A DNA stretch of 64,000 nucleotides from Stackebrandtia endophytica (lineage in GTDB: Bacteria > Actinomycetota > Actinomycetes > Mycobacteriales > Micromonosporaceae): NCBI RefSeq assembly GCF_006716355.1, contig NZ_VFOW01000001.1, positions 1-64,000 on the forward strand, written 5' to 3'. A model generated the notes under the pieces. It was not told the origin of the DNA and made no database searches. It saw only the letters and a program-made list of their open reading frames with translations. Within the stretch, counting starts at the first letter, position 1; each line of letters starts with the position of its first letter. Positions 1 through 64,000 of the stretch are shown piece after piece. The position numbers were made by a program, and so were the translations under genes.

Positions 1-345
1 GACTTCGTCGGTGTTGTGGTTGACGGGTTCGGTTCGGCTGCGTTTGCGGGGGTCGCGGTTGGGGGTTCGGACGCGCCAGGCTTTGACGCGGCGGCCTTTG
101 GCGTGGCGTCCGGGGGTGCGGGTGCGCCATCCGGGGCGGCGGGTGCCGCGCAGGGTGTCGTATTCGGCGCGGGTGGTGGGGTCGGAGAGCGCTTCGAAGG
201 CGGTCTGTATGGCGTGGAACCGATCGGGGTCTCCCCCGGCGTCGGGATGGGCGTCGCGGACTCCGCGACGGTATGCCTGCCGGATCTCGGAGCTGTCGGC
301 GGCAGGTGTGATTCCCAGGATTTTGTAGTAGTCAGGTTCGGTCAC
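1..345 (-). CDS. J-domain (DnaJ-like) protein, C-terminus beyond left edge
   Basis: The minus-strand frame starts at GTG 345, preceded by GGAGG five bases upstream, and runs off position 1. The first about 65 residues form a J-domain: a helix beginning with TEPDYYKILGI, a basic helix II, and the HPD signature (in RDAHPDAGG) that stimulates Hsp70 ATPase, then a helix III/IV region ending in SDPTTRAEYDTLRG. After residue 70 the sequence becomes very Arg-rich and low complexity. J-proteins deliver substrates to DnaK-type chaperones. It lies on the same strand as the dynamin/GrpE-like operon to its right, so it may act with that GrpE-domain protein. Whether a DnaK gene follows to the left cannot be seen. 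The domain call is firm; the partner assignment is inference. Confidence 0.85.
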   Translation of the reverse strand, partial: MTEPDYYKILGITPAADSSEIRQAYRRGVRDAHPDAGGDPDRFHAIQTAFEALSDPTTRAEYDTLRGTRRPGWRTRTPGRHAKGRRVKAWRVRTPNRDPRKRSRTEPVNHNTDEV

Positions 346-480
346 CCGAACCTCCGGTTTGGATCGACGCGGCGCCTGAAGTGGCTTTGGGATATTTGAA
401 CCTACTACACGTCGTCACGTGTGTGGGTGGTGCATACCGGATGCGTCATCCGATCGGCGTATTCGGTGCTGGTGTGGGCC

Positions 481-817
481 TTATCGTTGCCCGGTGCGTT
501 CTTCGTAGTCGGCGTAGGCGTTTTCGACGGTGGGCAGGATCAGTTCCACTCGGAAATACGGGACGGTCCATAGCGGACTGTCTCGGAGTTTCTCGGATAG
601 GTCGGACCACTGTTGTGGATCGTCGGTGCTGGCCATGAATACGTCCGATGCGGCTACGGACCAGGCTTCGGCGTCGAACCAGCGGGTCTCGACGGCCGGA
701 TGTTCCGCCAACAGTGGGGCGATGTGTTCGGCGATGATGTCCTGTCGTTGTGAACGGGACAGGTTCAGCCAGGCCGGCAGCGCGGTCAGATGGACGAAGA
801 CGGTGAATGGGGGACAA
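481..817 (-). CDS. Darcynin-family protein with apparent frameshift at the start
   Basis: An open frame ending at 481 encodes a small protein reading FTVFVHLTALPAWLNLSR, then AEHPAVETRWFDAEAW and ending VENAYADYEERTGQR. I recognise this as the darcynin family, about 100 residues, function unknown. No ATG, GTG or TTG lies in this frame before the conserved N-terminus. The only good start, TTG at 817 behind AAGGAG (824-829, 6-base spacing), is one base out of frame because of a run of five G (809-813 on the plus strand). With four G it would read MSPFTVFVHL. So either the gene carries a one-base insertion at codon 3, or the run was miscalled. An internal TTG at 711 would give only the last 76 residues and lose the conserved first strand. 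Confidence 0.6.
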
Positions 818-949
818 GGGTGGCTCCTTGGGTTTAGGGGGTGTGTGGTGCGATCCGCACGCGTTCTTTGGGTGTTGCACTTCCGCTTGGCTGCTTCGTG
901 GCGGTGACACGTGCCCTACCGCCGAGGTGTCCACGTTGGTGGCGGCACG

Positions 950-1327
950 CTACTCGGGGGCCACAGTGGAGGCGGGGAGGGTGTGGGCTCCGGCGTCGGA
1001 GACTCGCTGTCGCAGGCCGCGGTCGGAGGTGATGACCACGACCGGGCGGGCCGCATACTGCGTGACGAGGTCGACGATGGTGTCGTCGCCACTGCCCGGT
1101 GCGGCCACGACGGTCACGGTGTCGCTGGATTCGACGCCGCGGGCGCGGCCCTCGGTGACCAGGATGACCTCCGCCGGCGGAGGATGCGGCCATCGAGGCA
1201 GTCCTCGGTCGGCGAGCGGAGCCAACCGGTCGCGCAGCCGCCGGGTGGCACGTGGCCGGTCGCGCCACCAACCATCGGGTGTGGACCCGACGACGTTGGC
1301 GGCGTCGATGATGATCACTGATGTCAT
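950..1327 (-). CDS. Small NYN/PIN-like domain protein
   Basis: A 125-residue protein opening TSVIIIDAANVVGS, typical of NYN/PIN-like folds, where the first strand ends in an acidic residue and Asn (IDAANV). A middle strand with Glu (VILVTEG), a segment SGDDTIVDLV, and a late strand VVVITSDRGLRQRV supply the further acidic residues expected of a metal-dependent nuclease-like pocket. Actinobacterial homologues are often labelled 'NTP pyrophosphohydrolase', which the sequence does not support strongly. It follows the acidic-protein gene by 42 bases on the same strand and is probably co-transcribed with the dynamin operon. A role in RNA cleavage is possible but inferred from fold only. Confidence 0.6.
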   Translation of the reverse strand: MTSVIIIDAANVVGSTPDGWWRDRPRATRRLRDRLAPLADRGLPRWPHPPPAEVILVTEGRARGVESSDTVTVVAAPGSGDDTIVDLVTQYAARPVVVITSDRGLRQRVSDAGAHTLPASTVAPE

Positions 1328-1369
1328 GGCCGGCCCCCGGGTCGACGATTCAACGGCACCGGCGTGGGA

Positions 1370-1906
1370 TCAGGATTGCCACCATCGCGCCAGTGACGCC
1401 ACCGCCGGGTCGGTCGATCCCAGGAGTGCGTCCCAGCCGCCGTCGGAGGCGTCCATGGCCAACAGGTCCTCGGTGACCGGTGTGTAGCTGAGGTTATTCC
1501 ATTGGACGGTGTCCGAGGTGTCACCCAGCAGATCCGCGTCGCTCCATGGTTGACCGTCGACGGGTTCGGGCATCGGGTCCAGTGACAGTTCCGGTGGGAA
1601 CTGCGGGTCGAAGGCTTCGGAGTCGGCGGTGTCGACGGCGTCGGGGTCGCTGCCGACGACCTCTTCGTCGGTGGTGTCGACGGTGACGTCGTCGTCGATG
1701 ACGAGGTCGACGTCGGGGCCGTCGCCGTCGTCGGGGGCGTCATCGGGGGACTCGCTGTCGACGGTGAGGTCCTCGTCGTCGCCGAAGTCGTCGTTGTGGC
1801 CGAGGTCGAGGGTGTCGTCGTCCAGCGAGGTGTCGTCGTAGGCGTCGTAGTTCGCCTGGTCGCCGTCACCGTCTTCCGGCCAGGAGTCCGCGGTCACCGC
1901 CATCAC
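1370..1906 (-). CDS. Highly acidic, low-complexity protein of dynamin operon
   Basis: This 177-178 residue protein starts at GTG 1906 or ATG 1903; the GTGA overlap with the stop of the upstream dynamin gene favours the GTG. Roughly the first 110 residues are dominated by Asp/Glu (for example DDTSLDDDTLDL, VDLVIDDDVTVD) with no hydrophobic core, so this part is likely disordered. The last 60 residues are more ordered, with Trp-containing motifs (DGQPWSDADLL, DGGWDALLGS, ARWWQS). I do not recognise a family. Its acidity could suit binding to basic partners or acting as a client-like tail. Translational coupling indicates it is made with the GTPase. Confidence 0.7.
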   Translation of the reverse strand: MMAVTADSWPEDGDGDQANYDAYDDTSLDDDTLDLGHNDDFGDDEDLTVDSESPDDAPDDGDGPDVDLVIDDDVTVDTTDEEVVGSDPDAVDTADSEAFDPQFPPELSLDPMPEPVDGQPWSDADLLGDTSDTVQWNNLSYTPVTEDLLAMDASDGGWDALLGSTDPAVASLARWWQS

Positions 1907-3792
1907 CCTTTCGATTCAGCCGGTGCCCTCGGTAGCACCGCCCTGGTCTTGGCAAGCACCTCGTCGAGTTGCTTGACCTTGGTTCGGTATGCCTCACGTC
2001 GTTTGGTGAGTGCTTCTTTCTTCTTGGTGCGGGTGGCGTTGTCCTGTTTGAGGTTCTTCTCGGCGGCGGCGATCTGCTTGTCGAGTTGTTGGCCGCGCCG
2101 TTCGAGTGCGTCGTCCAACGCCATGTTGAACACGTATTCGATTTCGGTGAACCGGTACTGGATCTCATCTTGCAGTGAGGCACGGGTTTCTTGCAATACC
2201 TCGCGTACCCAGCGTTGCGCCTGTTGCCGGTCCTGGGAGACTTTGCGGCGGTACATGACGAACGCGGCGGCAGCCAGGCCGAGACCGACACCGGAAACGG
2301 TGAGTGCGACTCCGGCGACTCCGGTGGCGGCGATTCCTGCGGCGCCGGCGGCCATGGGGGCCATGCGGCCGATCATCATGGCGGAGCCGGCGGAGGACAT
2401 CACCAGCATGGCGTTGTCTCCGCCGCCTTCACGGCGGGGTTTTGATCCCGATTGCATGCGTAGTTGCGCGTTGATGCGGCCGATGACCTGGGCGAGTTCG
2501 TGTGGCGGGAACATCTGTGCCAGGACTCGGTCGGCGAGGACTTTGAACCGGTGGTCCAGTTCCTGGCTCAGCCGCACCGAGAGGGCGTGTAGGGCCCGGT
2601 CGACCTGTTCGGGCATGCTCTTGATGTCGGCGCGGTTGGACTTCTCGATTTTGTTGAGGAGTTCTTCCTGGAGTTTCTGCACGTAGGTGCGCAACCGGGA
2701 GGTCGCTTCGACGCGGGCTCGCTGGATCTCGGTACGCAGCGCCATGTTGGACTGTTTGTTCTGGCTGCGTTTGAGGGCGGTGACCCGTTTCTTGTCCTCT
2801 TTGAGTTTCTCGGTGACGGCCGGGTCGGGGTTGAGGGTCTTCAACTGTTCGCCCACACCCATGTCCAGTCGCACGAACTCGCTGCGCAGGGTGCGCAGGA
2901 CGTTGGCGTGCTGGAGGATCGATCCCTTCGACCCCAGGTTGATCAGGGAGTGCTGCAGTGACGCGATTCGTGATTCGTCGATGAGGGTCTTGGCGGCCTC
3001 CACCGGCATCGTCAACGCCATTTCGGCCAGACGGGACGACACGGGGAAGAACGGTGCGTTGGCGAACCGGGGCGCGTGGGTCTGCAGGAGCGCGATGTTG
3101 TCATCGCGGATGCGTTGCCAACCCGGGTAGGTGTCGATTTTGGTCAGCGCGAACATCACGAAGTTGACGCGTTTGCTGGCCTCGATCAGGAAGTCCAGTT
3201 CGGGTTTGGAGAACGGTGAGGAGGAGTCGACGACGAACAGAAGCGCGGTCGCGCGGGACACCGCGTCGAGGGCGACCTCGGCGTGTAGGGCGTCCAGGCC
3301 ACCGACGCCGGGGGTGTCGATCAGGGACATGTACTGGAGCAGGGGGGCGCCGTGGCGGATGCGCAGGCGCCGTGGCGGCCGGATCCCGCCGGGCAGTTGT
3401 CCCAGGGTGGTGCCCCAGTCGCGGATGTCGGAGGGGTTGAGGGGAACGGGTACCTCGTTGCCGGGTACGAACGCCTCGACGGTGTGTTGGGCGCCGTGTT
3501 CGAACTCCAGGTAGGAACTGGTGGCGACCGCGGCGTCAACGGGTGACAGGTTCGGGACGCCGATCAACGCGTTGGTCAGGGATGATTTGCCGCGTTTGGT
3601 TTCTCCGACGATGACCATCGCCGGTTTGGAGGTGGCGTCGCGGCGTAGCGTGTCGACGTCTTGGGCGGCGTCGGCGTCGACTTTGCGTAGTGCGGCGATG
3701 CCGTTGGTGACGGCGGTGCGGCACAGTTTGTCGAGTGCGGCGAGTTGTTCCTTGGCGGAGGGTTTCTTCTGGGCCGGGGTCGCGGTGGTCAC
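1903..3792 (-). CDS. Dynamin-like GTPase with hydrophobic segment and coiled coils
   Basis: A 629-residue protein with a dynamin-type G domain: P-loop GETKRGKSS (residues 63-71), switch II IDTPG (158-162) and base-recognition TKID (217-220). A long helical middle (about 290-450) is followed by a Gly/Ala/Met-rich hydrophobic stretch (about 465-520) that fits a membrane-inserting paddle, then a charged coiled coil to the C-terminus. This layout resembles bacterial dynamin-like proteins such as IniA/DynA, which bind and remodel membranes using GTP. The GTG start at 3792 overlaps the stop of the GrpE-like gene by four bases (GTGA), so the two are translationally coupled. Family call is firm; membrane insertion is inferred from hydrophobicity. 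Confidence 0.9.
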   Translation of the reverse strand: MTTATPAQKKPSAKEQLAALDKLCRTAVTNGIAALRKVDADAAQDVDTLRRDATSKPAMVIVGETKRGKSSLTNALIGVPNLSPVDAAVATSSYLEFEHGAQHTVEAFVPGNEVPVPLNPSDIRDWGTTLGQLPGGIRPPRRLRIRHGAPLLQYMSLIDTPGVGGLDALHAEVALDAVSRATALLFVVDSSSPFSKPELDFLIEASKRVNFVMFALTKIDTYPGWQRIRDDNIALLQTHAPRFANAPFFPVSSRLAEMALTMPVEAAKTLIDESRIASLQHSLINLGSKGSILQHANVLRTLRSEFVRLDMGVGEQLKTLNPDPAVTEKLKEDKKRVTALKRSQNKQSNMALRTEIQRARVEATSRLRTYVQKLQEELLNKIEKSNRADIKSMPEQVDRALHALSVRLSQELDHRFKVLADRVLAQMFPPHELAQVIGRINAQLRMQSGSKPRREGGGDNAMLVMSSAGSAMMIGRMAPMAAGAAGIAATGVAGVALTVSGVGLGLAAAAFVMYRRKVSQDRQQAQRWVREVLQETRASLQDEIQYRFTEIEYVFNMALDDALERRGQQLDKQIAAAEKNLKQDNATRTKKKEALTKRREAYRTKVKQLDEVLAKTRAVLPRAPAESKG

Positions 3793-4346
3793 TGGTGGCC
3801 TCCGGCGTTGCGGTAAACGGTGACGATGGGGTTGCGCAGCATGGTGTTGCGGTCGTTGTACCCGAGGGTTTCGACGACGGCGATGACGCCGTCGTGGGAC
3901 GGGTCGGGTGCGGGTGTGGTGCCGCCGGCTTCGTGCCGGGTGGGGTCGAAGCGTTCTCCGACGGGGGCGACGGTGGTGATACCGGCTTCGGTGAGGCCGG
4001 TGCCGATGCGGTCGGCGATGGCTTGGCTGGTGGAGCGGTCCCGAACGTAGATGCAGGTGTTGACGAGGGTGCGTCGTTCGTTGGACAGTTGGTCGATGGC
4101 GGCTCGTGCGGCGGCGTCGGTGTCGGGGATGTGGGCCGGTGCCGCGGCGGGCGCGCTGGTGGCGCGGCCGAGGATCATCAGGACGGCGATGCCGCTGATG
4201 ATCACTCCGATGGCGGCGGCGGCTGCCGCGGTGACATCGAACATGCTGTCGGCGGTGCTGGTGAGTAGCCCGGTGACGGCACCGGTCGCTGCCGCGGCGG
4301 CAATGACCGCCACTGTGGCTATCAGCCGCAGGTGGCTTGTCGACAT
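3789..4346 (-). CDS. Membrane-anchored GrpE-domain protein (DnaK nucleotide-exchange factor-like)
   Basis: ATG 4346 follows AAAGGAG at good spacing, giving 185 residues. The N-terminus has two hydrophobic helices (about 9-29 and 38-62). After a Pro/Ala linker, residues about 90-185 match the GrpE C-terminal beta domain: an AGITTVAPVGERFDP motif, then HEAGGTTPAPDP, a GVIAVVETLGY strand and a final MLRNPIVTVYR. In GrpE this domain inserts into DnaK and opens its nucleotide cleft. The long N-terminal dimer coiled coil of standard GrpE is missing, replaced by membrane helices. It sits between two dynamin-like genes and upstream of a J-domain gene. GrpE homology is my reading of the motif order; exchange activity is inference. 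Confidence 0.72.
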   Translation of the reverse strand: MSTSHLRLIATVAVIAAAAATGAVTGLLTSTADSMFDVTAAAAAAIGVIISGIAVLMILGRATSAPAAAPAHIPDTDAAARAAIDQLSNERRTLVNTCIYVRDRSTSQAIADRIGTGLTEAGITTVAPVGERFDPTRHEAGGTTPAPDPSHDGVIAVVETLGYNDRNTMLRNPIVTVYRNAGGHQ

Positions 4347-4393
4347 CGGTTCTCCTTTATCGAGAGGTGACGAGGTGGTCCGGTGGGTGGTGC

Positions 4394-5905
4394 CTAGTGC
4401 GCTGGGCGGGGTTGTCGTAGTCGCTGCGCGATGAGGTGGAAGCCGCGGGCGACGACGTGTGCGACGCGGGCTTGCGCCGGGGAGGCGCCGCCGACGGCGA
4501 AGGTGCGCCATCGGTTGTTGGCTTCCAGTGCGGCGCGCATCAGTTGTGCGGTGTCGCTGCCGGGGAGACCGAGGACGCGTGCCGGGTCTGAGGTCAGTGC
4601 CAGGCGTGCGACTTCGGCTTCCATGTCGGAGGGTAGTTCGACGGCGCCAGTGGTGACTTGCGCGGCGACTTCGATGAGTCGCAGTCGGTGGTATTCGGGG
4701 TCTTGGATGACCCGTTCGATGGCGTCGCGCAGCATTTCGCGTTCGGCGGGGTGTTCGGTGGAGGAGGCGACGGCTTCGAGCCTGGCCAGTCCCCATCCGG
4801 CTTTGATGGCGTCGGTGCGCAGTTGGAATGCCTGGTTGAGGGTGGTGCGCAGTCGGGGGAATCCGGAGGCGGCGAACAGCATGCGCACGAGTTCTCCGGT
4901 GGCCATTTGTGGGTTGGCGACCAGGTGGGCGATGGCGAAGTTGATGCCGTACAGGTCCAGTAGCCGTAGGAGGCGTTCGCGTTGTTCGGTCGGTACCGGG
5001 CATTCGCGGGTGGCGAACAGGGAGGCGGCGGCCATGAGGATGGTGCGTTCCTCGGCGGGCAGTTCGGCCAGTTTGCGGAGTGCTTCGCAGTCGGCGGCGG
5101 TGAGGCGGCCGGCTTCGGTGGTTTCGGCGAGTAGACCGACGACGGGTACGACGTCGGAGACGACGCGACGCATGACCTGTGACTGGTTGCGGGAGAGGGG
5201 TTCGGCGACCGGCCACGGGTCGCCGGAGGGGGTGGGGGCGAGTTTGTCGACTTTGTTGAACAGGCCCAGTGAGTTGATGGGGTTGCTGGACAGTCGTGAC
5301 GACATGGTGCGGAACGCCTGTAGGGCTTCGAGGTCGTCTTCGCGTACCGATTGGGTGAACACGTAGATGATGGCTTCGGCACCCGATAGCGCCGATTGGC
5401 TGTCGGGGTCGATGTCGTCGGCGATGGGGGCGTCGAAGAGGAATTTGCGGGCTTCGTCGGAGATGGAGGTGTTGACCGAGGACATGCCGGGGGTGTCGAC
5501 CACGGTGAGGTTCTGCAACCGGTCGGAGGTCAAGGTGACGTCGATGTAGGCGATCTGTTCGCGTGGCACGGACAACCGTTGCGGGATCATGCCCGATTCG
5601 TCGAGTGGGAGGCTGGTGCGGGAGCCGTCGCGTTTGACGACGTCGACGCGGTCGGAGGTGCCGTAGCGGAATTGGGTGACCAGTCGGGTGCATTCACCGA
5701 CTTCGGTGGGGGCGACCCGGCGACCGATCAGTGCGTTCACCAGGGTTGATTTGCCGGCTTTGAGGCGTCCGGCGATCGCGACTCGCAGTGGTTGTCCGAT
5801 GCGTTGTCGTACGCCGTCGATTTCGGCGCGGGCTCGGGGCGACAGTCGGGGTGCCAGTTCGCCGCACAGGGCGGCCACCCGGGTACTCAATGGGCCAGAT
5901 GCCAT
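4394..5905 (-). CDS. Dynamin-like GTPase (IniC/IniA-like), first gene of operon
   Basis: About 503 residues from ATG 5905; a TTG at 5914 is an alternative. G-domain motifs are complete: P-loop GRLKAGKST (46-54), switch I ECT (about 71-73), DTPG (137-140) and NKVD (217-220). The rest is helical with no clear transmembrane segment, unlike the second dynamin of the operon. Paired bacterial dynamins usually work as hetero-oligomers, one partner carrying the membrane paddle, so the two here may do so. The GrpE-like gene follows after 47 bases. Neither start has an obvious ribosome-binding site; a strong AAAGGAGGT lies further upstream (5962-5970), without a usual start codon after it. Confidence 0.88.
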   Translation of the reverse strand: MASGPLSTRVAALCGELAPRLSPRARAEIDGVRQRIGQPLRVAIAGRLKAGKSTLVNALIGRRVAPTEVGECTRLVTQFRYGTSDRVDVVKRDGSRTSLPLDESGMIPQRLSVPREQIAYIDVTLTSDRLQNLTVVDTPGMSSVNTSISDEARKFLFDAPIADDIDPDSQSALSGAEAIIYVFTQSVREDDLEALQAFRTMSSRLSSNPINSLGLFNKVDKLAPTPSGDPWPVAEPLSRNQSQVMRRVVSDVVPVVGLLAETTEAGRLTAADCEALRKLAELPAEERTILMAAASLFATRECPVPTEQRERLLRLLDLYGINFAIAHLVANPQMATGELVRMLFAASGFPRLRTTLNQAFQLRTDAIKAGWGLARLEAVASSTEHPAEREMLRDAIERVIQDPEYHRLRLIEVAAQVTTGAVELPSDMEAEVARLALTSDPARVLGLPGSDTAQLMRAALEANNRWRTFAVGGASPAQARVAHVVARGFHLIAQRLRQPRPAH

Positions 5906-6289
5906 AGATGTCAAGGGTGCAGTCGAGTTCGGGCTTTCGTTAAGCCGGAAACGCTGACCCGACCTCCTTTCGTACGACCAAACACCGACACAACAACCAA
6001 CTCAAGCCCGCGAACATCGCCTGACCGCTTGAGACTGTGACGCTACCTCACTGCCGCACTTCCACCATTTAGCACTCAAGGCCCGCCGATTCGTCCGACT
6101 TGACCGATACACTCGGGCGCGGCAACCTCAACGGGGGTTTCCTTTGTCAAAATAAGATGACCGGGTACGGCTGTCACCCCGCACATGTCGGCAAGGTGAT
6201 ACCACGACCCTACGAGTCACCTCATACGTGGTACATCCCGGTTTCGTGCCACGCATGAACATCAATGAGGTCATACGGGAAGGAGTTAC
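5906..6289. other. Divergent intergenic region between dynamin operon and LuxR-type gene
   Basis: This 380-base gap must hold promoters for both directions. On the minus strand, AAAGGAGGT (5970-5962) looks like a consensus ribosome-binding site but has no ATG/GTG/TTG at proper distance; the frame of the dynamin gene is open through it. On the plus strand GGAAGGAG (6278-6284 area) serves the GTG at 6290. The middle (about 5980-6250) is less GC-rich than the genes. I see no convincing -35/-10 pair and no operator repeat. Confidence 0.5.
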
Positions 6290-8770
6290 GTGCCACAGGC
6301 CATCACCGATGCCGCCTCGTCTGGCCACGATCCAGCAACACCTCACGCCTCGACAGTGGTTGCCATCGCCCAGATGTTGGCCGAGCCAGGTCTGGTCGTC
6401 ATCACCGGCGCGGCGGGCAGTGGTCGAACGAGTCTGCTCAAGCAGATCGCGCAGGCCTTCAGGGGCCCGGTGTACACCGGCGGCGGACTGTCCATGCTGC
6501 GCGGTAACAGCGGGCTGGCCCTGTCACGGGCGGTGCGCGCGAAGATGCCGGTGCATGATGTCGCCCTGTGTGCCGAGGCGGTGCGTTCACGTGTCCGCAA
6601 CGGACTCCTCGTCATTGACGATCTTCAATGGTGTGACCCGGTTACGCTGGCGGTTCTTCCTCACCTGGCTAAACATTGTCGGGTCGTGACGGCGTTGCGC
6701 ACCCCGCATCGACTCCCCGAAGCCACCGTCGAAGCCCTGCAACAGGCGGCGACGTTCCACCCCGCACCCCCCATCGACACCGCCGAGGCCATCACCTTGG
6801 TGCACACCCTCGCACCCGGCCTGGCCGACTCCGCCGTGGCGGCGTTGGTGCGCCGGGCTGGCGGCAACCTACTGGTCCTGTCGGCGATGGCCAGAAGCGC
6901 ACAACGACAACCCTCTCGCATCAGTGCACCACCCTCACACGCGTCACCGGCGGTGCACGCCATCGCCGAGGCCATCGCCGACCTGCCGCGTCCCGAACGC
7001 ACCGCGTTGGCGGCGCTGGGCCTGTTGGGGCGGCCGGCTTCGGTGGGAATGTTGGGGCCCGGCGCTCACGGACTGCAGCAGGCTCACCTGGTCACCATCG
7101 ACAACGACGTGGCCAGTCCCATCTCCCCGTTCACCGCCGAGGTCGCCGCCGGACTGTTGGACCCGGATGCGCGCGCGGCGTTGCATCGTAAACTCGCCGA
7201 ACTCGTCGACGACCTTGAAGCGGCCCGGCACCTGGCCGCGTGCGGCGACACCGACGCGGCTTTGGCGCGCGCCAAAGCCGCTGCCGCCCTGGACAACCGG
7301 GCGCGTCGCGCCGAGGCGTTGCTGTTCGCGGTGAGCCTTCCCGGCGAACACACTGAAGCCGACCGGTTGGCTGCCGCCGAGGCCGCGTTGGCGGTGGGGC
7401 GGCCCCGGTCGGCGTTGAAGGTCCTCACCGGATGTGAATCCCTGCCGGCGTTGATCCTGGCCGGACACGCCCACCTGCACGCCGGTGATCAGGCACGGGC
7501 GGAATCCATCGTGGCTGCGCTACCCGAGCCGGCGTCGGTGTCCGGTGACATGGCCGCCGAGATCGACCGGATCGCGTTGTTGACGGCGCCGACCGATTCG
7601 GCGGCGTTGGTTCACGCGGTGCGGCAACGGCACGGCAACCGTCCCGACAATCCGGGGCTGGCGGCGGCGTTGGCGGCTGCGGAGGCGGCGGCGAAACTGC
7701 CGGGCTGGACGGCGTCGTTGGCGGTGGCGGCCGCCACCGCAGGGCGCAGCGGGGACGCCCTGTCGGCGCGGTGGAGTGCCTGGTTGTTGGTGGAGAATCT
7801 CATCAATGACGGCAATCTCACCGATGCGGCGGTCGCCGCGGCCGCGGCGGCGCGCGCGTGCACCAGTGATCACGCGTTCAGTTGGCAGACCAGGTTCCTG
7901 GCGGCGCAACTGTGGTGCGAGGTGTTGGCGGGGCAGGCGTTGGACTCGGTGACCGATAAGGCCGTCGCGTTGCTGGATCACGCGTTGCCGTCGGTGGCGC
8001 GTGGCTACGCTTCGGCGGCGGCCAGTCTCGCCGAGGCCGATACCGGGTCGCTGCGTAACGCCCGGTACCGCTTGAATCAGGCGGGACCGGTCCCGGAGTC
8101 GGTGGCGCAGTTGTTGCGGTGGGTGGCCGGGGAGGCCGCCTGGTTGGACAACCAACCACAGCAGGCCGCCGGTGAGGTGGCGGCGACGCCGTCACTGGTG
8201 AGTGGGCTTGGCCGGATCACCGGGTATTGGGCCGCGCATGACGGCGCGGTCGGGGTGCTCGGCGACGATTCGGACGACGGGTTGCCGGAAGCGGCGCGTG
8301 CGACGGTGGCGGCGTGGAACGCGGCCACCAGCGGGGGTCGGGGTGCGTTCGAGTCCGCGGCCGCGGCGTGGCGTGATCTGGTGCGTCGTGAGCAGGTTCG
8401 TTGTCTGTTGGCGGCGGGGGTGCACGCTGAAGGCCCCGGTGAGGCGGTGCCGTCGTTGGAGGAGGCTGAGCGGCTCGCCGACGAGGCCGGTTTGACGGTC
8501 CTGGCCGGGCGTGCCCGCCAGGGTTTGCGTAAACATCACATTCGGCGTGATCGACGAGGACGGCGCGCCGGGGACGAACTGACCGAGCGGGAACGACAGG
8601 TTCTGGCCATGGTCGCCGACGGGGAACCCACTCGGCGGATCGCCGGAGCGTTGGGCATCACCCGCGAGACGGTGGAAACCCATATCAGAGCAGGAATGCG
8701 GAAACTGGGCGCCAAGACCCGCACCGAGGCGGCGGTGCGGGCTGCGGCGATGTCGGAGAGGGGGCCGTGA
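6290..8770 (+). CDS. Large LuxR-family ATPase regulator (LAL/MalT-like)
   Basis: GTG 6290 follows GGAAGGAG. The 826-residue protein has an N-terminal ATPase module: Walker A GAAGSGRTSLL (from about residue 40) and Walker B LLVIDDLQWCD (about 104-114). A long Ala-rich helical middle resembles the repeat region of MalT-like regulators. The C-terminus (about 765-820) is a LuxR/GerE DNA-binding domain with LTERERQVLAMVADGE, then ITRETVETHIRAGMRKLGA. Such proteins are ATP-dependent transcription activators responding to ligand or partner signals. A second small HTH gene follows after one base, so the two probably act together. Target genes are unknown; the dynamin operon is divergent from it. Confidence 0.9.
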   Translation: MPQAITDAASSGHDPATPHASTVVAIAQMLAEPGLVVITGAAGSGRTSLLKQIAQAFRGPVYTGGGLSMLRGNSGLALSRAVRAKMPVHDVALCAEAVRSRVRNGLLVIDDLQWCDPVTLAVLPHLAKHCRVVTALRTPHRLPEATVEALQQAATFHPAPPIDTAEAITLVHTLAPGLADSAVAALVRRAGGNLLVLSAMARSAQRQPSRISAPPSHASPAVHAIAEAIADLPRPERTALAALGLLGRPASVGMLGPGAHGLQQAHLVTIDNDVASPISPFTAEVAAGLLDPDARAALHRKLAELVDDLEAARHLAACGDTDAALARAKAAAALDNRARRAEALLFAVSLPGEHTEADRLAAAEAALAVGRPRSALKVLTGCESLPALILAGHAHLHAGDQARAESIVAALPEPASVSGDMAAEIDRIALLTAPTDSAALVHAVRQRHGNRPDNPGLAAALAAAEAAAKLPGWTASLAVAAATAGRSGDALSARWSAWLLVENLINDGNLTDAAVAAAAAARACTSDHAFSWQTRFLAAQLWCEVLAGQALDSVTDKAVALLDHALPSVARGYASAAASLAEADTGSLRNARYRLNQAGPVPESVAQLLRWVAGEAAWLDNQPQQAAGEVAATPSLVSGLGRITGYWAAHDGAVGVLGDDSDDGLPEAARATVAAWNAATSGGRGAFESAAAAWRDLVRREQVRCLLAAGVHAEGPGEAVPSLEEAERLADEAGLTVLAGRARQGLRKHHIRRDRRGRRAGDELTERERQVLAMVADGEPTRRIAGALGITRETVETHIRAGMRKLGAKTRTEAAVRAAAMSERGP

Positions 8771-8771
8771 C

Positions 8772-9293
8772 GTGACGGCACCGTTGTACGTGGTGGGGAC
8801 GGCCGGTGAGGCGACGGCCGTACTGCGACGGTTGGCTCGGGGCGGGTGGCAGACCCGGCAGGGTTTCGCCATCACCGACCCGGGATGGGATGTCAGCGCC
8901 GGGAAGGTGGTGCGTTACGGCCGGGTGCCGGATGTCGACACCGCCGCGTTGGCGGTGTTGGCGGCGGCCAGGGGAGCGGGGGTGGTGTGCGTGTGCGATC
9001 CGGCGTCCCAGGCGGGTCTGGTGTTGTCGGCCGATTTGGGGCGGATCGGGCCGGTGGGGGTCGACCCCGTCGAACAGGCGCCCAAGCAGCGTCCCGCCGC
9101 GGAGTTGCCGGTGACCGATGAGCAGGCCGCGTTGTTGGCTCGGTTGGCCGACGGGGAGACCATCGCCGCGGCCGCCGAGGCCGAGTTCCTGTCGTTGCGG
9201 ACGGCCAATCGACGGATCGCGGCGGCACGTAAGGCTTTGGGGGTGGCGACCACCCGTGAGGCGGTGTTGGCGTTCATGAAGCGTCGTCGGTGA
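8772..9293 (+). CDS. Small HTH protein, response-regulator-like, partner of LuxR-type gene
   Basis: The GTG start at 8772 lies one base after the upstream stop, implying coupling. The 173-residue product has an alpha/beta N-terminal half (APLYVVGTAGEATAVLRRLA, then a VVCVCDPAS strand) that could be a degenerate receiver-type fold without an obvious phospho-acceptor Asp cluster. The C-terminal half carries a helix-turn-helix: VTDEQAALLARLADGETI, then LSLRTANRRIAAARKALGVA, which parallels the LuxR pattern. Its 3' end overlaps the convergent plsC-like gene by 20 bases. It probably assists or modulates the upstream ATPase regulator; that role is inferred from adjacency. Confidence 0.7.
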   Translation: MTAPLYVVGTAGEATAVLRRLARGGWQTRQGFAITDPGWDVSAGKVVRYGRVPDVDTAALAVLAAARGAGVVCVCDPASQAGLVLSADLGRIGPVGVDPVEQAPKQRPAAELPVTDEQAALLARLADGETIAAAAEAEFLSLRTANRRIAAARKALGVATTREAVLAFMKRRR

Positions 9294-10107
9294 CGGTGTC
9301 GGGTCGGGGCTTGTAGGTCCTGGCCGTCGACAGTGGCCGAATCCGGTCGACGTGGCGGGGCATGACGGGTTCGTCGACGCGTAGCCGTTGAAGCCGGTTC
9401 AGTCCGGCGGCGCTCATGCGGTCGGCGGCGATGCGTACCGAGCCGGCTTTGGCGGGGTCGAGATCGGTCAGGTCCACGATGTCTCCGAAATGGATGGTGA
9501 CGGTGGGGCGTCGCCAGATCGAACTGATGAGGGTGGCGGCCATGTGGAGGGGACCGTCGTAGGCCATGACCTCGTGTGCGCCCCATTGCGTGACCGACAC
9601 GACGGGGGCGCCGGTGGTCAGGGCCAGGCGGGCGGCCCCGGTTTTGGCGCGCTCGGGCCACAGTCCGGGGTCGAGGCTGATGCGTCCTTCGGGGTAGAGG
9701 ACGACTGTTGATCCCTCGTTGAGTGCGTCGACGGCGTTGTGCAGGGCACCGGTGACGGTGTGGGAGCCGCGGTCGACGCGGATGTGTCCGCTGTTGCGCA
9801 TGATCGCTCCGAATACCGGTGCCCGGAACAGGCCACCGGTGGCCAGCATGCGTGGCGCGAGCCCCTGTTTGGCGCATCCGGCGATCAGTGCCATCGGGTC
9901 GAAGGTGCCGATGTGGTTGGACACGATGATGATCGGTCCGCCGCGCAGTCGTGTCGGCACGTCACCGGTGACTTTGAGGCGGCAGAACAGCGGGACCGCG
10001 CCTCGTAGGAAGCGCAGCAGGAACCGCCACAGCGCCGGAGTCCGATAACTTTTACGTGATGTAGAATCTTCTACGTCTCGTAGAGGATCTGGCGGGGAGG
10101 TACCCAT
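9274..10107 (-). CDS. Lysophospholipid acyltransferase family protein (PlsC-like)
   Basis: A 277-residue protein from ATG 10107, chosen because AAGGA lies five bases upstream; this start overlaps the divergent cydA start by two bases. It has the catalytic NHIGTFDP box (an NHx4D motif), a second block RNSGHIRVDRGS and the YPEGRIS motif that binds the glycerol-phosphate acceptor. These define 1-acylglycerol-3-phosphate O-acyltransferase-type enzymes, which acylate lysophospholipids at the membrane. A hydrophobic N-terminal helix (ALWRFLLRFLRGAVPLF) fits membrane association. Exact substrate cannot be told, since the family includes acyltransferases for other lipids. Confidence 0.88.
   Translation of the reverse strand: MGTSPPDPLRDVEDSTSRKSYRTPALWRFLLRFLRGAVPLFCRLKVTGDVPTRLRGGPIIIVSNHIGTFDPMALIAGCAKQGLAPRMLATGGLFRAPVFGAIMRNSGHIRVDRGSHTVTGALHNAVDALNEGSTVVLYPEGRISLDPGLWPERAKTGAARLALTTGAPVVSVTQWGAHEVMAYDGPLHMAATLISSIWRRPTVTIHFGDIVDLTDLDPAKAGSVRIAADRMSAAGLNRLQRLRVDEPVMPRHVDRIRPLSTARTYKPRPDTVTDDAS
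10058..10083. promoter_or_regulatory. Overlapping inverted repeats upstream of cydA
   Basis: GATGTAGAATCTTCTACGTC (10058-10077) has 6-bp perfect arms GTAGAA/TTCTAC with matching flanks, and CTACG-TCT-CGTAG (10071-10083) is a second perfect inverted repeat sharing bases with the first. They lie 23-48 bases ahead of the cydA ATG, where a repressor or activator would act. The site does not match the Rex consensus (TTGTGN6CACAA). If the plsC-like start at 10107 is right, the repeats also lie inside that coding region. Confidence 0.45.
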
Positions 10108-11470
10108 GGACGTCCTTGATGTCTCGCGCTGGCAATTCGCCATCACCACCGTCTACCACTTTCTATTCGTCCCCCTCACCATCGGTCTCGCCTTCCTGGT
10201 CGCCGCACTGCAGACCGCCTGGCACCGAACCGACAACCCCAAGTGGCTCAAGCTCACCAAGTTCTTCGGCAAGCTGTTCCTCATCAACTTCGCCATGGGC
10301 ATCGTCACCGGCATCGTCCAGGAGTTCCAATTCGGAATGAACTGGTCGGCCTACTCCACCTTCATCGGCGACATCTTCGGCGCCCCACTGGCCATCGAGG
10401 GACTGGCCGCGTTCTTCCTGGAATCCACCTTCCTCGGGTTGTGGATATTCGGCTGGGACAAACTACCGAAGGCACTCCACCTGGCGTGCATCTGGATAGC
10501 CGCGATAGGGACCGCGTTCTCCGCCTACTTCATCCTCGTGGCCAACTCCTTCATGCAGTGGCCCACCGGCCACACCATCAACCCCGAGACCGGGCGCGTC
10601 GAACTCACCGACATCGGCGCACTCCTGGGCAACAAGGTCGCCGCGATCACCTTCCCACACACCATCGCCGCCTGCTTCCTGACCGCAGGGGCGTTCATGA
10701 TGGCCGTGGCCATGTGGCACCTGATGCGCAACACCCCCGACAGCGACGCCTTCCGGCCGGCCGCCAAGATCGGCGCCATCACCGCGATCATCGCCGCGGT
10801 CGCGCTGGTCATCACCGGCGACATCCAGGGCAAGGTCATGACCGAGACCCAACCGATGAAGATGGCCGCCGCCGAAGGCCTCTACGAGACCGAACAGCCC
10901 GCGCCGTTCTCCGTACTGACCATCGGCACCCTCGACGGCACCGAGGAGGTCTGGTCCTTCAAGATCCCCGGACTGCTGTCATGGTTGGGAACCGGCGACG
11001 CCCAAGCCGAGGTCCTCGGCATCAACGACATCCAGGCCCAATACATCGAGGAATACGGGCCCGGCGACTACACCCCCAACATCCCACTGACCTACTGGTC
11101 GTTTCGCGCCATGATCGGGCTGGGACTGGCCACCGCGCTCGCCGCCGCGATAGCACTGTGGAGTATCCGAGGTGGTAGAGCCCCGACCAACCCGCTGCTG
11201 CGTACCGCGATCGTCCTCACCCCACTGCTGCCGTTGGCGGCCAACAGTGCTGGCTGGATCTTCACCGAAACCGGTCGCCAACCCTGGATCGTGTTCACCC
11301 TCCTCAAAACCGCCGACGGCGTCTCACCGACGGTCACCCTCGTTCAAGTCCTGACCTCACTGACGGTGTTCACGCTGCTGTACGGGGTCCTGGCAGCCAT
11401 CGAGGTCAAACTCCTGTTGCGGCACATCAAAACCGGCCTACCCGAACCCACCAGCACCGACGCCTACTGA
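10106..11470 (+). CDS. cydA: Cytochrome bd ubiquinol/menaquinol oxidase subunit I
   Basis: A 454-residue multi-pass membrane protein. VYHFLFVPLTIGL near the N-terminus holds the conserved His (H18) ligand of a haem b; TFPHTIAACFLTAGAF holds the second haem His; QPMKMAAAEGLYE matches the conserved Q-loop lysine/glutamate block; GRQPWIVF is the late signature. The quinol-binding loop is short, as in actinobacteria. CydA carries all three haems, oxidises quinol and reduces oxygen with high affinity. GGGGAGG stands before ATG 10106. cydB follows after 26 bases. No cydCD genes are present downstream in this window. Confidence 0.97.
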   Translation: MDVLDVSRWQFAITTVYHFLFVPLTIGLAFLVAALQTAWHRTDNPKWLKLTKFFGKLFLINFAMGIVTGIVQEFQFGMNWSAYSTFIGDIFGAPLAIEGLAAFFLESTFLGLWIFGWDKLPKALHLACIWIAAIGTAFSAYFILVANSFMQWPTGHTINPETGRVELTDIGALLGNKVAAITFPHTIAACFLTAGAFMMAVAMWHLMRNTPDSDAFRPAAKIGAITAIIAAVALVITGDIQGKVMTETQPMKMAAAEGLYETEQPAPFSVLTIGTLDGTEEVWSFKIPGLLSWLGTGDAQAEVLGINDIQAQYIEEYGPGDYTPNIPLTYWSFRAMIGLGLATALAAAIALWSIRGGRAPTNPLLRTAIVLTPLLPLAANSAGWIFTETGRQPWIVFTLLKTADGVSPTVTLVQVLTSLTVFTLLYGVLAAIEVKLLLRHIKTGLPEPTSTDAY

Positions 11471-11496
11471 ACCGCGCGGGAGAGGAGACCACCACC

Positions 11497-12492
11497 ATGG
11501 ACCTGCCAACACTGTGGTTCATCATCATCGCCTTCTTCTGGACCGGATACTTCATCCTCGAAGGCTTCGACTTCGGAGTCGGCGGACTCCTGTTCACGCT
11601 GGGAAGGACACCCCGCACCCGCGCCGCCATGATCAAGACCATCGGGCCGGTCTGGGACGGCAACGAAGTGTGGCTCATCGTCGCCGCCGGCGCCACCTTC
11701 GCGGCGTTCCCCGCCTGGTACGCCACCCTCTTCAGCGCGTTCTACCTACCGATGCTGGCGATCCTGGTCACCATCATCATTCGTGCCGTCGGACTGGAGT
11801 ACCGCAACAAACGCACCGACCCCACCTGGCAGTACCGGTGGGACCTGGCCATCGCCGTCGGCTCCATCGCCACCGCGTTCTCCTGGGGTGTCGTCTTCGC
11901 CAACCTGATCGCCGGTATCGCCATCGACGCCTCCGGCAACTACGCCGCCGGAACCCTCGACCTCATCAACCCGTACGCGCTACTGGGCGGCGCGGTCACC
12001 ACGACCCTGTTCCTCACCCACGGCGCGGTGTTCCTGGCGTTGAAGACGACCGGGGAGCTTCGGGAACAGGCCGCCGCCATCGCCACTCGGATCGGCCTGG
12101 CCGCCGCCGTGGTCACCGTGACGTTCCTGACCTGGACGGTCCTGACCCACCGCGACACCACCGCGACGATCCTGTCGATCCTGGCGGTGGTCGCGTTCAC
12201 GGTCGCGTTGGTCGCCAATCACCGCCGACGGGAGGGCATCGCGTTCACCGCCACCACCGTCACCATCGCCGCGGCCGTCAGCTCCCTGTTCGTCACACTG
12301 TTTCCCAACGTGTTGCCCTCCAGCCTCGACCCGCGGTGGCATTTGACGATGGTCGACACCGCTTCCAGCCCGTACACGCTGCAGATCATGACGATCGTGG
12401 CGGCGGTCATCACGCCGGTGGTGTTGCTGTACCAGGGCTGGACGTACTGGGTGTTCCGCAAACGGGTCACCGCCGACCCCGTTACCGAGTGA
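11497..12492 (+). CDS. cydB: Cytochrome bd oxidase subunit II
   Basis: A 331-residue membrane protein with about eight to nine helices. It carries the family signatures FILEGFDFGVGGL at the N-terminus and GPVWDGNEVWLI around residue 50. CydB has no haem of its own in most bacteria but is required for assembly and the proton/oxygen channels of the bd oxidase. Its ATG follows GGGAGAGGAG by good spacing, 26 bases after cydA, so the two form an operon. A strong hairpin just after the stop ends the unit. Confidence 0.96.
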   Translation: MDLPTLWFIIIAFFWTGYFILEGFDFGVGGLLFTLGRTPRTRAAMIKTIGPVWDGNEVWLIVAAGATFAAFPAWYATLFSAFYLPMLAILVTIIIRAVGLEYRNKRTDPTWQYRWDLAIAVGSIATAFSWGVVFANLIAGIAIDASGNYAAGTLDLINPYALLGGAVTTTLFLTHGAVFLALKTTGELREQAAAIATRIGLAAAVVTVTFLTWTVLTHRDTTATILSILAVVAFTVALVANHRRREGIAFTATTVTIAAAVSSLFVTLFPNVLPSSLDPRWHLTMVDTASSPYTLQIMTIVAAVITPVVLLYQGWTYWVFRKRVTADPVTE

Positions 12493-12508
12493 CTTGCCAC
12501 CACGAGGT

Positions 12509-12544
12509 GAGGGAGGGACCGACGACGTTGTCGGTCCCTCCCTC
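12509..12544. terminator. Strong hairpin between cydB and convergent gene
   Basis: Arms GAGGGAGGGACCGAC (12509-12523) and GTCGGTCCCTCCCTC (12530-12544) pair perfectly over 15 bp around a 6-base loop. It sits 17 bases after the cydB stop and 58 bases from the end of the convergent gene, so it could stop transcription from both sides. There is no long T-tract, as is common in actinobacteria. Confidence 0.85.
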
Positions 12545-12601
12545 ATTCAGTGCCTCGTGTCCGAAACACCGGCTATCCGGTGTCGGTCACGACAGTGAGC
12601 G

Positions 12602-13306
12602 TCAACCCAGTTCGGCCAACTTCGCCTCAGCCGCGGCCAACTCCTGACGCAGTCGCTCGGCCTCCTCGACGGCCTGTTGCCGTTGCTGCTCCACGATGTC
12701 CTCGACTACGGCCGCCACCGCTGGAGAATCCAGCGACTGCACCATCTCCACGGCAGTGGACGCCTTCACGGGGACGGGTTTGGCGATGATCTTGGTGCCC
12801 TTAGCTGCCTGCACCGACCATTCGCCCTCCTTCCACGACAACGTCACGCTCAACTCCGGTGCCGCCTTCGCCTTGGGGGCTTTGCGGCGCGGTGGCGGAG
12901 CCGGTGCCGCCGACGCGTCCTGCGCCACCGCCTGCTGCGGAACCTCCGGTTGCTGATCGTTCACCGAGTTTGACTCCTTACCTTGAGACTGCTCAACCTT
13001 GTCACTATTGTCGCTTTTGTCCAGCAGGGGTGGCCCAGCCGGGCCCGCGTCAACAGCCGGTGAGGTCTTCTTGGGCCTACTGAACTCACCACGTACCGGC
13101 ATTCGCACCTCGGCAGGGGTGAACGGCAATTCGTCATGACCGAATCGCACCACGACGAAGTCACCCTCGTTGGGTTCCTCCAACCGCGCGACTTTACCGG
13201 TCTTCCCGGCGATTTGGCCCGCCGCCTCGGTAAACACCACCTTCGGATGTTTTCCGGCCGCCAACGACTCCGCCAGCCCGGCCACATCCGACGTGGACAA
13301 ACCCAT
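12602..13306 (-). CDS. DUF6319-type protein with coiled-coil tail
   Basis: ATG 13306 follows AAGGAGG. The 234-residue product begins with a compact domain (residues 1-75) including HPKVVFTEAAGQIAGKTG and EGDFVVVRFGHDELPFTP, which I match from memory to the actinobacterial DUF6319 family. A long Pro/Ala/Gln linker (about 80-150) leads to a second small segment (ELSVTLSWKEGEWSVQA) and a C-terminal helix (EQQRQQAVEEAERLRQEL) likely to coil. Function is unknown. Transcription is convergent with cydAB. Confidence 0.6.
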   Translation of the reverse strand: MGLSTSDVAGLAESLAAGKHPKVVFTEAAGQIAGKTGKVARLEEPNEGDFVVVRFGHDELPFTPAEVRMPVRGEFSRPKKTSPAVDAGPAGPPLLDKSDNSDKVEQSQGKESNSVNDQQPEVPQQAVAQDASAAPAPPPRRKAPKAKAAPELSVTLSWKEGEWSVQAAKGTKIIAKPVPVKASTAVEMVQSLDSPAVAAVVEDIVEQQRQQAVEEAERLRQELAAAEAKLAELG

Positions 13307-13389
13307 CAGGTGGCCTCCTTCCTCATCGCATCACGCGAAAACTCGCCTAGCAACCGCAAGTCATACCAGTCGACTGCGACACGCCAACG

Positions 13390-14760
13390 TCAGCGGGTCG
13401 GCCAACCCCGCTCCAGGCCACCGGGTATGACGTCGCCGGGTTGATACGGCGCCCTCGTCAACACGAACGTCCCGACGTTCAAACAGGTCACCCGGTTCTG
13501 CGTGTCGCGTTCGACTCGCAGCACCTCGTCGGTGAAGTAAGCGCCGTCACCACGCCACCGGTCCCCGTCGATGCGGGTGAACCGGGACGTGGGCATCATC
13601 CCCGACACCGACTCCAACACCAGGCGGCCGTCGGCGTCGATGCGGATCACACCCACCGAGGTGCCCCAGAACCACTGACCGGTCAACGCCAACGCGTCGG
13701 CGTCGACCGCCGGCACCGGAGACCACACCGCCGGTGGTGTCGGTTCGCACTCCTGAAGGACCTCCCACAGCCGCAACGAACTCGCCGCGCCCGGCGACAC
13801 CGTCGTGCAGTTGGTCAACCTCACCACACCGGTGCCGGTCGCCGGGTCCACGAGGAGACCGGCCTGAAACCCCGGCATGGAACCGCCGTGCCCGCAGAAC
13901 CGGGTCCCGGCGTGACGCACCAGCTGGAAACCGAGGCCCTGGCCGGAGGTCCACTCGTCGCCGTCGGTGACCGCCTGCGGTTCCCGCATCCTGGCCACCA
14001 CCGATGCCGGCAGCACCCCTTCGGTGTCGCCGGCGATGAACCTCGCCCACCGGGCCAGGTCCGTCACCGTCGACCACAGTTGGCCCGCCGGTGCCATCCA
14101 CCCGGTCTCCTGCACCCGTTCGGGCATGACGACCTCGGCGTAGGGGTGGACCGCCCACCCCGATGTGGCCGCCCCCTGCGGTGTCAGTGTGGTCCGGGTC
14201 ATTCCCAACGGCTGCAACACCTCGGCCGCCAACACCTCGAACCACGGTGCGTCTTTGAGTCGTTGCACGAGTTCACCCAGGACCGCGAACCCGAGGTTCG
14301 AGTAGTGGTGGCGGCGCCCGGCCTCGTCGACGACCTGGTCGGCCGACCAGATTTCGCGCATCCGGTCACCCGACACTCCCGGGGACCGTTCCCACCACGA
14401 TCCCGGTGGTTCCGCCGACAATCCACCGGTGTGCGTCAACAACTGCCGCACCGTCCGATCCCCGAACGGGGTGTCGGGTACCCACCGCTCGACCGGGTCG
14501 CTCAACGTGATGAGGCCTTCTTCCCGCAACCGCATCACCAGTACGGCCACGAACGTCTTGGTGATCGACCCGATCCGGTACTGGACGTCGGCGCCCGGCG
14601 GGGTATCCCCGGCGATGCCACCGACCGCGCCGGTCCACACCAGGCCGTCACCGCGGATCAGCCCGGCCGACACCGACGGCATCCGCCCCAGCGACTGGGA
14701 TCTGGTCAACTCCTCGTCCAACCGGACCGCGGTGGACTCCTTCACGACATCAGCGCACAT
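13390..14760 (-). CDS. Serine hydrolase, beta-lactamase/PBP-like (class C fold)
   Basis: Start taken as ATG 14760 (456 residues). The nucleophile motif SITK lies at residues 65-68, the second motif YSN near residue 163 and HGG late in the domain (in FCGHGGSMPGF). These three define the class C beta-lactamase/D,D-peptidase/esterase fold. A C-terminal extension (about 330-456) with beta-rich segments such as WGTSVGVIRIDADGRLV resembles domains seen in D-aminopeptidase-like members. No signal peptide is visible, so it is probably cytoplasmic, favouring an esterase or peptidase role over antibiotic resistance. It is divergent from the IMPase-like gene. Confidence 0.85.
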   Translation of the reverse strand: MCADVVKESTAVRLDEELTRSQSLGRMPSVSAGLIRGDGLVWTGAVGGIAGDTPPGADVQYRIGSITKTFVAVLVMRLREEGLITLSDPVERWVPDTPFGDRTVRQLLTHTGGLSAEPPGSWWERSPGVSGDRMREIWSADQVVDEAGRRHHYSNLGFAVLGELVQRLKDAPWFEVLAAEVLQPLGMTRTTLTPQGAATSGWAVHPYAEVVMPERVQETGWMAPAGQLWSTVTDLARWARFIAGDTEGVLPASVVARMREPQAVTDGDEWTSGQGLGFQLVRHAGTRFCGHGGSMPGFQAGLLVDPATGTGVVRLTNCTTVSPGAASSLRLWEVLQECEPTPPAVWSPVPAVDADALALTGQWFWGTSVGVIRIDADGRLVLESVSGMMPTSRFTRIDGDRWRGDGAYFTDEVLRVERDTQNRVTCLNVGTFVLTRAPYQPGDVIPGGLERGWPTR

Positions 14761-14879
14761 GCGCCACACCCTAAAGGTTGGTGGGGGTGCGGTCGTCGAG
14801 TGACGGTGGCCGAGAGCGAACGACAAGGTGTCACGACCACCGGCGGCGACGTGACGACGGGCCTGCGACACTGGGCGAC

Positions 14880-15680
14880 GTGATCACCAGCGACCAGTAC
14901 CAGCGCATCGGCCAGACCATCAAGACCATCGCCGACGAGGAGATCCTCACCCGGTTCCGGGCCCTCACCGACGCCGACATCGCCGAGAAGAAACCCGGCG
15001 ACCTCGTCACCACCGCCGACCGCGTCGCCGAGGAACGCCTCACCGAGGCCCTCGAACGGCTCCTTCCGGGTTCGGTGACCGTGGGGGAGGAGGCCGTGTC
15101 ACAGCACCCCGATGTCCTGGACCTGCTCACCGGTGACGACCCGGTGTGGGTGATCGACCCCGTCGACGGCACCTCCAACTTCGTCGCCGGTGAACCCGAC
15201 TACGCGTGCCTGGTGTCCCTGGCCGTCAACGGCGTCACGGTCGCCTCCTGGATCTACGCGCCGTCGCTGCCGTTGACCGCCGGCGCCCACAACGGTCACG
15301 GCGCCTGGATCAACGGTCAACCCGCTCACCTGGTGCACCGGCCCGAAACCGATCGCCTCGACATCGTCACCACGCACCGCAACTACACCGCGGGGTTCCA
15401 ACCCACCATCGACAAACTCAACGCCCCCGCCATCACCACCACCGACTGCCGCGCCGCCGGGCTCACCTATGTCGATCTCACCCGGGGCCGTCACGACGCA
15501 CTCGTCTACACCTGGGAGAACCCGTGGGACCACGCGGCCGGTTTGCACCTGTACACCTCCTGCGGAGGCAGTAACGCCACGATGGATGGTCAACCGTTCC
15601 GGCTGTCCGGTGGAAACGCCCTACCCTTCGTCGTCGCGACCAGCCCCGTCATCAAGCGGCTCCACGCGATCTTGGCCTGA
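14880..15680 (+). CDS. Inositol-monophosphatase family phosphatase
   Basis: GTG 14880 gives 266 residues. Metal-binding motifs of the family are present: GEE (69-71), IDPVDGTSNF (92-101) and a late WDHAAG. These bind two to three Mg ions that hydrolyse phosphomonoesters. Substrates in the family include inositol-1-phosphate, histidinol phosphate and 3'-phosphoadenosine nucleotides; the sequence does not choose among them. Its last 60 bases overlap the convergent recombinase gene. Confidence 0.9.
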   Translation: MITSDQYQRIGQTIKTIADEEILTRFRALTDADIAEKKPGDLVTTADRVAEERLTEALERLLPGSVTVGEEAVSQHPDVLDLLTGDDPVWVIDPVDGTSNFVAGEPDYACLVSLAVNGVTVASWIYAPSLPLTAGAHNGHGAWINGQPAHLVHRPETDRLDIVTTHRNYTAGFQPTIDKLNAPAITTTDCRAAGLTYVDLTRGRHDALVYTWENPWDHAAGLHLYTSCGGSNATMDGQPFRLSGGNALPFVVATSPVIKRLHAILA

Positions 15681-16640
15681 CCGCAGGCGCCGCAGTGACC
15701 CGTACATCGAGTTCGAGCGGGCCGCGTCCCGCAGTTCGCGCGCGGTGGCCTTGATGTAGCCCTGTGAGGCCTGTAGGGACCGATGGCCCAGCAGTTCCAT
15801 CACCTCGACCGCCGACGCCCCCGACTGGCCAAGACGAGTCGCGAACGTGTGCCGCAGCGCATGCACCAACGCACCCCGCTCCACTTGATCCGATACCCCA
15901 GCGACCCGATAACACTGCCGCACCAGATACTGCAGTTGATTGCGCGACAGTGGCCGACCACGATGGTCAACGAACAGGACCGCATCAACACCACCAGCCG
16001 ATCCCAACCGAATGCGACGCGATTCCAGGTACTCCACCAACAACGCCTCCAACGGTGGTTCCACCGGCACCACCCGATCCGCATCCCCTTTACCACCCCG
16101 TACCAGCAACCGACGTTCACCAACCGGACCGGCCACGTCCCCGACCCGCAATCCCAACAGTTCGCTGCTGCGCACCCCCGTCAGCAGCAGCACCGCCAAC
16201 ACCGCCAGGTCTCGTTGCGGCCACGGATGACGGCCGCCCCGCGCGCCGGCGGCCACCGCCGACAGCAGTCGTTCCGCGGCGTCCTCGCCCTTCAACGGTT
16301 TCGGTGTCGCACGGCCCGGTCTCGGTTTGGCCACCGCCGACATCGGGTTCCCGGCCACGATCTGTTCACCGACGAGGTATCCGAAGAACGCGTTCCACAC
16401 CGACCAGGCCCGGGCGATGGACGATTTGGCGCGGGACTGCGAGAACGCGGCGAAGCCGATCCGCATCGGACCGACGGTCAGGTCCGCGCACCGCAGACCC
16501 GACACCTCGACTCCCACGGCTTCGGCCACCTCGCGAGCCACCCCCTCCAGATCGCGTCGGTAGGCCGCCACCGTATGAGGTGAATCCTTTCTGGGCGCCC
16601 GCGACACGAAGAACCCCGCCACCGCGTCGGTGAATTCCAC
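15621..16640 (-). CDS. Tyrosine recombinase (XerC/XerD/phage-integrase family)
   Basis: Start taken at GTG 16640 because GGGAGG lies six bases upstream; GTG 16673 is the longer option. The 339-residue protein has an N-terminal SAM-like core-binding domain (about 10-110) and a complete catalytic domain: Arg in TGVRSSELLGL, Lys in RGGKGDADRVVPV, His-x-x-Arg in HALRHTFAT, His in LLGHRSLQAS and the nucleophile Tyr in SQGYIKAT. It should cut and rejoin DNA through a 3'-phosphotyrosine. The chromosome-dimer Xer proteins are near 300 residues; this could be a Xer paralogue or the integrase of an element. It stands next to the vWA/PP2C/kinase operon. No tRNA or direct-repeat attachment site was found. 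Confidence 0.9.
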   Translation of the reverse strand: MEFTDAVAGFFVSRAPRKDSPHTVAAYRRDLEGVAREVAEAVGVEVSGLRCADLTVGPMRIGFAAFSQSRAKSSIARAWSVWNAFFGYLVGEQIVAGNPMSAVAKPRPGRATPKPLKGEDAAERLLSAVAAGARGGRHPWPQRDLAVLAVLLLTGVRSSELLGLRVGDVAGPVGERRLLVRGGKGDADRVVPVEPPLEALLVEYLESRRIRLGSAGGVDAVLFVDHRGRPLSRNQLQYLVRQCYRVAGVSDQVERGALVHALRHTFATRLGQSGASAVEVMELLGHRSLQASQGYIKATARELRDAARSNSMYGSLRRLRSGQDRVEPLDDGAGRDDEG

Positions 16641-17232
16641 CGTCAACCTCCCAACACCGCCAACACGTGTCACGCCGCAGTATCCCGGTGCGGTATGACG
16701 ACCGGTTGTTCAGGGGAGTGCCGGCGTCACGGTCGGACGGCACCCGAAACCACCGGTGTGACCGATGTGGAGGGTGCGGCGGGTCTTGCGGTGGTGGTGG
16801 GTGCGCACGTTCCGGAGCCGACCGGGGCCACGGGGTCGACCGTGGTGAGATCTGGTGCGGGCCGTGTCTCAGAACCTCGATTGCGATGGGGGAACGGTAT
16901 CCACGGGGACCGCCAATACCGTCGTCCCCTGTGGGCGTCGATGGATGATCATCGAATTCGGGTCGGGCCGGTGAACCCGATGTCGACGGCGGAGAGTATG
17001 CCGGACGATAAATGATCTTCAAGACGTTTGACCCGCTCGATGTAGGCAGCCATCCGATCGCTTTGCCCCCATGATGATTGCCCCAACAACCGCCGCCGCA
17101 TTCTGGTCAAACCGGACTACGAATAGACTGCTATGCTTTTCATGCCCAGTGGTGACGCGCGCCATATACGGGCCATGGGGCGAGGGGCGAACGGCTTGGA
17201 GTGCCGTCCCTTTTTGAGAATCGTGGGGTGCG
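16641..17232. other. Intergenic region between recombinase and vWA/PP2C/kinase operon
   Basis: This 590-base stretch has no convincing gene. The right half (about 17030-17160) is lower in GC than its surroundings and holds possible promoter elements, for example TAGACT and TATGCT near 17125-17137, for the operon starting at 17233. It would also be the natural place for a recombination site beside the divergent recombinase, but I see no clear core repeat. Confidence 0.4.
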
Positions 17233-17757
17233 GTGGCGAGCAGGTTCAAACGACGAGAATCACTATCCCCACTGCATATCGCGGGTTGGCTATTCGCCGA
17301 TCTCGCAGTGATCTTGATGGTGATCTTTCTGGCGGTGGGAACCGATCATCCGGTCGAGGCCAACGCCGAACCCGACCCCATCCCGTCGGCTACTCCGGAG
17401 CCGTCCGAGGAACCCGAAGACACCGGGATGTCGGTCGACCCCATCATCACGACGTTGACCACCAACACCTCCAAACTGCGCGACGGCGACGGCAAAGCCC
17501 TGAAGAAACTCCTCCTGAAGGAGTTCGGCGACCTGGAGACCGACGGAGAACACGCCGCCGTCGTATTGACCTTCGGAGGCACCCATGACGCCAACGTCGG
17601 AGCCGACATCGCCGCACACGCGAACAAGGTGATGCGAAGTGCCCTGCCCGACTTCATGGAACTCGTCTCCTCCAAAGGAACAAGAAACTACTGGGACGGG
17701 AAACTGGATGCCGACGAGATCAGATTCGAGGTGTTCCTGCATGTCAAAGACGCCTGA
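17233..17757 (+). CDS. MotB/ZorB-like single-pass protein with OmpA-like periplasmic domain
   Basis: The 174-residue product (GTG 17233, weak ribosome site) has a basic N-terminus, then one transmembrane helix GWLFADLAVILMVIFLAVG with a buried Asp (D23). This is the pattern of MotB, ExbD/TolR and ZorB, where that Asp carries protons. After a Pro/Glu-rich linker (about 40-65), residues 105-172 include VLTFGGTHDANVGADIA, then a NKVMRSALPDF helix and an IRFEVFLHV strand, reminiscent of the GHTD...N motif of OmpA/MotB peptidoglycan-binding domains. Homology is inferred from motif order, not overall identity. It opens a five-gene operon and is followed after 27 bases by a membrane coiled-coil protein. 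Confidence 0.65.
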   Translation: MASRFKRRESLSPLHIAGWLFADLAVILMVIFLAVGTDHPVEANAEPDPIPSATPEPSEEPEDTGMSVDPIITTLTTNTSKLRDGDGKALKKLLLKEFGDLETDGEHAAVVLTFGGTHDANVGADIAAHANKVMRSALPDFMELVSSKGTRNYWDGKLDADEIRFEVFLHVKDA

Positions 17758-17784
17758 TTCCACGGAACGGACGGGGCCGATTCG

Positions 17785-18861
17785 ATGACATTCCGATTCT
17801 CGCAATGGACACCACCCAAACACCTATTGCCGACGATCTCCATGCTGCGAATGGTGTTCCTATTCGCGCCGATCCTGGTCGCCTGGTACGGCGTCCACGA
17901 AGCCGCCGCCGCATACCAACGGCAATTGGATTCCAACCCCGACGCCGAGAGCGAATCATTCTTCCGTGGCTGGCTCGACGGATTCGACGGCACCGTCATG
18001 TTCACATTCGAACAGATGGCCATCGTGGTCTTCTCATCCGTGGCCATCCTGATCCTGCTGTCCATCACCGCCGAAGCCATACAGGCCCGAATCGACCAGG
18101 AAACCACCTCCGACGAGGCCGCACTGTTGAAAGAGGTCAGCCAGACACTGACCAAAGTGGCCGACCAACTCGAGCGGGAACGCAACATCACCGCCGAGGA
18201 ACTCATGGCCGGACTCACCAGCAACGCCGAAACCGTCACTGCACTCACCACGGCCCTACACATCTCGGCGGACAACGCCCGCGACGCCACCACCAAGATC
18301 GCCACCGCCACCGAAGCGATCGAGACGACCACCGTCGGCGCACTCGACACCGCCGCCAAAGCCGCCGACACCATCAAACAGGCCAGCGGAGACGCCGCCG
18401 CATCAATCAACACCGCCACCGGTCAACTGACCAACACCACCGCCAACTTCGCCGCCACCATCGACCGCCAACACCAGGAGACCAACGAGATACTCAGCCA
18501 GTTCAACGACCTGATCACCGACATCGGCGACCGACTCACCGACGACCGGCACAACTTCCAAACCGCGATGGCCCAACTACTGCCCGACCTGATCGCGCAC
18601 ATCGACGCCTCCCACACCGAGGCCCTCGACAGCCACCGCAAAGAACTCACCGCCGTCATCCAGCCACTGGCCGACCAACTGGCCGCCGCCCAGACCAACG
18701 CGCTCGCAGCCCACACCCAGGCCCTGACCACCGCGATGAACCGCCTGGCCGACAGCCACGACCGACACTCCAAAGTCCTCGTCCAATGGGCACCGCACCT
18801 TGCCGCCCACACGCCACGATCCACCTGGCTCCCCTGGAGAAGGAAACGCGAAACCGTATGA
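17785..18861 (+). CDS. Two-TM membrane protein with long coiled-coil tail (ZorA/MotA-like candidate)
   Basis: The 358-residue product has two hydrophobic helices, about 20-44 (MVFLFAPILVAWYGV) and 74-98 (MAIVVFSSVAILILLSI). A long Ala/Thr-rich helical tail follows, of the kind seen in chemoreceptors (TTKIATATEAIETTTVGAL, then NTTANFAATIDRQHQET). MotA, ExbB and ZorA usually have three or four helices, and ZorA also has a long helical tail, so this is at most a divergent stator-ring protein. Pairing with the MotB-like gene just upstream supports a two-component membrane complex. Its stop overlaps the vWA gene start (ATGA). Whether it conducts ions is unknown. Confidence 0.55.
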   Translation: MTFRFSQWTPPKHLLPTISMLRMVFLFAPILVAWYGVHEAAAAYQRQLDSNPDAESESFFRGWLDGFDGTVMFTFEQMAIVVFSSVAILILLSITAEAIQARIDQETTSDEAALLKEVSQTLTKVADQLERERNITAEELMAGLTSNAETVTALTTALHISADNARDATTKIATATEAIETTTVGALDTAAKAADTIKQASGDAAASINTATGQLTNTTANFAATIDRQHQETNEILSQFNDLITDIGDRLTDDRHNFQTAMAQLLPDLIAHIDASHTEALDSHRKELTAVIQPLADQLAAAQTNALAAHTQALTTAMNRLADSHDRHSKVLVQWAPHLAAHTPRSTWLPWRRKRETV

Positions 18862-19520
18862 GCGAACAGATACTGCCGTTTTACGCCGTGTGCGACGAGT
18901 CCTACTCGATGATGGACGAAATCGACGCCCTCAACGAAGGACTGGCCGACCTTCACGAGGCCATCTCCACCGACCCGGTCGTCGCCGACAAAACCCGATT
19001 CTGCGTCATCGGGTTCTCCGACACCGCCGAAGTCCTGCTACCGCTGTGCGACCTCGGAGACCTCGACGAAATGGCCGGACTCACCGTCAAAGGAAGCACC
19101 AACTACGGTGCCGCCTTCGACCTCCTGCGCGACACCATCGAATCCGACATCGCCGACCTGAAAGCCCAGGGACACAAGGTCTACCGACCCGCCGTGTTCT
19201 TCATGTCCGACGGACAACCCAACGCGCCGTGGGAACAGTCCTTCGACAGGGTCACCGACCCGACCTGGCCACTGCGCCCCAACATCGTCGCCTTCGGTAT
19301 GGGCGACGCCCACGAAGACACCGTCAAACGAGTCGCCACCTTCAAAGCGTTCCTCAGCGACGGCACCATGGACCAGGGCGCCGCACTCCACGAATTCGCC
19401 ACCGCGCTGACCAAGTCGATCGTGCGATCCGGATCCACCGCCACCGAAGACGGCGGAGTGAAACTCCAGATCCCCGACCAGGTCCCCGGATTCACTGCAC
19501 TGAAAGTCGACCAGGTGTGA
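18858..19520 (+). CDS. vWA-domain protein (TerY-like)
   Basis: The ATG at 18858 overlaps the preceding stop by four bases. The 220-residue protein is essentially a single von Willebrand factor A domain with an intact MIDAS: DESYS (D13, S15, S17), Thr in KGSTNYG (T81) and Asp in MSDGQPN (D118). TerY-type vWA proteins of tellurite/stress (ter) loci have this size and are encoded with a PP2C phosphatase and a kinase, exactly the next two genes here. They are thought to act as metal-dependent protein-binding scaffolds. The C-terminal segment (about 185-220) may mediate partner contact. Confidence 0.88.
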   Translation: MSEQILPFYAVCDESYSMMDEIDALNEGLADLHEAISTDPVVADKTRFCVIGFSDTAEVLLPLCDLGDLDEMAGLTVKGSTNYGAAFDLLRDTIESDIADLKAQGHKVYRPAVFFMSDGQPNAPWEQSFDRVTDPTWPLRPNIVAFGMGDAHEDTVKRVATFKAFLSDGTMDQGAALHEFATALTKSIVRSGSTATEDGGVKLQIPDQVPGFTALKVDQV

Positions 19521-21169
19521 ACCGCCGAACACGCATACCCATCCGCAACCGCCCGGTATGGGGCGACATGGTCGCGCCCTGGCGCCCCGACACGGTGGGC
19601 CGGGACGCGCGAGCCGCCGAAGCCCCCTGGCGACTGCACGACGACCCCGCCATACCCGACTCCGTACTCGACGGCGGAAGACTCGGACCAGTCGAAGTCC
19701 TCGCCGCCAGCGTACGAGGCTCCTCCCACCGGCACTACGGATCCCGACGCGAAGACGCCGTCGCGGTCGCCGAACTGGACGACCGGTACATCGTCGCCGC
19801 CGTCGCCGACGGCGTGGGATCCACCCGGGACAGCCACGAGGCCTCCCACCGTGCCGTCCAACACCTCATCCGGGTCATCACCACCCAGGTGACCTCCCGA
19901 GACACCCCCAGCCTGGGCGGACTGCGAACCGCCTTCGACCAGGTCAACGCGGCGATAGAAAAGCTGGACACCGGTGCGGCGACCACCCTGACCGCCGTCG
20001 TACTCGACACCGTCAACCCCGACGGCCAAGGCCACACCTACCACCTCGCGCAACTGGGCGACAGCCCCGCAGCCGTGCTCGCCAACGGCCGATTCCGTCG
20101 ACTGTTCACCGACGAACCCGACGGCGCCGTGCACTCCACCACCACACACGCCCTACCCGGATCCGACCTGTCGGCCCTGCAACTGGCCACCGGAACACTA
20201 CGAGTCGGCGAGTCACTGTTCCTGGCCAGCGACGGAATAGCCAACCTGTGGGAAGCCGACGACGTCCAGGAATACCTGGCCCCCCGATGGGCCGAACCAC
20301 CCAGTGGCGTCAACTTCCTCACCCAACTGCAACTGCGCCGCAAATCCTTCGACGACGACCGCTCCGTCGTCGCGATATGGGTACCGCACCGCCGAACCCA
20401 ACGGCCACCGCTGATCCCCGGAACAGAGTTCAACGTCGACCACTACTTCCGCAACGGAAGCTGCCTGTCGGCCGGCCGCATCGGAGACCTGGAGGTCCGC
20501 GCCGCATCAAGCCGCGGAACCCGATCACCTGCCGGTGCCCGCCGCGACGTCGCTCGACTGGCCGCCTTCGGCGACTACGTCGCCGGCGCCGTCACCCGCA
20601 CCACCTCGACCCCCGAAGCCACCGCCGGAGCCGGCGACGGACACCACTTCGCCGTCGAATTCCTCCGCGAACTGGCCACCCGCCCACCCGAAGAACCCAT
20701 CGAATACCGGATCGCCTCGACACTGCGCGAAACGACCCAACGCATGGCCAAGATCTTCCGCAACCTGCACACCGTGGAGATGTCCGCCCTCATCGTGGGA
20801 CCACGACCCGACAGCGGCGAACTGACGTACTGGGCACTGACCTGCGGAGAACAACCCGTCCACGCCGCCGGTCACGCGATACACGGACTCGATCAAATGG
20901 ACACCGGTGCCGTCGACATCGATCAACTCGAGGGCCGCTGGGGAACCCTCGCCGACCCGGTACACCTGCAACGCGGCCCCGTACGTCCCGGCGAAGCACT
21001 GCTGGCGACAACCGGCATCACCGGCGACGGGTTGGGCGAACGAATCGGGGGAGCCGCCGTCAGCGGAGCCCCACTGGGACCCGTCGAGTTCTATCACCAG
21101 GTCGCCGCCGGAAACGACACCGAATCCGCCGCGGTGGCGATGTGGCTGGACCAGGAGTGGGGACGATGA
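19517..21169 (+). CDS. Tandem PP2C-type phosphatase, second copy lacking metal ligands
   Basis: GTG 19517 overlaps the vWA stop (GTGA), giving 550 residues. The first half is a PP2C domain: GSRREDAVAV (D80), AVADGVGS (D98), LASDGIANLW (D239) and FDDDRSVVAIW (about 279-289). The second half (from about 325) aligns with the first block by block: LEVRAASSRGT matches VEVLAASVRGS, GARRDVARLAAFGDYVAGA matches SRREDAVAVAELDDRYIVA, LLATTGITG matches LFLASDGIAN, and ESAAVAMWL matches DRSVVAIWV. The acidic metal ligands are lost in the second copy, so it is likely a pseudo-phosphatase regulatory domain. The active half should dephosphorylate Ser/Thr on a partner, plausibly the vWA, kinase or membrane pair. 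Confidence 0.85.
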   Translation: MNRRTRIPIRNRPVWGDMVAPWRPDTVGRDARAAEAPWRLHDDPAIPDSVLDGGRLGPVEVLAASVRGSSHRHYGSRREDAVAVAELDDRYIVAAVADGVGSTRDSHEASHRAVQHLIRVITTQVTSRDTPSLGGLRTAFDQVNAAIEKLDTGAATTLTAVVLDTVNPDGQGHTYHLAQLGDSPAAVLANGRFRRLFTDEPDGAVHSTTTHALPGSDLSALQLATGTLRVGESLFLASDGIANLWEADDVQEYLAPRWAEPPSGVNFLTQLQLRRKSFDDDRSVVAIWVPHRRTQRPPLIPGTEFNVDHYFRNGSCLSAGRIGDLEVRAASSRGTRSPAGARRDVARLAAFGDYVAGAVTRTTSTPEATAGAGDGHHFAVEFLRELATRPPEEPIEYRIASTLRETTQRMAKIFRNLHTVEMSALIVGPRPDSGELTYWALTCGEQPVHAAGHAIHGLDQMDTGAVDIDQLEGRWGTLADPVHLQRGPVRPGEALLATTGITGDGLGERIGGAAVSGAPLGPVEFYHQVAAGNDTESAAVAMWLDQEWGR

Positions 21170-22098
21170 CCGACGACGAGGTGAAGCTGAGCGACCTGGG
21201 CGACCTCATTCGCCTCGACGACGGTGGCCAGGGAATCGTCTACCGCGTCGGCAACCGACCCGGAATCCTGGTCAAGAAGTACCACGGACCGATCAACGGC
21301 ACCGAACTCCGCAACCTCGTCCGCCGGCCATCCATGATGGATGAGAAGCGACGGGAACTGGTGCTGGCCTCCTCGGCCTGGCCACTGCAAATCGTCGTCG
21401 ACAACGGCAACTGCGTCGGCATGACCATGCGAGAAGCACCCGGCGACTTCCGCAGCCGGATCGGCAACCGGGAAAAACACCTCGAACTCCAGTTCCTCGC
21501 ATTCCGCCCGAAAGGCATGTGGGCCAACCTGATCCTGCCCGACCACGCCCAACGCATCGCGCTACTGCAGCTCTACCTGCGCTACGCCCAGGCACTACAC
21601 AGAAGCGACGTCATCCTCGGCGACATCTCACTGAAAAATTTCTTCTGGTCGATCCGACGCGGCCCCAAGATCTTCGCCCTCGACTGCGACAGCTACCTCG
21701 TCAACGGACGCCCACCGATCATGCCCCCGGTCGAAACCCCCGACTGGCAAGATCCCCAGCTGGCCGCCGGACAACCACCCACCATGGACTCCGACAGGTA
21801 CAAACTCGCCCTCATGGTCCTGCGGACCCTGCTGCAACAACCACAAGCCACCCCCGAAACCGTCAACGCCAACCCGGACGACCATCAAACACTGGGAGCC
21901 ACCATCACCGCGCTCACCGAACGCATGACCCGACAGACCGCCCGGCCCCGCATCGAGGAATGGCTACGCGCCCTATCCGGACGCCCCACCATCGCCCTAC
22001 CCAGAAAACCCGGCTCCCGCACCAACCGTCGCACCACCCCGCGACCGGTCAACCGACCCCGCATCCAACTGCGGCACCGCAGAGACGACACCGCCTGA
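21166..22098 (+). CDS. Protein kinase-like protein of TerY-P triad type
   Basis: ATG 21166 overlaps the PP2C stop (ATGA). The 310-residue product has a Gly-rich loop DDGGQGIVY (18-26), a Lys pair at 37/38 (ILVKKYH), catalytic loop LGDISLKNFF (D153, N158) and a metal-binding DCD in place of DFG (173-175). An activation-like segment VETPDWQDPQ and a DSDRYKLALMVLRTLL helix fit the kinase C-lobe. The divergent HRD/DFG motifs are typical of kinases encoded with TerY-type vWA and PP2C proteins. A basic Arg/Pro tail (about 280-310) may bind nucleic acid or acidic partners. It ends the operon. Confidence 0.85.
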   Translation: MTDDEVKLSDLGDLIRLDDGGQGIVYRVGNRPGILVKKYHGPINGTELRNLVRRPSMMDEKRRELVLASSAWPLQIVVDNGNCVGMTMREAPGDFRSRIGNREKHLELQFLAFRPKGMWANLILPDHAQRIALLQLYLRYAQALHRSDVILGDISLKNFFWSIRRGPKIFALDCDSYLVNGRPPIMPPVETPDWQDPQLAAGQPPTMDSDRYKLALMVLRTLLQQPQATPETVNANPDDHQTLGATITALTERMTRQTARPRIEEWLRALSGRPTIALPRKPGSRTNRRTTPRPVNRPRIQLRHRRDDTA

Positions 22099-22121
22099 CC
22101 CCTCGAAAAACCGGCACGACA

Positions 22122-22634
22122 TCACAGATCCCGCACGTAATGCTCAAACAGCTGCCCGTCAGGCTCGGGAAACCGCCCCTCGAAACGAAACCCCGCCCGC
22201 ACCGCCACCGCCGCCGACGCCACATTCTCGACAGCACAACGAATCACCGCCTGAGCAGCACCCCGCCGCCGGGCAAAACCACACACCAGGTCGACCGCGT
22301 GAGTCATCAACCCCCGTCCCCGCCACTGCGGATACAAGCCATAGGACACGTTGACCCGACCCTCGCCCAAACCCGCGAGCCTGAAGCGGACATCAACGTA
22401 CCCGGCCTGCACACCCACACCGGCCACCATGATCGCGAAAGCCAACGGGTCCGTCCCATCGATCCAACACCGTTGACACCGCCGGGCGTAATCCGTCATC
22501 CCCTCACGTGTGCTCGGGGCCCCACTGAGCCACCGCACCAGATCAGAATCCTCACCGGCCAAATTCGCCTCGACATGCTCCAACCCGAACGGCACCAGGT
22601 CAACCACACCGTCAGACAACTCGACACCCACCAC
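22122..22634 (-). CDS. GNAT acetyltransferase (RimJ/RimL-like)
   Basis: The conserved part begins VGVELSDGVVDLVPFGLEH. GTG 22634 is chosen (170 residues) because the further 86 upstream residues of the open frame have no family character. The acetyl-CoA loop QWRGRGLMTHAV and the late segment NVASAAVAVRAGFRFEG are standard for RimJ/RimL-type N-acetyltransferases. It acylates an amino group of a protein or small molecule; the substrate is unknown. It is convergent with the kinase gene, 23 bases away. Confidence 0.8.
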   Translation of the reverse strand: MVGVELSDGVVDLVPFGLEHVEANLAGEDSDLVRWLSGAPSTREGMTDYARRCQRCWIDGTDPLAFAIMVAGVGVQAGYVDVRFRLAGLGEGRVNVSYGLYPQWRGRGLMTHAVDLVCGFARRRGAAQAVIRCAVENVASAAVAVRAGFRFEGRFPEPDGQLFEHYVRDL

Positions 22635-23243
22635 GACCTGATTCTCGCCATCCGCGACGAGCCCCGCCACCCGATATCTCCCACACCGGCGGGGGACAAG
22701 CAACCCACACCTTGAGACGGCGCCGTCGCGGTGGCCGAACACCATTCGACGCACGTCACACCGCATTACCGATGATCCGGCCGATCGAATCCTCGCCCGA
22801 TTCAACCCCACCGACACCACAAGGAATCGCGCCGACAGTGCTGCGGCGTGCCACGACCCACGACGAGTGACCGGAGGCGGTGGCGCGGCCAATGATCACC
22901 GAAATGGACACCCGGCAAGGGAATCAACACGAAGCACTCTCGCCCACACCCCCACGCACCCACACCTCCACGTACAGGCCCATGTGGAGGTTGCCGCCCT
23001 ATTTCGACCCTTCAGCCCGGGTAGGCCTTGGCTTCGTCGACGACGACAGGGCCCGGCAACTCGGCTTGATGCCGGGCCGCCGTGACCCCGGTCTACTCCA
23101 CCACTCAGTCACCGGCGGCCGCAGTGGCTCCGCCGAGCGAGCTCGACAACGGTCGCCGTGATAGCCAGCCCGGGAGCATCGACCAGGGCCCCGACACGGG
23201 GAGGGGCCGGTAACACCGCCACCGACGTCACCTCACCCGGCGA
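22635..23243. other. Intergenic region, no supported gene
   Basis: About 600 bases between the acetyltransferase start and the end of the ogt gene. Short open frames on the plus strand (for example from 22880) are Pro/Arg/His-rich and have no ribosome site or recognisable domain. The segment 22980-23060 reads YFDPSARVGLGFVDDDRARQ in one frame, which looks more protein-like than its surroundings and might be a gene remnant, but support is too weak to call. Confidence 0.35.
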
Positions 23244-23774
23244 TCACGCCGCCACACCGGACAGCCGGGCATCCACACCACCGCCGACTCCGAACACCTC
23301 CCGGCCACCTTCCAAACCCAACAACCGACGCTTCCGCTCCACACCACCGGCATACCCGGTCAACGAACCGTCAGCACCCACCACCCGGTGACACGGCACC
23401 ACGATCGCCATCCGATTGCGACCATTCGCCGCACCCACCGCACGCGACGCGGTCGGCTTACCCAACGACTCCGCCAACTGCCCATAAGTGACCGTCGTGC
23501 CGTACGGGACGTCCAACAACGCGGTCCACACCCGTTCCTGGAACGGCGTACCACGAAACCCCAAAGGAACATCGAACCGCTGAAGCCGACCGGCGAAGTA
23601 GTCACCCAACTGCTCCTCAAGCGACTCGAAACCCGACGTTACCTCCACACCGAACTCGGCATCGGCGGGACGATACCGCTGATCCTCCAAATACAACCCC
23701 ACCAGCCGGTCATCCTCGGCCACCAGCGTCAACAACCCCACAGGGGACTCCACTACACGAAACACCCGATTCAT
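23244..23774 (-). CDS. ogt: Methylated-DNA-protein-cysteine methyltransferase
   Basis: ATG 23774 follows AAAGGAGTCACC. The 176-residue protein has the active-site block IVVPCHRVVGADGSLTGYAG, in which the Cys accepts the O6-alkyl group from guanine in a single-use reaction, and the preceding helix TASRAVGAANGRN used for DNA minor-groove binding. The length fits Ogt/MGMT enzymes. The Ada-AlkA-type gene is directly upstream on the same strand (33-base gap), so they form a DNA-alkylation repair unit. Confidence 0.95.
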   Translation of the reverse strand: MNRVFRVVESPVGLLTLVAEDDRLVGLYLEDQRYRPADAEFGVEVTSGFESLEEQLGDYFAGRLQRFDVPLGFRGTPFQERVWTALLDVPYGTTVTYGQLAESLGKPTASRAVGAANGRNRMAIVVPCHRVVGADGSLTGYAGGVERKRRLLGLEGGREVFGVGGGVDARLSGVAA

Positions 23775-23806
23775 CAGGTGACTCCTTTCGTTTGAATACG
23801 AACAAC

Positions 23807-25282
23807 TCACGATTCCGGCAACCGATTGATCGCATGATCACCGGTCGCCCACAAGTACTGCACCGCATACGCCCGCCACGGCCGCCACATCGCCGCACGC
23901 CGAGACAACGAACCCGGCGAGGACGGCAAATCCAACACCTCCGCAGCCACCTTCACACCCAGATCCGACGCCAGAAACGCATCCGGATCACCCAGGGCAC
24001 GCATCGCCACCGACTCCACCGTCCACGGCCCGATGCCACGCAACCGGGACAACTGCTCCCGCGCCACCTCCCAATCGCTGCCCGGTCCCAACACCACCTC
24101 GCCATCAGCCAGCGCCCGTACCAAACCCGCCACCGTCTCCCGCCGCGACACCGGCATCGCCAACACCGACGACAGATCCGCATCCACCAACGACTCCACC
24201 GACGGAAACACCCGGGTCAAACCACCATCGGGATCATCCACCGCCTCCCCGAACCGCTCCACCAGACGACCCGCATGAGTCCGCGCCGCCGCCGTCGACA
24301 CCTGCTGCCCCAGAACCGCCCGAATCGCGAACTCCGCCGCATCAACGGTCTTGGGAACCCGCCGACCCGGAGCCGCCGCCACCAACGGCGCCAACACCTC
24401 ATCAGCCGACAACGCCTCATCCACCGCCACCGGGTCGGCATCCAAATCCAACATCCAACGACACCGACTGATCGCGCCGGTCAAATCACGATGATCACTC
24501 AGCTGCAACCGGCACTCGACGAACTCCACATCCGGCCGCAACGACACGACCGCCGGACCATGCGGCAACCGAAGGGCCCGCCGGTACGCGCCATCACGCC
24601 ACTCCTCAACCCCCGGCACCGCGGTCGCCACCAGATGCCCGAACAGGCTGTCCGGAACCAGCGGCCGCCGAAACGGCAACCGCAACCGCACCGCCGACGA
24701 GCCCGCGGTCACCCCACGGCCGCCGGAACGTTGCCGCAACTGGGTCGGCGACAACGCGAACACCTCCGACACCGTCTCATTGAACGTGCGGATGCTGGAG
24801 AACCCGGCCGCGAAGGCGACCTGACCCATCGGCATCGTCGACGTCTCGATCAGCAACCGTGCAGTGGTGGCACGCTGGGCCCGGGCCAATGCCAACGGAC
24901 CGGCACCCACCTCGGCACGCAGATTACGTTCCAACTGCCGCACGCTATAGCCCAGACGCGTCGCCAACCCGGTCACACCGTCGCGATCGACCACCCCGTC
25001 GGCGATCAACCGCATGGCGCGTGCCACCACGTCGGCGCGCACATTCCACTCCGGTGAGCCGGGCGTGGCATCCGGGCGACACCGCTTGCACGCCCGGAAA
25101 CCGGCCTGTTGTGCCGCCGCCGCGGTCGGATGGAACGTCATGTTCGCAGGCTTGGGCGGCAACGCCGGACAAGACGGCCGGCAGTAGATACCCGTTGACT
25201 TCACCCCGGTGAAGAACCACCCGTCGAAACGGGCGTCCTTCGACTGAACGGCGCGGACACAGCGCTCGAAATCCTCGTGCAT
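23807..25282 (-). CDS. alkA: Ada-AlkA fusion: methyl-responsive regulator with 3-methyladenine DNA glycosylase
   Basis: ATG 25282 begins MHEDFERCVRAV; the product is 491 residues. Domain order: Ada N-terminal zinc domain with KSTGIYCRPSC (C34, C38) and FRACKRCRPD supplying four Cys; an AraC-type helix-turn-helix (about 95-185, with VAFAAGFSSIRTFNETV); then an AlkA N-terminal beta domain and an HhH-GPD glycosylase (VLGQQVSTAAARTHAGRL, then LRGIGPWTVESVAMRALG with catalytic Asp in DAFLASDLGV). It should sense methyl-phosphotriesters through the Cys cluster, activate its own operon, and excise alkylated bases. The ogt gene follows 33 bases downstream. Confidence 0.95.
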   Translation of the reverse strand: MHEDFERCVRAVQSKDARFDGWFFTGVKSTGIYCRPSCPALPPKPANMTFHPTAAAAQQAGFRACKRCRPDATPGSPEWNVRADVVARAMRLIADGVVDRDGVTGLATRLGYSVRQLERNLRAEVGAGPLALARAQRATTARLLIETSTMPMGQVAFAAGFSSIRTFNETVSEVFALSPTQLRQRSGGRGVTAGSSAVRLRLPFRRPLVPDSLFGHLVATAVPGVEEWRDGAYRRALRLPHGPAVVSLRPDVEFVECRLQLSDHRDLTGAISRCRWMLDLDADPVAVDEALSADEVLAPLVAAAPGRRVPKTVDAAEFAIRAVLGQQVSTAAARTHAGRLVERFGEAVDDPDGGLTRVFPSVESLVDADLSSVLAMPVSRRETVAGLVRALADGEVVLGPGSDWEVAREQLSRLRGIGPWTVESVAMRALGDPDAFLASDLGVKVAAEVLDLPSSPGSLSRRAAMWRPWRAYAVQYLWATGDHAINRLPES

Positions 25283-25408
25283 GACGTCAAGAATGCCGCC
25301 CGCCACCATCCGTCGCTAGCGGAAAAACGACATCTGGACGAAGGTCACGGTGGTGACGAAAAACCGCCACCCACCGACATGATCAGCCGATTCGACTTGT
25401 GAATTCTG

Positions 25409-25813
25409 CTACGACTGTGGCGGGGGCCAATCCGAACTGCCCTCGCGATAGATCTTGGCCGACACGATCAACCCGTCGATGACGCGATAAAACCCGGCGA
25501 TACTGAAGCGATGTGTGGTCGCCTCGTCGATGATCTCCTCGACTATCTCCACCGCGACGCGATCACCCTCGACGTCATCGCGCAGTACCAGCGGTGTCGA
25601 GGGCAACAGTACCGGTCGCAAGGCCGACATCGATTCACCGAAGAATTCTCGGAGTGTCGCCTTACCCTGCACCACCCGCTGCCCGGTGACGAATACCGCC
25701 GTATCGGCGAACATGGCCACTGCAGCCGCGGCGTCACCGGAGTTGAACCCGTTGACATGGGCCAAGACCACCGCGCCCGAGTTGGTGTTGCCGGGGTCGA
25801 CATTGGATTCCAC
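25409..25813 (-). CDS. SnoaL/NTF2-like protein
   Basis: GTG 25813 is preceded by GGAGG at 7 bases, giving 134 residues; the open frame continues upstream but without conservation. The pattern VLAHVNGFNSGDAAAAVAMF, then DTAVFVTGQRVVQGKATLREF and a final IDGLIVSAKIYREG is the SnoaL-like/NTF2-like cone fold used for small-molecule enzymes and for unknown-function proteins. No catalytic residues can be assigned. It is a single gene after the Ada-AlkA/Ogt unit, on the same strand. Confidence 0.75.
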   Translation of the reverse strand: MESNVDPGNTNSGAVVLAHVNGFNSGDAAAAVAMFADTAVFVTGQRVVQGKATLREFFGESMSALRPVLLPSTPLVLRDDVEGDRVAVEIVEEIIDEATTHRFSIAGFYRVIDGLIVSAKIYREGSSDWPPPQS

Positions 25814-26561
25814 GATGAACCTCCGCCTATCGGTTGTCGCCAACCTAGGGGAGAAGTGGCCCGCGGGCAACCGGATAACGTCAGCCCCCTTCACAGGATG
25901 GGCAACGAGTGTGCCTGGGGGAGAAGGGGACGACGACGAAAGGACCGTCGCCGCCAGGGCAGTGGACTGGCCGATGGCGCGACTGACGAACGGGGGTGGG
26001 ATGTGTCGACCTTATGAGGGAAGGAGCCCTGACCGATCGAAACGGACACTGATGACGCAACGGCGATTATTGTAATTATTTACGCATAACGCTAATTATG
26101 CTGAAAACTTGGATGTTCAGCAGGGCGGGCGGGGTGACGGGTTCGCGGTTCGGCGTCGACCGACCGCGTGGTTCTGCACCGCCGTGTACCCGTCGCACGC
26201 CACCGTACGTCGTCCCGTCCCATTGAATTTCGCTCGACTGATCCGATACGGGACCCAGGGTGGCCGGGAGATCGACAAGCTGTCGGATTCGCTGAGTTTC
26301 AGATGTCGAGGAGTTCGGCGGCGGCACGGGATCGAATCCCTCCGTCCCTCCGCCTAGATCCCCATGGTTGATAATGAATATTATGTAAAGTTGAACCTGA
26401 TGCGCGCCTCCCCTGAATCACCGCGTGTCCATCCCACCCCCGTTCGGCAGTCGTGCCTAGGCTGCGAAGGTTCTCCGAAACGCCCTGATGACGGCGGGTG
26501 CTGCGTGGGGTTTGCCAACCCGACGCATTGACCCGGTATCGAGGGCCTACTGCAGATCGCG
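25814..26561. other. Intergenic region with AT-rich patches
   Basis: About 750 bases with no supported gene. Two patches stand out as much lower in GC than the rest of the window: about 26062-26110 (GATTATTGTAATTATTTACG and following) and about 26365-26400. The segment near 26324-26345 contains GGGATCGAATCCC, resembling a tRNA T-arm, but no matching acceptor stem or anticodon arm is upstream. It may be a remnant of inserted DNA or just a promoter region for the following LtrA-like gene. Confidence 0.4.
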
Positions 26562-27757
26562 ATGGTCGGACAGGCAGCCGAGATGACCACTGACTCCCGT
26601 TTCCGGCTCGTCCCGATGCGGCCCCGGGATCCCGATGAACCGGGACGCGCCGCCTCCACCTTGGAACTGTTCTTCGACCTCGTGTTCGTCGTCGCGGTCA
26701 GCATCGCCGCCGTGCAGCTGCACCATTCGCTCGCCGAGGGCCATCTGCTCGACGGCGTCGTCAACTACGCGATCGTGTTCTTCGGGATCTGGTGGGCCTG
26801 GATGAACTTCACCTGGTTCGCGACTTCGTTCGCGACCGACGACTGGCTGTACCGGGTGCTCACCATCGTTCAGATGAGCGGAGTCCTCGTTCTGGCCTCC
26901 GGCATCGCCCCCGCCTTCGAAGACCACGACTACTCGGTCATCATCCTCGCCTACGTCGTCATGCGTCTGGCTCTGGTCGCCCAGTGGCTCCGCGCCTCCA
27001 GGTGGGCCGGGTCCGCACGTCGGGCGACCCTCACCTACGCCGTTGGCGTCGCCGTCGTCCAGATGCTCTGGCTGGCGGCGATGCTGCTGCCACCCGGCAT
27101 CTTCATGCCGGCCCTGATCGCGCTCATCATCGCCGAGATCTCGGTACCGGTCATCGCCGAACGCAGCGGCACCACTCCCTGGCACCCACACCACATCACC
27201 GAGCGATATGGACTGTTCACCCTCATCCTTCTCGGAGAGAGCCTCCTCGCCTCCGCCAACGCCATCATCGGAGCCCTCCACGATTCGGCGGCGGTCGGGC
27301 CGCTCGCCGCGATCGCGGCCCTCACGCTGATCGCCACCGCCGCGTTGTGGTGGATCTACTTCTGGCCACCACATCACCGTGCCATCACCGATCTCGGGGT
27401 TCCCTGCGGTACGGATACGGTCATTACCTGATCTTCGCCGCGGCGGGGGCCTTCTCCGCGGGAATCGAAGTCGAGATCGATGTTCTCGTCGGCGACAGTG
27501 CACTTCGTCAGCCCTACGCGTCGTTGGCTTACACGGTTCCCCTGGCGGTGTTCATCCTCGGGGTCTGGGTACTGGCGATCAGACCCCACGCGGACCGAAC
27601 CGTGAACCTGGTCGTGCCGGTGGGTGGACTGCTCGTCCTCGTCGACCCGCTCATTCCGGTTCCCTTCGCGCTGACCACGGTGATTCTTGTCGGGGTCGTG
27701 ATCGTGCTGGTCTGGCGAAGTCCGATTCCGGAATCGTCGCCTGCCGGGTCCGAGTGA
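26562..27757 (+). pseudogene. Low-temperature-requirement A (LtrA) family membrane protein, frameshifted
   Basis: Two overlapping frames together make one LtrA-family protein of about 395 residues. The first (from ATG 26562 or 26583) reads STLELFFDLVFVVAVSIAA, the family N-terminus, and runs through about eight membrane helices to HHRAITDL, then goes out of frame and stops at about 27431. The second frame resumes with GSLRYGYGHYLIFAAAGAF and continues to a normal end at 27757. The break is at CTCGGGG (27394-27400); one extra base there restores the frame. It is therefore a one-base deletion or a base-calling error in a G-run. LtrA proteins are polytopic membrane proteins of unclear function. 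Confidence 0.85.
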
Positions 27758-27767
27758 GTCGACGGGC

Positions 27768-28757
27768 TCACAGCGCGGGGTACGGCGTGGTGAGGCTTTC
27801 GGTCTGAAGTCGACGGTGGAATCGGTTGATGGCGGCGGCGGTCTCGATGTGGCGATCCAGCAGCGGCTGGGTCCAGGCGGGCAGTGGTGATGGCATCTCC
27901 CCCGCGGCTACTTTGCCGACCGTCGTGTGTGGGTCGGTGTCGCCGAATTGGCGAAAGAGCGTGTTGATGAGGGTGTTGATGCCGCCGTGCAGGTCGTAGT
28001 CGCGGTGTGCGGTGTGGAAGGCGTGTTCGTCTTCGGTCAGTTCGAACGAGGTGGACTGTGCGAGGCCGTAATCGGTGAGGTAGGTCTGTCGGCCGTCGGT
28101 GAGGATGTTGTCGAAGTGGACGTCGAAGTGAATGAATCCGGTGCGTCTCAGGATCTCGGCGGCTTCGATGATGCCGGCTTCGAGCATCCGGTAGGCGTCG
28201 GGCAGCTGAGCGGCTTCCAGCGTGGCCAGCCACGGCCGCACGACGTGTGGGAAGTGTTCGGTGAAGACGACGAGTCCGGTGTCGGCGGCTTCGATGGCTT
28301 CGAAGCGGTTTCGTACGCCCGGCAGGTCTCCCCAGACGGCGACGGCCTCGGTGACGGCGTCGGGATCGTTTCGCACCGGTGCGGGCAGGATTCGCCAGTG
28401 GTGGGTGAGCGGGAAACCCGGGTACTGTCCGGTGAGGACGAGTTCGGTGGTGTGGAGGTGCGTGGCCAGCTCCCGCCACGCCCCCAGTCCCGATGATCCC
28501 AAGCGGTAGTGGCAGTAGGCGGGCATGTCGAACAGGTTCGCCGTGCTGTGCGGATGGCGCTGCTCGAGTTCGGTGAGTCGGATGCGCTTGGCGAACACCG
28601 GGATGTCCTCGACGGTCAGGTGCCAGGCGGTTCCGCCGGTGTCGGTCCCCTGGTGTTGGTGGGAGTCCAGTAGGTCGACGAGTTGATCGTCGGCGAGCCG
28701 GCTCAGGTGTGTTGCCACGGTTTCGTGTCGGATGCGGCGATGCTCCAGCGACGACAT
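27768..28757 (-). CDS. Kinase-like/phosphotransferase-fold protein
   Basis: ATG 28757 follows GAAGGAACCAC. The 329-residue product has the catalytic-loop pattern GFIHFDVHFDNILTDG (Asp-x-His-x-x-Asn) and a metal-binding LTDYGLAQS, marking an eukaryotic-like kinase fold; VFAKRIRL provides the ATP-anchoring Lys. An internal segment TGLVVFTEHFPHVV is the hinge region. Substrate (protein or small molecule) is unknown. It lies 11 bases downstream of the FAD-monooxygenase gene and is probably co-transcribed with it under TetR control. Confidence 0.75.
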   Translation of the reverse strand: MSSLEHRRIRHETVATHLSRLADDQLVDLLDSHQHQGTDTGGTAWHLTVEDIPVFAKRIRLTELEQRHPHSTANLFDMPAYCHYRLGSSGLGAWRELATHLHTTELVLTGQYPGFPLTHHWRILPAPVRNDPDAVTEAVAVWGDLPGVRNRFEAIEAADTGLVVFTEHFPHVVRPWLATLEAAQLPDAYRMLEAGIIEAAEILRRTGFIHFDVHFDNILTDGRQTYLTDYGLAQSTSFELTEDEHAFHTAHRDYDLHGGINTLINTLFRQFGDTDPHTTVGKVAAGEMPSPLPAWTQPLLDRHIETAAAINRFHRRLQTESLTTPYPAL

Positions 28758-28768
28758 GTGGTTCCTTC

Positions 28769-29971
28769 TCAGTCGAGGGCTGGCTGATTATCCAGGAGCC
28801 GTCGAATGGGTCGCAGCGCGGCCGAGATCGGGATGATCGGAGCCACGATGTCTCTGGTGATCGCGATGGCGCGGCTGGTGTTGAACATGAGCCGCGCCAG
28901 TGATCGCGAGTTGTCCTGCGCTGCTTGCACTCGTGGCCGTTGTGCCCGTTCGTAGGCGGACAGTTGGCGAGTGATCTGCTCGGGGCCGGTCTCGTCGAGG
29001 TGTCCGGCCAGCACGGTGGCCGATTCGATGGCCATCGCCGCTCCGATTCCTGCGGTGGGGAGGAATCCGGCGGCGGCGTCCCCGAGTGCGACGACTCGTC
29101 CGAGGCTCCAGCGGGCGCATCGTCGGTCGTACAGCGGCCAGTAGTACTTCTCCGGGTTGGTGGCTACCTCTCGCAGGGCGGTGTCGGTTCGGGTGCTGAT
29201 GTGGGTGAGGCCGGCGCGGGTTCGGTGGCTGAACTCGTCGGGGCCGATCCGGGTTCGGTCGCGGGGTCCACACAGGATGACACCGAGCCGGTCCTTGACA
29301 GGGTAGGTGCCCAGGAAGGCGCCGTGTCCCCACAGTTCCTCCCCCAGGTCGGGATCGCTGTCGGTGTCCGCCCAGGTCACCCAGCCTCCCCATCCGGTGT
29401 CGAGTCCGGTGATGTCGCCGGGGGGCCACAGCAGGTCGCGGGTGGTGGAGTTGATGCCGTCGGCGACGACGACGAGGTCGAATTCGGCGGTCACCGATTG
29501 GGTGGCGTGTTGGATCGTGGCGGTGGTGGCGGCCGGGGTCTGGTGGATGGCGGTGACGATCGTGTGGTGGGTGATCGTGGCGGCGGTCGCGTCGAGACTT
29601 TCGAGTAGTTCTCCCCTGCTGATGCCTCGGTAGTCGCCGTAGCGGTCGAACAGGTCGGTCATGCGGTACTCGCGGGCCGGGGAGCCGGTGTGTCGAAGGA
29701 TTCGATACCGGGACAACGGGGTGCTGCGGTCCCGGTAGGCGTCGGTGATGCCGAGGGTGCGGAAGGTGGGATCGACCAGTGGCATGAGCGCCAACATGTA
29801 GCCGCTGGCGGCATCGGGTGCGGCTTTGTCGATGAGGACGGGGTGGAGTCCTTGGCGACGAAGTAGTTGGGTGAGTGTGCGGCCGGCGACCCCGGCTCCG
29901 CAGATGAGGATGCGTAGTCGGTCGTGTCGTCCGGCGGCGATCTGGTCGGTGAGTGTGGTCTCGGTGAGCAT
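28769..29971 (-). CDS. FAD-dependent monooxygenase (PHBH/UbiH-like)
   Basis: ATG 29971 follows CAGGAGCAGC. The 400-residue protein has an N-terminal dinucleotide fold RILICGAGVAGRTLTQLL, a middle DLVVVADGINS (DG motif) and a late GRVVALGDAAAGFLP that binds the FAD ribityl chain. These define class A flavin monooxygenases acting on aromatic or polyketide compounds. The promoter region is shared with the divergent TetR gene and holds two identical operators, so expression is probably induced by a drug or metabolite that the TetR protein senses. This matches the behaviour of drug-inactivating monooxygenases, but the substrate is unknown. Confidence 0.9.
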   Translation of the reverse strand: MLTETTLTDQIAAGRHDRLRILICGAGVAGRTLTQLLRRQGLHPVLIDKAAPDAASGYMLALMPLVDPTFRTLGITDAYRDRSTPLSRYRILRHTGSPAREYRMTDLFDRYGDYRGISRGELLESLDATAATITHHTIVTAIHQTPAATTATIQHATQSVTAEFDLVVVADGINSTTRDLLWPPGDITGLDTGWGGWVTWADTDSDPDLGEELWGHGAFLGTYPVKDRLGVILCGPRDRTRIGPDEFSHRTRAGLTHISTRTDTALREVATNPEKYYWPLYDRRCARWSLGRVVALGDAAAGFLPTAGIGAAMAIESATVLAGHLDETGPEQITRQLSAYERAQRPRVQAAQDNSRSLARLMFNTSRAIAITRDIVAPIIPISAALRPIRRLLDNQPALD

Positions 29972-29994
29972 GTGCTGCTCCTGTCGAATACGCG

Positions 29995-30045
29995 TGGACC
30001 GGGTGGTCCAATCCACGTTAGCACGGTTGTGGACCGGGTGGTCCA
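29995..30045. promoter_or_regulatory. Twin TetR operators in divergent promoter
   Basis: Two exact copies of TGGACCGGGTGGTCCA occur at 29995-30010 and 30030-30045, each a perfect inverted repeat (6-bp arms, 4-base spacer), spaced 35 bp centre to centre. They flank the space between the monooxygenase start (29971, minus) and the tetR start (30065, plus). Binding there would block both promoters, giving autoregulation and induction of the monooxygenase. The identity of the two copies strongly supports a specific repressor site. Confidence 0.88.
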
Positions 30046-30064
30046 TGCCTGTTATGGTGGCACT

Positions 30065-30676
30065 ATGACCTCACGTGAGGCCCGGGTGCTGTCACCATCG
30101 CGCCGCCAGGCGCTGCTTGCCGCCGCCGCCGCCGAGTTCGCTGAAAACGGTTACCAGCGGGCGTCGTTGAACCGCGTGATCGCGGCCCAATCGATGAGCA
30201 AGAGCTCGTTCTACCACTACTTCGAGTCCAAAGCGGAGTTGTTCGACGCCGTCGTGTCGGAGGCGGCGGCCCGATTGGTGGAGACGGTGCCGATCCCCGA
30301 AGCCACCAGGCTGGCCGGTGACGACTTCTGGGGAGAGGTGACCGGATTCGTCACCGGGATGGTCCGCGCCGGCCGCGCCGGGCCGCTGGTGGACCTGGCT
30401 CGACTGTTCTATCTCCCCGACGTCCCCGAGGACAGCGAGGTGACCCGGATTCGCCGCGCCATCGACGACTGGATAGCCGCGGCGTTGATGACGGGGCGAA
30501 TCCGGGGCGCGGTCCGTGACGACCTCCCGGCGTCGCTCCAGGTTCGGATGGTGGTCGCACTGCTGTGGGCGGTCGACGAATGGTCGGTGGACCGGCTGCC
30601 CACATTGGGGCCGGTGGAGCGGGACCGGTTGGCATCGGCTCAGGTCGCGGCGCTGCGTCGACTGTTGGAGCCGTGA
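30065..30676 (+). CDS. TetR-family transcriptional regulator
   Basis: ATG 30065; 203 residues. The N-terminus has the TetR helix-turn-helix: RRQALLAAAAAEFAENGYQR, then VIAAQSMSKSSFYHYFESKA. The C-terminal ligand domain is variable, with Trp-rich LLWAVDEWSVDRLPTL near the end. It is divergent from the FAD monooxygenase, and the two perfect operators between them make it the likely repressor of that gene and of itself. The ligand is unknown. Confidence 0.93.
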   Translation: MTSREARVLSPSRRQALLAAAAAEFAENGYQRASLNRVIAAQSMSKSSFYHYFESKAELFDAVVSEAAARLVETVPIPEATRLAGDDFWGEVTGFVTGMVRAGRAGPLVDLARLFYLPDVPEDSEVTRIRRAIDDWIAAALMTGRIRGAVRDDLPASLQVRMVVALLWAVDEWSVDRLPTLGPVERDRLASAQVAALRRLLEP

Positions 30677-30681
30677 CCGGT

Positions 30682-31268
30682 TCACCGACGTGAATACAAC
30701 AGGGCGAGGGCTCCGGTGGGAACGGTGGTGACCGAGTCGAGCCTCCAGTGACTGGTCGGCACGTCGGCCAAGAGGCGGTCGCCGTCGCCGAGGATGCTCT
30801 GGGGACCTGGTGAAGATTCAGCACATCGACGAGGTCGGCACGTAGGAACTGCCGGATGAGACTGGCGCTGTTGCAGATGACGATGTCGCCGCCGGACTGT
30901 TCTTTGAGCGCACGGACGTCACCGACCGGGTCGGTGGTGATCGTGGTGTTCTCCCACGCTGGGGTGTCGATACCGGAGGAGGCCACGAGTTTGGGGGTGT
31001 CGGTGAGCCAGGACGCCAGTGCTCGGTCCCGAGGGTGTGCGGCGTGGTCGTCGACGAGTGGCCGCCAGAATTCCAGAAAGCCCTCGTAGTTCTTGCGTCC
31101 CAGGACGATCGTGTCGGTGCCGCGCCAGACGCCTTCGAAGTGTGCGCGTGTGACTTCGGCGGTGGCATGTTCGTGCAACCAACCCATTCCCCCGGTGGCG
31201 GGGTCGCCGGCATCGTTGATGAGTCCGTTGAGAGAGACGGTGATGGATGCGATGAGTCGCCGGGTCAT
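30682..31268 (-). pseudogene. RibD/DHFR-like reductase, frameshifted near C-terminus
   Basis: ATG 31268 follows CTGGAGGAAAC. The first frame begins TRRLIASITVSLNGLINDAG, includes TDTIVLGRKNYEGFLEFW and GDIVICNSASLIRQFLRADL, and is a RibD C-terminal/dihydrofolate-reductase-like domain. After VDVLNLHQVP it goes out of frame. The expected ending SILGDGDRLLADVPTSHW... to LALLYSRR and a stop at 30682 is intact in the next frame. The shift falls at GGGG (30801-30804). It looks like a one-base deletion or a homopolymer error. A second, intact member of this broad family lies at 58.5 kb. It is tail-to-tail with the tetR gene. Confidence 0.8.
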
Positions 31269-31334
31269 GTTTCCTCCAGGTGATGGCTTGTCACCTGAAG
31301 GTCGGTGCGGCCGGGGCGTTTTCGACATCGCGGG

Positions 31335-32918
31335 TCAGCGACTTTTCATGTCGAGCAGGTGAAGCACTCGGTCGACGACCGCCGGGTCGGTGCCCGGTTG
31401 GCTGCGCATGTCGAGGACGGCGGTCCGGGCGGCGGACATGATCTCGTCTTGGACGTGGTGAAGGACTCGGAAGCGTTGGGTGTCGTGTTCGGTCAGTTCA
31501 CGGCGTTCCTCGTCGACGAGCTCGGGTGAGATGCGTGCCTCGATGGCGGTGAGTTGCCGGGTGACGGTTTCGATGATGTCCTCGGGCAGATCCTCGACGT
31601 TGTCGAGCTGTTTGAGGCGGTGTCGTGCCGCGTCGGTGGCCGCCGCGGCCAACCGTCGTTCCATCCGGCGTTCAATGTCGGCATCGGTTTGGACGCCGAG
31701 GAGTCTGATCAGCCAGGGCAGGCTCATGCCCTGAATGATCAGGGTCGCGACGATGACGGTGAAGGCGATGAAGATGATGTCGCTGCGGGCGGGGAAGGGC
31801 GACCCGTCCTCGGTGCCGTGTGGGATCGCCAGGGCCAGGGCGACGGTGGCGACGCCGCGCATTCCCGACCACCACACGACGACGGTCTCCCGCCAGGTGG
31901 CCGGGATCTCGGATTCGGATTGGGGCGTGGTGCGAAACCTTCTGGCCAGCCAACTCGCCGGAAGTAGCCACAGTAGACGCACCATGATGAGGGTGACGGT
32001 GATGATCCCACCCCAGGCCAGCAGCTCCCCCAGTCGGCCCGACCAGTTGTGGAACAGGTTCTGCAGTTCCAGTCCGATGAGGCCGAATGCGACACCGGTG
32101 ACCAGCACCTCGATGATGCTCCAGAATGAGGCTCCGGCCAGTCTGCCCTCGATGTCGTCGGCGTCGGCCACCGATTCGGACAGGAAGAATGCGGTGGTCA
32201 ACACGGCGAGGACACCGGAGCCGTGAAGGTCGTCGGCCAGTGAGTAGGACGCGAACGGCACCAACAGGGTCAATGCGACCCGCAGGTGGGTCTGCCCCAG
32301 CAGGCCGGCGAGCTTTCCGGCCGACCAGCCCAGCGCTACGCCGACGAGGATCGCCACGACCGCCGATAGCGCGAACTCGGTGAGGGCGTCGGGTACGGAG
32401 AAGGTTCCGGTGACGACGGCGGCGATGGCGATGTGGTACAGGACGATGGCGGTGACGTCGTTGAAGAGGCCCTCACCCTCGAGGATGGACACCAGTCGGC
32501 GCGGGAGTCCGAGTTTTCCGGCCACGGCGGTGGTCGCGATGGGGTCGGGTGGTGCGATGAGCGCTGCCATGGCGACGGCGGCGGCCAACGGCAGCCCGGG
32601 GATGATCGCGTGCGCGAGTGCGGCGACGGCGGCCGTGGTGACGAATATGAGGGCGACGGCCAGCAGGGTGATGGGTTTCCAGTTGGTGGTGAACTGTCGC
32701 CAGGAGGTTCGGCGGATCGCGGCGTAGATGAGCGGTGGCAGAACCAACGGGAGGATGAACTCGGGCGGGATGTCGATGCCGGGGATGAACGGGAGCATCG
32801 CCAGTCCGGTTCCGGCCAGGGTCATGAGAATGGGCGAGGGAACGCCGATGCGTTCGGCGACCGGCACGGCGATGAGCGCTGCCAGCATCAGCAGGAACAG
32901 CAGTGCCAGTTGCGCCAT
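31335..32918 (-). CDS. Na+/H+ antiporter, CPA1 (NhaP-like) family
   Basis: A 527-residue protein with about twelve membrane helices. Conserved features include AALIAPPDPIATTAVA, LEGEGLFNDVTAIVL (the Asn-Asp ion-binding pair of electroneutral CPA1 carriers) and WWSGMRGVATVALALAIP. A soluble C-terminal tail (about 410-527) is helical and charged, as in bacterial NhaP/YjcE proteins. It exchanges cytoplasmic Na+ (or K+) for H+, serving pH and salt homeostasis. A GGGAAG site precedes ATG 32918. Confidence 0.93.
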   Translation of the reverse strand: MAQLALLFLLMLAALIAVPVAERIGVPSPILMTLAGTGLAMLPFIPGIDIPPEFILPLVLPPLIYAAIRRTSWRQFTTNWKPITLLAVALIFVTTAAVAALAHAIIPGLPLAAAVAMAALIAPPDPIATTAVAGKLGLPRRLVSILEGEGLFNDVTAIVLYHIAIAAVVTGTFSVPDALTEFALSAVVAILVGVALGWSAGKLAGLLGQTHLRVALTLLVPFASYSLADDLHGSGVLAVLTTAFFLSESVADADDIEGRLAGASFWSIIEVLVTGVAFGLIGLELQNLFHNWSGRLGELLAWGGIITVTLIMVRLLWLLPASWLARRFRTTPQSESEIPATWRETVVVWWSGMRGVATVALALAIPHGTEDGSPFPARSDIIFIAFTVIVATLIIQGMSLPWLIRLLGVQTDADIERRMERRLAAAATDAARHRLKQLDNVEDLPEDIIETVTRQLTAIEARISPELVDEERRELTEHDTQRFRVLHHVQDEIMSAARTAVLDMRSQPGTDPAVVDRVLHLLDMKSR

Positions 32919-33033
32919 ACGGTTCTTCCCGCTGGTGGGCTCGGTGGTGTGGTTGTGAGGTTAAGCCCTGTGGGGCCGATTCGCGGGGTTTTCCCCGGGC
33001 AGGCTCCACACCGGATACCTGCCCGGGTGAGGG

Positions 33034-34149
33034 TCAGGTGGTGAATCCCTGGATGCGGTGCTGCATGACCCGGTAGGGCCAGCCGGCGGCGGTGTTCCAT
33101 TGGCTGACGGTCAGGTGCAGGTCGGTGAGGGTGGATCCGGGGATGATGTATCCGCCATACAGCTGGGCGACATGGGAGTCGTCTTCGTTGCCCCAGCTCC
33201 CGCCCCAGATGAGGGTCCGACGGTGCGCGGTGTAGAGATTGGACGTCGGGGTGTCCATGATGATGCCGTCGATGCGGTAGTCGCCGGCGTTGAACCAGGT
33301 GAGTACCCATTTGCCGTCCATCGGGCGCAGGCACAGTTCGCCGAAGCGTCCCTCCAGGATCGGGGTGGCGGGGTTGCCCCAGTTCCAGGCGTCGTCGCGG
33401 TATCCCCAGGGTTCGTAGGCGTCGGGTTGGGCGATGCGGTCGGCGGGGACGCGGTGCATGATGATCGGTTTGTCGCGTTGGAATCCGGTGGAGTACACGT
33501 AGACGTACCCGTCATCGCCGCTTGCCCAGGTCAACAGTTGGAACAGGCCGCCCGCCCAGTCGGGTGGGAACTTGGCGCCGGTGTGGATCCAGGTGGCGCC
33601 GGAGTCCTCGGAACGCCAGATCTCGGTCCACACGACGTTGCCGAGTCCTTTGTTGACCATGGCGTGGAGGTACATGGTGTCGCCGATGGTGATGACGTCG
33701 GAGGGTAGGACGGTGGAGAAGACCGGGTTGTCGTGGTCGTAGTGCCACAGCTGTTGGGCGTGTTCCCCGCCGACGGCGCCGTCCCAGGTGACGCCCGCGG
33801 GCAGGTCGGTGGTGGTTGAATACAGCGCGGTGGGTGAGCGCCACCAGCCTCCGCCGACGTGGGCGTTCTCGAAGCTGTCGCCGAAGATGTAGAGGGTGCG
33901 TCCGTCGGGAGTGGTGGCGGGGACGCCCAGATCGGTGGCCTCCATCCGGAATCGGGTGGTCAGACCGGGTCCGGTCAGGTCGGCGATCTTGGTGACGTGA
34001 ACCGCCTGTGGTGTCGTGGGCGAGGCGGTGGCGATGCCGGTGGACAGGCCGCCGACGACGGCGGTTCCGGCGATACCGAGTGCTCCCCTGAGGAGCGTGG
34101 AGCGGCGAACGGGTCGGTTGAGGATGTTGCGGTGCTGCGATGGCCTCAT
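33034..34149 (-). CDS. Tat-exported DUF4185-type protein
   Basis: ATG 34149 follows CAGGAGAACCCG. The N-terminus PVRRSTLLRGALGIAGTAV is a twin-arginine signal, followed by an Ala-rich cleavage region near ATASPTTP. The mature part is beta-rich with DUF4185-type motifs: RTLYIFGDSFENAHVG, then SRSEDSG-like block (WRSEDSGATWIHTG) and ILEGRFGELCLRPMDGKW, suggesting a sialidase/glycosidase-like propeller. Many members are extracellular and bind or cut polysaccharides, but none of the catalytic residues of a known glycosidase can be assigned here. It is exported folded. Confidence 0.8.
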   Translation of the reverse strand: MRPSQHRNILNRPVRRSTLLRGALGIAGTAVVGGLSTGIATASPTTPQAVHVTKIADLTGPGLTTRFRMEATDLGVPATTPDGRTLYIFGDSFENAHVGGGWWRSPTALYSTTTDLPAGVTWDGAVGGEHAQQLWHYDHDNPVFSTVLPSDVITIGDTMYLHAMVNKGLGNVVWTEIWRSEDSGATWIHTGAKFPPDWAGGLFQLLTWASGDDGYVYVYSTGFQRDKPIIMHRVPADRIAQPDAYEPWGYRDDAWNWGNPATPILEGRFGELCLRPMDGKWVLTWFNAGDYRIDGIIMDTPTSNLYTAHRRTLIWGGSWGNEDDSHVAQLYGGYIIPGSTLTDLHLTVSQWNTAAGWPYRVMQHRIQGFTT

Positions 34150-34366
34150 CGGGTTCTCCTGCCGGGAGAGAATATGTGCGGTAAGGGTGTGTCTAGCAGA
34201 GACGGATACGTCGCGTCGACCCCTGGACGTCCGGGCGATCACATCGAATGTGACGTGAACCTCGCCTCCGAACTGAAAAAATCCGCGATCGTTGTCAATC
34301 CGGCGTCGACCTCGCACGTCAAGCATGAGACGGGGGCCGACGAACGGCCCCGGAAAGGGATGATCG

Positions 34367-34705
34367 ATGAAGTACGCACTGCTGCTCTACGCCAAGGACT
34401 CCCACTGGAAGAACCTGAGCGATGAGGAACGCGCCGCCGAATACGACAAGCACGTCAAGTTCGGTGAACTGCTGGACTCCCGCAACGCGGCGCGCGGCGG
34501 AGAGGAGCTGGCCCTGTCACACACCGCCACTACTCTTCGACACGGTGACGGTGAGGTGCTGGCCAGCGACGGTCCCTACGCGGAGACCGCTGAACAGCTG
34601 GGTGGCTTCTATCTGATCGAGGCCGCCGACTTGGACGAGGCTTTGGAGCTGGCGAAGTCCTGCCCGGGTCCGATCGTGGAGGTGCGTCCGATCGTGGAGA
34701 TGTAA
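34367..34705 (+). CDS. YCII/DGPF-type protein, partner of ECF42 sigma factor
   Basis: A 112-residue protein with KYALLLYAKDSHW at the start and the family motif SDGPYAETAEQLGGFYLIEA, ending in a VEVRPIVEM strand: a ferredoxin-like fold of the YCII/DGPF family. The next gene (9 bases away) is an ECF42-type sigma factor, which is nearly always encoded beside DGPF proteins and is thought to activate them. A ribosome site GGAAAGGGATG precedes it. Its biochemical role is unknown. Confidence 0.9.
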   Translation: MKYALLLYAKDSHWKNLSDEERAAEYDKHVKFGELLDSRNAARGGEELALSHTATTLRHGDGEVLASDGPYAETAEQLGGFYLIEAADLDEALELAKSCPGPIVEVRPIVEM

Positions 34706-34714
34706 GGAGGTCCG

Positions 34715-35920
34715 ATGACCGGGTCAGGTGACCTTGAGGAGGCGTGGCGCCGACATTGGACCGGCCTGGTGGCCGGTCTGGTGCGCCGGTATCGCGACTT
34801 CGGGGTGGCCGAGGACGCCGCCGCCGATGCGTTCGCGGCGGCGGCGCGAACCTGGCCGGTCGACGGGGTTCCCGACTCCCCCGGTGCCTGGCTGTACACC
34901 GCGGCCAGGCACCGGGCCGACGATCAACTGCGGCATCGTGGGGTGGCGCGACGGAAGGCGCCGTTGTTGCTGGTCGACGATGCCGGGCCCGCTTCCGATG
35001 ATCGACTTCGGTTGATATTCACGTGTTGTCACCCGGCGTTGTCGTTGCAGGCGCGGGTCGGTTTGACGTTGCGGTACGTGCTGGGGGTGCCCACGTGTGA
35101 GGTTGCGCGACTGCTCTTGGTTTCGGAGTCGACGATGGCGGCTCGCCTGACCCGGGCGCGGAGCAAACTGAAGGCGGCCGGTATCCGGTACCGGATACCG
35201 GATCCGGAGGAGTTGCCGCGTCGGTTGGCGTCGGTGACGGCCGTGGTGTACCTGGCGTTCACTCGCGGGTACGCGCCGCGTAGCGGCGGTGAGGTGGTGG
35301 AGGTCGACGCGGCTGCCGAAGCGGTGGAGCTGGGGCGGTTGCTGCACATGTTGATGCCGCAGGAGACGTCGGTGACGGCGTTGTTGGCGTTGATGTTGCT
35401 GCAGCATGCTCGCCGGGACGCGCGTCAAGACGAACACGGTGACCTGGTGTTGTTGCCGGACCAGGATCGGGCGCGGTGGTATCACGGGGAGATCGCCGAG
35501 GCGGTGTGGCTGCTTCGTGGACTGTCCAAACGCGGGGTGACCGATGAACGTTATTTCCTGGAGGCGTGTATCGCGGCCCAGCACGGGGTCGCGGAGACGG
35601 CGGCGCAGACGAACTGGCGGCGGATCGGTGACTACTACCGGCGGTTGGAGGCGGTGACGGGTTCGGCGGTGGTGCGGTTGAACCGGGCCGTCGCGGTGGC
35701 GGAGGTGGCGGGACCGCTGGAGGGGTTGCGGTTGTTGGAGACTTTGGACGAACCGTTGGGGCGGTTTCACATGTTGGCGGCGGTGCGTGCCGACTTCCTG
35801 GCGCGGTTGGGTAGGGACGAGCAGGCGGTGCGGCAGTACCGGCTGGCGATCGAACTTGCCGATACCGCCGCGCAGCGACGTTTCCTGGCCGACAGGTTGG
35901 AGCAGGTTGCCAACCGGTGA
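34715..35920 (+). CDS. ECF42-type RNA polymerase sigma factor
   Basis: ATG 34715 sits after GGAGGTCCG, partly overlapping the end region of the DGPF gene. Of 401 residues, the first about 70 form sigma region 2 (YRDFGVAEDAAADAFAAA), residues about 105-155 form region 4 (LGVPTCEVARLLLVSEST, then RLTRARSKL), and the long C-terminal extension is the TPR-like domain of group ECF42 with RLNRAVAVAEVAGPLEGL. There is no anti-sigma gene; the C-terminal domain is believed to be regulatory or needed for activity. It likely transcribes the upstream DGPF gene. Confidence 0.92.
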   Translation: MTGSGDLEEAWRRHWTGLVAGLVRRYRDFGVAEDAAADAFAAAARTWPVDGVPDSPGAWLYTAARHRADDQLRHRGVARRKAPLLLVDDAGPASDDRLRLIFTCCHPALSLQARVGLTLRYVLGVPTCEVARLLLVSESTMAARLTRARSKLKAAGIRYRIPDPEELPRRLASVTAVVYLAFTRGYAPRSGGEVVEVDAAAEAVELGRLLHMLMPQETSVTALLALMLLQHARRDARQDEHGDLVLLPDQDRARWYHGEIAEAVWLLRGLSKRGVTDERYFLEACIAAQHGVAETAAQTNWRRIGDYYRRLEAVTGSAVVRLNRAVAVAEVAGPLEGLRLLETLDEPLGRFHMLAAVRADFLARLGRDEQAVRQYRLAIELADTAAQRRFLADRLEQVANR

Positions 35921-35925
35921 GGCGC

Positions 35926-36711
35926 CTAGAGGCCCAGTGGTGCCAGTGCCAGTCGTGGAATGTCGGCGTGCTCGAGACCGTCGGCGCTGTCGCCGGTGAG
36001 GCCGGGACCGCATCCGGCGATCCAGGCGGTGCGTTCGAGGTCGGAGTTGCCGCCGTGTCCTCCCCCGTCGCGGTGGCCGTGGTCGGTGACGGCGAGCATC
36101 GTCCAGGTTTCGGAGTCGTAGGTCGGGCGGGAGAGGATGGCGTCCATGATGCCGCCGACGCAGGCGTCGGCGCCTTCGACGGCTTTGTGGTATTCGGTGC
36201 CGGTGCCGCTGGCATGCCCGACTTCGTCGACTTGTCCGATATAGACGAAGGCGATGTCGATGTCTTCGGTTGACAGTGCGGCTGCGGCGTGGGTGACGGT
36301 GTGTTGGTCGGATTCGGCGTCACCGCCGGTTTTGCTGTCGGGTGGACGCGGTGGCGTGTATTGGGTGTCGGGGCGGAAGATGGGGCCGCCTTGTTGTGGG
36401 GTCAACAGGGGTAGCCATCCGGCGGCGGCGTAGCTGGTGAAACCGGCGGTTGAGGCGCGGTGGAGGAAGCAGGGGTGTTCGTCGAGGTGGTGTCCGGTCA
36501 GGTCGTTGCCGAGGATGCCGTGTTCGTCGGCGTGGACTCCGGTGGCGATGGTGGCCCAGCATGGCCCGGAGATGGTGGGGTTGACGTCGCGGATGCGGGT
36601 TTTGGTGAGGAAGCCGTCGGCGGCGATGGCGTCCAGGTGCGGGGTGTTGGCTTGACTGAGGGTGTCCAGTCGGACGCCGTCGATACCGAATACCACGACT
36701 TTGGGTGTCAC
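35926..36711 (-). CDS. Alkaline-phosphatase-superfamily phosphodiesterase/nucleotide pyrophosphatase-like protein
   Basis: GTG 36711 follows AAGGGGAC. The 261-residue product has VVVFGIDGVRLDTL (metal Asp), NPTISGPCWATIATGVHADE (nucleophile Thr/Ser region), IGQVDEVGHASG (Asp, His) and AVTDHGHRDGG (Asp, His): all metal-ligand blocks of type I phosphodiesterases/nucleotide pyrophosphatases. No signal peptide is visible, so it is cytoplasmic. It is the third gene of a minus-strand unit with the rhomboid and NUDIX-GNAT genes (34-base gap). Substrate is unknown. Confidence 0.85.
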   Translation of the reverse strand: MTPKVVVFGIDGVRLDTLSQANTPHLDAIAADGFLTKTRIRDVNPTISGPCWATIATGVHADEHGILGNDLTGHHLDEHPCFLHRASTAGFTSYAAAGWLPLLTPQQGGPIFRPDTQYTPPRPPDSKTGGDAESDQHTVTHAAAALSTEDIDIAFVYIGQVDEVGHASGTGTEYHKAVEGADACVGGIMDAILSRPTYDSETWTMLAVTDHGHRDGGGHGGNSDLERTAWIAGCGPGLTGDSADGLEHADIPRLALAPLGL

Positions 36712-36745
36712 TTTGTCCCCTTTTGGTGATTGCCCGAGGGGCCGA

Positions 36746-37723
36746 TCATGTCATGGTCGCCGCCGGTGGTGTCTGGGGAGCCCCCATCCAGTGCCCGGGG
36801 TTGAATTGGTGCACGATGCGGGATCGGCCGCCGATGTCGACGGTGTTGTTGCGGGTGAATCCGGCTTTGTGCAGGGCCCGGATCGAGGCGTGGTTGCCGG
36901 GTGCGGTGCAGGCGATGACGTCGGTGTCGGGTGAGCGGGGCAGGACGAGTTGCCGAAGGATCGACCAGATCAGTTGCGCCCCGAGTCCGCGTCCGCTCCA
37001 GGCGGGGTCGGTGAGCGCGAATCCGATGGTGGTGGTTTCGGGGCGTCCGGTGGCGTCGAGGTACTCGGGCAGATCGGCGGTGGTGGCGAACTGTGCGATG
37101 CCGGCGTCGTTCCCGTTGATCTGCAGGATGTGGATGTTGATGGGGTGGTCGTCGGCCAGGCACGGCTGGTATCGGTCGGCGGCTTGCCGGGCGGTGAGTG
37201 TCTTGTGGAACCAGGCCGGGGTGAGGTGGCGCCGGTGTGACCACTGCGACAGCATCGTGAAGTCGGTGTCGTCGAGTGGCCGGAAGGTCATGTGGACGGC
37301 GGGTACGGCGTCGACGGTGGTGATGTTGGCGGCCACGACTCGTGGTCGGCAGAGTTTGGCGGCTTCGTCGGCGGTGCACCAGCGCAGGTCGTCGTGTTCG
37401 GGGTCGAGGCGGATCGTGGTGGACTCGTCGATCGGTTCGGCCATCCAGAGGGCGTGGGCGCCGCCGAGGTCGACGGGGTGGATGGTCGTCGAGTCGAGTC
37501 CGGTTTCCTCGGCGAGTTCGCGCAGGGCGGCGGGGTGAACGGCTTCGCCGGGTTGCCGCATTCCCGATGGTGGGGTCCAGGCCCAGTATTCGGTCGATTC
37601 GGCGGCTGCTCGGTGCATGAGGGGATAGAGGAAGCCGGAGTCGGTGCGGCGTCGCACGATGATCGCGGAGCCGCGTGGCGCGGATTCGGTGATGGATACA
37701 CCGTCCCATGTGGTGTCGTTCAT
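36746..37723 (-). CDS. NUDIX hydrolase-GNAT acetyltransferase fusion
   Basis: ATG 37723 overlaps the rhomboid stop (ATGA). The 325-residue protein has an N-terminal NUDIX domain with a perfect box, GMRQPGEAVHPAALREL followed by AEETGL, which binds Mg for cutting nucleoside-diphosphate-linked substrates. From about residue 150 a second domain resembles AAC(6')-type acetyltransferases: FTMLSQWSHRRHLTPAWF, then LTDPAWSGRGLGAQLIW and RALHKAGFTRNNTVDI. The two catalytic domains in one chain suggest linked steps, or a hydrolase that supplies or removes an acetylation substrate. Joint function is unknown. Confidence 0.88.
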   Translation of the reverse strand: MNDTTWDGVSITESAPRGSAIIVRRRTDSGFLYPLMHRAAAESTEYWAWTPPSGMRQPGEAVHPAALRELAEETGLDSTTIHPVDLGGAHALWMAEPIDESTTIRLDPEHDDLRWCTADEAAKLCRPRVVAANITTVDAVPAVHMTFRPLDDTDFTMLSQWSHRRHLTPAWFHKTLTARQAADRYQPCLADDHPINIHILQINGNDAGIAQFATTADLPEYLDATGRPETTTIGFALTDPAWSGRGLGAQLIWSILRQLVLPRSPDTDVIACTAPGNHASIRALHKAGFTRNNTVDIGGRSRIVHQFNPGHWMGAPQTPPAATMT

Positions 37724-38385
37724 GTCGGGTTCCCATTGGGTCGGCGGACGCGGAGCAGCCACGCTGCGAGGACTCCCCCGATGAGTCCGAACGAGTGTCC
37801 CAGCCATGAGATGCCCGGTTGCGCCGGTAGTACTCCCCAGAGGATGGAACCGTATAGGACGACGACGACCAGCGCGATCACGATGTCGAGCATGCGTCGG
37901 TTGAATGCGCCGCCGGCGACGAGGTATCCGAAGTACCCGAAGACGAGGCCGCTGGCGCCGACGGTGATGGTGTGGGCGTCTTCGAAGATCCATACGCCCA
38001 GGCCGCTGACGGCGATGATGAGTGCGCTGGCGATGCCGAAGCGGGACAGCCCGGCCATCGCGGTGAGGAAGCCGAGGACCAACAGGGGCAGGGTGTTGGC
38101 CGACAGGTGGTCGAATCCGGCGTGCAGCAGCGGTACGAGCGGAATGTGTAGGAGATACCCGGGGTCGCGGGGCATGACGCCGTAGCGGTCCAGGTCGGCC
38201 GGCAGTAGATAGTCGACTACCTCGATGAGCCACAGTGCCGCGATGATGGACAGCCACACGATGATGACGGTCGCCAGGCGGGAGCGTTGTCGGGTGGGGG
38301 TGGCGGCCGGTGGCGGGGTGAGTGTCACGGTCACGGCTTTCTGATCGTCCAGGCTGTCCCTGAAGCTTGCCATCGCCGGGGCCAC
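37720..38385 (-). CDS. Rhomboid-family intramembrane serine protease
   Basis: About 217-221 residues; starts at 38385 (GTG) or 38373 (ATG) have no good ribosome site. It has six hydrophobic helices. The catalytic Ser lies in VGASGLVFGYFGY and the His in SWLGHSFGLIGGV, with the supporting PLLHAGFDHLSANTLPLL loop. These form the Ser-His dyad of rhomboid proteases that cut membrane proteins within the bilayer. It is the first gene of a three-gene unit with NUDIX-GNAT and phosphodiesterase genes. A 14-bp hairpin lies just upstream. Confidence 0.9.
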   Translation of the reverse strand: MAPAMASFRDSLDDQKAVTVTLTPPPAATPTRQRSRLATVIIVWLSIIAALWLIEVVDYLLPADLDRYGVMPRDPGYLLHIPLVPLLHAGFDHLSANTLPLLVLGFLTAMAGLSRFGIASALIIAVSGLGVWIFEDAHTITVGASGLVFGYFGYLVAGGAFNRRMLDIVIALVVVVLYGSILWGVLPAQPGISWLGHSFGLIGGVLAAWLLRVRRPNGNPT

Positions 38386-38735
38386 CGTGGCCAGTCGCGG
38401 GTGGGGGCGTGAGCGACGGCACGCACGAGCCGTCGCTCACGCCGGTGTCGACCGAGTGAACGGTCGGGGCGAAACCGCGCGATCCTGCGCCCGGGCATGA
38501 TGCGCCGGCGCGGTTTCGGTCGGTGCCTTTCGGTCACCGAGACGACCCGGTCGCCTGCGGTATGCGGCCGAGTCGAGCCGTAGCCTACGGGAAGAAATTC
38601 ATAGATTCAAGGGTTTGAATGAAGATTTGCCGGTGAGGTCGCCGAATCGATCGTGATTTTCGGTCGTGGCCGTCGGTGGACCGTATGAATGGCCCGAATA
38701 GACCCGATTCGCCGCAGTCGTCTCGACAGTGGAAC
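38386..38735. other. Divergent intergenic region with 14-bp hairpin
   Basis: GCGTGAGCGACGGC (38407-38420) and GCCGTCGCTCACGC (38429-38442) pair perfectly around an 8-base loop, only about 22 bases from the rhomboid start. No gene ends toward it, so on the minus strand it would lie in the 5' leader of the rhomboid operon and could act as an attenuator or protect the mRNA. The remainder (38450-38735) has no gene; a low-GC stretch near 38590-38640 may hold promoters. Confidence 0.5.
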
Positions 38736-39056
38736 ATGGGACCGGTGATCATCGTGCACGCCACCGTCACCGCCCAACCCCCATTCCGGGACCAGCTGGA
38801 GAACCTGTTGCGTCGACTGCGCGACCAGACCCGCGCCGCCGACCCCGGTTGTCTCGAATACACCTACTACCGCGACATCGACGACGATTGCCGGTTCATC
38901 TGCGTCGAAGTCTGGAAGGACGAGGCCAGCCTGCGGGCCCACCTGGCGGCACCCCACATGAACGATCCGAACAGCCGGTTCGCCGAGTTCACGCAGGGTG
39001 AGGAACGTGTCGAGATCTGGCGGAGCTCCCCCATCCCGGTCGAGGAGTTCGAGTGA
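38736..39056 (+). CDS. Antibiotic-biosynthesis-monooxygenase (ABM) domain protein
   Basis: Taken from ATG 38736 (106 residues); a GTG at 38745 or an earlier ATG at 38676 are possible. The motifs MGPVIIVHATVTAQPPFR, CLEYTYYRDIDDDCRF, and VEVWKDEASLRAHLAAPH are those of ABM/YgiN dimeric ferredoxin-like proteins. Some are cofactor-free monooxygenases for quinones or polyketides; most are of unknown role. It is a single gene. Confidence 0.85.
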   Translation: MGPVIIVHATVTAQPPFRDQLENLLRRLRDQTRAADPGCLEYTYYRDIDDDCRFICVEVWKDEASLRAHLAAPHMNDPNSRFAEFTQGEERVEIWRSSPIPVEEFE

Positions 39057-39133
39057 CGATCGTTCGAGAGAAGGAGACGACTTTCAACCACAGGTGTGAG
39101 CCACCGCAGGCACCGACGCCGTAACCTCGGTCC

Positions 39134-39793
39134 ATGGCGAATCTGGCGGAAGAACTGTTGCTGTTGGCGTTCAACGACCGCACCGGGCGCAACCAGGCCT
39201 ATCACCTCGACATCGGTCTGGCCGGCGCGATTCTGTTGGAACTGTCACTGCTCGAACGCATCGACGTCGGAGACAAACACATCGTGGTCATCGACCCCCG
39301 CCCCACCGGCGACGGTCTTCTGGACGAGATGATGCAGCGCATCCACGACGATAAGCCCCGCAAACCCAACGCCTGGGTGCCGCGCCTGTCCCGCAACCTC
39401 ACCACTCGGGTCCGCGATCGACTGGTCGAAGCCGGTGCACTCGAACACGTCAAGGACACCGTCCTGGTGGTGTTCCCCTTCAACCGGTACCAACCCGGAA
39501 CCGGCGACACCGAAGCCGACGCACTGCGACGGCTGACCGCCGCCGTCGACACCGGTCACAGCAGCGACCCCCGTACCGGTGCGCTGGCATCCCTGATCTA
39601 CATCCTTCAAATGGAACGCGTCGTCTTCCCCGACCGGAAACGGCGTGACGTCCGCGCTCAACTGAAGATCATCCGCGAGGGCTCCTGGGCCGGCCACGCG
39701 ACCAAACAGGCCATCGAAGCGGCGTCCGCCGCCGTGGCGGCGGCCATCACAGCGGCAGTCGCCGCTTCCAGCGCCGCCGCCTCCTCCAACTGA
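39134..39793 (+). CDS. GOLPH3/VPS74-like protein
   Basis: A 219-residue protein with the GOLPH3 fold pattern: NLAEELLLLAFNDRTGR at the start, DIGLAGAILLELSLLERI, LVEAGALEHVKDTVLVVF, and RTGALASLIYILQMERVVF. The family binds phosphoinositides in eukaryotes; in actinobacteria such proteins are widespread and uncharacterised. The C-terminus ends in an Ala/Ser helix (AAVAAAITAAVAASSAA) that may be membrane-associated. Confidence 0.85.
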   Translation: MANLAEELLLLAFNDRTGRNQAYHLDIGLAGAILLELSLLERIDVGDKHIVVIDPRPTGDGLLDEMMQRIHDDKPRKPNAWVPRLSRNLTTRVRDRLVEAGALEHVKDTVLVVFPFNRYQPGTGDTEADALRRLTAAVDTGHSSDPRTGALASLIYILQMERVVFPDRKRRDVRAQLKIIREGSWAGHATKQAIEAASAAVAAAITAAVAASSAAASSN

Positions 39794-39847
39794 CTCGATT
39801 GCCGTCTTTGGCCTCCTGAACAGGAGGAACGTGACTACATTGGCGGC

Positions 39848-40465
39848 ATGGACATACTGATCGTCGGCGCCGGCAATATGGCCCGTGGTATCGCGACGCG
39901 ACTGCTGGCGGGCGGCCATCCGGTCCACATCGCCGCACCGGATGTACAGCAGGCCCAGGCTCTGGCGGCCGATCTCGACGGCGACGCCACCGGACATCTG
40001 CTGTCGGGACCGGGCGACGCGGGGATCGTCATCCTCGCCGTGCCCTATCCGATCAACGTCACCCTGGCCACCGAATGGGGCGAGGACCTGGCCGACCGGA
40101 TCGTCGTCGACATCGCCAACCCGGTCGACTTCTCCAGTATGGACGCATTGGTGACCGCGCCGGGTCGCTCCAGTGCCGAGGAGGTCGCCGACGCCGCGCC
40201 CTCGGCGCGAGTGGTCAAGGCGTTCAACACGACCTTCGCCAAAACCTTGGCCGCCGTCGAACCGCTGGACGTGTTCATCGCCGGCGACGACGCTTCCGCG
40301 CGCCAGACCATCGCACGGTTGGCGCATGACGGCGGGATGCGAGGCATCGACGTCGGTCACCTCAAACACGCTCGGGAACTGGAGGGGTTCCAACTACTTC
40401 ACATGATGGTTCAAGACCAGATCGGCGGAGGCTTCGCCACCCGGCTGACCCTCGACCGCGGCTGA
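39848..40465 (+). CDS. F420-dependent NADP reductase-like NAD(P)-binding protein
   Basis: The 205-residue product begins MDILIVGAGNMARGIATRLL, a Rossmann GxGxM motif as in F420-dependent NADP oxidoreductases (Npdg/Fno) and in ProC-like proteins. VILAVPYPINVTLA, VVDIANPVDF and VVKAFNTTFAKTL are the further conserved strands of the family. It probably reduces or oxidises NADP(H), possibly with F420; the partner cannot be read from sequence. A hairpin CCTCCT-GAAC-AGGAGG (39813-39828) lies 20 bases upstream. Confidence 0.82.
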   Translation: MDILIVGAGNMARGIATRLLAGGHPVHIAAPDVQQAQALAADLDGDATGHLLSGPGDAGIVILAVPYPINVTLATEWGEDLADRIVVDIANPVDFSSMDALVTAPGRSSAEEVADAAPSARVVKAFNTTFAKTLAAVEPLDVFIAGDDASARQTIARLAHDGGMRGIDVGHLKHARELEGFQLLHMMVQDQIGGGFATRLTLDRG

Positions 40466-40499
40466 GACGACCCGGGATCGAAACCGGGTTGCCCGGCGG

Positions 40500-40522
40500 C
40501 GCCGACTCTGATGGAGTCGGCG
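40500..40522. promoter_or_regulatory. Hairpin abutting the start codon of the next gene
   Basis: CGCCGACTC (40500-40508) and GAGTCGGCG (40514-40522) pair over 9 bp with a 5-base loop, ending two bases before ATG 40525. A second hairpin ACCCGG...CCGGGT lies at 40470-40489. They may end transcription of the preceding gene or hinder translation of the following one. Confidence 0.45.
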
Positions 40523-40524
40523 TC

Positions 40525-41301
40525 ATGGACATCGCCGCGATACGTCGCCTCTTCGACCGACAGATGAGAGTGGACGCGCCACCCGACGCCGGAACCGGCA
40601 GCGTCGAAGCCGTCGGACCGATCGTCAGGGTCGTCAGCGACAACGGTTGGAACGGTGTGCGCTACAGCGACCTGACCGACACCACCGCCGACGCTGTGAT
40701 CGCGGCGGAGGCCGCGTACTTCGCCGCCAGGGGTGTCACCTGCGAATGGAAGCTTTACAGCCATGATCAGCCCGCCGATCTCCCCGACAGGTTGATGCGG
40801 GCGGGATTCACCGGCGGCGAACCGGAGGCGCATCTGGTCGCCGAGCTCGGCGACACCCCGCGCCACGTGACCGCACCCGATGGTGTCGGCCTGTCCGTCG
40901 TCACCGATGAAGCCGGTGTCGTCGCCGCCGCGGGTGTGCACCACCGGGTGTTCGGCGGTGACCTGACCCAGATCACCGCGTCCTACCTGGACCAGTTCGA
41001 TCATCCCGACGTCAACAGCATCATCGTCGCCGAAGTCGACGGTGAACCGGTCAGTGCCGCGAGGTTGGAGCTGACACCGGGCACCCGTTTCGCCGGGTTC
41101 TGGGGTGGGGCGACCTTGCCGCAGTGGCGACGCCGCGGCATCTACCGCGCCCTCGTCGCCTACCGCGCCAAGATCGCCCACGACCGGGGATACCGGTACG
41201 GCTACGTCGACGCCCTACCCACCAGCGAACCGATTCTGCGACGGTTGGGCTTCCACCGCATCGGCACCACCGTTCCGTTCACCCTCGAAGCCACCCGATG
41301 A
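40525..41301 (+). CDS. GNAT acetyltransferase with N-terminal extension
   Basis: ATG 40525 gives 258 residues. The C-terminal half has the GNAT acetyl-CoA loop LPQWRRRGIYRALVAYRA and the following VDALPTSEPILRRLGFHRIG. The N-terminal half (TTADAVIAAEAAYFAARG, then PDRLMRAGFTGGEPEAHLVA) looks like a second, degenerate GNAT repeat, a known arrangement in MshD-like proteins. Substrate unknown. It overlaps the convergent MFS gene by 23 bases. Confidence 0.82.
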   Translation: MDIAAIRRLFDRQMRVDAPPDAGTGSVEAVGPIVRVVSDNGWNGVRYSDLTDTTADAVIAAEAAYFAARGVTCEWKLYSHDQPADLPDRLMRAGFTGGEPEAHLVAELGDTPRHVTAPDGVGLSVVTDEAGVVAAAGVHHRVFGGDLTQITASYLDQFDHPDVNSIIVAEVDGEPVSAARLELTPGTRFAGFWGGATLPQWRRRGIYRALVAYRAKIAHDRGYRYGYVDALPTSEPILRRLGFHRIGTTVPFTLEATR

Positions 41302-42484
41302 TTCGCCGCCTCACCCACAACACCGCCACCACCAGGTACACCACCGCGAATCCGACGAAACCGGTGGCGTTGTCCCACGCGGTGACGATGACGCCGTACG
41401 TCAGGTAGACGCCGATACCGGCGACGTCGATCCCCAGCCCGGCCAACGAGGTCACCGTGGCGCGCGAGGGACCGTCGACCACCGATTGCAACGTCGCATC
41501 GGCGACGACGGTCAACATCTGGAACACCGCGAAGGCCGCCGCGATCAACACGAAACCCGTCGGATGCCCGAGGAGGGCACCCGACGCCATCACTGCCGCC
41601 GTCACCGCCAACAGGCCCGCGGCGACCGAAGTCGACAGTGTCGCCGCACGCCCGGCCCACAGTCCCCCCACCGCCTGGCCCGCTGATACCGCCAACACCA
41701 TCGGAACGACCAACCAGGCGACATCGGTCGACTCGGCGGCCAACAGCGGCACGTACTCCTCCAGGCTCCCCCAGATCGCGGTGATCACCACGACCAGGAC
41801 GACCGCGTGGCGGATCGACCGTTGTCGCCGAATCCGGCCCACGGCGTCGGCCAATATGTCGCGATAACCTCGCCAGCTCGTCGCCTGGGGCGTCTGCGGT
41901 GGTGAGGGGAACCTCGCGGCGAACCCCGCCGCGACGAGACAGGCGGCCACACTGGCCACCGTCATGACCGGGTATCCCGTCACCGGGAACAACACCGCGG
42001 TGGCGGCGGTGGCGGCCAGGATCGCCGTCGCCGCGACCGCCTTCGACCGCCCCAGCACCGTGACATAGGACGATGCCGCGCCACGACGATTCAACTCGTC
42101 GTACACGAGGGCTTCCAAGGCTCCCGATCGCAAGGCACCGCCCAAACCCCACAGGACGAACCCGGCCGCGAATCCACCGAATGACGGGAACAGTCCCCAG
42201 AGGGTGTAACCCAGACCCGCCAGCATCGGGGCGGCCATCACCAGGGCACGTCGTGACAGCACGTCGGCGACGACCCCGGAGGGCACCTCCGACAGGATCG
42301 CCGTCACCGACCAGATGACGAACAACGTCGCCACCTCGGTGACGGTGAGGCCGTGTTCGGTGAACAGCAGCGCGTACACCGGGTAGAGCAGAATGAAGTC
42401 GTTGAAGAAGACGAATCCGTACAGCGGGGTCGTCAAACGGCGTATCGATGCCGTGGACTGCTGTGTCGCAGCGTCAGATGTCAA
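41279..42484 (-). CDS. MFS transporter
   Basis: About 400 residues with twelve hydrophobic helices. The loop between helices 2 and 3 reads EVPSGVVADVLSRRALV, the MFS motif A. The first helix begins LTTPLYGFVFFNDFILLYP. The start is uncertain: TTG 42484 is chosen, TTG 42526 is the longer frame, and neither has a good ribosome site. Such proteins export drugs or import small solutes by proton coupling. Confidence 0.85.
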   Translation of the reverse strand: MTSDAATQQSTASIRRLTTPLYGFVFFNDFILLYPVYALLFTEHGLTVTEVATLFVIWSVTAILSEVPSGVVADVLSRRALVMAAPMLAGLGYTLWGLFPSFGGFAAGFVLWGLGGALRSGALEALVYDELNRRGAASSYVTVLGRSKAVAATAILAATAATAVLFPVTGYPVMTVASVAACLVAAGFAARFPSPPQTPQATSWRGYRDILADAVGRIRRQRSIRHAVVLVVVITAIWGSLEEYVPLLAAESTDVAWLVVPMVLAVSAGQAVGGLWAGRAATLSTSVAAGLLAVTAAVMASGALLGHPTGFVLIAAAFAVFQMLTVVADATLQSVVDGPSRATVTSLAGLGIDVAGIGVYLTYGVIVTAWDNATGFVGFAVVYLVVAVLWVRRRIIGWLRG

Positions 42485-42703
42485 GAGGTAACCGTTTCTG
42501 TGAGATCGAGGGAGGAGCGTCGACAACTGCGTTGCCGGTGGTCCTCGAATCGATCTCGAACGGTCAGGTGTGTGGGATCAACATCGCCAGGTCATGTCCC
42601 ATTGATATCCGGCTTGGACGCGAACGTCCACTCGTCGGCGTCGGCCGAGACGGAAGCCGTATTCGGCTTGCGGTGATCCGTTGCGCGCCTTAGGGTCGGT
42701 GCG

Positions 42704-43615
42704 ATGAACGCGACACCGGAACTGTTGCCACGGCCGGACCGGAATCCTGCCGACACCGCGGTCGCGCGGCGGTTGATCGCCACGCAGTTCCCTCAGTGGT
42801 CTCACCTGCAGATCCGAGACGTCGACGTGCAGGGCTGGGACAATCGGACCTTCCGCCTCGGCGATGACATGCTGGTTCGCCTGCCCACCGCGGAGGAATA
42901 CGCGTTGGCGGTGGCGAAGGAACATCGGTGGCTTCCGATACTGGCGCCGGTGTCACCGGTGGAGATCCCGGTCCCGGTGGCGCGGGGCGTACCTGATGCC
43001 GAGTTCCCACACGACTGGTCGGTCTACCGGTGGATCGACGGCGAACCCGTCAACCGTGTTGGTGTCGAGGATCTGACCCGGTTGGCCGTGGACGTCGCGG
43101 ACTTCCTGACCTGTCTGCGCGGCGTCGACGCGACCGACGGACCGGGTGCGGGACTGCACAACTGGTATCGAGGTGGGCCGCTGACGACCTATGACGGATG
43201 GGCCAGGGCATCACTGGAGACCCTGTCGGGCGTCATCGAGACCGAGGCCGCCGAGGCGATCTGGGACCAGGCCCTGGACTCCTCATGGGACGGTCGCCCG
43301 ATCTGGTTCCATGGGGACATCGCACCGGGGAACCTGCTGGTCAAGGACGGAGTCCTGTCCGCGGTGATCGATTTCGGAACCTGCGGAACCGGGGACCCCG
43401 CCTGTGACCTGGCCATCGCGTGGACGACCCTGACCGGCGACAGCCGTGCGGCGTTTCGCGACCGGATGGCCGTCGATGACGGGACCTGGCTTCGTGGGCA
43501 GGGCTGGGCACTGTGGAAAGCCCTGGTCGTGTGCGCCGGATCGGTTCGCGACGGTGAGGGCCTACCCGCGGACGAGGCCGTCATCATCGAGGAGATCATC
43601 GCCGCGCACCGGTGA
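42704..43615 (+). CDS. Aminoglycoside-phosphotransferase-family protein
   Basis: A 303-residue product with NRTFRLGDDMLVRLPTAEEY, the catalytic loop IWFHGDIAPGNLLVKDG and the metal-binding AVIDFGTCGTGDPACDLA of APH/choline-kinase-type enzymes. WIDGEPV marks the hinge. The family phosphorylates aminoglycosides, hydroxyureas or sugars; nothing here fixes the substrate. Confidence 0.9.
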   Translation: MNATPELLPRPDRNPADTAVARRLIATQFPQWSHLQIRDVDVQGWDNRTFRLGDDMLVRLPTAEEYALAVAKEHRWLPILAPVSPVEIPVPVARGVPDAEFPHDWSVYRWIDGEPVNRVGVEDLTRLAVDVADFLTCLRGVDATDGPGAGLHNWYRGGPLTTYDGWARASLETLSGVIETEAAEAIWDQALDSSWDGRPIWFHGDIAPGNLLVKDGVLSAVIDFGTCGTGDPACDLAIAWTTLTGDSRAAFRDRMAVDDGTWLRGQGWALWKALVVCAGSVRDGEGLPADEAVIIEEIIAAHR

Positions 43616-43632
43616 AAGCCGGGAGGGCGGAT

Positions 43633-43660
43633 CCCGCGTGCGCGGGGCTCATATGAGCCC
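43633..43660 (+). terminator. Double hairpin after phosphotransferase gene
   Basis: CCCGCG-TG-CGCGGG (43633-43646) overlaps a 16-bp perfect palindrome GGGCTCATATGAGCCC (43645-43660), starting 18 bases after the stop codon. Together they look like a transcription end without T-tract. An operator role for the palindrome is possible but no regulator gene is next to it. Confidence 0.5.
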
Positions 43661-43868
43661 ACCTGGGTTTCCGTCGTGGTGATGGACGATCTTCGAAGCA
43701 TGGTCACTTCGATGTCCGCTGTGTGATTGCCGGTGCGTCGGCGGCTCTCGACACCGCTTCATCGAGGTTGACGGTCACCCGGTGAACCTCGGAAGCATCA
43801 CCGACGTTCGACAACCCAGCCAGTAGAGTGCATTCGCGCCTTCCCATCGATCCTCAGGAGACCCGCGC

Positions 43869-45053
43869 ATGAGTGCCAAGCCGCCGCCGTTTCGTCCCGC
43901 CGATCCGCTTGACATCGACTGGCTGTTGACCGAGGAGGAACGGGCCGTCCGGGAGACCGTCCAGGCCTGGTGCACCGACCGGGTCCGTCCCCATGTCGGG
44001 CGGTGGTTCGAGGAGGGCGAGCTTCCCGATGCTCGCGGCCTGGCCGCCGAACTGGGTGAACTCGGCCTGTTGGGAATGCATCTGACCGGCTACGGCTGTG
44101 CGGGCGCGAGCGCGGTCGCCTACGGCATCGCCTGCACTGAGCTCGAGGCGGCCGACTCGGGGATCCGTTCCCTGGTTTCGGTACAGGGATCCTTGGCGAT
44201 GTATGCGATCTGGCGCTTCGGATCGGAGGAGCAGAAGCAACACTGGCTGCCCCGCATGGCCGCGGGTGCCGCCATCGGCTGTTTCGGACTGACCGAACCC
44301 GACCACGGTTCCGATCCCGCCGGAATGCGCACCACAGCCCGCCGCGATGGATCGGATTGGATCCTGTCGGGCCGCAAGATGTGGATCACGAACGGTTCGA
44401 TCTCCGATGTCGCGATCGTTTGGGCGACCACACCCGAGGGGGTACGCGGATTCGTGGTTCCCACCGACACCGCCGGGTTCTCCGCGCCGTTGATGCTGCG
44501 GAAGCTCTCACTGAGGGCCTCGGTCACCAGCGAACTGGTCCTCGACGAGGTCAGGTTGCCGTCGTCGGCTCAACTGCCGGAGGCGACCGGGTTGGGGGCA
44601 CCGCTTCGCTGTCTGAGCGAGGCCCGGTACGGCATCATCTGGGGCGCGATGGGGGCCGCGCGTGACAGTTTGGACACCGCCCGCGAGTATGCGGGAGCCC
44701 GGGAGCAGTTCGGGAGGCCGATCGCCGGTTTCCAACTGACGCAGTCGAAACTCGCCGACCTCACCATCGACGTCCACAAGGGGTTGTTGTTGGCTCTGCA
44801 TCTGGGACGGCTCAAGGACGCCGGCCGGTTGCGCAACGAACAGGTCAGTTTCGGCAAACTGGACAACGTTCGGACCGCGATCGAGGTGTGTCGAACCGCT
44901 CGCACCATACTGGGCGCCAACGGGATTTCGCTGGAGTACCCGATCATCCGGCACATGAACAACCTCGAATCGGTGTTGACCTACGAGGGGACCTCGGAGA
45001 TGCACACGTTGATCCTGGGGCAGGCGCTGACCGGACATAACGCGTTTCGCTGA
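43869..45053 (+). CDS. Acyl-CoA dehydrogenase (glutaryl-CoA dehydrogenase-like)
   Basis: ATG 43869 follows CTCAGGAG. The 394-residue protein has FGLTEPDHGSDPAGM (FAD/substrate loop), GRKMWITNGSISDVAIVWA, and the catalytic Glu in VLTYEGTSEMHTLILGQ. The pattern IRSLVSVQGSLAMYAIWRFG is typical of the glutaryl-CoA dehydrogenase clade, which oxidises and decarboxylates glutaryl-CoA to crotonyl-CoA in Lys/Trp breakdown. An electron-transfer flavoprotein would accept the electrons; none is encoded nearby. Confidence 0.92.
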   Translation: MSAKPPPFRPADPLDIDWLLTEEERAVRETVQAWCTDRVRPHVGRWFEEGELPDARGLAAELGELGLLGMHLTGYGCAGASAVAYGIACTELEAADSGIRSLVSVQGSLAMYAIWRFGSEEQKQHWLPRMAAGAAIGCFGLTEPDHGSDPAGMRTTARRDGSDWILSGRKMWITNGSISDVAIVWATTPEGVRGFVVPTDTAGFSAPLMLRKLSLRASVTSELVLDEVRLPSSAQLPEATGLGAPLRCLSEARYGIIWGAMGAARDSLDTAREYAGAREQFGRPIAGFQLTQSKLADLTIDVHKGLLLALHLGRLKDAGRLRNEQVSFGKLDNVRTAIEVCRTARTILGANGISLEYPIIRHMNNLESVLTYEGTSEMHTLILGQALTGHNAFR

Positions 45054-45080
45054 GCGGCGGGGATTTGTGAGGATGGGGAT

Positions 45081-45593
45081 ATGACCGATTGGATCGTACG
45101 GGCCGAGAACGGCGACGGCGACATCGCGGGAGTGCGGGCGGTGAATCTCGCGGCGTTTCCCACCGCGGAGGAGGCCGACCTGGTTGACGCGTTGCGTGGT
45201 GACGAGGTCGCATGGATTCCCGGACTGTCCATGGTGGCCGTCACCGATCGGGGAGATTGTGTGGGGCACGCATTGATCACGCGGGGCTTCATCGACGGCC
45301 ATCCGATGGCGAACCTGGCGCCGTGCGCGGTCCGGCCCGATTACCAGCGACATGGTGTGGGAACCGCCGTCATCGAGTCGGTGTTGGCGGCTGCGGCGCG
45401 GCTCGGTGAGAACCTGGTGACCGTCCTGGGGCACCCGGAGTACTACCCCCGGTTCGGTTTCGTTCCGGCGTCGCGGTTCGAGGTTCGAGCTCCCATGCCG
45501 GTGCCCGACGAGGCGATGATGGCGATGGCGTTGCGTCCCGGTGCGCCGGTGCCTCGCGGTGTGATCACTTATCCGGCGCCGTTCGGGATCTGA
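45081..45593 (+). CDS. GNAT acetyltransferase (YhbS-like)
   Basis: A 170-residue protein with the acetyl-CoA loop RPDYQRHGVGTAVIESVL and the following GHPEYYPRFGFVPAS, which marks the YhbS-like group. It follows the acyl-CoA dehydrogenase gene by 27 bases. The substrate is unknown. Confidence 0.87.
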   Translation: MTDWIVRAENGDGDIAGVRAVNLAAFPTAEEADLVDALRGDEVAWIPGLSMVAVTDRGDCVGHALITRGFIDGHPMANLAPCAVRPDYQRHGVGTAVIESVLAAAARLGENLVTVLGHPEYYPRFGFVPASRFEVRAPMPVPDEAMMAMALRPGAPVPRGVITYPAPFGI

Positions 45594-45715
45594 CCGCAAG
45601 GGGCGAGAGGGGTGGTGCGGCCAGGGCTGGCAAACGTGTGCCATTGTGGGAGTCGGCCCCTCCACATCACGCGGGAATCGCTTACCCGCCAATAGTTTCC
45701 CCGGAGGATTCTCCC

Positions 45716-47650
45716 TTGTACTCCCCGACCGGCCGTCTCCGACGCAAACCGGTATTGATCACCACGGGCGCGGCCGCGCTGACGGTCGCCGTGGCCGCAG
45801 GCGTGGGTGTGGCCATTGCCGACACCTCCGAATCCGTCGAAGCCGGCCGCTACATCGTTCAACTCGCCGAACCGCCGGTGGCCACCTACCAGGGCGGCAC
45901 CCGAGGGCTGGCGGCGACCGCCACCGACGGTGACCGGATCGACCCCGACGCCGCTGCGGTGGCCGCCTATCGAACCCACCTCGCCGACCGGCGACAGCAG
46001 GTGTTGACCGCCGCCGACGTCACGACAACCGTCCACGAATACGACCTGGTGTACAACGGATTCGTCGCCGACTTGAGCGGCGACCAGGTGACCGCGCTGG
46101 TCGCCGACGACGCCGTCGTCGCGGTTCACCCCGATGAGGAGGTACTCGCCGACACCTCGACCACCCCGACCTTCCTGGGACTGGCCGGGGACGACGGCGC
46201 CTGGGAACAACGGTTCGGTTCCGTCGACGGTGCCGGCGAAGGTGTGATCGTCGGAATCATCGACTCCGGGTTCTGGCCCGAGAATCCGTCCTTCGCGGCG
46301 CTGCCGGAACCGCGTCCCGATCAGGGCCTCATCGACGCCAAATGGAACGGAGAATGTGTCACCGGGGACGAAACCGACCCCTCTGACAACGTCACCTGCA
46401 ACAACAAGGTGATCGGCGCCCGTTACTATCCCGTCGGCGTGGACATGGTCGCCGAGGAGTTTCAGTCGCCGCGCGACTATCACGGACACGGCAGCCACGT
46501 CGGCGGCACCGCCGCCGGCAACCACGCGGTGGAGGCCGGATCGTACGGGTTGATCTCCGGTATGGCTCCGGCAGCGCGCATCGCCATGTACAAGGCGTGT
46601 TGGCGAACGAGTGAATCCGGGTGCAATCTGCTGCACAGCAACGGAATGCAGGCGCTGGAAGACGCGGTCGCCGATGGTGTCGACGTCATCAACTATTCCA
46701 TCAGCGGCGCCACGGATACGGCGTTCGACCCGATGCACCAGGCGTTCTTGAACACCGTCGCCGCGGGTGTGTTCGTCGCTACCTCGGCTGGTAACAACGG
46801 TCCCGGTGTCAGCACGGTCGCCCACAATGTTCCGTGGATGACCACGGTGGCGTCCGGAACCCACGACCGTGATACCGCCCGAGCCCCCGCGTTGGCCGAC
46901 AGCTCCTCGGCGGGCCCGGCGATCGCCGGTGACGGCGACCTGCTCAAGCCGGACATCCTGGCGCCGGGTGTGAGCGTGCGCGCGGCGCAGTCGCCCGCCG
47001 GAAGCAGTAGCGGGTCGATGTTCGGTACGTGGAGCGGCACGTCCATGGCAAGCCCACATATCGCCGGACTCGCCGCATTGTTGTTGAGCATGAATCCACA
47101 GTGGTCGCCGATGGCGGTGAAGTCGGCGTTGATGACCACGGCAACCACGGTGGACAACACCGGTGAGCCGATTCAGCGTGGTGGCGACGCCGACCCGTTC
47201 GATTACGGCAGTGGTCTGGTGCGGCCCGGCGACGCGTCCGATCCCGGCCTGGTCTTCGAGTCCGGTCCCGATGACTGGTGGCGATACGGCTGCGGCATCG
47301 GAGAGATCACCGGCACGGTGTGCGACGACCTGGGTGCCATCGATCCCAGCGACCTGAATTATCCGTCGATCGCCGTCGGCGCGTTGACCGGTGAGCAGAC
47401 CGTGGAACGCACCGTCACCAACGTCACGGGGCAGGCCGTGGAGTTCACCGCCAGCGTTACCGCTCCGGACGGTGTCGATGTGACCGTGGACCAGGAGACG
47501 TTGACCTTGGAACCGGGCGGCAGTGCCACGTATTCGGTGACGTTGCGCATCACCGATGCACCCGCCGGCTCCTATGTGTTTGGTGCGTTGACCTGGACCA
47601 GTTCGGTCGGGCACGTCGTGACCAGCCCGATCGCGCTCAAACCGGTCTAA
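45716..47650 (+). CDS. Secreted subtilisin-like serine protease (S8)
   Basis: TTG 45716, eight bases after GGAGG, gives 644 residues. An N-terminal signal region (ITTGAAALTVAVAAGVGVA) is followed by an I9 propeptide (RYIVQLAEPPVATYQGG to about 150). The catalytic triad is Asp in GIIDSGFWPE, His in DYHGHGSHVGGTAAG and Ser in WSGTSMASPHIAG. A C-terminal Fn3-like domain (about 545-640; RTVTNVTGQAVEFTASV) follows, as in plant-type subtilases. The PA domain usual in this subgroup appears absent: the sequence passes almost directly from WMTTVASGTHDR to KPDILAPGV. It should digest extracellular proteins. Confidence 0.93.
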   Translation: MYSPTGRLRRKPVLITTGAAALTVAVAAGVGVAIADTSESVEAGRYIVQLAEPPVATYQGGTRGLAATATDGDRIDPDAAAVAAYRTHLADRRQQVLTAADVTTTVHEYDLVYNGFVADLSGDQVTALVADDAVVAVHPDEEVLADTSTTPTFLGLAGDDGAWEQRFGSVDGAGEGVIVGIIDSGFWPENPSFAALPEPRPDQGLIDAKWNGECVTGDETDPSDNVTCNNKVIGARYYPVGVDMVAEEFQSPRDYHGHGSHVGGTAAGNHAVEAGSYGLISGMAPAARIAMYKACWRTSESGCNLLHSNGMQALEDAVADGVDVINYSISGATDTAFDPMHQAFLNTVAAGVFVATSAGNNGPGVSTVAHNVPWMTTVASGTHDRDTARAPALADSSSAGPAIAGDGDLLKPDILAPGVSVRAAQSPAGSSSGSMFGTWSGTSMASPHIAGLAALLLSMNPQWSPMAVKSALMTTATTVDNTGEPIQRGGDADPFDYGSGLVRPGDASDPGLVFESGPDDWWRYGCGIGEITGTVCDDLGAIDPSDLNYPSIAVGALTGEQTVERTVTNVTGQAVEFTASVTAPDGVDVTVDQETLTLEPGGSATYSVTLRITDAPAGSYVFGALTWTSSVGHVVTSPIALKPV

Positions 47651-47655
47651 TCGAT

Positions 47656-47688
47656 GTGAACGCCGGACCGCTGAGGTCCGGCGTTCAC
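47656..47688. terminator. Perfect hairpin between protease and prenyltransferase genes
   Basis: GTGAACGCCGGACC (47656-47669) and GGTCCGGCGTTCAC (47675-47688) pair over 14 bp with a 5-base loop, six bases after the protease stop. It overlaps the last codon of the convergent gene, so it can serve both directions. Confidence 0.85.
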
Positions 47689-48473
47689 GCCCCCGACAGT
47701 CGACGCTTGGTGCGCTGCGAGAACGTCCGCAGTGCCCGCATGAAATCGATGCGGCGGAAGCCGGGCCAGTAGGTGTCGCAGAAGTACAGTTCCGCCCTGG
47801 CCGACTGCCAGAGCAGAAAACCCGACATACGTTGTTCCCCACTGGTTCGAATGATCAGATCCGGGTCCGGCAGTCCGCGGGTGTAGAGGTGGTCGGCGAT
47901 GTCGGTCTCGGTGATTCGGTCGGCGGTCTCGGCGGGCCCCCGCCCGGTTCGGTGCGAGGATTCGAGCAGCGACCGGACCGCGTCGACGATCTCGTTGTGA
48001 CCGTCATAATCGACCACAATGGTCACATTGAACCCGGTATCGTGTTCGGCGGTGGTCTCCCTGGCGTTCTTCAACGCCGCGCGGGTGGAATCGGGCAGCG
48101 AATCGAGCCGGCCCGCGAGGTGCACCCGCCAGGGGCTGCCGACCTTGCACAGGCGTTGGGTGACGACCTCCTCGAGCATCCGCATGAGGTGGGCGATCTC
48201 GTCGGTGCCGCGCTTGTGCAGGTTGTCGGTGGAGGCGACGAACACACTGACGTGCCGGATATCGAATTCGGTGCACCAGGCCAAGGCGTCCTCGACGTGT
48301 TCGGCACCGTAGCGATGTCCGATACTCGGGTTGTCGAACCCCATCTGTCTGGCCCACCTGCGGTTTCCATCCATCACCAATGCGATGTGACCGGGCAGAA
48401 CGGCGTGCTTCAGTTGACGCCGAAGCAGTGCGGCATACAGTCGATACATCGTTGAGCGCGCGAAAGTCGGCAT
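47685..48473 (-). CDS. Cis-prenyltransferase (undecaprenyl/decaprenyl diphosphate synthase family)
   Basis: A 262-residue product with LVMDGNRRWARQMGF (catalytic Asp and diphosphate binding) and DLIIRTSGEQRMSGFLLWQ, followed by YFCDTYWPGF: the five conserved blocks of Z-type isoprenyl transferases. It extends an allylic diphosphate with isopentenyl diphosphate in cis to make a polyprenyl carrier or shorter product. Actinobacteria have several; chain length cannot be told. ATG 48473 has no ribosome site, but TATAAC (48480-48485) lies 6 bases upstream, so a leaderless mRNA is possible; ATG 48449 is an alternative start. Confidence 0.92.
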   Translation of the reverse strand: MPTFARSTMYRLYAALLRRQLKHAVLPGHIALVMDGNRRWARQMGFDNPSIGHRYGAEHVEDALAWCTEFDIRHVSVFVASTDNLHKRGTDEIAHLMRMLEEVVTQRLCKVGSPWRVHLAGRLDSLPDSTRAALKNARETTAEHDTGFNVTIVVDYDGHNEIVDAVRSLLESSHRTGRGPAETADRITETDIADHLYTRGLPDPDLIIRTSGEQRMSGFLLWQSARAELYFCDTYWPGFRRIDFMRALRTFSQRTKRRLSGA

Positions 48474-48741
48474 CGGTCAGTTATATCGGATGCGCGGATT
48501 CAGCCGCGGGATCAGCGGCGTCGGCTCGAGCTGCGACGCGCTGACCGACCACCCTCGGCCCGGAATTTCCCGGGTGTCACCGTGGTACTCCGCCGGTATC
48601 GTATGAGCGACACATCGGAGGTACACGATCAACAGGGAATGGACGACATCCGCGCGATTCGACGACTGGTTTCACGGGCGGACACGCGCTCTCACCGCAG
48701 CTGTACCGGGCAGGGCGATACGGCCCGATCACTGGCAGGAG

Positions 48742-49962
48742 ATGGTTGCGCCCCACCCCATCGATTGGCCGGACCGGCGATTCACCGAAGACGAGTGGCA
48801 GCTGATCTCCTACGGGTTCCGGGCACAACAGATGGAAGACAAATGGAACGCCTGGTGCGACGGCGATACCCTCCATCTAGGACGCAGCTGGACCGGTTAC
48901 GAAATCTACCGGGTCGAGTTCGGTCAGGATGACACCGGCCGATTCATCACCGCGGCCTACGCCGAATCCGCGCCGGACCGGTACAACGCCACCGCCGAGT
49001 ACTCGGCCACGATGCTGCCCGTCCTCTTGGACATGGTGCTACTAGCACACCGCCGAAGCGAGACGTTCACCCTCGAGAACCAGGCACAACGTGCCGAGGC
49101 CTCGCTGACCGGTCTACGTGTCGGTGACGCACTCGGATCGCAGTTCTTCCTACCCTCCAATCGGGACCGCCTACGCGAACGGTCCACCCCCGCGGGGCCG
49201 TGGCGGTGGACCGACGACACTCAGATGGCGACCGTCCTGGTCGACCACCTGACACGTCGGTACGGACTGTTGAGAGAGGACAATCTCGCCGCCGAGTTCG
49301 CCGAGGCCTTCGATCTGTACCGGGGATACGGCCCCGGGGCCGTGCAGCTGCTGCGAGGTATCGCCCGAGGCGGTGACTGGCGGGAACTGGCCTCGGCCAT
49401 GTTCGGTGGAACCGGGTCGATGGGCAACGGGGCCGCCATGAGGATCGCGCCGCTTGGAGCCTGGCACGCCGACCACACGCCGGCGGTTGTCGCGACGGTG
49501 GCCGCCCGTTCGGCCGAGGTGACCCACCGCCACCCCGAGGGGATCGCCGCGGCTGTCGCCGTGGCGGTCGCCGCCGCTCTGGCCTCCTCGGACGACCCAC
49601 CGGATTCGGCGGACCTGCTCACCCAGGTCATCGCGCACACCCCCGATGGTCTGGTCAAGGATGGTCTGATCAGCGCGAATGGGTTCGGGTTCGACACCGA
49701 TCCCGCCGAGGTGGCCGAGACCGTCGGTAACGGCAGCCAGGTCCTCGGCCCGGATACCGTTCCGTTGTGCGTGTGGCTGGCGGCACGTCACCTGGGCGAC
49801 TATCGAGCGGGTTTCTGGGCCACCGCGAGTGTGGGTGGTGACGTCGACACCAACTGCGCGATCGTGGGCGGCATCCTCGGTGCGTACGGCGGCCCGGACT
49901 CGGTACCTCCGCAGTGGCGTGACGCCACCGAACCCGCTCGCCCCCGACCGACTGACACCTGA
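48742..49962 (+). CDS. ADP-ribosylglycohydrolase with N-terminal extra domain
   Basis: From ATG 48742, 406 residues. Residues about 110-400 are an ADP-ribosylglycohydrolase (DraG/ARH) domain: WRWTDDTQMATVLVDHL, GSMGNGAAMRIAPLG, and SVGGDVDTNCAIVGGILGA hold the two-metal-ion Asp residues. It removes ADP-ribose from modified proteins or nucleic acid. The first about 105 residues are a separate conserved-looking domain with DTLHLGRSWTGYEIYRVEF. The open frame continues upstream to about 48605 in protein-like sequence (for example FDDWFHGRTRALTAAV) without a usual start; ATC after GGAGG near 48617-48621 would be non-canonical. Confidence 0.9.
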   Translation: MVAPHPIDWPDRRFTEDEWQLISYGFRAQQMEDKWNAWCDGDTLHLGRSWTGYEIYRVEFGQDDTGRFITAAYAESAPDRYNATAEYSATMLPVLLDMVLLAHRRSETFTLENQAQRAEASLTGLRVGDALGSQFFLPSNRDRLRERSTPAGPWRWTDDTQMATVLVDHLTRRYGLLREDNLAAEFAEAFDLYRGYGPGAVQLLRGIARGGDWRELASAMFGGTGSMGNGAAMRIAPLGAWHADHTPAVVATVAARSAEVTHRHPEGIAAAVAVAVAAALASSDDPPDSADLLTQVIAHTPDGLVKDGLISANGFGFDTDPAEVAETVGNGSQVLGPDTVPLCVWLAARHLGDYRAGFWATASVGGDVDTNCAIVGGILGAYGGPDSVPPQWRDATEPARPRPTDT

Positions 49963-50015
49963 GCGTTCTCGGCAGTCCCCGACCGACGGCGGCGCCGGAT
50001 CGGATTGACGAGTCG

Positions 50016-50402
50016 TCAGTCGGTGAACCATTCCAGGTATTTGGTGTTGCCGAACATTCCCGCGGTGTCGACGGCCGACGGAACCCCGGCTTTGGGGTCG
50101 GCGCCGCCGTCCAGAAGTGCCCGCACCACGGTGTCCTCACCCTTGAACACCGCTCCCGCCAGTGGCGTCTGTCCGCGATCGTTGGGCCGGTTCGGATCGG
50201 CGCCCCTGTCCAGCAGGGCGGTCACCGCGGCGGTGTGCCCGTGGTAGGCCGCCAGCATGATCAGGGTGTCGCCCTTCTCGTTGGTGAGGTCGACGGGAAC
50301 TCCGGCGTCCACATAGGCGCCCAGTCGGGATGCATCACCGGAGCGGGCCATGTCGAACACGGCCTGAGCGACCTCCAGCAGTTTCTCGTCGGGTTCGGCC
50401 AC
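50016..50402 (-). CDS. Ankyrin-repeat protein
   Basis: The 128-residue product has about three ankyrin repeats: GDTLIMLAAYHGHTAAVTAL, then GADPNRPNDRGQTPLAGAVF and GADPKAGVPSAVDTAGMFG. They form a small protein-binding scaffold. It is convergent with the ADP-ribosylglycohydrolase gene, 53 bases apart. Partner unknown. Confidence 0.92.
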   Translation of the reverse strand: MAEPDEKLLEVAQAVFDMARSGDASRLGAYVDAGVPVDLTNEKGDTLIMLAAYHGHTAAVTALLDRGADPNRPNDRGQTPLAGAVFKGEDTVVRALLDGGADPKAGVPSAVDTAGMFGNTKYLEWFTD

Positions 50403-50510
50403 GACTTGTCCTCTCGATCGGTTCCGGTTCCACCGTATCCGCCGACGCCGGGCTCTTCATCATCCTCGCACCGCGCGTCTCTGTTCACGACAACATGAAT
50501 TCAGGATTAC

Positions 50511-51254
50511 ATGTATCATCTCGGGGTGCTCACACCCCCCGACCGACGAGACGTCACGACCGAGTCCGCCGACGCACAACCTCCCGTCGCGGCAACCCGG
50601 CAACAGATCCTCACCCGCCGCATCCGATGGCTGGTGGCGGCCACCATCACCTACAACACCATCGAAGCCGTCGTCGCCATTTCGGCCGGAGCGATCGCCT
50701 CGTCGACGGCCCTCATCGGGTTCGGTCTCGACTCGATCATCGAGGTCTCCTCGGCGACCGCCGTGGCCTGGCAGTTCTCCGCCCGCGATCATGAGGTTCG
50801 CCAGGCACGCGAAAAGATCGCGCTGCGCATCATCGCCGTATCGTTCTTCGCGTTGGCCGCCTATGTCGCCGTCGAATCGGTGCGAGCGCTGCTGGGTGGC
50901 GCCGATGCCGACCACTCGCCCATCGGATTGACGCTGGCGGCACTCTCACTGGTCATCATGCCGTTCCTGTCCTGGGCACAACGTCGCGCCGGCCGCGAAC
51001 TCGGATCGGCCTCCGCCGTCGCCGACTCCCACCAGACACTGCTGTGCACCTACCTGTCGGCGGTACTGCTGATCGGCTTGGCTCTCAACTGGTTGTTCGG
51101 ATGGGCATGGGCCGACCCGGTGGCAGCCATCGTCATCGCCGGGCTGGCGGTCAAGGAGGGACTCAACGCCTGGCGTGGCGACGCCTGCTGCCCTACCCCC
51201 GCCACTTTCACCACTGCCGAACCAGCCACCACCTGCGATGGTGACTGCGGATGA
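50511..51254 (+). CDS. Cation diffusion facilitator transporter
   Basis: A 247-residue protein with six hydrophobic helices. ALIGFGLDSIIEVSSATAV in helix 2 and ASAVADSHQTLLCTYLS in helix 5 hold acidic and His ligands characteristic of CDF zinc/iron exporters. The short Cys-rich tail (GDACCPTPAT to TCDGDCG) may bind metal. The protein lacks the cytoplasmic domain of longer CDFs. Its 3' half overlaps the antisense phosphotransferase frame (50946-51254). Metal identity is unknown. Confidence 0.88.
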   Translation: MYHLGVLTPPDRRDVTTESADAQPPVAATRQQILTRRIRWLVAATITYNTIEAVVAISAGAIASSTALIGFGLDSIIEVSSATAVAWQFSARDHEVRQAREKIALRIIAVSFFALAAYVAVESVRALLGGADADHSPIGLTLAALSLVIMPFLSWAQRRAGRELGSASAVADSHQTLLCTYLSAVLLIGLALNWLFGWAWADPVAAIVIAGLAVKEGLNAWRGDACCPTPATFTTAEPATTCDGDCG

Positions 51255-52199
51255 TAAGGCCATCGCTTCCGTGAGCAGCCCGGCCGCCCGATCCAGGAGA
51301 GACGTCGTCCACCCGGTGTCCTCTCGGTGAGCCCAGTCGGCATTGGCGACCGCGTTGTGGGCCTCATACAGGGCCATCAGCGGACGCATCCGTGGCCAGT
51401 CGACACCGGTTCGGGCGGCGTAATGGCGTCGCAATATCGGTTGCAGGCGGCCCGGTCGCGGATCGTCGACCGGGCCGCCTGCGACGAACTTCGCGAACTC
51501 GTACAACGGGTCTCCCACGATCGCCGACCCCCAATCGACCAGACCGGTGACCCGGCTGCTGTCCGGGTCGACGAGGACCTCACGGTCGCCCAGGTCGGCG
51601 TGCACCAGTCGACCCGGGCGTGACACCAGAACGGGTTCCAGCCGTGATACCGCCAGCGCCGATTGGTCCACCGAATGTGAGACCCGTCGGTCCACACCGG
51701 CCAGTGACCCCAACTCCCGTGTGAAGTCGGTAACCAGCCAGTCCGCCCACGAGGTGTTCACGCCACAACCCTGTCGGGTCAACGCACCGAACCCCGGCCG
51801 ATCGACCGAATGCAGTCTCGCGAAGTGGTCGGCCAACTGCGGCAGGACCACATCGTCACGATCATCGGCCAGATCCGCCCACGGCACACCGGTCAACCAG
51901 GACATCGCAAACCAGAACCGACCCGGAAGTCGGGTGTCGTCACCGGTGGCGATGACCTGCGGCGCCGGCAATCCCGCGTCGGACGCCAGTCGGCACGCTA
52001 CCGCTTCAGCGGCGACGTCTTGACGACCACTGCACTTGACCACGAGGTGTGAACCATCGGGGAAACGACACCGCACCACTATGGTCGGCCCCCACGTCGG
52101 CAACGTCTCCAGGACTTCCACCGGTCCAAACCGTTCCGCGATGACCGAACTCAGTACCGACAACGCGGCCCTTCGATCGATGCTCCAATCGAGGTTCAC
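50946..52199 (-). CDS. Phosphotransferase (APH) family protein, unusual long overlap at 3' end
   Basis: GTG 52199 overlaps the methyltransferase stop (GTGA). The frame encodes LVHADLGDREVLVDPD (catalytic loop) and GLVDWGSAIVGDPLYEFA (metal site), an APH-type kinase fold with RFWFAMSWLTGVPWADL as hinge. The conserved part ends near LLDRAAGLLTEAMALSS (about 51245); the frame then continues about 100 residues antisense to the CDF transporter gene, with no family character. A stop codon may have been lost, or this overlap is real. Confidence 0.8.
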   Translation of the reverse strand: MNLDWSIDRRAALSVLSSVIAERFGPVEVLETLPTWGPTIVVRCRFPDGSHLVVKCSGRQDVAAEAVACRLASDAGLPAPQVIATGDDTRLPGRFWFAMSWLTGVPWADLADDRDDVVLPQLADHFARLHSVDRPGFGALTRQGCGVNTSWADWLVTDFTRELGSLAGVDRRVSHSVDQSALAVSRLEPVLVSRPGRLVHADLGDREVLVDPDSSRVTGLVDWGSAIVGDPLYEFAKFVAGGPVDDPRPGRLQPILRRHYAARTGVDWPRMRPLMALYEAHNAVANADWAHREDTGWTTSLLDRAAGLLTEAMALSSAVTIAGGGWFGSGESGGGRAAGVATPGVESLLDRQPGDDDGCHRVGPCPSEQPVESQADQQYRRQVGAQQCLVGVGDGGGRSEFAAGATLCPGQERHDDQ

Positions 52200-52924
52200 G
52201 GCTCGTCATTCTTTCGATAGGAGCGCAATCGGTACACCGGGTCAGGGCGCGGGGTGTGAGGCAGTGGAAGTCGACGCAGGCTCGCCGCGATGGGGCGGGT
52301 CAGCTGTGTGCGCCCCGGATACCGTTCGGACAGCGAATCGGCGACCGCCGCCGGTGAACGACCCTGACCGTGCCCGGTGAACACGACACTGTCGACCGGG
52401 TGGAGTCCGAGCGATCGTGTCGTGTCGAGAAGGTCCGCACTGTGATCGGAAGCCACCCCTGATCGCAACGGCGCCAACAAGTCCGCGACATCGGACCCGT
52501 CGTTGACGGCAGAGGCCTTGTCGACGGTCGTGACGAACAACCCGCCCGGTCGGATCACTCGCGCGACTTGTGAGATCAATTCGGTCACCATCGCAGGTGA
52601 CAACAGGTGCAGCATCCACACGCACACCACGGCATCCACGCTGGAATCTTTGAGGGGCAGCGCGGTGCCATCGGCCCGCACGACCCGACCGGGTAGTCGT
52701 CGTTGTGCCCGGGTCAACATCCCCGAGGACAGATCCAGCACGATCACGGCACGTTCGGGCCGGCGCAGTCGATGCGACACGATTCCGGTTCCCCCGCCCA
52801 GATCGACCACCGTTGACGACGCCGGATCCAGTAGGACGTCCACGGCGCGGGCCGCCGCCTCCGCACGTTCCTCACCACCATGGGACTCGTCGTAGCGGCT
52901 GGCTTGCGAATCATAGTCGCGCAT
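52196..52924 (-). CDS. SAM-dependent methyltransferase
   Basis: ATG 52924 gives 242 residues. STVVDLGGGTGIVSHRL (SAM-binding motif I), VIVLDLSSGMLTRAQ (motif II), VDAVVCVWMLHLLSP and RVIRPGGLFVTTVD are the class I methyltransferase blocks. It is translationally coupled to the phosphotransferase gene, which suggests modification of a shared small molecule. Substrate unknown. Confidence 0.9.
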   Translation of the reverse strand: MRDYDSQASRYDESHGGEERAEAAARAVDVLLDPASSTVVDLGGGTGIVSHRLRRPERAVIVLDLSSGMLTRAQRRLPGRVVRADGTALPLKDSSVDAVVCVWMLHLLSPAMVTELISQVARVIRPGGLFVTTVDKASAVNDGSDVADLLAPLRSGVASDHSADLLDTTRSLGLHPVDSVVFTGHGQGRSPAAVADSLSERYPGRTQLTRPIAASLRRLPLPHTPRPDPVYRLRSYRKNDEP

Positions 52925-52994
52925 CGATATGCCTAACGGAAAACGGTGGCCGGGGCTATCACCATCATGCCCGGCCACCGTGGACGATCCGGCG

Positions 52995-54089
52995 TCAGGA
53001 CTCGATCAGGTCGACAACTTCCATCGCCAGATCCATATCGACGCCGAGGCGGTTCTTCACCACCGCGACACTCGTGCCGGTCGCCGGGTGCATCCCCGCG
53101 TAGGTTCCGCCGGCTCCGCCCATGCCGAACCAACCTCCGGTGCCCGGTTCGGCACCTGGCCCACCCACTCCCAGACCGAGGCTCCACACCGTGGGTACGC
53201 CGAAGACCGCGTCCACGGAGGTGTAGGCCACCTCGCTCAACGCCCGGGCAGCCTTCGGCGACACCAGTCGCACGCCGTCGACCTCTCCGAGAACCGCCGC
53301 GTACATACGCGCGATCGCCCGAGCCGTCATCTTTCCTCCGGCGGGAATGTCGGCGTCGAGGATGTCGGAACGATTGCCGAACTCCGCGTCAGGCGACACC
53401 GCCGGCGGCGCCAGTTTCCAGATCGGTGAATCCGGCGGGATCATCCCGTCGCGTGCCGGGTCGTCCTCCAACCGCGCCAAACGGGACTGTTCGGCCACCG
53501 GCATCCGGAACCACAGCTCACCCGCCACGTTCAAGGGGCGCGCAACCTCGGTGTCCAGAACCTCCGATATCGACTGCCCGGCGGCGCGGCGCACCAGTTC
53601 ACCGAGGATGAACCCGAAGGTGTAGGCGTGATAGGCCGTCTTCGTGCCCGGCTGCCACCAGGCCTCCAGTCCCGCTACCGTGGCGCAGATGCCGTCCCAG
53701 TCGCACAGATCTTCAGGCGTGACGTCGGCCGGTAGTCCCGGAATCCCGACGGTGTGCGTCAGGGCATGACGAATCGTCGCCGTTTCCTTTCCACCGGCGG
53801 CGAATTCGGGCCAGAAATCGGCGATGGTCGCGTCATAACCCCGGTCGCCGAAGACACCCCGGTCGACCAGTTGGTGGGTGACGACCGCGGTCATAGCCTT
53901 GCCCATCGAATAGGTGTAGAACGGGGTCTCGGCGGTGACCGCCCGTCCGGTACGGGAATCGGCCGGTCCCGCGACGACGTCCACGATCGGTTCACCGTCC
54001 CGGTAGACCGCGATCTGGACACCGGCCTCATCCCCGGCGTCGACCGCCTGGTCGGCCAGCACCTGAATTCGTTGTTGAAGAGTTGACAT
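52995..54089 (-). CDS. Serine hydrolase, beta-lactamase family (EstB-like)
   Basis: ATG 54089 follows AAAGGACTCAT. The 364-residue protein has the nucleophile motif YSMGKAMT (Ser-x-x-Lys, about 60-63), a second-motif Tyr in YHAYTFGFILGELV, and a late GWFGMGGAGGTYAGM loop. This is the class C beta-lactamase-like fold of esterases and D-aminopeptidases. No signal peptide is seen. Confidence 0.88.
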   Translation of the reverse strand: MSTLQQRIQVLADQAVDAGDEAGVQIAVYRDGEPIVDVVAGPADSRTGRAVTAETPFYTYSMGKAMTAVVTHQLVDRGVFGDRGYDATIADFWPEFAAGGKETATIRHALTHTVGIPGLPADVTPEDLCDWDGICATVAGLEAWWQPGTKTAYHAYTFGFILGELVRRAAGQSISEVLDTEVARPLNVAGELWFRMPVAEQSRLARLEDDPARDGMIPPDSPIWKLAPPAVSPDAEFGNRSDILDADIPAGGKMTARAIARMYAAVLGEVDGVRLVSPKAARALSEVAYTSVDAVFGVPTVWSLGLGVGGPGAEPGTGGWFGMGGAGGTYAGMHPATGTSVAVVKNRLGVDMDLAMEVVDLIES

Positions 54090-54167
54090 ATGAGTCCTTT
54101 GTCGTTCGTCATGTCGCGCGGCACACGGTACGCCTCACCGGTGACGTCACAGTGGATTCGCGGGCCG

Positions 54168-54983
54168 CTAACCGGGTTGGCGCGCGGCCGCCAGCAGGTG
54201 GGCGCTGGTTCCCAGCAGCGAGGGTTCCCGTTCCATCCGGCGCAATCCGTCCAGCAGACGCATCGACCGGTCGTCGTCATCGAGGTGGTCTCCCAGTGAC
54301 GACAGCAACCACGCCGCGCCCTCCAGCGCGTACACCGCAATATCGGACATTCCGGACTCGGTGAACTCGTCGGCCAGTTCGTCGGGGTGATGAGTGTAGG
54401 CGGTGGTGAAGCCGTTGTACCCGTGTTCCCGGGGAAGGATCCGGCCCGACGAGGTCACCTCTTGCAGGAACCCGTCCATCGTCGGGGTCAGTTCGTCTTT
54501 GATCGCGGCGTCCCACCAGGGCGCGAAGCGGCCGATCGCGGCGGCGGTGACGAGTCCACCGGGCCGGACGACGCGACGGGCCTCGGCCAGCGCCGCCAGT
54601 CGTTCCTCCTTGATGGACAGGTGGTACAGCGGACCCAACAGAAACACCGCGTCGAACGAGTCGTCGGCGACGGGAAGATCACGTGCATCGCCTTGGAGCG
54701 CTTCGACTCCGTCGATCGTGGCGGCGGTGGCCACCTGTGAGGCGACCGGATCGACCAGGGTCACGGTGTGACCGTCCTCGGCGAGCCACCTCGCATGGAT
54801 TCCGGTGGCTCCGCCGACGTCCAGCACCGTCATCGGTTCGGGGCCGATCAGCCGACGAAGCACGTCCTGAGTACGTAGAAACTCCAGTCGGCCGCTCGGG
54901 GAGGTGATCAGGCGGGTGGTTTCGCCGCCTCGGTCGTAGTATTCGGTGATCTCGGGTCGAAGCTCGTATTCCACGGTGACCAT
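54168..54983 (-). CDS. SAM-dependent methyltransferase
   Basis: A 271-residue protein with MTVLDVGGATGIHARWLA (motif I), HTVTLVDPVASQVA (motif II), DSFDAVFLLGPLYHL and RVVRPGGLVTAAA. It is a class I methyltransferase of the UbiE/MenG-like type; helix-rich insertions after residue 160 set substrate specificity. It lies 78 bases from the serine hydrolase gene on the same strand. Substrate unknown. Confidence 0.9.
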   Translation of the reverse strand: MVTVEYELRPEITEYYDRGGETTRLITSPSGRLEFLRTQDVLRRLIGPEPMTVLDVGGATGIHARWLAEDGHTVTLVDPVASQVATAATIDGVEALQGDARDLPVADDSFDAVFLLGPLYHLSIKEERLAALAEARRVVRPGGLVTAAAIGRFAPWWDAAIKDELTPTMDGFLQEVTSSGRILPREHGYNGFTTAYTHHPDELADEFTESGMSDIAVYALEGAAWLLSSLGDHLDDDDRSMRLLDGLRRMEREPSLLGTSAHLLAAARQPG

Positions 54984-55223
54984 GGTGGAGCGGTGGCGGT
55001 TCCGTTCGCAACGCTTTATTCGACGCCGGTCTCGCCCGTCGGGTCGATGCGGACACCATCGCTGAAACGGCGGTCACCCGACATCCGATGCCCCAGTCGA
55101 CTCGTCACGGCCATGCCGTGACCGGGTGCGGGTCTCTCGCCAAACACCGATGTCCGGTCGACAGCGTGTGGCGATCTTTCTCCGCTCACATGCCTGCCTT
55201 CGCGGTGCCACGGCCGAAATGAT

Positions 55224-55253
55224 TTGACCTGGCCACAACTACTTTACTACTAT
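55224..55253 (+). promoter_or_regulatory. Sigma70-type promoter for membrane protein/regulator pair
   Basis: TTGACC (55224-55229) and TACTAT (55248-55253) are separated by 18 bases, a good housekeeping promoter in a locally AT-rich part of the 300-base gap (54984-55285). Start would be about 25 bases before GTG 55286, whose ribosome site is GAAGGAG. The rest of the gap holds nothing clear. Confidence 0.7.
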
Positions 55254-55285
55254 TCAAGTACTTTCACATCCGAGAAGGAGCTGAC

Positions 55286-55705
55286 GTGGACACATCTCAA
55301 CCCCTCACCCCGGAAGCAGCACTGCGACAGGCCGACAGCGCCCATGCCAAGGTCCGAAGAGCCGGATTGTGGCGTGTGGTCGGCTGGTGGCTTCTGGCGG
55401 GCTTCATCTCGATGACGATCATCGGCAAGGCCGCCTTCCCGGTGTTCCTCGAACGATGGGACCTGGTCATCCTCGGTGCCGTCTGTGTCGCGATGTTGGC
55501 CATGGCGTTCTCGGTCAAGGTGTTCGACCGTCGCAGTGGGAGCGTCGAGAATCGACTGGTCCTATGGCAGTTCGCCGGTCTGCTGGTCGTGGCGGCATTG
55601 AACCGCTGGGTGCTTCCCGAGGAGGCGTCGGTGTGGCACTGGGTGATCGGCGGCGTCCCCCTGCTGTTGACCGCGGTGGCCACCTGGCAGGTAACGCGCC
55701 GATGA
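55286..55705 (+). CDS. Small four-helix membrane protein
   Basis: GTG 55286 after GAAGGAG; 139 residues. After a short soluble N-terminus, four hydrophobic helices follow (VVGWWLLAGFISMTIIG, VILGAVCVAMLAMAF, LWQFAGLLVVAALN, VIGGVPLLLTAVATW). No family recognised with certainty. It is coupled to the next gene, a winged-helix regulator, by an ATGA overlap, a common arrangement of regulator plus membrane protein of unknown function. Confidence 0.85.
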   Translation: MDTSQPLTPEAALRQADSAHAKVRRAGLWRVVGWWLLAGFISMTIIGKAAFPVFLERWDLVILGAVCVAMLAMAFSVKVFDRRSGSVENRLVLWQFAGLLVVAALNRWVLPEEASVWHWVIGGVPLLLTAVATWQVTRR

Positions 55706-56013
55706 CGCCTCATCCGCGACACCGTTTGGACGAACTCATCCACGCTCCGGCCAGATTGTCGATCATGGCGGCGCTGGCCGCCGCCGACGAACTGCACTTC
55801 GGCTACCTGCGCGACAGCATCGAGGTGTCGGACTCGTTGCTGTCGAAACATCTGAGCACATTGGAGGCCGCCGGGTACGTGGTGGCGCGCAAAGGCTACG
55901 TGGGTAAACGCCCCCGCACCTGGTTCAGCTTGTCCGTCGGCGGTCGCGCCGCGTATGACGCCTATCTGGACACATTGCGTGCCATCGTCGAAGGGTCGGC
56001 GCCATCAGGGTAG
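55702..56013 (+). CDS. Winged-helix transcriptional regulator (MarR/ArsR-like)
   Basis: ATG 55702 overlaps the upstream stop. The 103-residue protein is a single winged helix: PARLSIMAALAAADELHFGY, SDSLLSKHLSTLEAAGYVVA and the wing GKRPRTWFSLSVGGRAAY. This matches the DUF-type 'transcriptional regulator' group that pairs with small membrane proteins. It is likely autoregulatory; targets unknown. Confidence 0.9.
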   Translation: MTPHPRHRLDELIHAPARLSIMAALAAADELHFGYLRDSIEVSDSLLSKHLSTLEAAGYVVARKGYVGKRPRTWFSLSVGGRAAYDAYLDTLRAIVEGSAPSG

Positions 56014-56370
56014 GTGGCTGTCGACGTCTCCTTGGAACCGGCGCACCTCCACCGGCAGGGTGATCGCCTCGGCCAGTTTGCGTCCCCATTGCATGGCCTG
56101 GTCCATGTCGGCCGCGGCCAGGATGGTCAGCCCGCCCAGATGTTCGTCACCACCGATGTAGGCGCCGTCACTGATCTGGGCCTCGCCCCTCGACGTATCG
56201 GATCACCTTGGCGTCGGCGGGAGCATGAAGTCCACCGGCGAACACCCAGGCTCCGGCGCCACGGAGTTCATGGTTGAACCGCTCGACCGCACGCATGATC
56301 GGTTCGATGATCTCGGGCGCGGGGATGCCGCCATCAGGTTGTTGATTACTAAGTAGATAGTGCTTCATGG
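56005..56370 (-). pseudogene. YCII-family protein, frameshifted
   Basis: From ATG 56370, the frame reads MKHYLLSNQQPDGGIP through KVIRYVEG and then goes out of frame and stops. In the neighbouring frame, the protein continues EAQISDGAYIGGDEHLGG, ADMDQAMQWGRKLAEAI and TLPVEVRRF to a stop at 56005. The shift is at a run of four C (56186-56189 on the plus strand); three C would restore the frame. Together they form a normal YCII/DGPF-type protein of about 120 residues. Its 3' end overlaps the convergent regulator by nine bases. Confidence 0.8.
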
Positions 56371-56907
56371 TGGTCAGGGTATCGTCGATGACGTTGCGGC
56401 CGGTCGGCTTCGGTCTAGCAACTGCACGACCGCAAACTGTCGCATATCCGACAGTTTGCGGTGATTTCGGGTGAATCCCGAGAATCTCCACTTCGGATCG
56501 GGCAACCTGTGGTTGGCCGTCGCTGAACCAGCAGTTCGCGATATCGCCGCCGACGGGCGGTGCCGCCGGAATGGCCGCCGACGCGGCACGATCGTCACGG
56601 CGAGACCGCGCCCCACGAATCAGCGACGCCGACTGTGGACTTGTGAGGATGTCCGCCCGGGATGGACATCTGCGACGACTTTGCTCGGCCTGCACGCCGT
56701 TCGAGACAGCCATGTCACAACACACCGTCAACCGGCGCGGTTCAAGCTGCCTAGCCAAGCCAGCAACGCCGCCTGGATCGTTCACGTGCCGCTGGGACGC
56801 CGACCCCCAGCGGCACGTGACCCAACACAAGAGACATTCGGCCCCGGCTCGGCCGACGCCCACGGTGCTAGGGTTGCGGCCCTATCCGAAGGGGACCCAC
56901 ACCACAT
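56371..56907. other. Intergenic region with two long perfect hairpins
   Basis: ACCGCAAACTGTCG / CGACAGTTTGCGGT (56429-56442 and 56449-56462; 14 bp, 6-base loop) and TCACGTGCCGCTGGG / CCCAGCGGCACGTGA (56782-56796 and 56806-56820; 15 bp, 9-base loop). No gene ends between them on either strand, so they are not simple terminators of known genes. I see no coding region in the 540 bases; long open frames here lack ribosome sites and domains. Confidence 0.5.
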
Positions 56908-57759
56908 ATGCCATCAGACACGTTCCACATCGGTGGTGACCACCAGGTCGGGCGCCTGGCCTTCGGCGCCATGCGGCTACCGACGCAGCCGGTTCAAGCC
57001 CGGGCCGCGTCGATCGCGCTGTTGCGTCATGCCGTCGAACGGAGAGTCACCCTCATCGACACCGCCCACATGTACGGCTGGGGCGCCAACGAGGAGTTGC
57101 TGGCCGAAGCACTGCACCCCTATCCCGCCGATCTGCTCATCACCACCAAAGTCGGTGTCGTACGACCTCACCCCGATCATCCGGGAGAACTCGACGGCCG
57201 TCCCGACACACTCCGAACGCAGGTAGACGACGCATTGCGTCGACTGCGCCTCGAACGCATCGAGCTGCTGCAACTGCACCGCATCGACCCGAACGTACCG
57301 CCGGCCGACCAGATCGAGACCTTGCGACTGCTGCGCAACGACGGCAAGATCGGCCACATCGGCCTTTCCGAAGTGACCGCCTCCGAACTCGACGCCGCAC
57401 GTGACATCGTCGACATCGCCAGCGTTCAGAACCGTTACAGTCTTCTCGACCGTGAACACGAACCGGTGCTGCGTGCCTGTGAAGCCGCCGGTATCGCGTT
57501 CCTTCCGTGGCGACCGGTCGCCGCCGCCTCCGAGGCCTCGCCTGAGCTTCGGGCGCTGGCCGCCGAGGTCGGTGCCACACCGACGCAACTGTGGTTGGCC
57601 TGGCTGCTCGCGCACTCGCCGGTCATGGTGCCGATACCCGGCACCGCCGACCTCAACCACCTGGAGGAGAACCTTGGCGCGCGCGACATCGGGTTGACCG
57701 ATGCGCACCTTCGGCGACTGGATCTGGCCGGCGCCGGTTCCATCGGAGTGCCTCAGTAG
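56908..57759 (+). CDS. Aldo/keto reductase
   Basis: A 283-residue TIM-barrel protein. VTLIDTAHMYGWGANEELLA gives the catalytic Asp and Tyr, LLITTKVGVV the Lys, and IELLQLHRIDPN the His; VPIPGTADLNHLEEN is the NADPH-binding end. It reduces carbonyl compounds with NADPH. The substrate cannot be inferred. Confidence 0.93.
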   Translation: MPSDTFHIGGDHQVGRLAFGAMRLPTQPVQARAASIALLRHAVERRVTLIDTAHMYGWGANEELLAEALHPYPADLLITTKVGVVRPHPDHPGELDGRPDTLRTQVDDALRRLRLERIELLQLHRIDPNVPPADQIETLRLLRNDGKIGHIGLSEVTASELDAARDIVDIASVQNRYSLLDREHEPVLRACEAAGIAFLPWRPVAAASEASPELRALAAEVGATPTQLWLAWLLAHSPVMVPIPGTADLNHLEENLGARDIGLTDAHLRRLDLAGAGSIGVPQ

Positions 57760-57781
57760 GTCATTCGCGCTGCCGAGCGGC

Positions 57782-58324
57782 CTATCGGTTACGGTCGCTC
57801 GGCAGCAACGCCCACACCTCGGTGTCATGTCGGACTCCGTTGTGAAGGAACGCCTCTCGTAGCGTGCCCTCCAACCGCATGCCCATGCGCCGTGCGACCC
57901 CGTTGCTGCGTTCATTGGCCGGGCTGGTGTGCCACTCGATGCGGCTCATCCCCCGCTCGTCGAATGCGTAGTCGATGAGGTGGGACACCGCCGCGCTGAT
58001 GAGTCCGTTGCCCTCGGCGGCCTTCTCCAACCAGACTCCGATTTCACACACCCCGGTGTTCCGGTTGAACGAGACGAACATGACTCCACCGACCAGCACA
58101 CCGTCTCGCCAGATCCCGAAGAGTCGGCCGGCATCGGCGGCCTGCCGATCGGCATAGGACTGCAATGCGGCGCGAGCCGACGCCAGGTCGGTCGAACGGC
58201 TCGCCCATGGAATCCACGGATCGAGGTTCGATCGAGCCCGATCCATGTGGGTCAGGAATTCCTCAGCCTGCCACGGCTCCAGGGGGCACAGCTTCGCCGA
58301 GTCGGACAACGCGATCGAGAACAT
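57782..58324 (-). CDS. GNAT acetyltransferase (RimJ/RimL-type)
   Basis: ATG 58324 gives 180 residues; the frame continues upstream without family similarity. CEIGVWLEKAAEGNGLISAA (acetyl-CoA loop), RIEWHTSPANERSNGVARR and MGMRLEGTLREAF are the RimJ/RimL blocks used for N-terminal or antibiotic acetylation. It is convergent with the aldo/keto reductase gene (22-base gap). Confidence 0.88.
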   Translation of the reverse strand: MFSIALSDSAKLCPLEPWQAEEFLTHMDRARSNLDPWIPWASRSTDLASARAALQSYADRQAADAGRLFGIWRDGVLVGGVMFVSFNRNTGVCEIGVWLEKAAEGNGLISAAVSHLIDYAFDERGMSRIEWHTSPANERSNGVARRMGMRLEGTLREAFLHNGVRHDTEVWALLPSDRNR

Positions 58325-58457
58325 GTCGACGCCTTTCAGTTGAACAGCGGGGGTCTGCCAACTCCATCGGGTCGGGGAGGCAGTTGACGCATTTGGAGTA
58401 TCCACATCGGCTTCGACGCCTACGCTTCGGGGAGTCGAAATACCGGAAAGGGCATCC

Positions 58458-59075
58458 GTGATGAAACTGACCGTTACCACGTTCGTCTCCGTTGACGGTG
58501 TCATGCAGGCACCCGGCGGACCGGAGGAGGACCGGACCGGTGGATTCGAACGGGGAGGCTGGCTCGCACCGTTCTTCGACGAGCAAGCCGGCCAGTTCAT
58601 GAACGACACCTTCGACAAGGTGGGCGCCTTCCTGCTGGGACGCCGCACCTATGACATCTTCGCCGGTTACTGGCCCAAGGTCACCGACCCGAACGACCCG
58701 ATCGCCGGCAAACTCAACAACACTCCCAAGTACGTCGCCTCGACAACCCTCACCGACCCCACGTGGGACGGCACCACGGTGATCAGTAGCGACGTGCCCG
58801 GTGAGGTCGCTCGACTCAAACAACAACCCGGCCGAGAACTCCAGGTCCACGGCAGTGGCAAACTCGTCCAGACCCTGCACGAACACGACCTCGTCGACGA
58901 GTACCGCCTCCTGGTCTTCCCGGTCGTCGTCGGAGGAAACGGCCGACACCTGTTCGCCGATGACGGCCTCGCCACCTCACTCGACCTGGTCGAATCCCAC
59001 ACGACGGGTTCGGGGATCGCCATCCACGTCTACCAACCGACCGGGCGTCCCGAGTACGCCACCGTCGGAGAATGA
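58458..59075 (+). CDS. RibD/DHFR-like reductase
   Basis: GTG 58458 or ATG 58461. About 205 residues: MKLTVTTFVSVDGVMQAPGG at the start, AFLLGRRTYDIFAGYWPKV, LQVHGSGKLVQTLHEHDLVD and LLVFPVVVGGNGRHLFA. This is the RibD C-terminal domain (dihydrofolate-reductase fold) with NADPH-binding GSGKL. It is intact, unlike its relative at 30.7 kb. Substrate unknown. Confidence 0.92.
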   Translation: MMKLTVTTFVSVDGVMQAPGGPEEDRTGGFERGGWLAPFFDEQAGQFMNDTFDKVGAFLLGRRTYDIFAGYWPKVTDPNDPIAGKLNNTPKYVASTTLTDPTWDGTTVISSDVPGEVARLKQQPGRELQVHGSGKLVQTLHEHDLVDEYRLLVFPVVVGGNGRHLFADDGLATSLDLVESHTTGSGIAIHVYQPTGRPEYATVGE

Positions 59076-59286
59076 CACCGCACGCGTACGTCGGTCCCGT
59101 CGAACCGGTAACGCCCGGTGCCCAATCGACGGTAGCGTGCGCTCGGCGAACGCGGCCGTCCACCCGATGACGGAACGGGCTCCCACCCAGCACCTGGGGA
59201 GTCGATTGCGTAGCGCTTGGCCGCGTTGGCATCGAACACCGGCAGCCACAAGATTCCGGGAATCGTGAGCAGGCGAGCGACGCTCC

Positions 59287-60426
59287 TCAGCGCCGAACCC
59301 GCCGCTGTTTGCGATAACCGTCCAAGACGTCCTGACGCAGCAGGTGTCCGAACCCGGCGGACTCCAACCGCAACCCCAATTGGGCTTCGCCGATACCGAG
59401 TTCGGCGGCGGTATCCGCCAGATGCCAGTCGTTGGAGGCGAGCCGGTCGAGAAGGTAACCCCGGCGGACCTGGTTGTTCGACAGACGAAACGTCTTGAGG
59501 TAGGTGATGGCGCCGCTGTCGTCGGTGATGGCCTCACCGATGTGGTTTTCCAGCCCGGGACGAAACGACGGCAGGAACCGGGAAAGCGCGAATCGCCCCA
59601 TCCGGTACACCGAGTTGACCTGTTCTCCCAGAGCGGCGGCCATAGTCGAGTCGTGGAAATGCCGCCACTGGTCCTCCTGCTCGTCAACGGCAGAACGCAA
59701 CTGGGCCAGCGAGCGGACATCGGAGTCGGCGATGCGCGCCCGAAAGTCGGGTACCGGCGGCAGCAGGTTCGCGTAATGGTGGATCAATTCGCCGTACAGG
59801 TCCAGCAACAGCGTGGGATGCAGCGCCCGATAGTCGTCCGGATGCGGCACCACGAAAGCGGTGGCCAATGCATCGGCGACGTACACCATCACTCCACATT
59901 GGCTGGGGTGAATCTCGAAGACGCGCAGCGCGTCGGCCAGCCCACGAACATCGGCACCCACATATGCCTCCTCAGCGCGAGGTGACAGGCCCCGACGGAT
60001 CGCCTGCTGTGACCACTGCTCCCAAACCAGCGCGGGTCCACTGAAATGCAACGCCAGATACCCCTCCAGCGACAAGTGCATGGGAAGAAACCGCAGCCGA
60101 TCCTTGGCCTGGCGACGGGCCATCCCGCGGTGGAAGCGGAGGCCCATCGTGGTGGGGAGCCAGTCGGGGTCGGTGGACAACTGGGTGCCGTACGCGGCCG
60201 CCGGCGTGCCGTCATCCGTCCACGTGGCGACGAACCCGTGCGGAATATAGGAGACGTACCCGCTACGCGGCCCCACCTTCACGAGCCCGCCCACCTCACC
60301 GTAGAGCCGCGAGCTCAACCGAAGGTCCTCAACGGGCTCGTCGCGAATCAGCGGTACCAACCGGATGGCGTTCCAGACCTGTGAAGGGCCGGTCGTCAAA
60401 CCCGTCAGGTCCAGGGTGGTCACCAT
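59287..60426 (-). CDS. ARPP-2-like protein with C-terminal HTH
   Basis: Start at ATG 60426 (or GTG 60423), overlapping the stop of the upstream vWA gene. The 379-residue product begins TTLDLTGLTTGPSQVWNAIR with DEPVEDLRLSSRLYG, then RFLPMHLSLEGYLALHF, RRGLSPRAEEAYVGADVRGL and ALRVFEIHPSQCGVMVYVAD. I recall this pattern as the actinobacterial ARPP-2 family (unknown biochemical role). The C-terminus has LASNDWHLADTAAELGIGEA and LRLESAGFGHLLRQDVLDG, a Fis-like helix-turn-helix. It is co-translated with the vWA protein. Confidence 0.65.
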   Translation of the reverse strand: MVTTLDLTGLTTGPSQVWNAIRLVPLIRDEPVEDLRLSSRLYGEVGGLVKVGPRSGYVSYIPHGFVATWTDDGTPAAAYGTQLSTDPDWLPTTMGLRFHRGMARRQAKDRLRFLPMHLSLEGYLALHFSGPALVWEQWSQQAIRRGLSPRAEEAYVGADVRGLADALRVFEIHPSQCGVMVYVADALATAFVVPHPDDYRALHPTLLLDLYGELIHHYANLLPPVPDFRARIADSDVRSLAQLRSAVDEQEDQWRHFHDSTMAAALGEQVNSVYRMGRFALSRFLPSFRPGLENHIGEAITDDSGAITYLKTFRLSNNQVRRGYLLDRLASNDWHLADTAAELGIGEAQLGLRLESAGFGHLLRQDVLDGYRKQRRVRR

Positions 60427-61859
60427 TCCCGCTCCCCGTGGTGTCGGTTCAACATGTGGGCCGCTCGGGTGTTCAGGTAGATGGTCAGGTCGGTCAAACC
60501 GGTGCGCCCTTCGGCGAACTGAGCCAGTTCCACCAGGGTCGCCAGATCCTCGGCGTCGCGAATACCCGCAGTGGGCACGGTGGGCGATAGTCGACGCACG
60601 TCGAAATCGACAGCATCGTAAACCGGGTTGAGATGAACGATGCTGGTGCGTCGTCCCGGATCCAGCCGTGTCCGCCAGATGCGCAGCACCTCTGCAGCCA
60701 TGCCGGGAGGCGCGTTGTCCCAGCCATCGGAGATGACCACCAACCGGGCAGGTTCGGTTTCCAGTGCATCGAGGATGCGCCGTCCCAGCGGGGTGGGTCC
60801 GTCCGGTCGGGCAAGCAACGCGTCGGGCTGCCCGGACGTCCACAGCCCGGTGTAGTCGTCGGCGAGGCAGGCCAGCAGATAATGGCAGGCCAAAGCCACC
60901 GCCAACGGCCGACGACGCTTGACCACCGAACCGAACGAGGAGAAACTGTCGTCCAATACGGCGGTGACCTTGCCCCAGCTTCCCCGATGTCGGCCCACCA
61001 CGCGGTCGGCAGCCGATTCCAGAGCACGGGTCAATTCGGGACGTCGTTGTCGACGCTCCTTCAGCGGCAGCGACACGACATAGGTGGCCAACCGTGTCAG
61101 CGGCATCACCGCCAGATCGGCTTCGGCCTCGGCAATACCCCGGTGACGCGCGGACTCCTGTAGCCGCAAGGTCTCCAAACGCGTCAACCGTGGAGCGATT
61201 CGTGCCAGGAAGACGTCACGGGGAACACCGTGTCTAGCGGCGAAGCCCTCGGCGACGGTGTAGGGCAACTCATACAGGGCGGCCTGCTCATAGTGCGCAC
61301 GACGCCACGTCTCGAAGACCGGGGTCGAGTAGCGAACACGGGCCGACGGCGTGAACAGGAACGTCCCCAGTTCCTCGGCGGCGGAAGCCAGGTGTGCGTG
61401 GCGCAGCGCCCGCTTGAGACCGTTGCGATACTTCACCGCATCGAAGGCCAGGTCTGGTCGGGCCGCCAACCAATCGCGGATGATCGCGCGACACCGACGA
61501 TTGTTCACACCGGCCCGCCGCAGGGCGTCGAACAGCCGATACACGCGTTGAGGAGGCAGCGTCGCCAACCGCGCGGAGATCAACCGTCCCTCGTTGCGGC
61601 GCTGGCCGGCGGTGGCGTCAGCCGTAGTCTCCAGCAGATGCCGAATGATCAGTGCGGCGTTGTGGTCGTTGATGTCGAGGGCGAGGACCCCGGCGTACAG
61701 GTCGCGATAGTTCCCCAGCATGTAAGCGTGAAGAAAATCCAACGACAATCGTTGCTCCGTTTGATCACTGTGGAATTCACGCTGGCCGGTGGCGGAGATC
61801 GCCGCATTGACGAAGAGCAGTACATCATCGGCGGCGACGAGGTCCTCGTATGAATCCAT
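60420..61859 (-). CDS. TROVE/Ro60-like helical-repeat protein with vWA domain
   Basis: ATG 61859 gives 479 residues. The first about 290 are helical repeats, with HAYMLGNYRDLYAGVLALD, RLISARLATLPPQRVYRLFD and KYRNGLKRALRHAHLAS, reminiscent of the HEAT-like TROVE domain. A C-terminal vWA follows with MIDAS Asp-x-Ser-x-Ser in AVLDDSFSSFGSVVKRR and late Asp in VVISDGWDNAPPG. In Ro60/Rsr the TROVE ring binds misfolded or Y RNAs. Here the TROVE match is by pattern only. It is translationally coupled to the ARPP-2-like gene. Confidence 0.6.
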   Translation of the reverse strand: MDSYEDLVAADDVLLFVNAAISATGQREFHSDQTEQRLSLDFLHAYMLGNYRDLYAGVLALDINDHNAALIIRHLLETTADATAGQRRNEGRLISARLATLPPQRVYRLFDALRRAGVNNRRCRAIIRDWLAARPDLAFDAVKYRNGLKRALRHAHLASAAEELGTFLFTPSARVRYSTPVFETWRRAHYEQAALYELPYTVAEGFAARHGVPRDVFLARIAPRLTRLETLRLQESARHRGIAEAEADLAVMPLTRLATYVVSLPLKERRQRRPELTRALESAADRVVGRHRGSWGKVTAVLDDSFSSFGSVVKRRRPLAVALACHYLLACLADDYTGLWTSGQPDALLARPDGPTPLGRRILDALETEPARLVVISDGWDNAPPGMAAEVLRIWRTRLDPGRRTSIVHLNPVYDAVDFDVRRLSPTVPTAGIRDAEDLATLVELAQFAEGRTGLTDLTIYLNTRAAHMLNRHHGEREW

Positions 61860-61976
61860 CGAAATCTTCCCGGGGGTGTGAGTACCGGCCGGGGAATGGG
61901 GGCACGAGCTGCGAATCATTGCTTCAGAGACAGGTTCCGGAAGTCGCACCGAAGTCCCGCGGCCGGTGGGAGGACT

Positions 61977-62903
61977 CTAACAAGGCCGACCAAACCTGCA
62001 CGACCGACTTTCGAGTCGCTCCAGCCTGGCGGCACATTCGAGGACGAAGTCGCGGTATCCCTGCGCGACGGCGTAGTCGTTATCGAGCATCCAATGCATC
62101 CGGGAAGCCCCTACCAGTGCCGCCGTGATGAGGGCACCGGTGCGGACATCCGCAGGATCGAAGCGATGTCGGCAGCCGTCGAGATAGAGATCGGTCAGGT
62201 CGGTCCGGGCGGCGAGCATCAGGTGAGCGACGTCGGCCCCGATCGGTGCCACCCCGAGGGTCCCCCAATCGAGGACCACCATGTCGTCACCGGTGGCGAC
62301 GAGATTTCCCGGATGAAAGTCACCGTGACTGAGCACCGATGGCAGCGTCTCCAACCGGTCGAGGAATTCACCACGCCGACCCCACAGACGTTCAACCCGT
62401 GCGTCGACGGACACCGTCGACCAATCGAGTTCGGTAACCGCGATGCGCTGAGCCAGCTGATGGCCAGCCAACCACTCCACCTCCGGAACCACCGCCGTGG
62501 CCTGCCAGATACCGAGTCGATGCGCCGCCACCTCGGCGGATTCGCGGGGCCCGACCACCTCTTCCAGATACACGGTGTCATCGCCGACCCCCAGGCAACG
62601 CGGTGCCCGCAACCCCGGGCCTGCGGGCAACACGTCAGCCGCGTAGGCGAGCAACTCACGTCGCCAATACGCCCAATGGTCGAGGGCTTCGGCCGCATGT
62701 GCATGCCGCCCGGTGGTCGGGCGGCACCGTTTACTCACGACCGTCACCACACGCGCATCGCCGTCGACGTCGACACGACACCGGATGCGCCGCACGGTTC
62801 CGGTCGCCGCGCCAGCCGATTCGTGCAACTCGACGACGTCGGCGTCAATGAGCCGCGCACCCGGGGCGATCGCGTCGAGAACGTTGTCGGGCACGGTTTC
62901 CAT
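61977..62903 (-). CDS. APH-family phosphotransferase
   Basis: ATG 62903; 308 residues. LPSVLSHGDFHPGNLVATGDD (catalytic loop) and MVVLDWGTLGVAPIGADVAH (metal site) are those of APH/choline-kinase-like proteins. VVSKRCRPTTGRHAHAAEAL carries the ATP Lys region. Its 5' end overlaps the 3' end of the sigma factor frame by 160 bases in another frame. Substrate unknown. Confidence 0.88.
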   Translation of the reverse strand: METVPDNVLDAIAPGARLIDADVVELHESAGAATGTVRRIRCRVDVDGDARVVTVVSKRCRPTTGRHAHAAEALDHWAYWRRELLAYAADVLPAGPGLRAPRCLGVGDDTVYLEEVVGPRESAEVAAHRLGIWQATAVVPEVEWLAGHQLAQRIAVTELDWSTVSVDARVERLWGRRGEFLDRLETLPSVLSHGDFHPGNLVATGDDMVVLDWGTLGVAPIGADVAHLMLAARTDLTDLYLDGCRHRFDPADVRTGALITAALVGASRMHWMLDNDYAVAQGYRDFVLECAARLERLESRSCRFGRPC

Positions 62904-64000
62904 TGCCGCACCGTAGCAATCGACACGCCTAACGAACGCTCCACATTATGCGCATTCAATCCGGCGTTGAGCCGTGCCGCCTGCTTCAGCAGGTGATCCC
63001 GCTCAGGAAGACTGGACGCTGAACCCGCCGCTTGAGAATACGAGCGTGCGGCCGCCGCGAGGTCACCGTCGCGTTCAGACAGATACGCCGCCACCGCGTC
63101 ATACCGTGGCAGCGATGGGTCGAGTTGCGACAACGCTGCCAAACCGGACCGTGCTCCGTCGGCCTCACCGACCGCCACGGCCCGGTTCAGGCGAGCCACC
63201 GGACTGTTCGTCAAGCGCACCAGTTCGTCATACCATTCGACGATCTGCACCCAATCGGTCTCCTCGGCGGTCCGAGCATCGGCATGAAGTGCCGCGATCG
63301 CCGCCTGAGCCTGGAACTCACCCAACCGGTCGCGGGCGAGCGCGGCCTGCAGGATCCGCACCCCTTCCGCGATCAACCGGGTGTCCCACAAGCTGCGATC
63401 CTGCTCCGCCAATGGAACAAGCGCGCCGGACGGTCGCGTGCGGGCAGCGCGGCGCGCATGGTGGAGCAGCATGAGCGCCAACAAACCGGCGACCTCTTCG
63501 TGATCGATCCCGGCCGCCAGCTGCCGAGTCAACCGAATCGCCTCGCCGGCCAGATCGACGTCACCGCCGTAACCCTCGTTGAAGACCAGGTACAGGACCC
63601 GCAGCACCGTGGCGACGTCGCCGGGTGGATCGATACCGATCTCGGCGATCTTCCGTTTGGCGCGGCTGATCCGCTGAGCCATCGTCGCCTCGGGAACCAG
63701 ATACGCCTCGGCGATCTGTCGCGTGGTCAGTCCGGCGACCGCGCGCAGCGTCAACGCGACGGCCGACGCCGGAGTCAGAACCGGATGCGCGCACAGAAAA
63801 TACAGACGCAACGTGTCGTCAGTCGCCTCCGCGGGCCCCGATCGGGGTTGAGCCTCGACCAGATCCTCACGATGCCGCCGAGACGTGTCGGCCCGAACCG
63901 CGTCGACGAACCGGCGCCAAGCCACGGTCACCAACCAGCCCTTGGGATCGCGGGGCGGATCACTCGGCCAGGTACGTATCGCATCGACCATGGCGTCCTG
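62744..64000 (-). CDS. ECF42-type sigma factor, N-terminus beyond right edge
   Basis: The frame is open to the right edge and includes QDAMVDAIRTWPSDPPRDPKG (region 2 end), LTTRQIAEAYLVPEATMAQR with ISRAKRKI (region 4) and the ECF42 C-terminal domain with VARLNRAVAVGEADGARSGL. Family members end soon after LLKQAARLN; here the frame runs on for about 70 residues (from about 62960) into the downstream phosphotransferase gene, in another frame. The last part looks non-conserved. A YCII/DGPF partner is expected upstream, outside the window. Confidence 0.88.
   Translation of the reverse strand, partial: QDAMVDAIRTWPSDPPRDPKGWLVTVAWRRFVDAVRADTSRRHREDLVEAQPRSGPAEATDDTLRLYFLCAHPVLTPASAVALTLRAVAGLTTRQIAEAYLVPEATMAQRISRAKRKIAEIGIDPPGDVATVLRVLYLVFNEGYGGDVDLAGEAIRLTRQLAAGIDHEEVAGLLALMLLHHARRAARTRPSGALVPLAEQDRSLWDTRLIAEGVRILQAALARDRLGEFQAQAAIAALHADARTAEETDWVQIVEWYDELVRLTNSPVARLNRAVAVGEADGARSGLAALSQLDPSLPRYDAVAAYLSERDGDLAAAARSYSQAAGSASSLPERDHLLKQAARLNAGLNAHNVERSLGVSIATVRQWKPCPTTFSTRSPRVRGSLTPTSSSCTNRLARRPEPCGASGVVSTSTAMRVW

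What the first reader, a model, noticed from the sequence alone, without database searches (positions are those of the whole stretch)
17233..22098. Five-gene operon joining a MotB/ZorB-like membrane pair to a TerY-P type vWA-PP2C-kinase triad
All five genes are on one strand and four are coupled by 4-bp overlaps (the first gap is 27 bases). Seen directly: a single-TM protein with a buried Asp and an OmpA-like periplasmic tail; a two-TM protein with a long helical tail; a vWA with complete MIDAS; a PP2C; a kinase with divergent GDxSxxN/DCD motifs. Known: ZorA/ZorB of Zorya are MotA/MotB-like, and vWA+PP2C+kinase form the TerY-P triad of stress/defence loci. Inference: a membrane sensor or motor controlled by reversible phosphorylation, perhaps an antiphage or envelope-stress system.
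Basis: partly seen in the sequence, partly recalled or inferred. Interest (0 to 1): 0.86.

Follow-up and report, generated by a model that had tools for sequence, protein, structure and literature searches.

The report
Membrane pair driving a phosphorylation switch
A set of five neighbouring genes, found patchily in soil bacteria, seems to join a pump-like pair of membrane proteins to an on/off protein-tagging switch, and some of its relatives are wired into known virus-defence genes, which makes an antiviral role likely but unproven.

Summary
The operon is real (17233-22098): a 27-base gap, then three 4-base overlaps. It is a recurring unit: of 79 loci found through gene 1, 48 carry all five families in one operon. 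Gene 1's membrane helix matches ExbD/TolR, aspartate on aspartate, but no OmpA-type tail is detectable. Gene 2 (two membrane helices plus coiled coil) shows no MotA/ExbB/ZorA homology in its membrane part, so "MotA/ZorA-like" rests on layout alone. Genes 3-5 form a TerY-P-type triad with intact catalytic motifs. The unit is accessory: three sibling genomes have an empty site, and 12 of 219 Streptomyces-like genomes carry gene 1. Best functional lead: in 10 loci the kinase gene runs into brxD-brxHI, and exactly those 10 of 110 kinases carry a PglZ C-terminal domain; in three such or sister loci tested, DISARM/BREX-like genes stand nearby. Best reading: a membrane-anchored, phosphorylation-controlled antiphage module. 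The window's own neighbours show no defence genes. I found no description in print (ten searches, listed in the report).

The parts
17233..17757 (+). Gene 1: single-TM protein, ExbD/TolR-type helix with Asp23 (AGWLFAD), Pro-rich linker, about 100-residue C-terminal part of unknown fold
   Evidence: profile of 45 rows against seven ExbD/TolR: hhalign probability 82.6, score 39.2, controls at most 27.2; no Pfam/PADLOC family
17785..18861 (+). Gene 2: two TM helices plus long coiled-coil tail; sequence-novel family, stator-like by layout only
   Evidence: 31 rows; helix starts 51-68 residues apart; F27, P29, W34, A40, F59, W63, G66 invariant; no match of the membrane core
18858..19520 (+). Gene 3: stand-alone vWA protein with complete MIDAS
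   Evidence: Pfam VWA_2 E=2.3e-7; D13, S15, S17, T81, D118 invariant in 10 of 10 aligned
19517..21169 (+). Gene 4: PP2C phosphatase with a second, degenerate PP2C-like half
   Evidence: Pfam PP2C_2 E=1.3e-23, residues 67-259; half against half blastp E=2.4e-6, 26% identity
21166..22098 (+). Gene 5: divergent Ser/Thr-type kinase, no C-terminal zinc ribbon or OB-fold extension
   Evidence: K37, D153, N158, D173 invariant in 11 of 11 aligned; one copy in the genome
16686..23305 (.). Stretch without counterpart in three sibling genomes (6,620 bp, operon plus the GNAT gene 22122-22892); siblings have 184, 552 and 570 bp here
   Evidence: blastn/tblastn of the region against L219-L221

Best explanation
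An accessory five-gene system in which a membrane pair (an ExbD/TolR-type subunit with an intramembrane Asp, and a two-helix subunit with a long cytoplasmic coiled-coil rod) is anchored in the envelope and linked through its rod to a TerY-P-type switch (vWA adaptor, PP2C, kinase). Proposed working: an envelope disturbance such as phage adsorption or DNA entry changes the pair's state or ion flow; the rod passes this to the vWA protein; the kinase escapes the phosphatase and phosphorylates its target, stopping infection or growth. In one branch the target seems to be recruited directly: the kinase carries a PglZ C-terminal domain and is encoded just before BrxD and BrxHI, so it probably controls that ATPase-helicase pair. 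Shown: operon, catalytic motifs, recurrence of pair with triad, ExbD/TolR-type helix, patchy distribution, the PglZ-C/BrxD/BrxHI link. Inferred: complex formation, ion use, direction of signal, antiphage role, and what the target is in the plain five-gene form.
For: 48 of 79 loci carry all five families in order. vWA tree: 3 label changes against a shuffled mean of 27.5, 0 of 500 as low. Gene 1 helix against ExbD/TolR: score 39.2, 200 shuffles at most 27.2. Empty site in three siblings; 12 of 219 Streptomyces-like genomes with gene 1; three partial kinases and one kinase alone. In 10 loci the kinase gene overlaps brxD, followed by brxHI; exactly those 10 of 110 kinases carry the PglZ C-terminal region. 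DrmD and DrmMI beside L161, DrmD-like helicase and IIG/DrmMI-like methylase beside L104. TerY-P-like triads with an OB-fold kinase are reported as antiphage systems (passage of PMC11090510 citing Gao 2020).
Against: No phage data. The window's own neighbours show no defence family within 10 tested genes except weak to moderate LeoA/B-like dynamin hits 11-15 kb away. Gene 2 has no detectable stator homology and gene 1 no detectable peptidoglycan-binding domain. 10 of the 48 loci share one Streptomyces chromosomal context and the four Glycomyces another, which looks like stable inheritance rather than a mobile defence island. Five of the 11 closest kinase-seeded loci outside Streptomyces lack the pair.
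Confidence: 0.5

Rival explanations
1. An envelope-stress or cell-wall signalling switch, not an immune system: the pair senses wall or membrane tension and the kinase and phosphatase adjust wall or division proteins; the BrxD-BrxHI branch is a late recruitment.
For: Membrane anchoring; stable chromosomal context in 10 of 48 loci and in the four Glycomyces; no defence genes beside the window's operon.
Against: Patchy presence (12 of 219; absent from four of four siblings at E<=1e-20), remnants, and the perfect match of PglZ-C fusion with brxD-brxHI linkage.
Confidence: 0.27
2. A tellurite/metal-stress switch as proposed for classical TerY-P triads, with the pair as an ion-sensing or ion-moving part.
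For: TerY-P triads are tied to tellurite resistance and proposed as metal-sensing phosphorylation switches (passage of PMC11090510); the vWA MIDAS is intact.
Against: No zinc ribbon on the kinase (sequence); I saw no other ter gene among the annotated neighbours, although the genome was not searched for ter genes.
Confidence: 0.08
3. Two independent modules that merely sit side by side; the membrane pair and the triad do not work together.
For: Triads exist without the pair (34 rows) and the pair exists with other partners (24 of 79 loci).
Against: Tight spacing (all gaps under 100 bases in 34 of 48 loci) in five bacterial families, and few gains or losses on the tree.
Confidence: 0.08

Closest known systems
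TerY-P triad (vWA + PP2C + Ser/Thr kinase; Anantharaman 2012 and Gao 2020, both seen only as cited in PMC11090510)
   Same: Composition and gene order vWA-PP2C-kinase; catalytic and MIDAS motifs intact.
   Different: Kinase without C-terminal zinc ribbon or OB-fold; preceded by a membrane pair; in 10 relatives a PglZ C-terminal domain fills the C-terminal place.
Zorya ZorA/ZorB (PMC11890865, passages)
   Same: Asp-bearing single-helix partner plus a subunit with a long cytoplasmic rod, in an operon with cytoplasmic partners.
   Different: No ZorB hit, ZorA hits only in the coiled coil; two TM helices; no detectable peptidoglycan-binding domain; no ZorC-G hit in the operon or 10 flanking genes.
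ExbB/ExbD, TolQ/TolR
   Same: Gene 1 helix aligns with ExbD/TolR, Asp on Asp.
   Different: Below Pfam detection; partner unlike ExbB; no TonB/TolA.
GAP1-N2 neighbourhoods with kinase-PP2C-vWA in actinobacteria (Kaur 2020, PMC7159879, section 29 read)
   Same: Same triad in actinobacteria.
   Different: That text names a kinase often with zinc ribbon or TM helices and GTPases, not this pair.
Type 2 BREX / Pgl (BrxD, BrxHI, PglZ)
   Same: In 10 relatives brxD-brxHI follow directly and the kinase carries the PglZ C-terminal part.
   Different: None of these genes lie beside the window's operon; in the relatives the kinase stands where the PglZ body would be expected.

Membership tests
TerY-P triad | Stand-alone vWA with MIDAS, PP2C and kinase in one operon | tested here: met
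TerY-P triad | Kinase fused C-terminally to zinc ribbon or OB-fold | tested here: not met
   Window kinase is 310 aa, no CxxC pair near its C-terminus (sequence); OB-fold tested only as absence of any Pfam hit
TerY-P triad | Match to a TerY-P model | tested here: inconclusive
   No PADLOC hit for genes 3-5; I did not check whether the library holds TerY-P models
Zorya | ZorB (MotB-like, peptidoglycan-binding C-terminus) | tested here: not met
   No PADLOC hit; hhalign 0.1-0.2 against OmpA/Pal/MotB C-termini; fold not testable
Zorya | ZorA (MotA-like membrane core plus rod) | tested here: not met
   ZorA hits E=8e-6 and weaker in the coiled coil only; core empty; no ZorA sequence was compared directly
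Zorya | ZorC/D, ZorE or ZorF/G effectors | tested here: not met
   No such hit among the five genes and 10 neighbours
ExbD/TolR | TM helix with the ion-pathway Asp | tested here: met
   (role of the Asp recalled)
ExbD/TolR | Pfam ExbD domain with ExbB/TolQ partner | tested here: not met
Type 2 BREX | BrxC, PglX, PglZ, PglW, BrxD, BrxHI together | tested here: not met
   Window: none among genes tested. Relatives: BrxD, BrxHI and only the PglZ C-terminus in 10 loci
Antiphage system | Protection shown by experiment | not testable with these tools
   no wet-lab data

The most novel reading that the evidence does not exclude
The pair is a so far undescribed, energised membrane module of actinomycetes that plugs into several different immune modules: a TerY-P switch; that switch with a PglZ-C-tagged kinase driving BrxD-BrxHI; GTPase/ThiF gene sets; and dynamin-like GTPase sets. 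It would be a general envelope sensor or energiser for immunity, with phosphorylation carrying the signal from membrane to DNA helicase.
Probability: 0.38. Interest if true: 0.86.

Novelty: new variant of a known kind. Interest (0 to 1): 0.7.

Why it matters
It would join two defence themes so far treated apart: stator-like membrane complexes (as in Zorya) and phosphorylation switches (TerY-P). It makes testable how a TerY-P kinase finds its target, because the PglZ C-terminal domain on exactly the BrxD/BrxHI-linked kinases names a partner. It also gives a way to ask what signal a TerY-P triad reads, since this lineage carries its own candidate envelope sensor.

Tried and rejected
I turned to profile comparison in the Python box, which cannot replace a fold comparison.

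Gene 2's membrane part against ExbB and MotA and PDB: nothing. Full-length gene 2 profile against PDB: 234 hits at E<=1, the 60 shown being coiled-coil or helical-bundle cross-hits in the tail, ZorA 8qyd (E=1e-4) among them.

Gene 1 alone and as a profile against PDB: no significant hit; ExbD at E=0.15 behind a myosin light chain at 0.054. Phylum scan with the three-row gene 1 profile: 14 of 396 genomes including the window's own; the 13 others (best E=1.2e-7) were not inspected.

Plasmid searches: gene 2, no match; window kinase, 3 records; Glycomyces kinase, 2 records; none covering 80% of a kinase. Viral-contig scan with vWA: 116 stretches, none confirmed.

Rejected: the tyrosine recombinase 15621-16673 as the island's integrase; it stands in all three compared siblings at 70-79% identity. 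The tRNA-Ala call at 23385-23476 lies inside the MGMT gene and I take it for a false call, so not an insertion site.
Full report
OBSERVATION. The window (64 kb, 65.7% G+C) carries five + strand genes at 17233-17757, 17785-18861, 18858-19520, 19517-21169 and 21166-22098. The first gap is 27 bases; the other three junctions are 4-base overlaps. A codon-usage gene caller written here keeps all five, with later starts for genes 1, 2 and 4. The genome holds one copy of the kinase. The genus is probably Stackebrandtia: one congener (G004) has a contig of 6,841,557 bases, the size I recall for S. nassauensis; recalled, not tested.

WHAT EACH GENE IS. Gene 1 has one N-terminal TM helix, AGWLFADLAVILMVIFLAVG, a Pro-rich linker and about 100 further residues. 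Pfam and PADLOC find nothing, NCBIfam one weak unrelated hit. A 45-row profile against seven ExbD/TolR proteins gives hhalign probability 82.6, score 39.2, with the Asp of FAD on the Asp of ExbD. Shuffled ExbD alignments reach at most 18.7 (100 full shuffles) and 27.2 (100 shuffles within blocks of 8); the reversed alignment 14.4; five control clusters at most 17.0. The helix alone gives probability 20, the tail alone 4 against ExbD and 0.2 against OmpA/Pal/MotB C-termini; the single MotB sequence gives 0.2 with the whole profile. Caveat: 42 of the 45 rows come from a scan seeded on [IML]AGWLFAD and a second stretch, so the perfect conservation of that motif is partly by selection.

Gene 2 has two predicted TM helices whose starts lie 51-68 residues apart in 31 relatives (five show a third at a loose threshold) and a coiled-coil tail. 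F27, P29, W34, A40, F59, W63 and G66 are invariant. PADLOC ZorA models hit it at E=8e-6 or worse, in the tail. The membrane core finds nothing in PDB, against seven ExbB/TolQ or against MotA. Its likeness to ZorA, or to two-helix gliding stators such as GldL (recalled), is one of layout.

Genes 3-5: a vWA with complete MIDAS, invariant in 10 of 10 aligned; a PP2C with a second, degenerate PP2C half (E=2.4e-6) that the Glycomyces relatives, 536-545 aa long, also appear to have; a kinase with K37, D153, N158 and D173 invariant in 11 of 11 aligned (roles recalled). In the 55 pair-bearing rows of the tree set, 55 kinases keep GDxSxxN and DCD, 54 keep GGQG, and 55 vWA keep DxSxS. This is TerY-P by composition, without the C-terminal zinc ribbon or OB-fold described for those kinases (passages of PMC11090510).

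RECURRENCE. A scan of 84,980 species genomes with a three-row gene 1 profile matched 206 stretches; 84 encode relatives, the best 80 were kept, 79 distinct loci. The recount gives: 48 of 79 with all five families in order (44 as 2-1-3-4-5, 4 Glycomyces as 1-2-3-4-5 like the window), from Streptomycetaceae 33, Streptosporangiaceae 8, Glycomycetaceae 4, Thermomonosporaceae 2, Micromonosporaceae 1. In 34 of the 48 every gap is under 100 bases, the others have gaps of 100-499, probably from late start calls. The other 31: 3 cut or ending after vWA (L123, L157, L171); 12 beside cluster 4, a 600-870 aa protein without Pfam hit that I take for GAP1-like by recall, with DO-GTPase2 (two of two tested) and ThiF (one tested) genes, L155 among them with no pair called and L136 by a truncated end; 3 beside a dynamin-like GTPase and a ~1170 aa protein (L105, L160, L170); 3 beside a ~700-780 aa protein of unknown kind (L137, L145, L153), two of them also next to a divergent vWA-PP2C-kinase set; 2 with kinase-BrxD-BrxHI but no vWA or PP2C called (L161, L162); 4 others (L095, L109, L142, L167); 4 with no pair called (L139, L156, L166, L169).

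CHECKS NOT SEEDED ON GENE 1. Kinase-seeded searches gave 10 of 296 genomes of the phylum sample, 26 of 397 of the order at E<=1e-15 and 66 of 354 of the family at E<=1e-20. Of the 11 closest (the 10 with E<1e-90 plus G707), 6 carry the pair (window, G438, G027, G906, G907, G915) and 5 do not (G707, G009, G864, G829, G919). Four of these five have instead a 557-651 aa membrane-protein gene directly before vWA that the gene 2 profile does not match. In 219 Streptomyces-like genomes (genus of G240; name inferred) gene 1 is found in 12 at E<=1e-8: 7 five-gene, 2 with a ~700 aa partner beside a divergent PP2C-kinase set (vWA called in one), 2 with genes of the size of the dynamin type (by size only), 1 unclassified; a thirteenth hit (L247) is not a relative. 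The kinase profile on 219 genomes of the same genus finds 24 at E<=1e-30. Of the 9 near-full-length ones (E<1e-110), 7 are the five-gene genomes, 1 lies at a contig end with PP2C sequence before it, 1 is a kinase alone; three partial ones look like remnants, one with gene 2 and a PP2C/kinase fragment. A vWA tree of 89 rows (55 with the pair, 34 without; five loci of genomes already included were dropped beforehand, three further repeats stayed in) needs 3 label changes, shuffled mean 27.5, 0 of 500 as low. It is a quick tree with several very long branches, and most pair rows were found through gene 1, so clustering is shown but its count is soft. The pairless rows inside the pair clade are L058 and L059/L195-L197.

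ACCESSORY NATURE. In three of four sibling genomes the flanking genes (inositol monophosphatase, tyrosine recombinase, MGMT, AlkA/Ada) are collinear, and 184, 552 and 570 bp stand where the window has 6,620 bp (16686-23305). The fourth sibling had no AlkA match at the limit used. None of the four has the kinase at E<=1e-20. The recombinase is a gene of all three siblings (70-79% identity), so it is not the insert's own integrase.

DEFENCE LINK. BrxD (PADLOC E=7e-175) and BrxHI (1025 bits) follow the kinase in L104. The two clusters occur in 11 loci; in 10 the kinase gene overlaps brxD by 1-4 bases and brxHI follows, in L113 they lie upstream. Eight of the 10 are full five-gene loci, two (L161, L162) keep only pair and kinase. 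[quoted passage not shown] PADLOC identifies it as the PglZ C-terminus: L104 E=1.4e-18, the other nine 1.6e-17 to 2.8e-24, L113 none. Among neighbours tested: DrmD and DrmMI (L161), a DrmD-like helicase with IIG/DrmMI-like methylase (L104), and, beside a pair without triad, an HmaA-like helicase, a type I methylase and a weak GajB-like helicase (L095). This is good evidence that part of the family works in DNA-directed defence; for the window's operon it is indirect, since none of 10 neighbouring genes tested is a clear defence gene (LeoA/B-like dynamin hits 11-15 kb away). Against a defence-only view, 10 of the 48 loci share one chromosomal context (clusters 1-3) and the four Glycomyces another. 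No enrichment test of flanking genes was run.

MECHANISM. I propose that the pair forms an envelope-anchored, possibly proton- or sodium-using complex whose rod meets the vWA protein; an envelope disturbance tips the kinase/PP2C balance; the kinase acts on a host or phage target. In the BREX-linked branch PglZ-C would dock the kinase on BrxD-BrxHI. Parts and linkage are shown; assembly, ion use, direction of signal and outcome are inferred. Analogy: in Zorya I and II the ZorA cytoplasmic extension and the ZorB peptidoglycan-binding domain are needed for defence (passages of PMC11890865).

IN PRINT. Kaur et al. 2020 (PMC7159879; passages, section 29 read) describe a kinase-PP2C-vWA theme in actinobacterial GAP1-N2 neighbourhoods; that section names no such membrane pair. 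The BREX survey PMC12839542 (passages) has no occurrence of PP2C, OmpA, MotA or TolQ. PMC12458937 (passages) has none of MotA or OmpA. PMC2875224 (passages) links OmpA-like, vWA, kinase and GTPase genes to tubulin-like genes. Searches (capped listings) showed no paper joining such a pair to TerY-P. The original Ter, Gao 2020 and first Zorya papers were not seen.

Noticed in passing
L104, L114, L116, L117, L129, L134, L143, L151, L161, L162: Kinases fused to the PglZ C-terminal region and followed by brxD-brxHI: 10 of 110 kinases, in Streptosporangiaceae and one Actinomadura.
   Followed up: partly
L125, L128, L136, L144, L148, L152, L154, L155, L158, L163, L164, L168: The membrane pair (not called in L155) beside a GTPase/ThiF gene set instead of the triad.
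   Followed up: partly
L105, L160, L170; by gene size also L244, L246: The pair beside a dynamin-like GTPase and a ~1170 aa protein of unknown family; in L160 a caspase-domain protein (Peptidase_C14) is encoded upstream on the other strand.
   Followed up: no
L137, L145, L153; L242, L243: The pair beside a ~700-780 aa protein without Pfam hit; in L137, L153, L242 and L243 a divergent kinase/PP2C set lies next to it, in L137 with a GAP1 protein (Pfam GAP1-C, GAP1-M).
   Followed up: no
window 1903-5878: Two dynamin-like GTPases with a GrpE-like protein between them; the first hits the LeoBC model at E=2e-21.
   Followed up: no
window 19517-21169: Second PP2C-like half lacks the DGVGS-type motif seen in the first half: perhaps a regulatory pseudophosphatase (motif judged by eye).
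   Followed up: partly
L198:7841-9800: A vWA protein with an N-terminal stretch that looks TIR-like (by eye, untested) beside a related kinase.
   Followed up: no
L285, L286, L287, L288: Lone or partial kinases in Streptomyces-like genomes, one with a gene 2 and PP2C/kinase fragment: apparent remnants of the operon.
   Followed up: partly
window 23385-23476: ARAGORN tRNA-Ala call inside the MGMT gene on the same strand; probably false.
   Followed up: no
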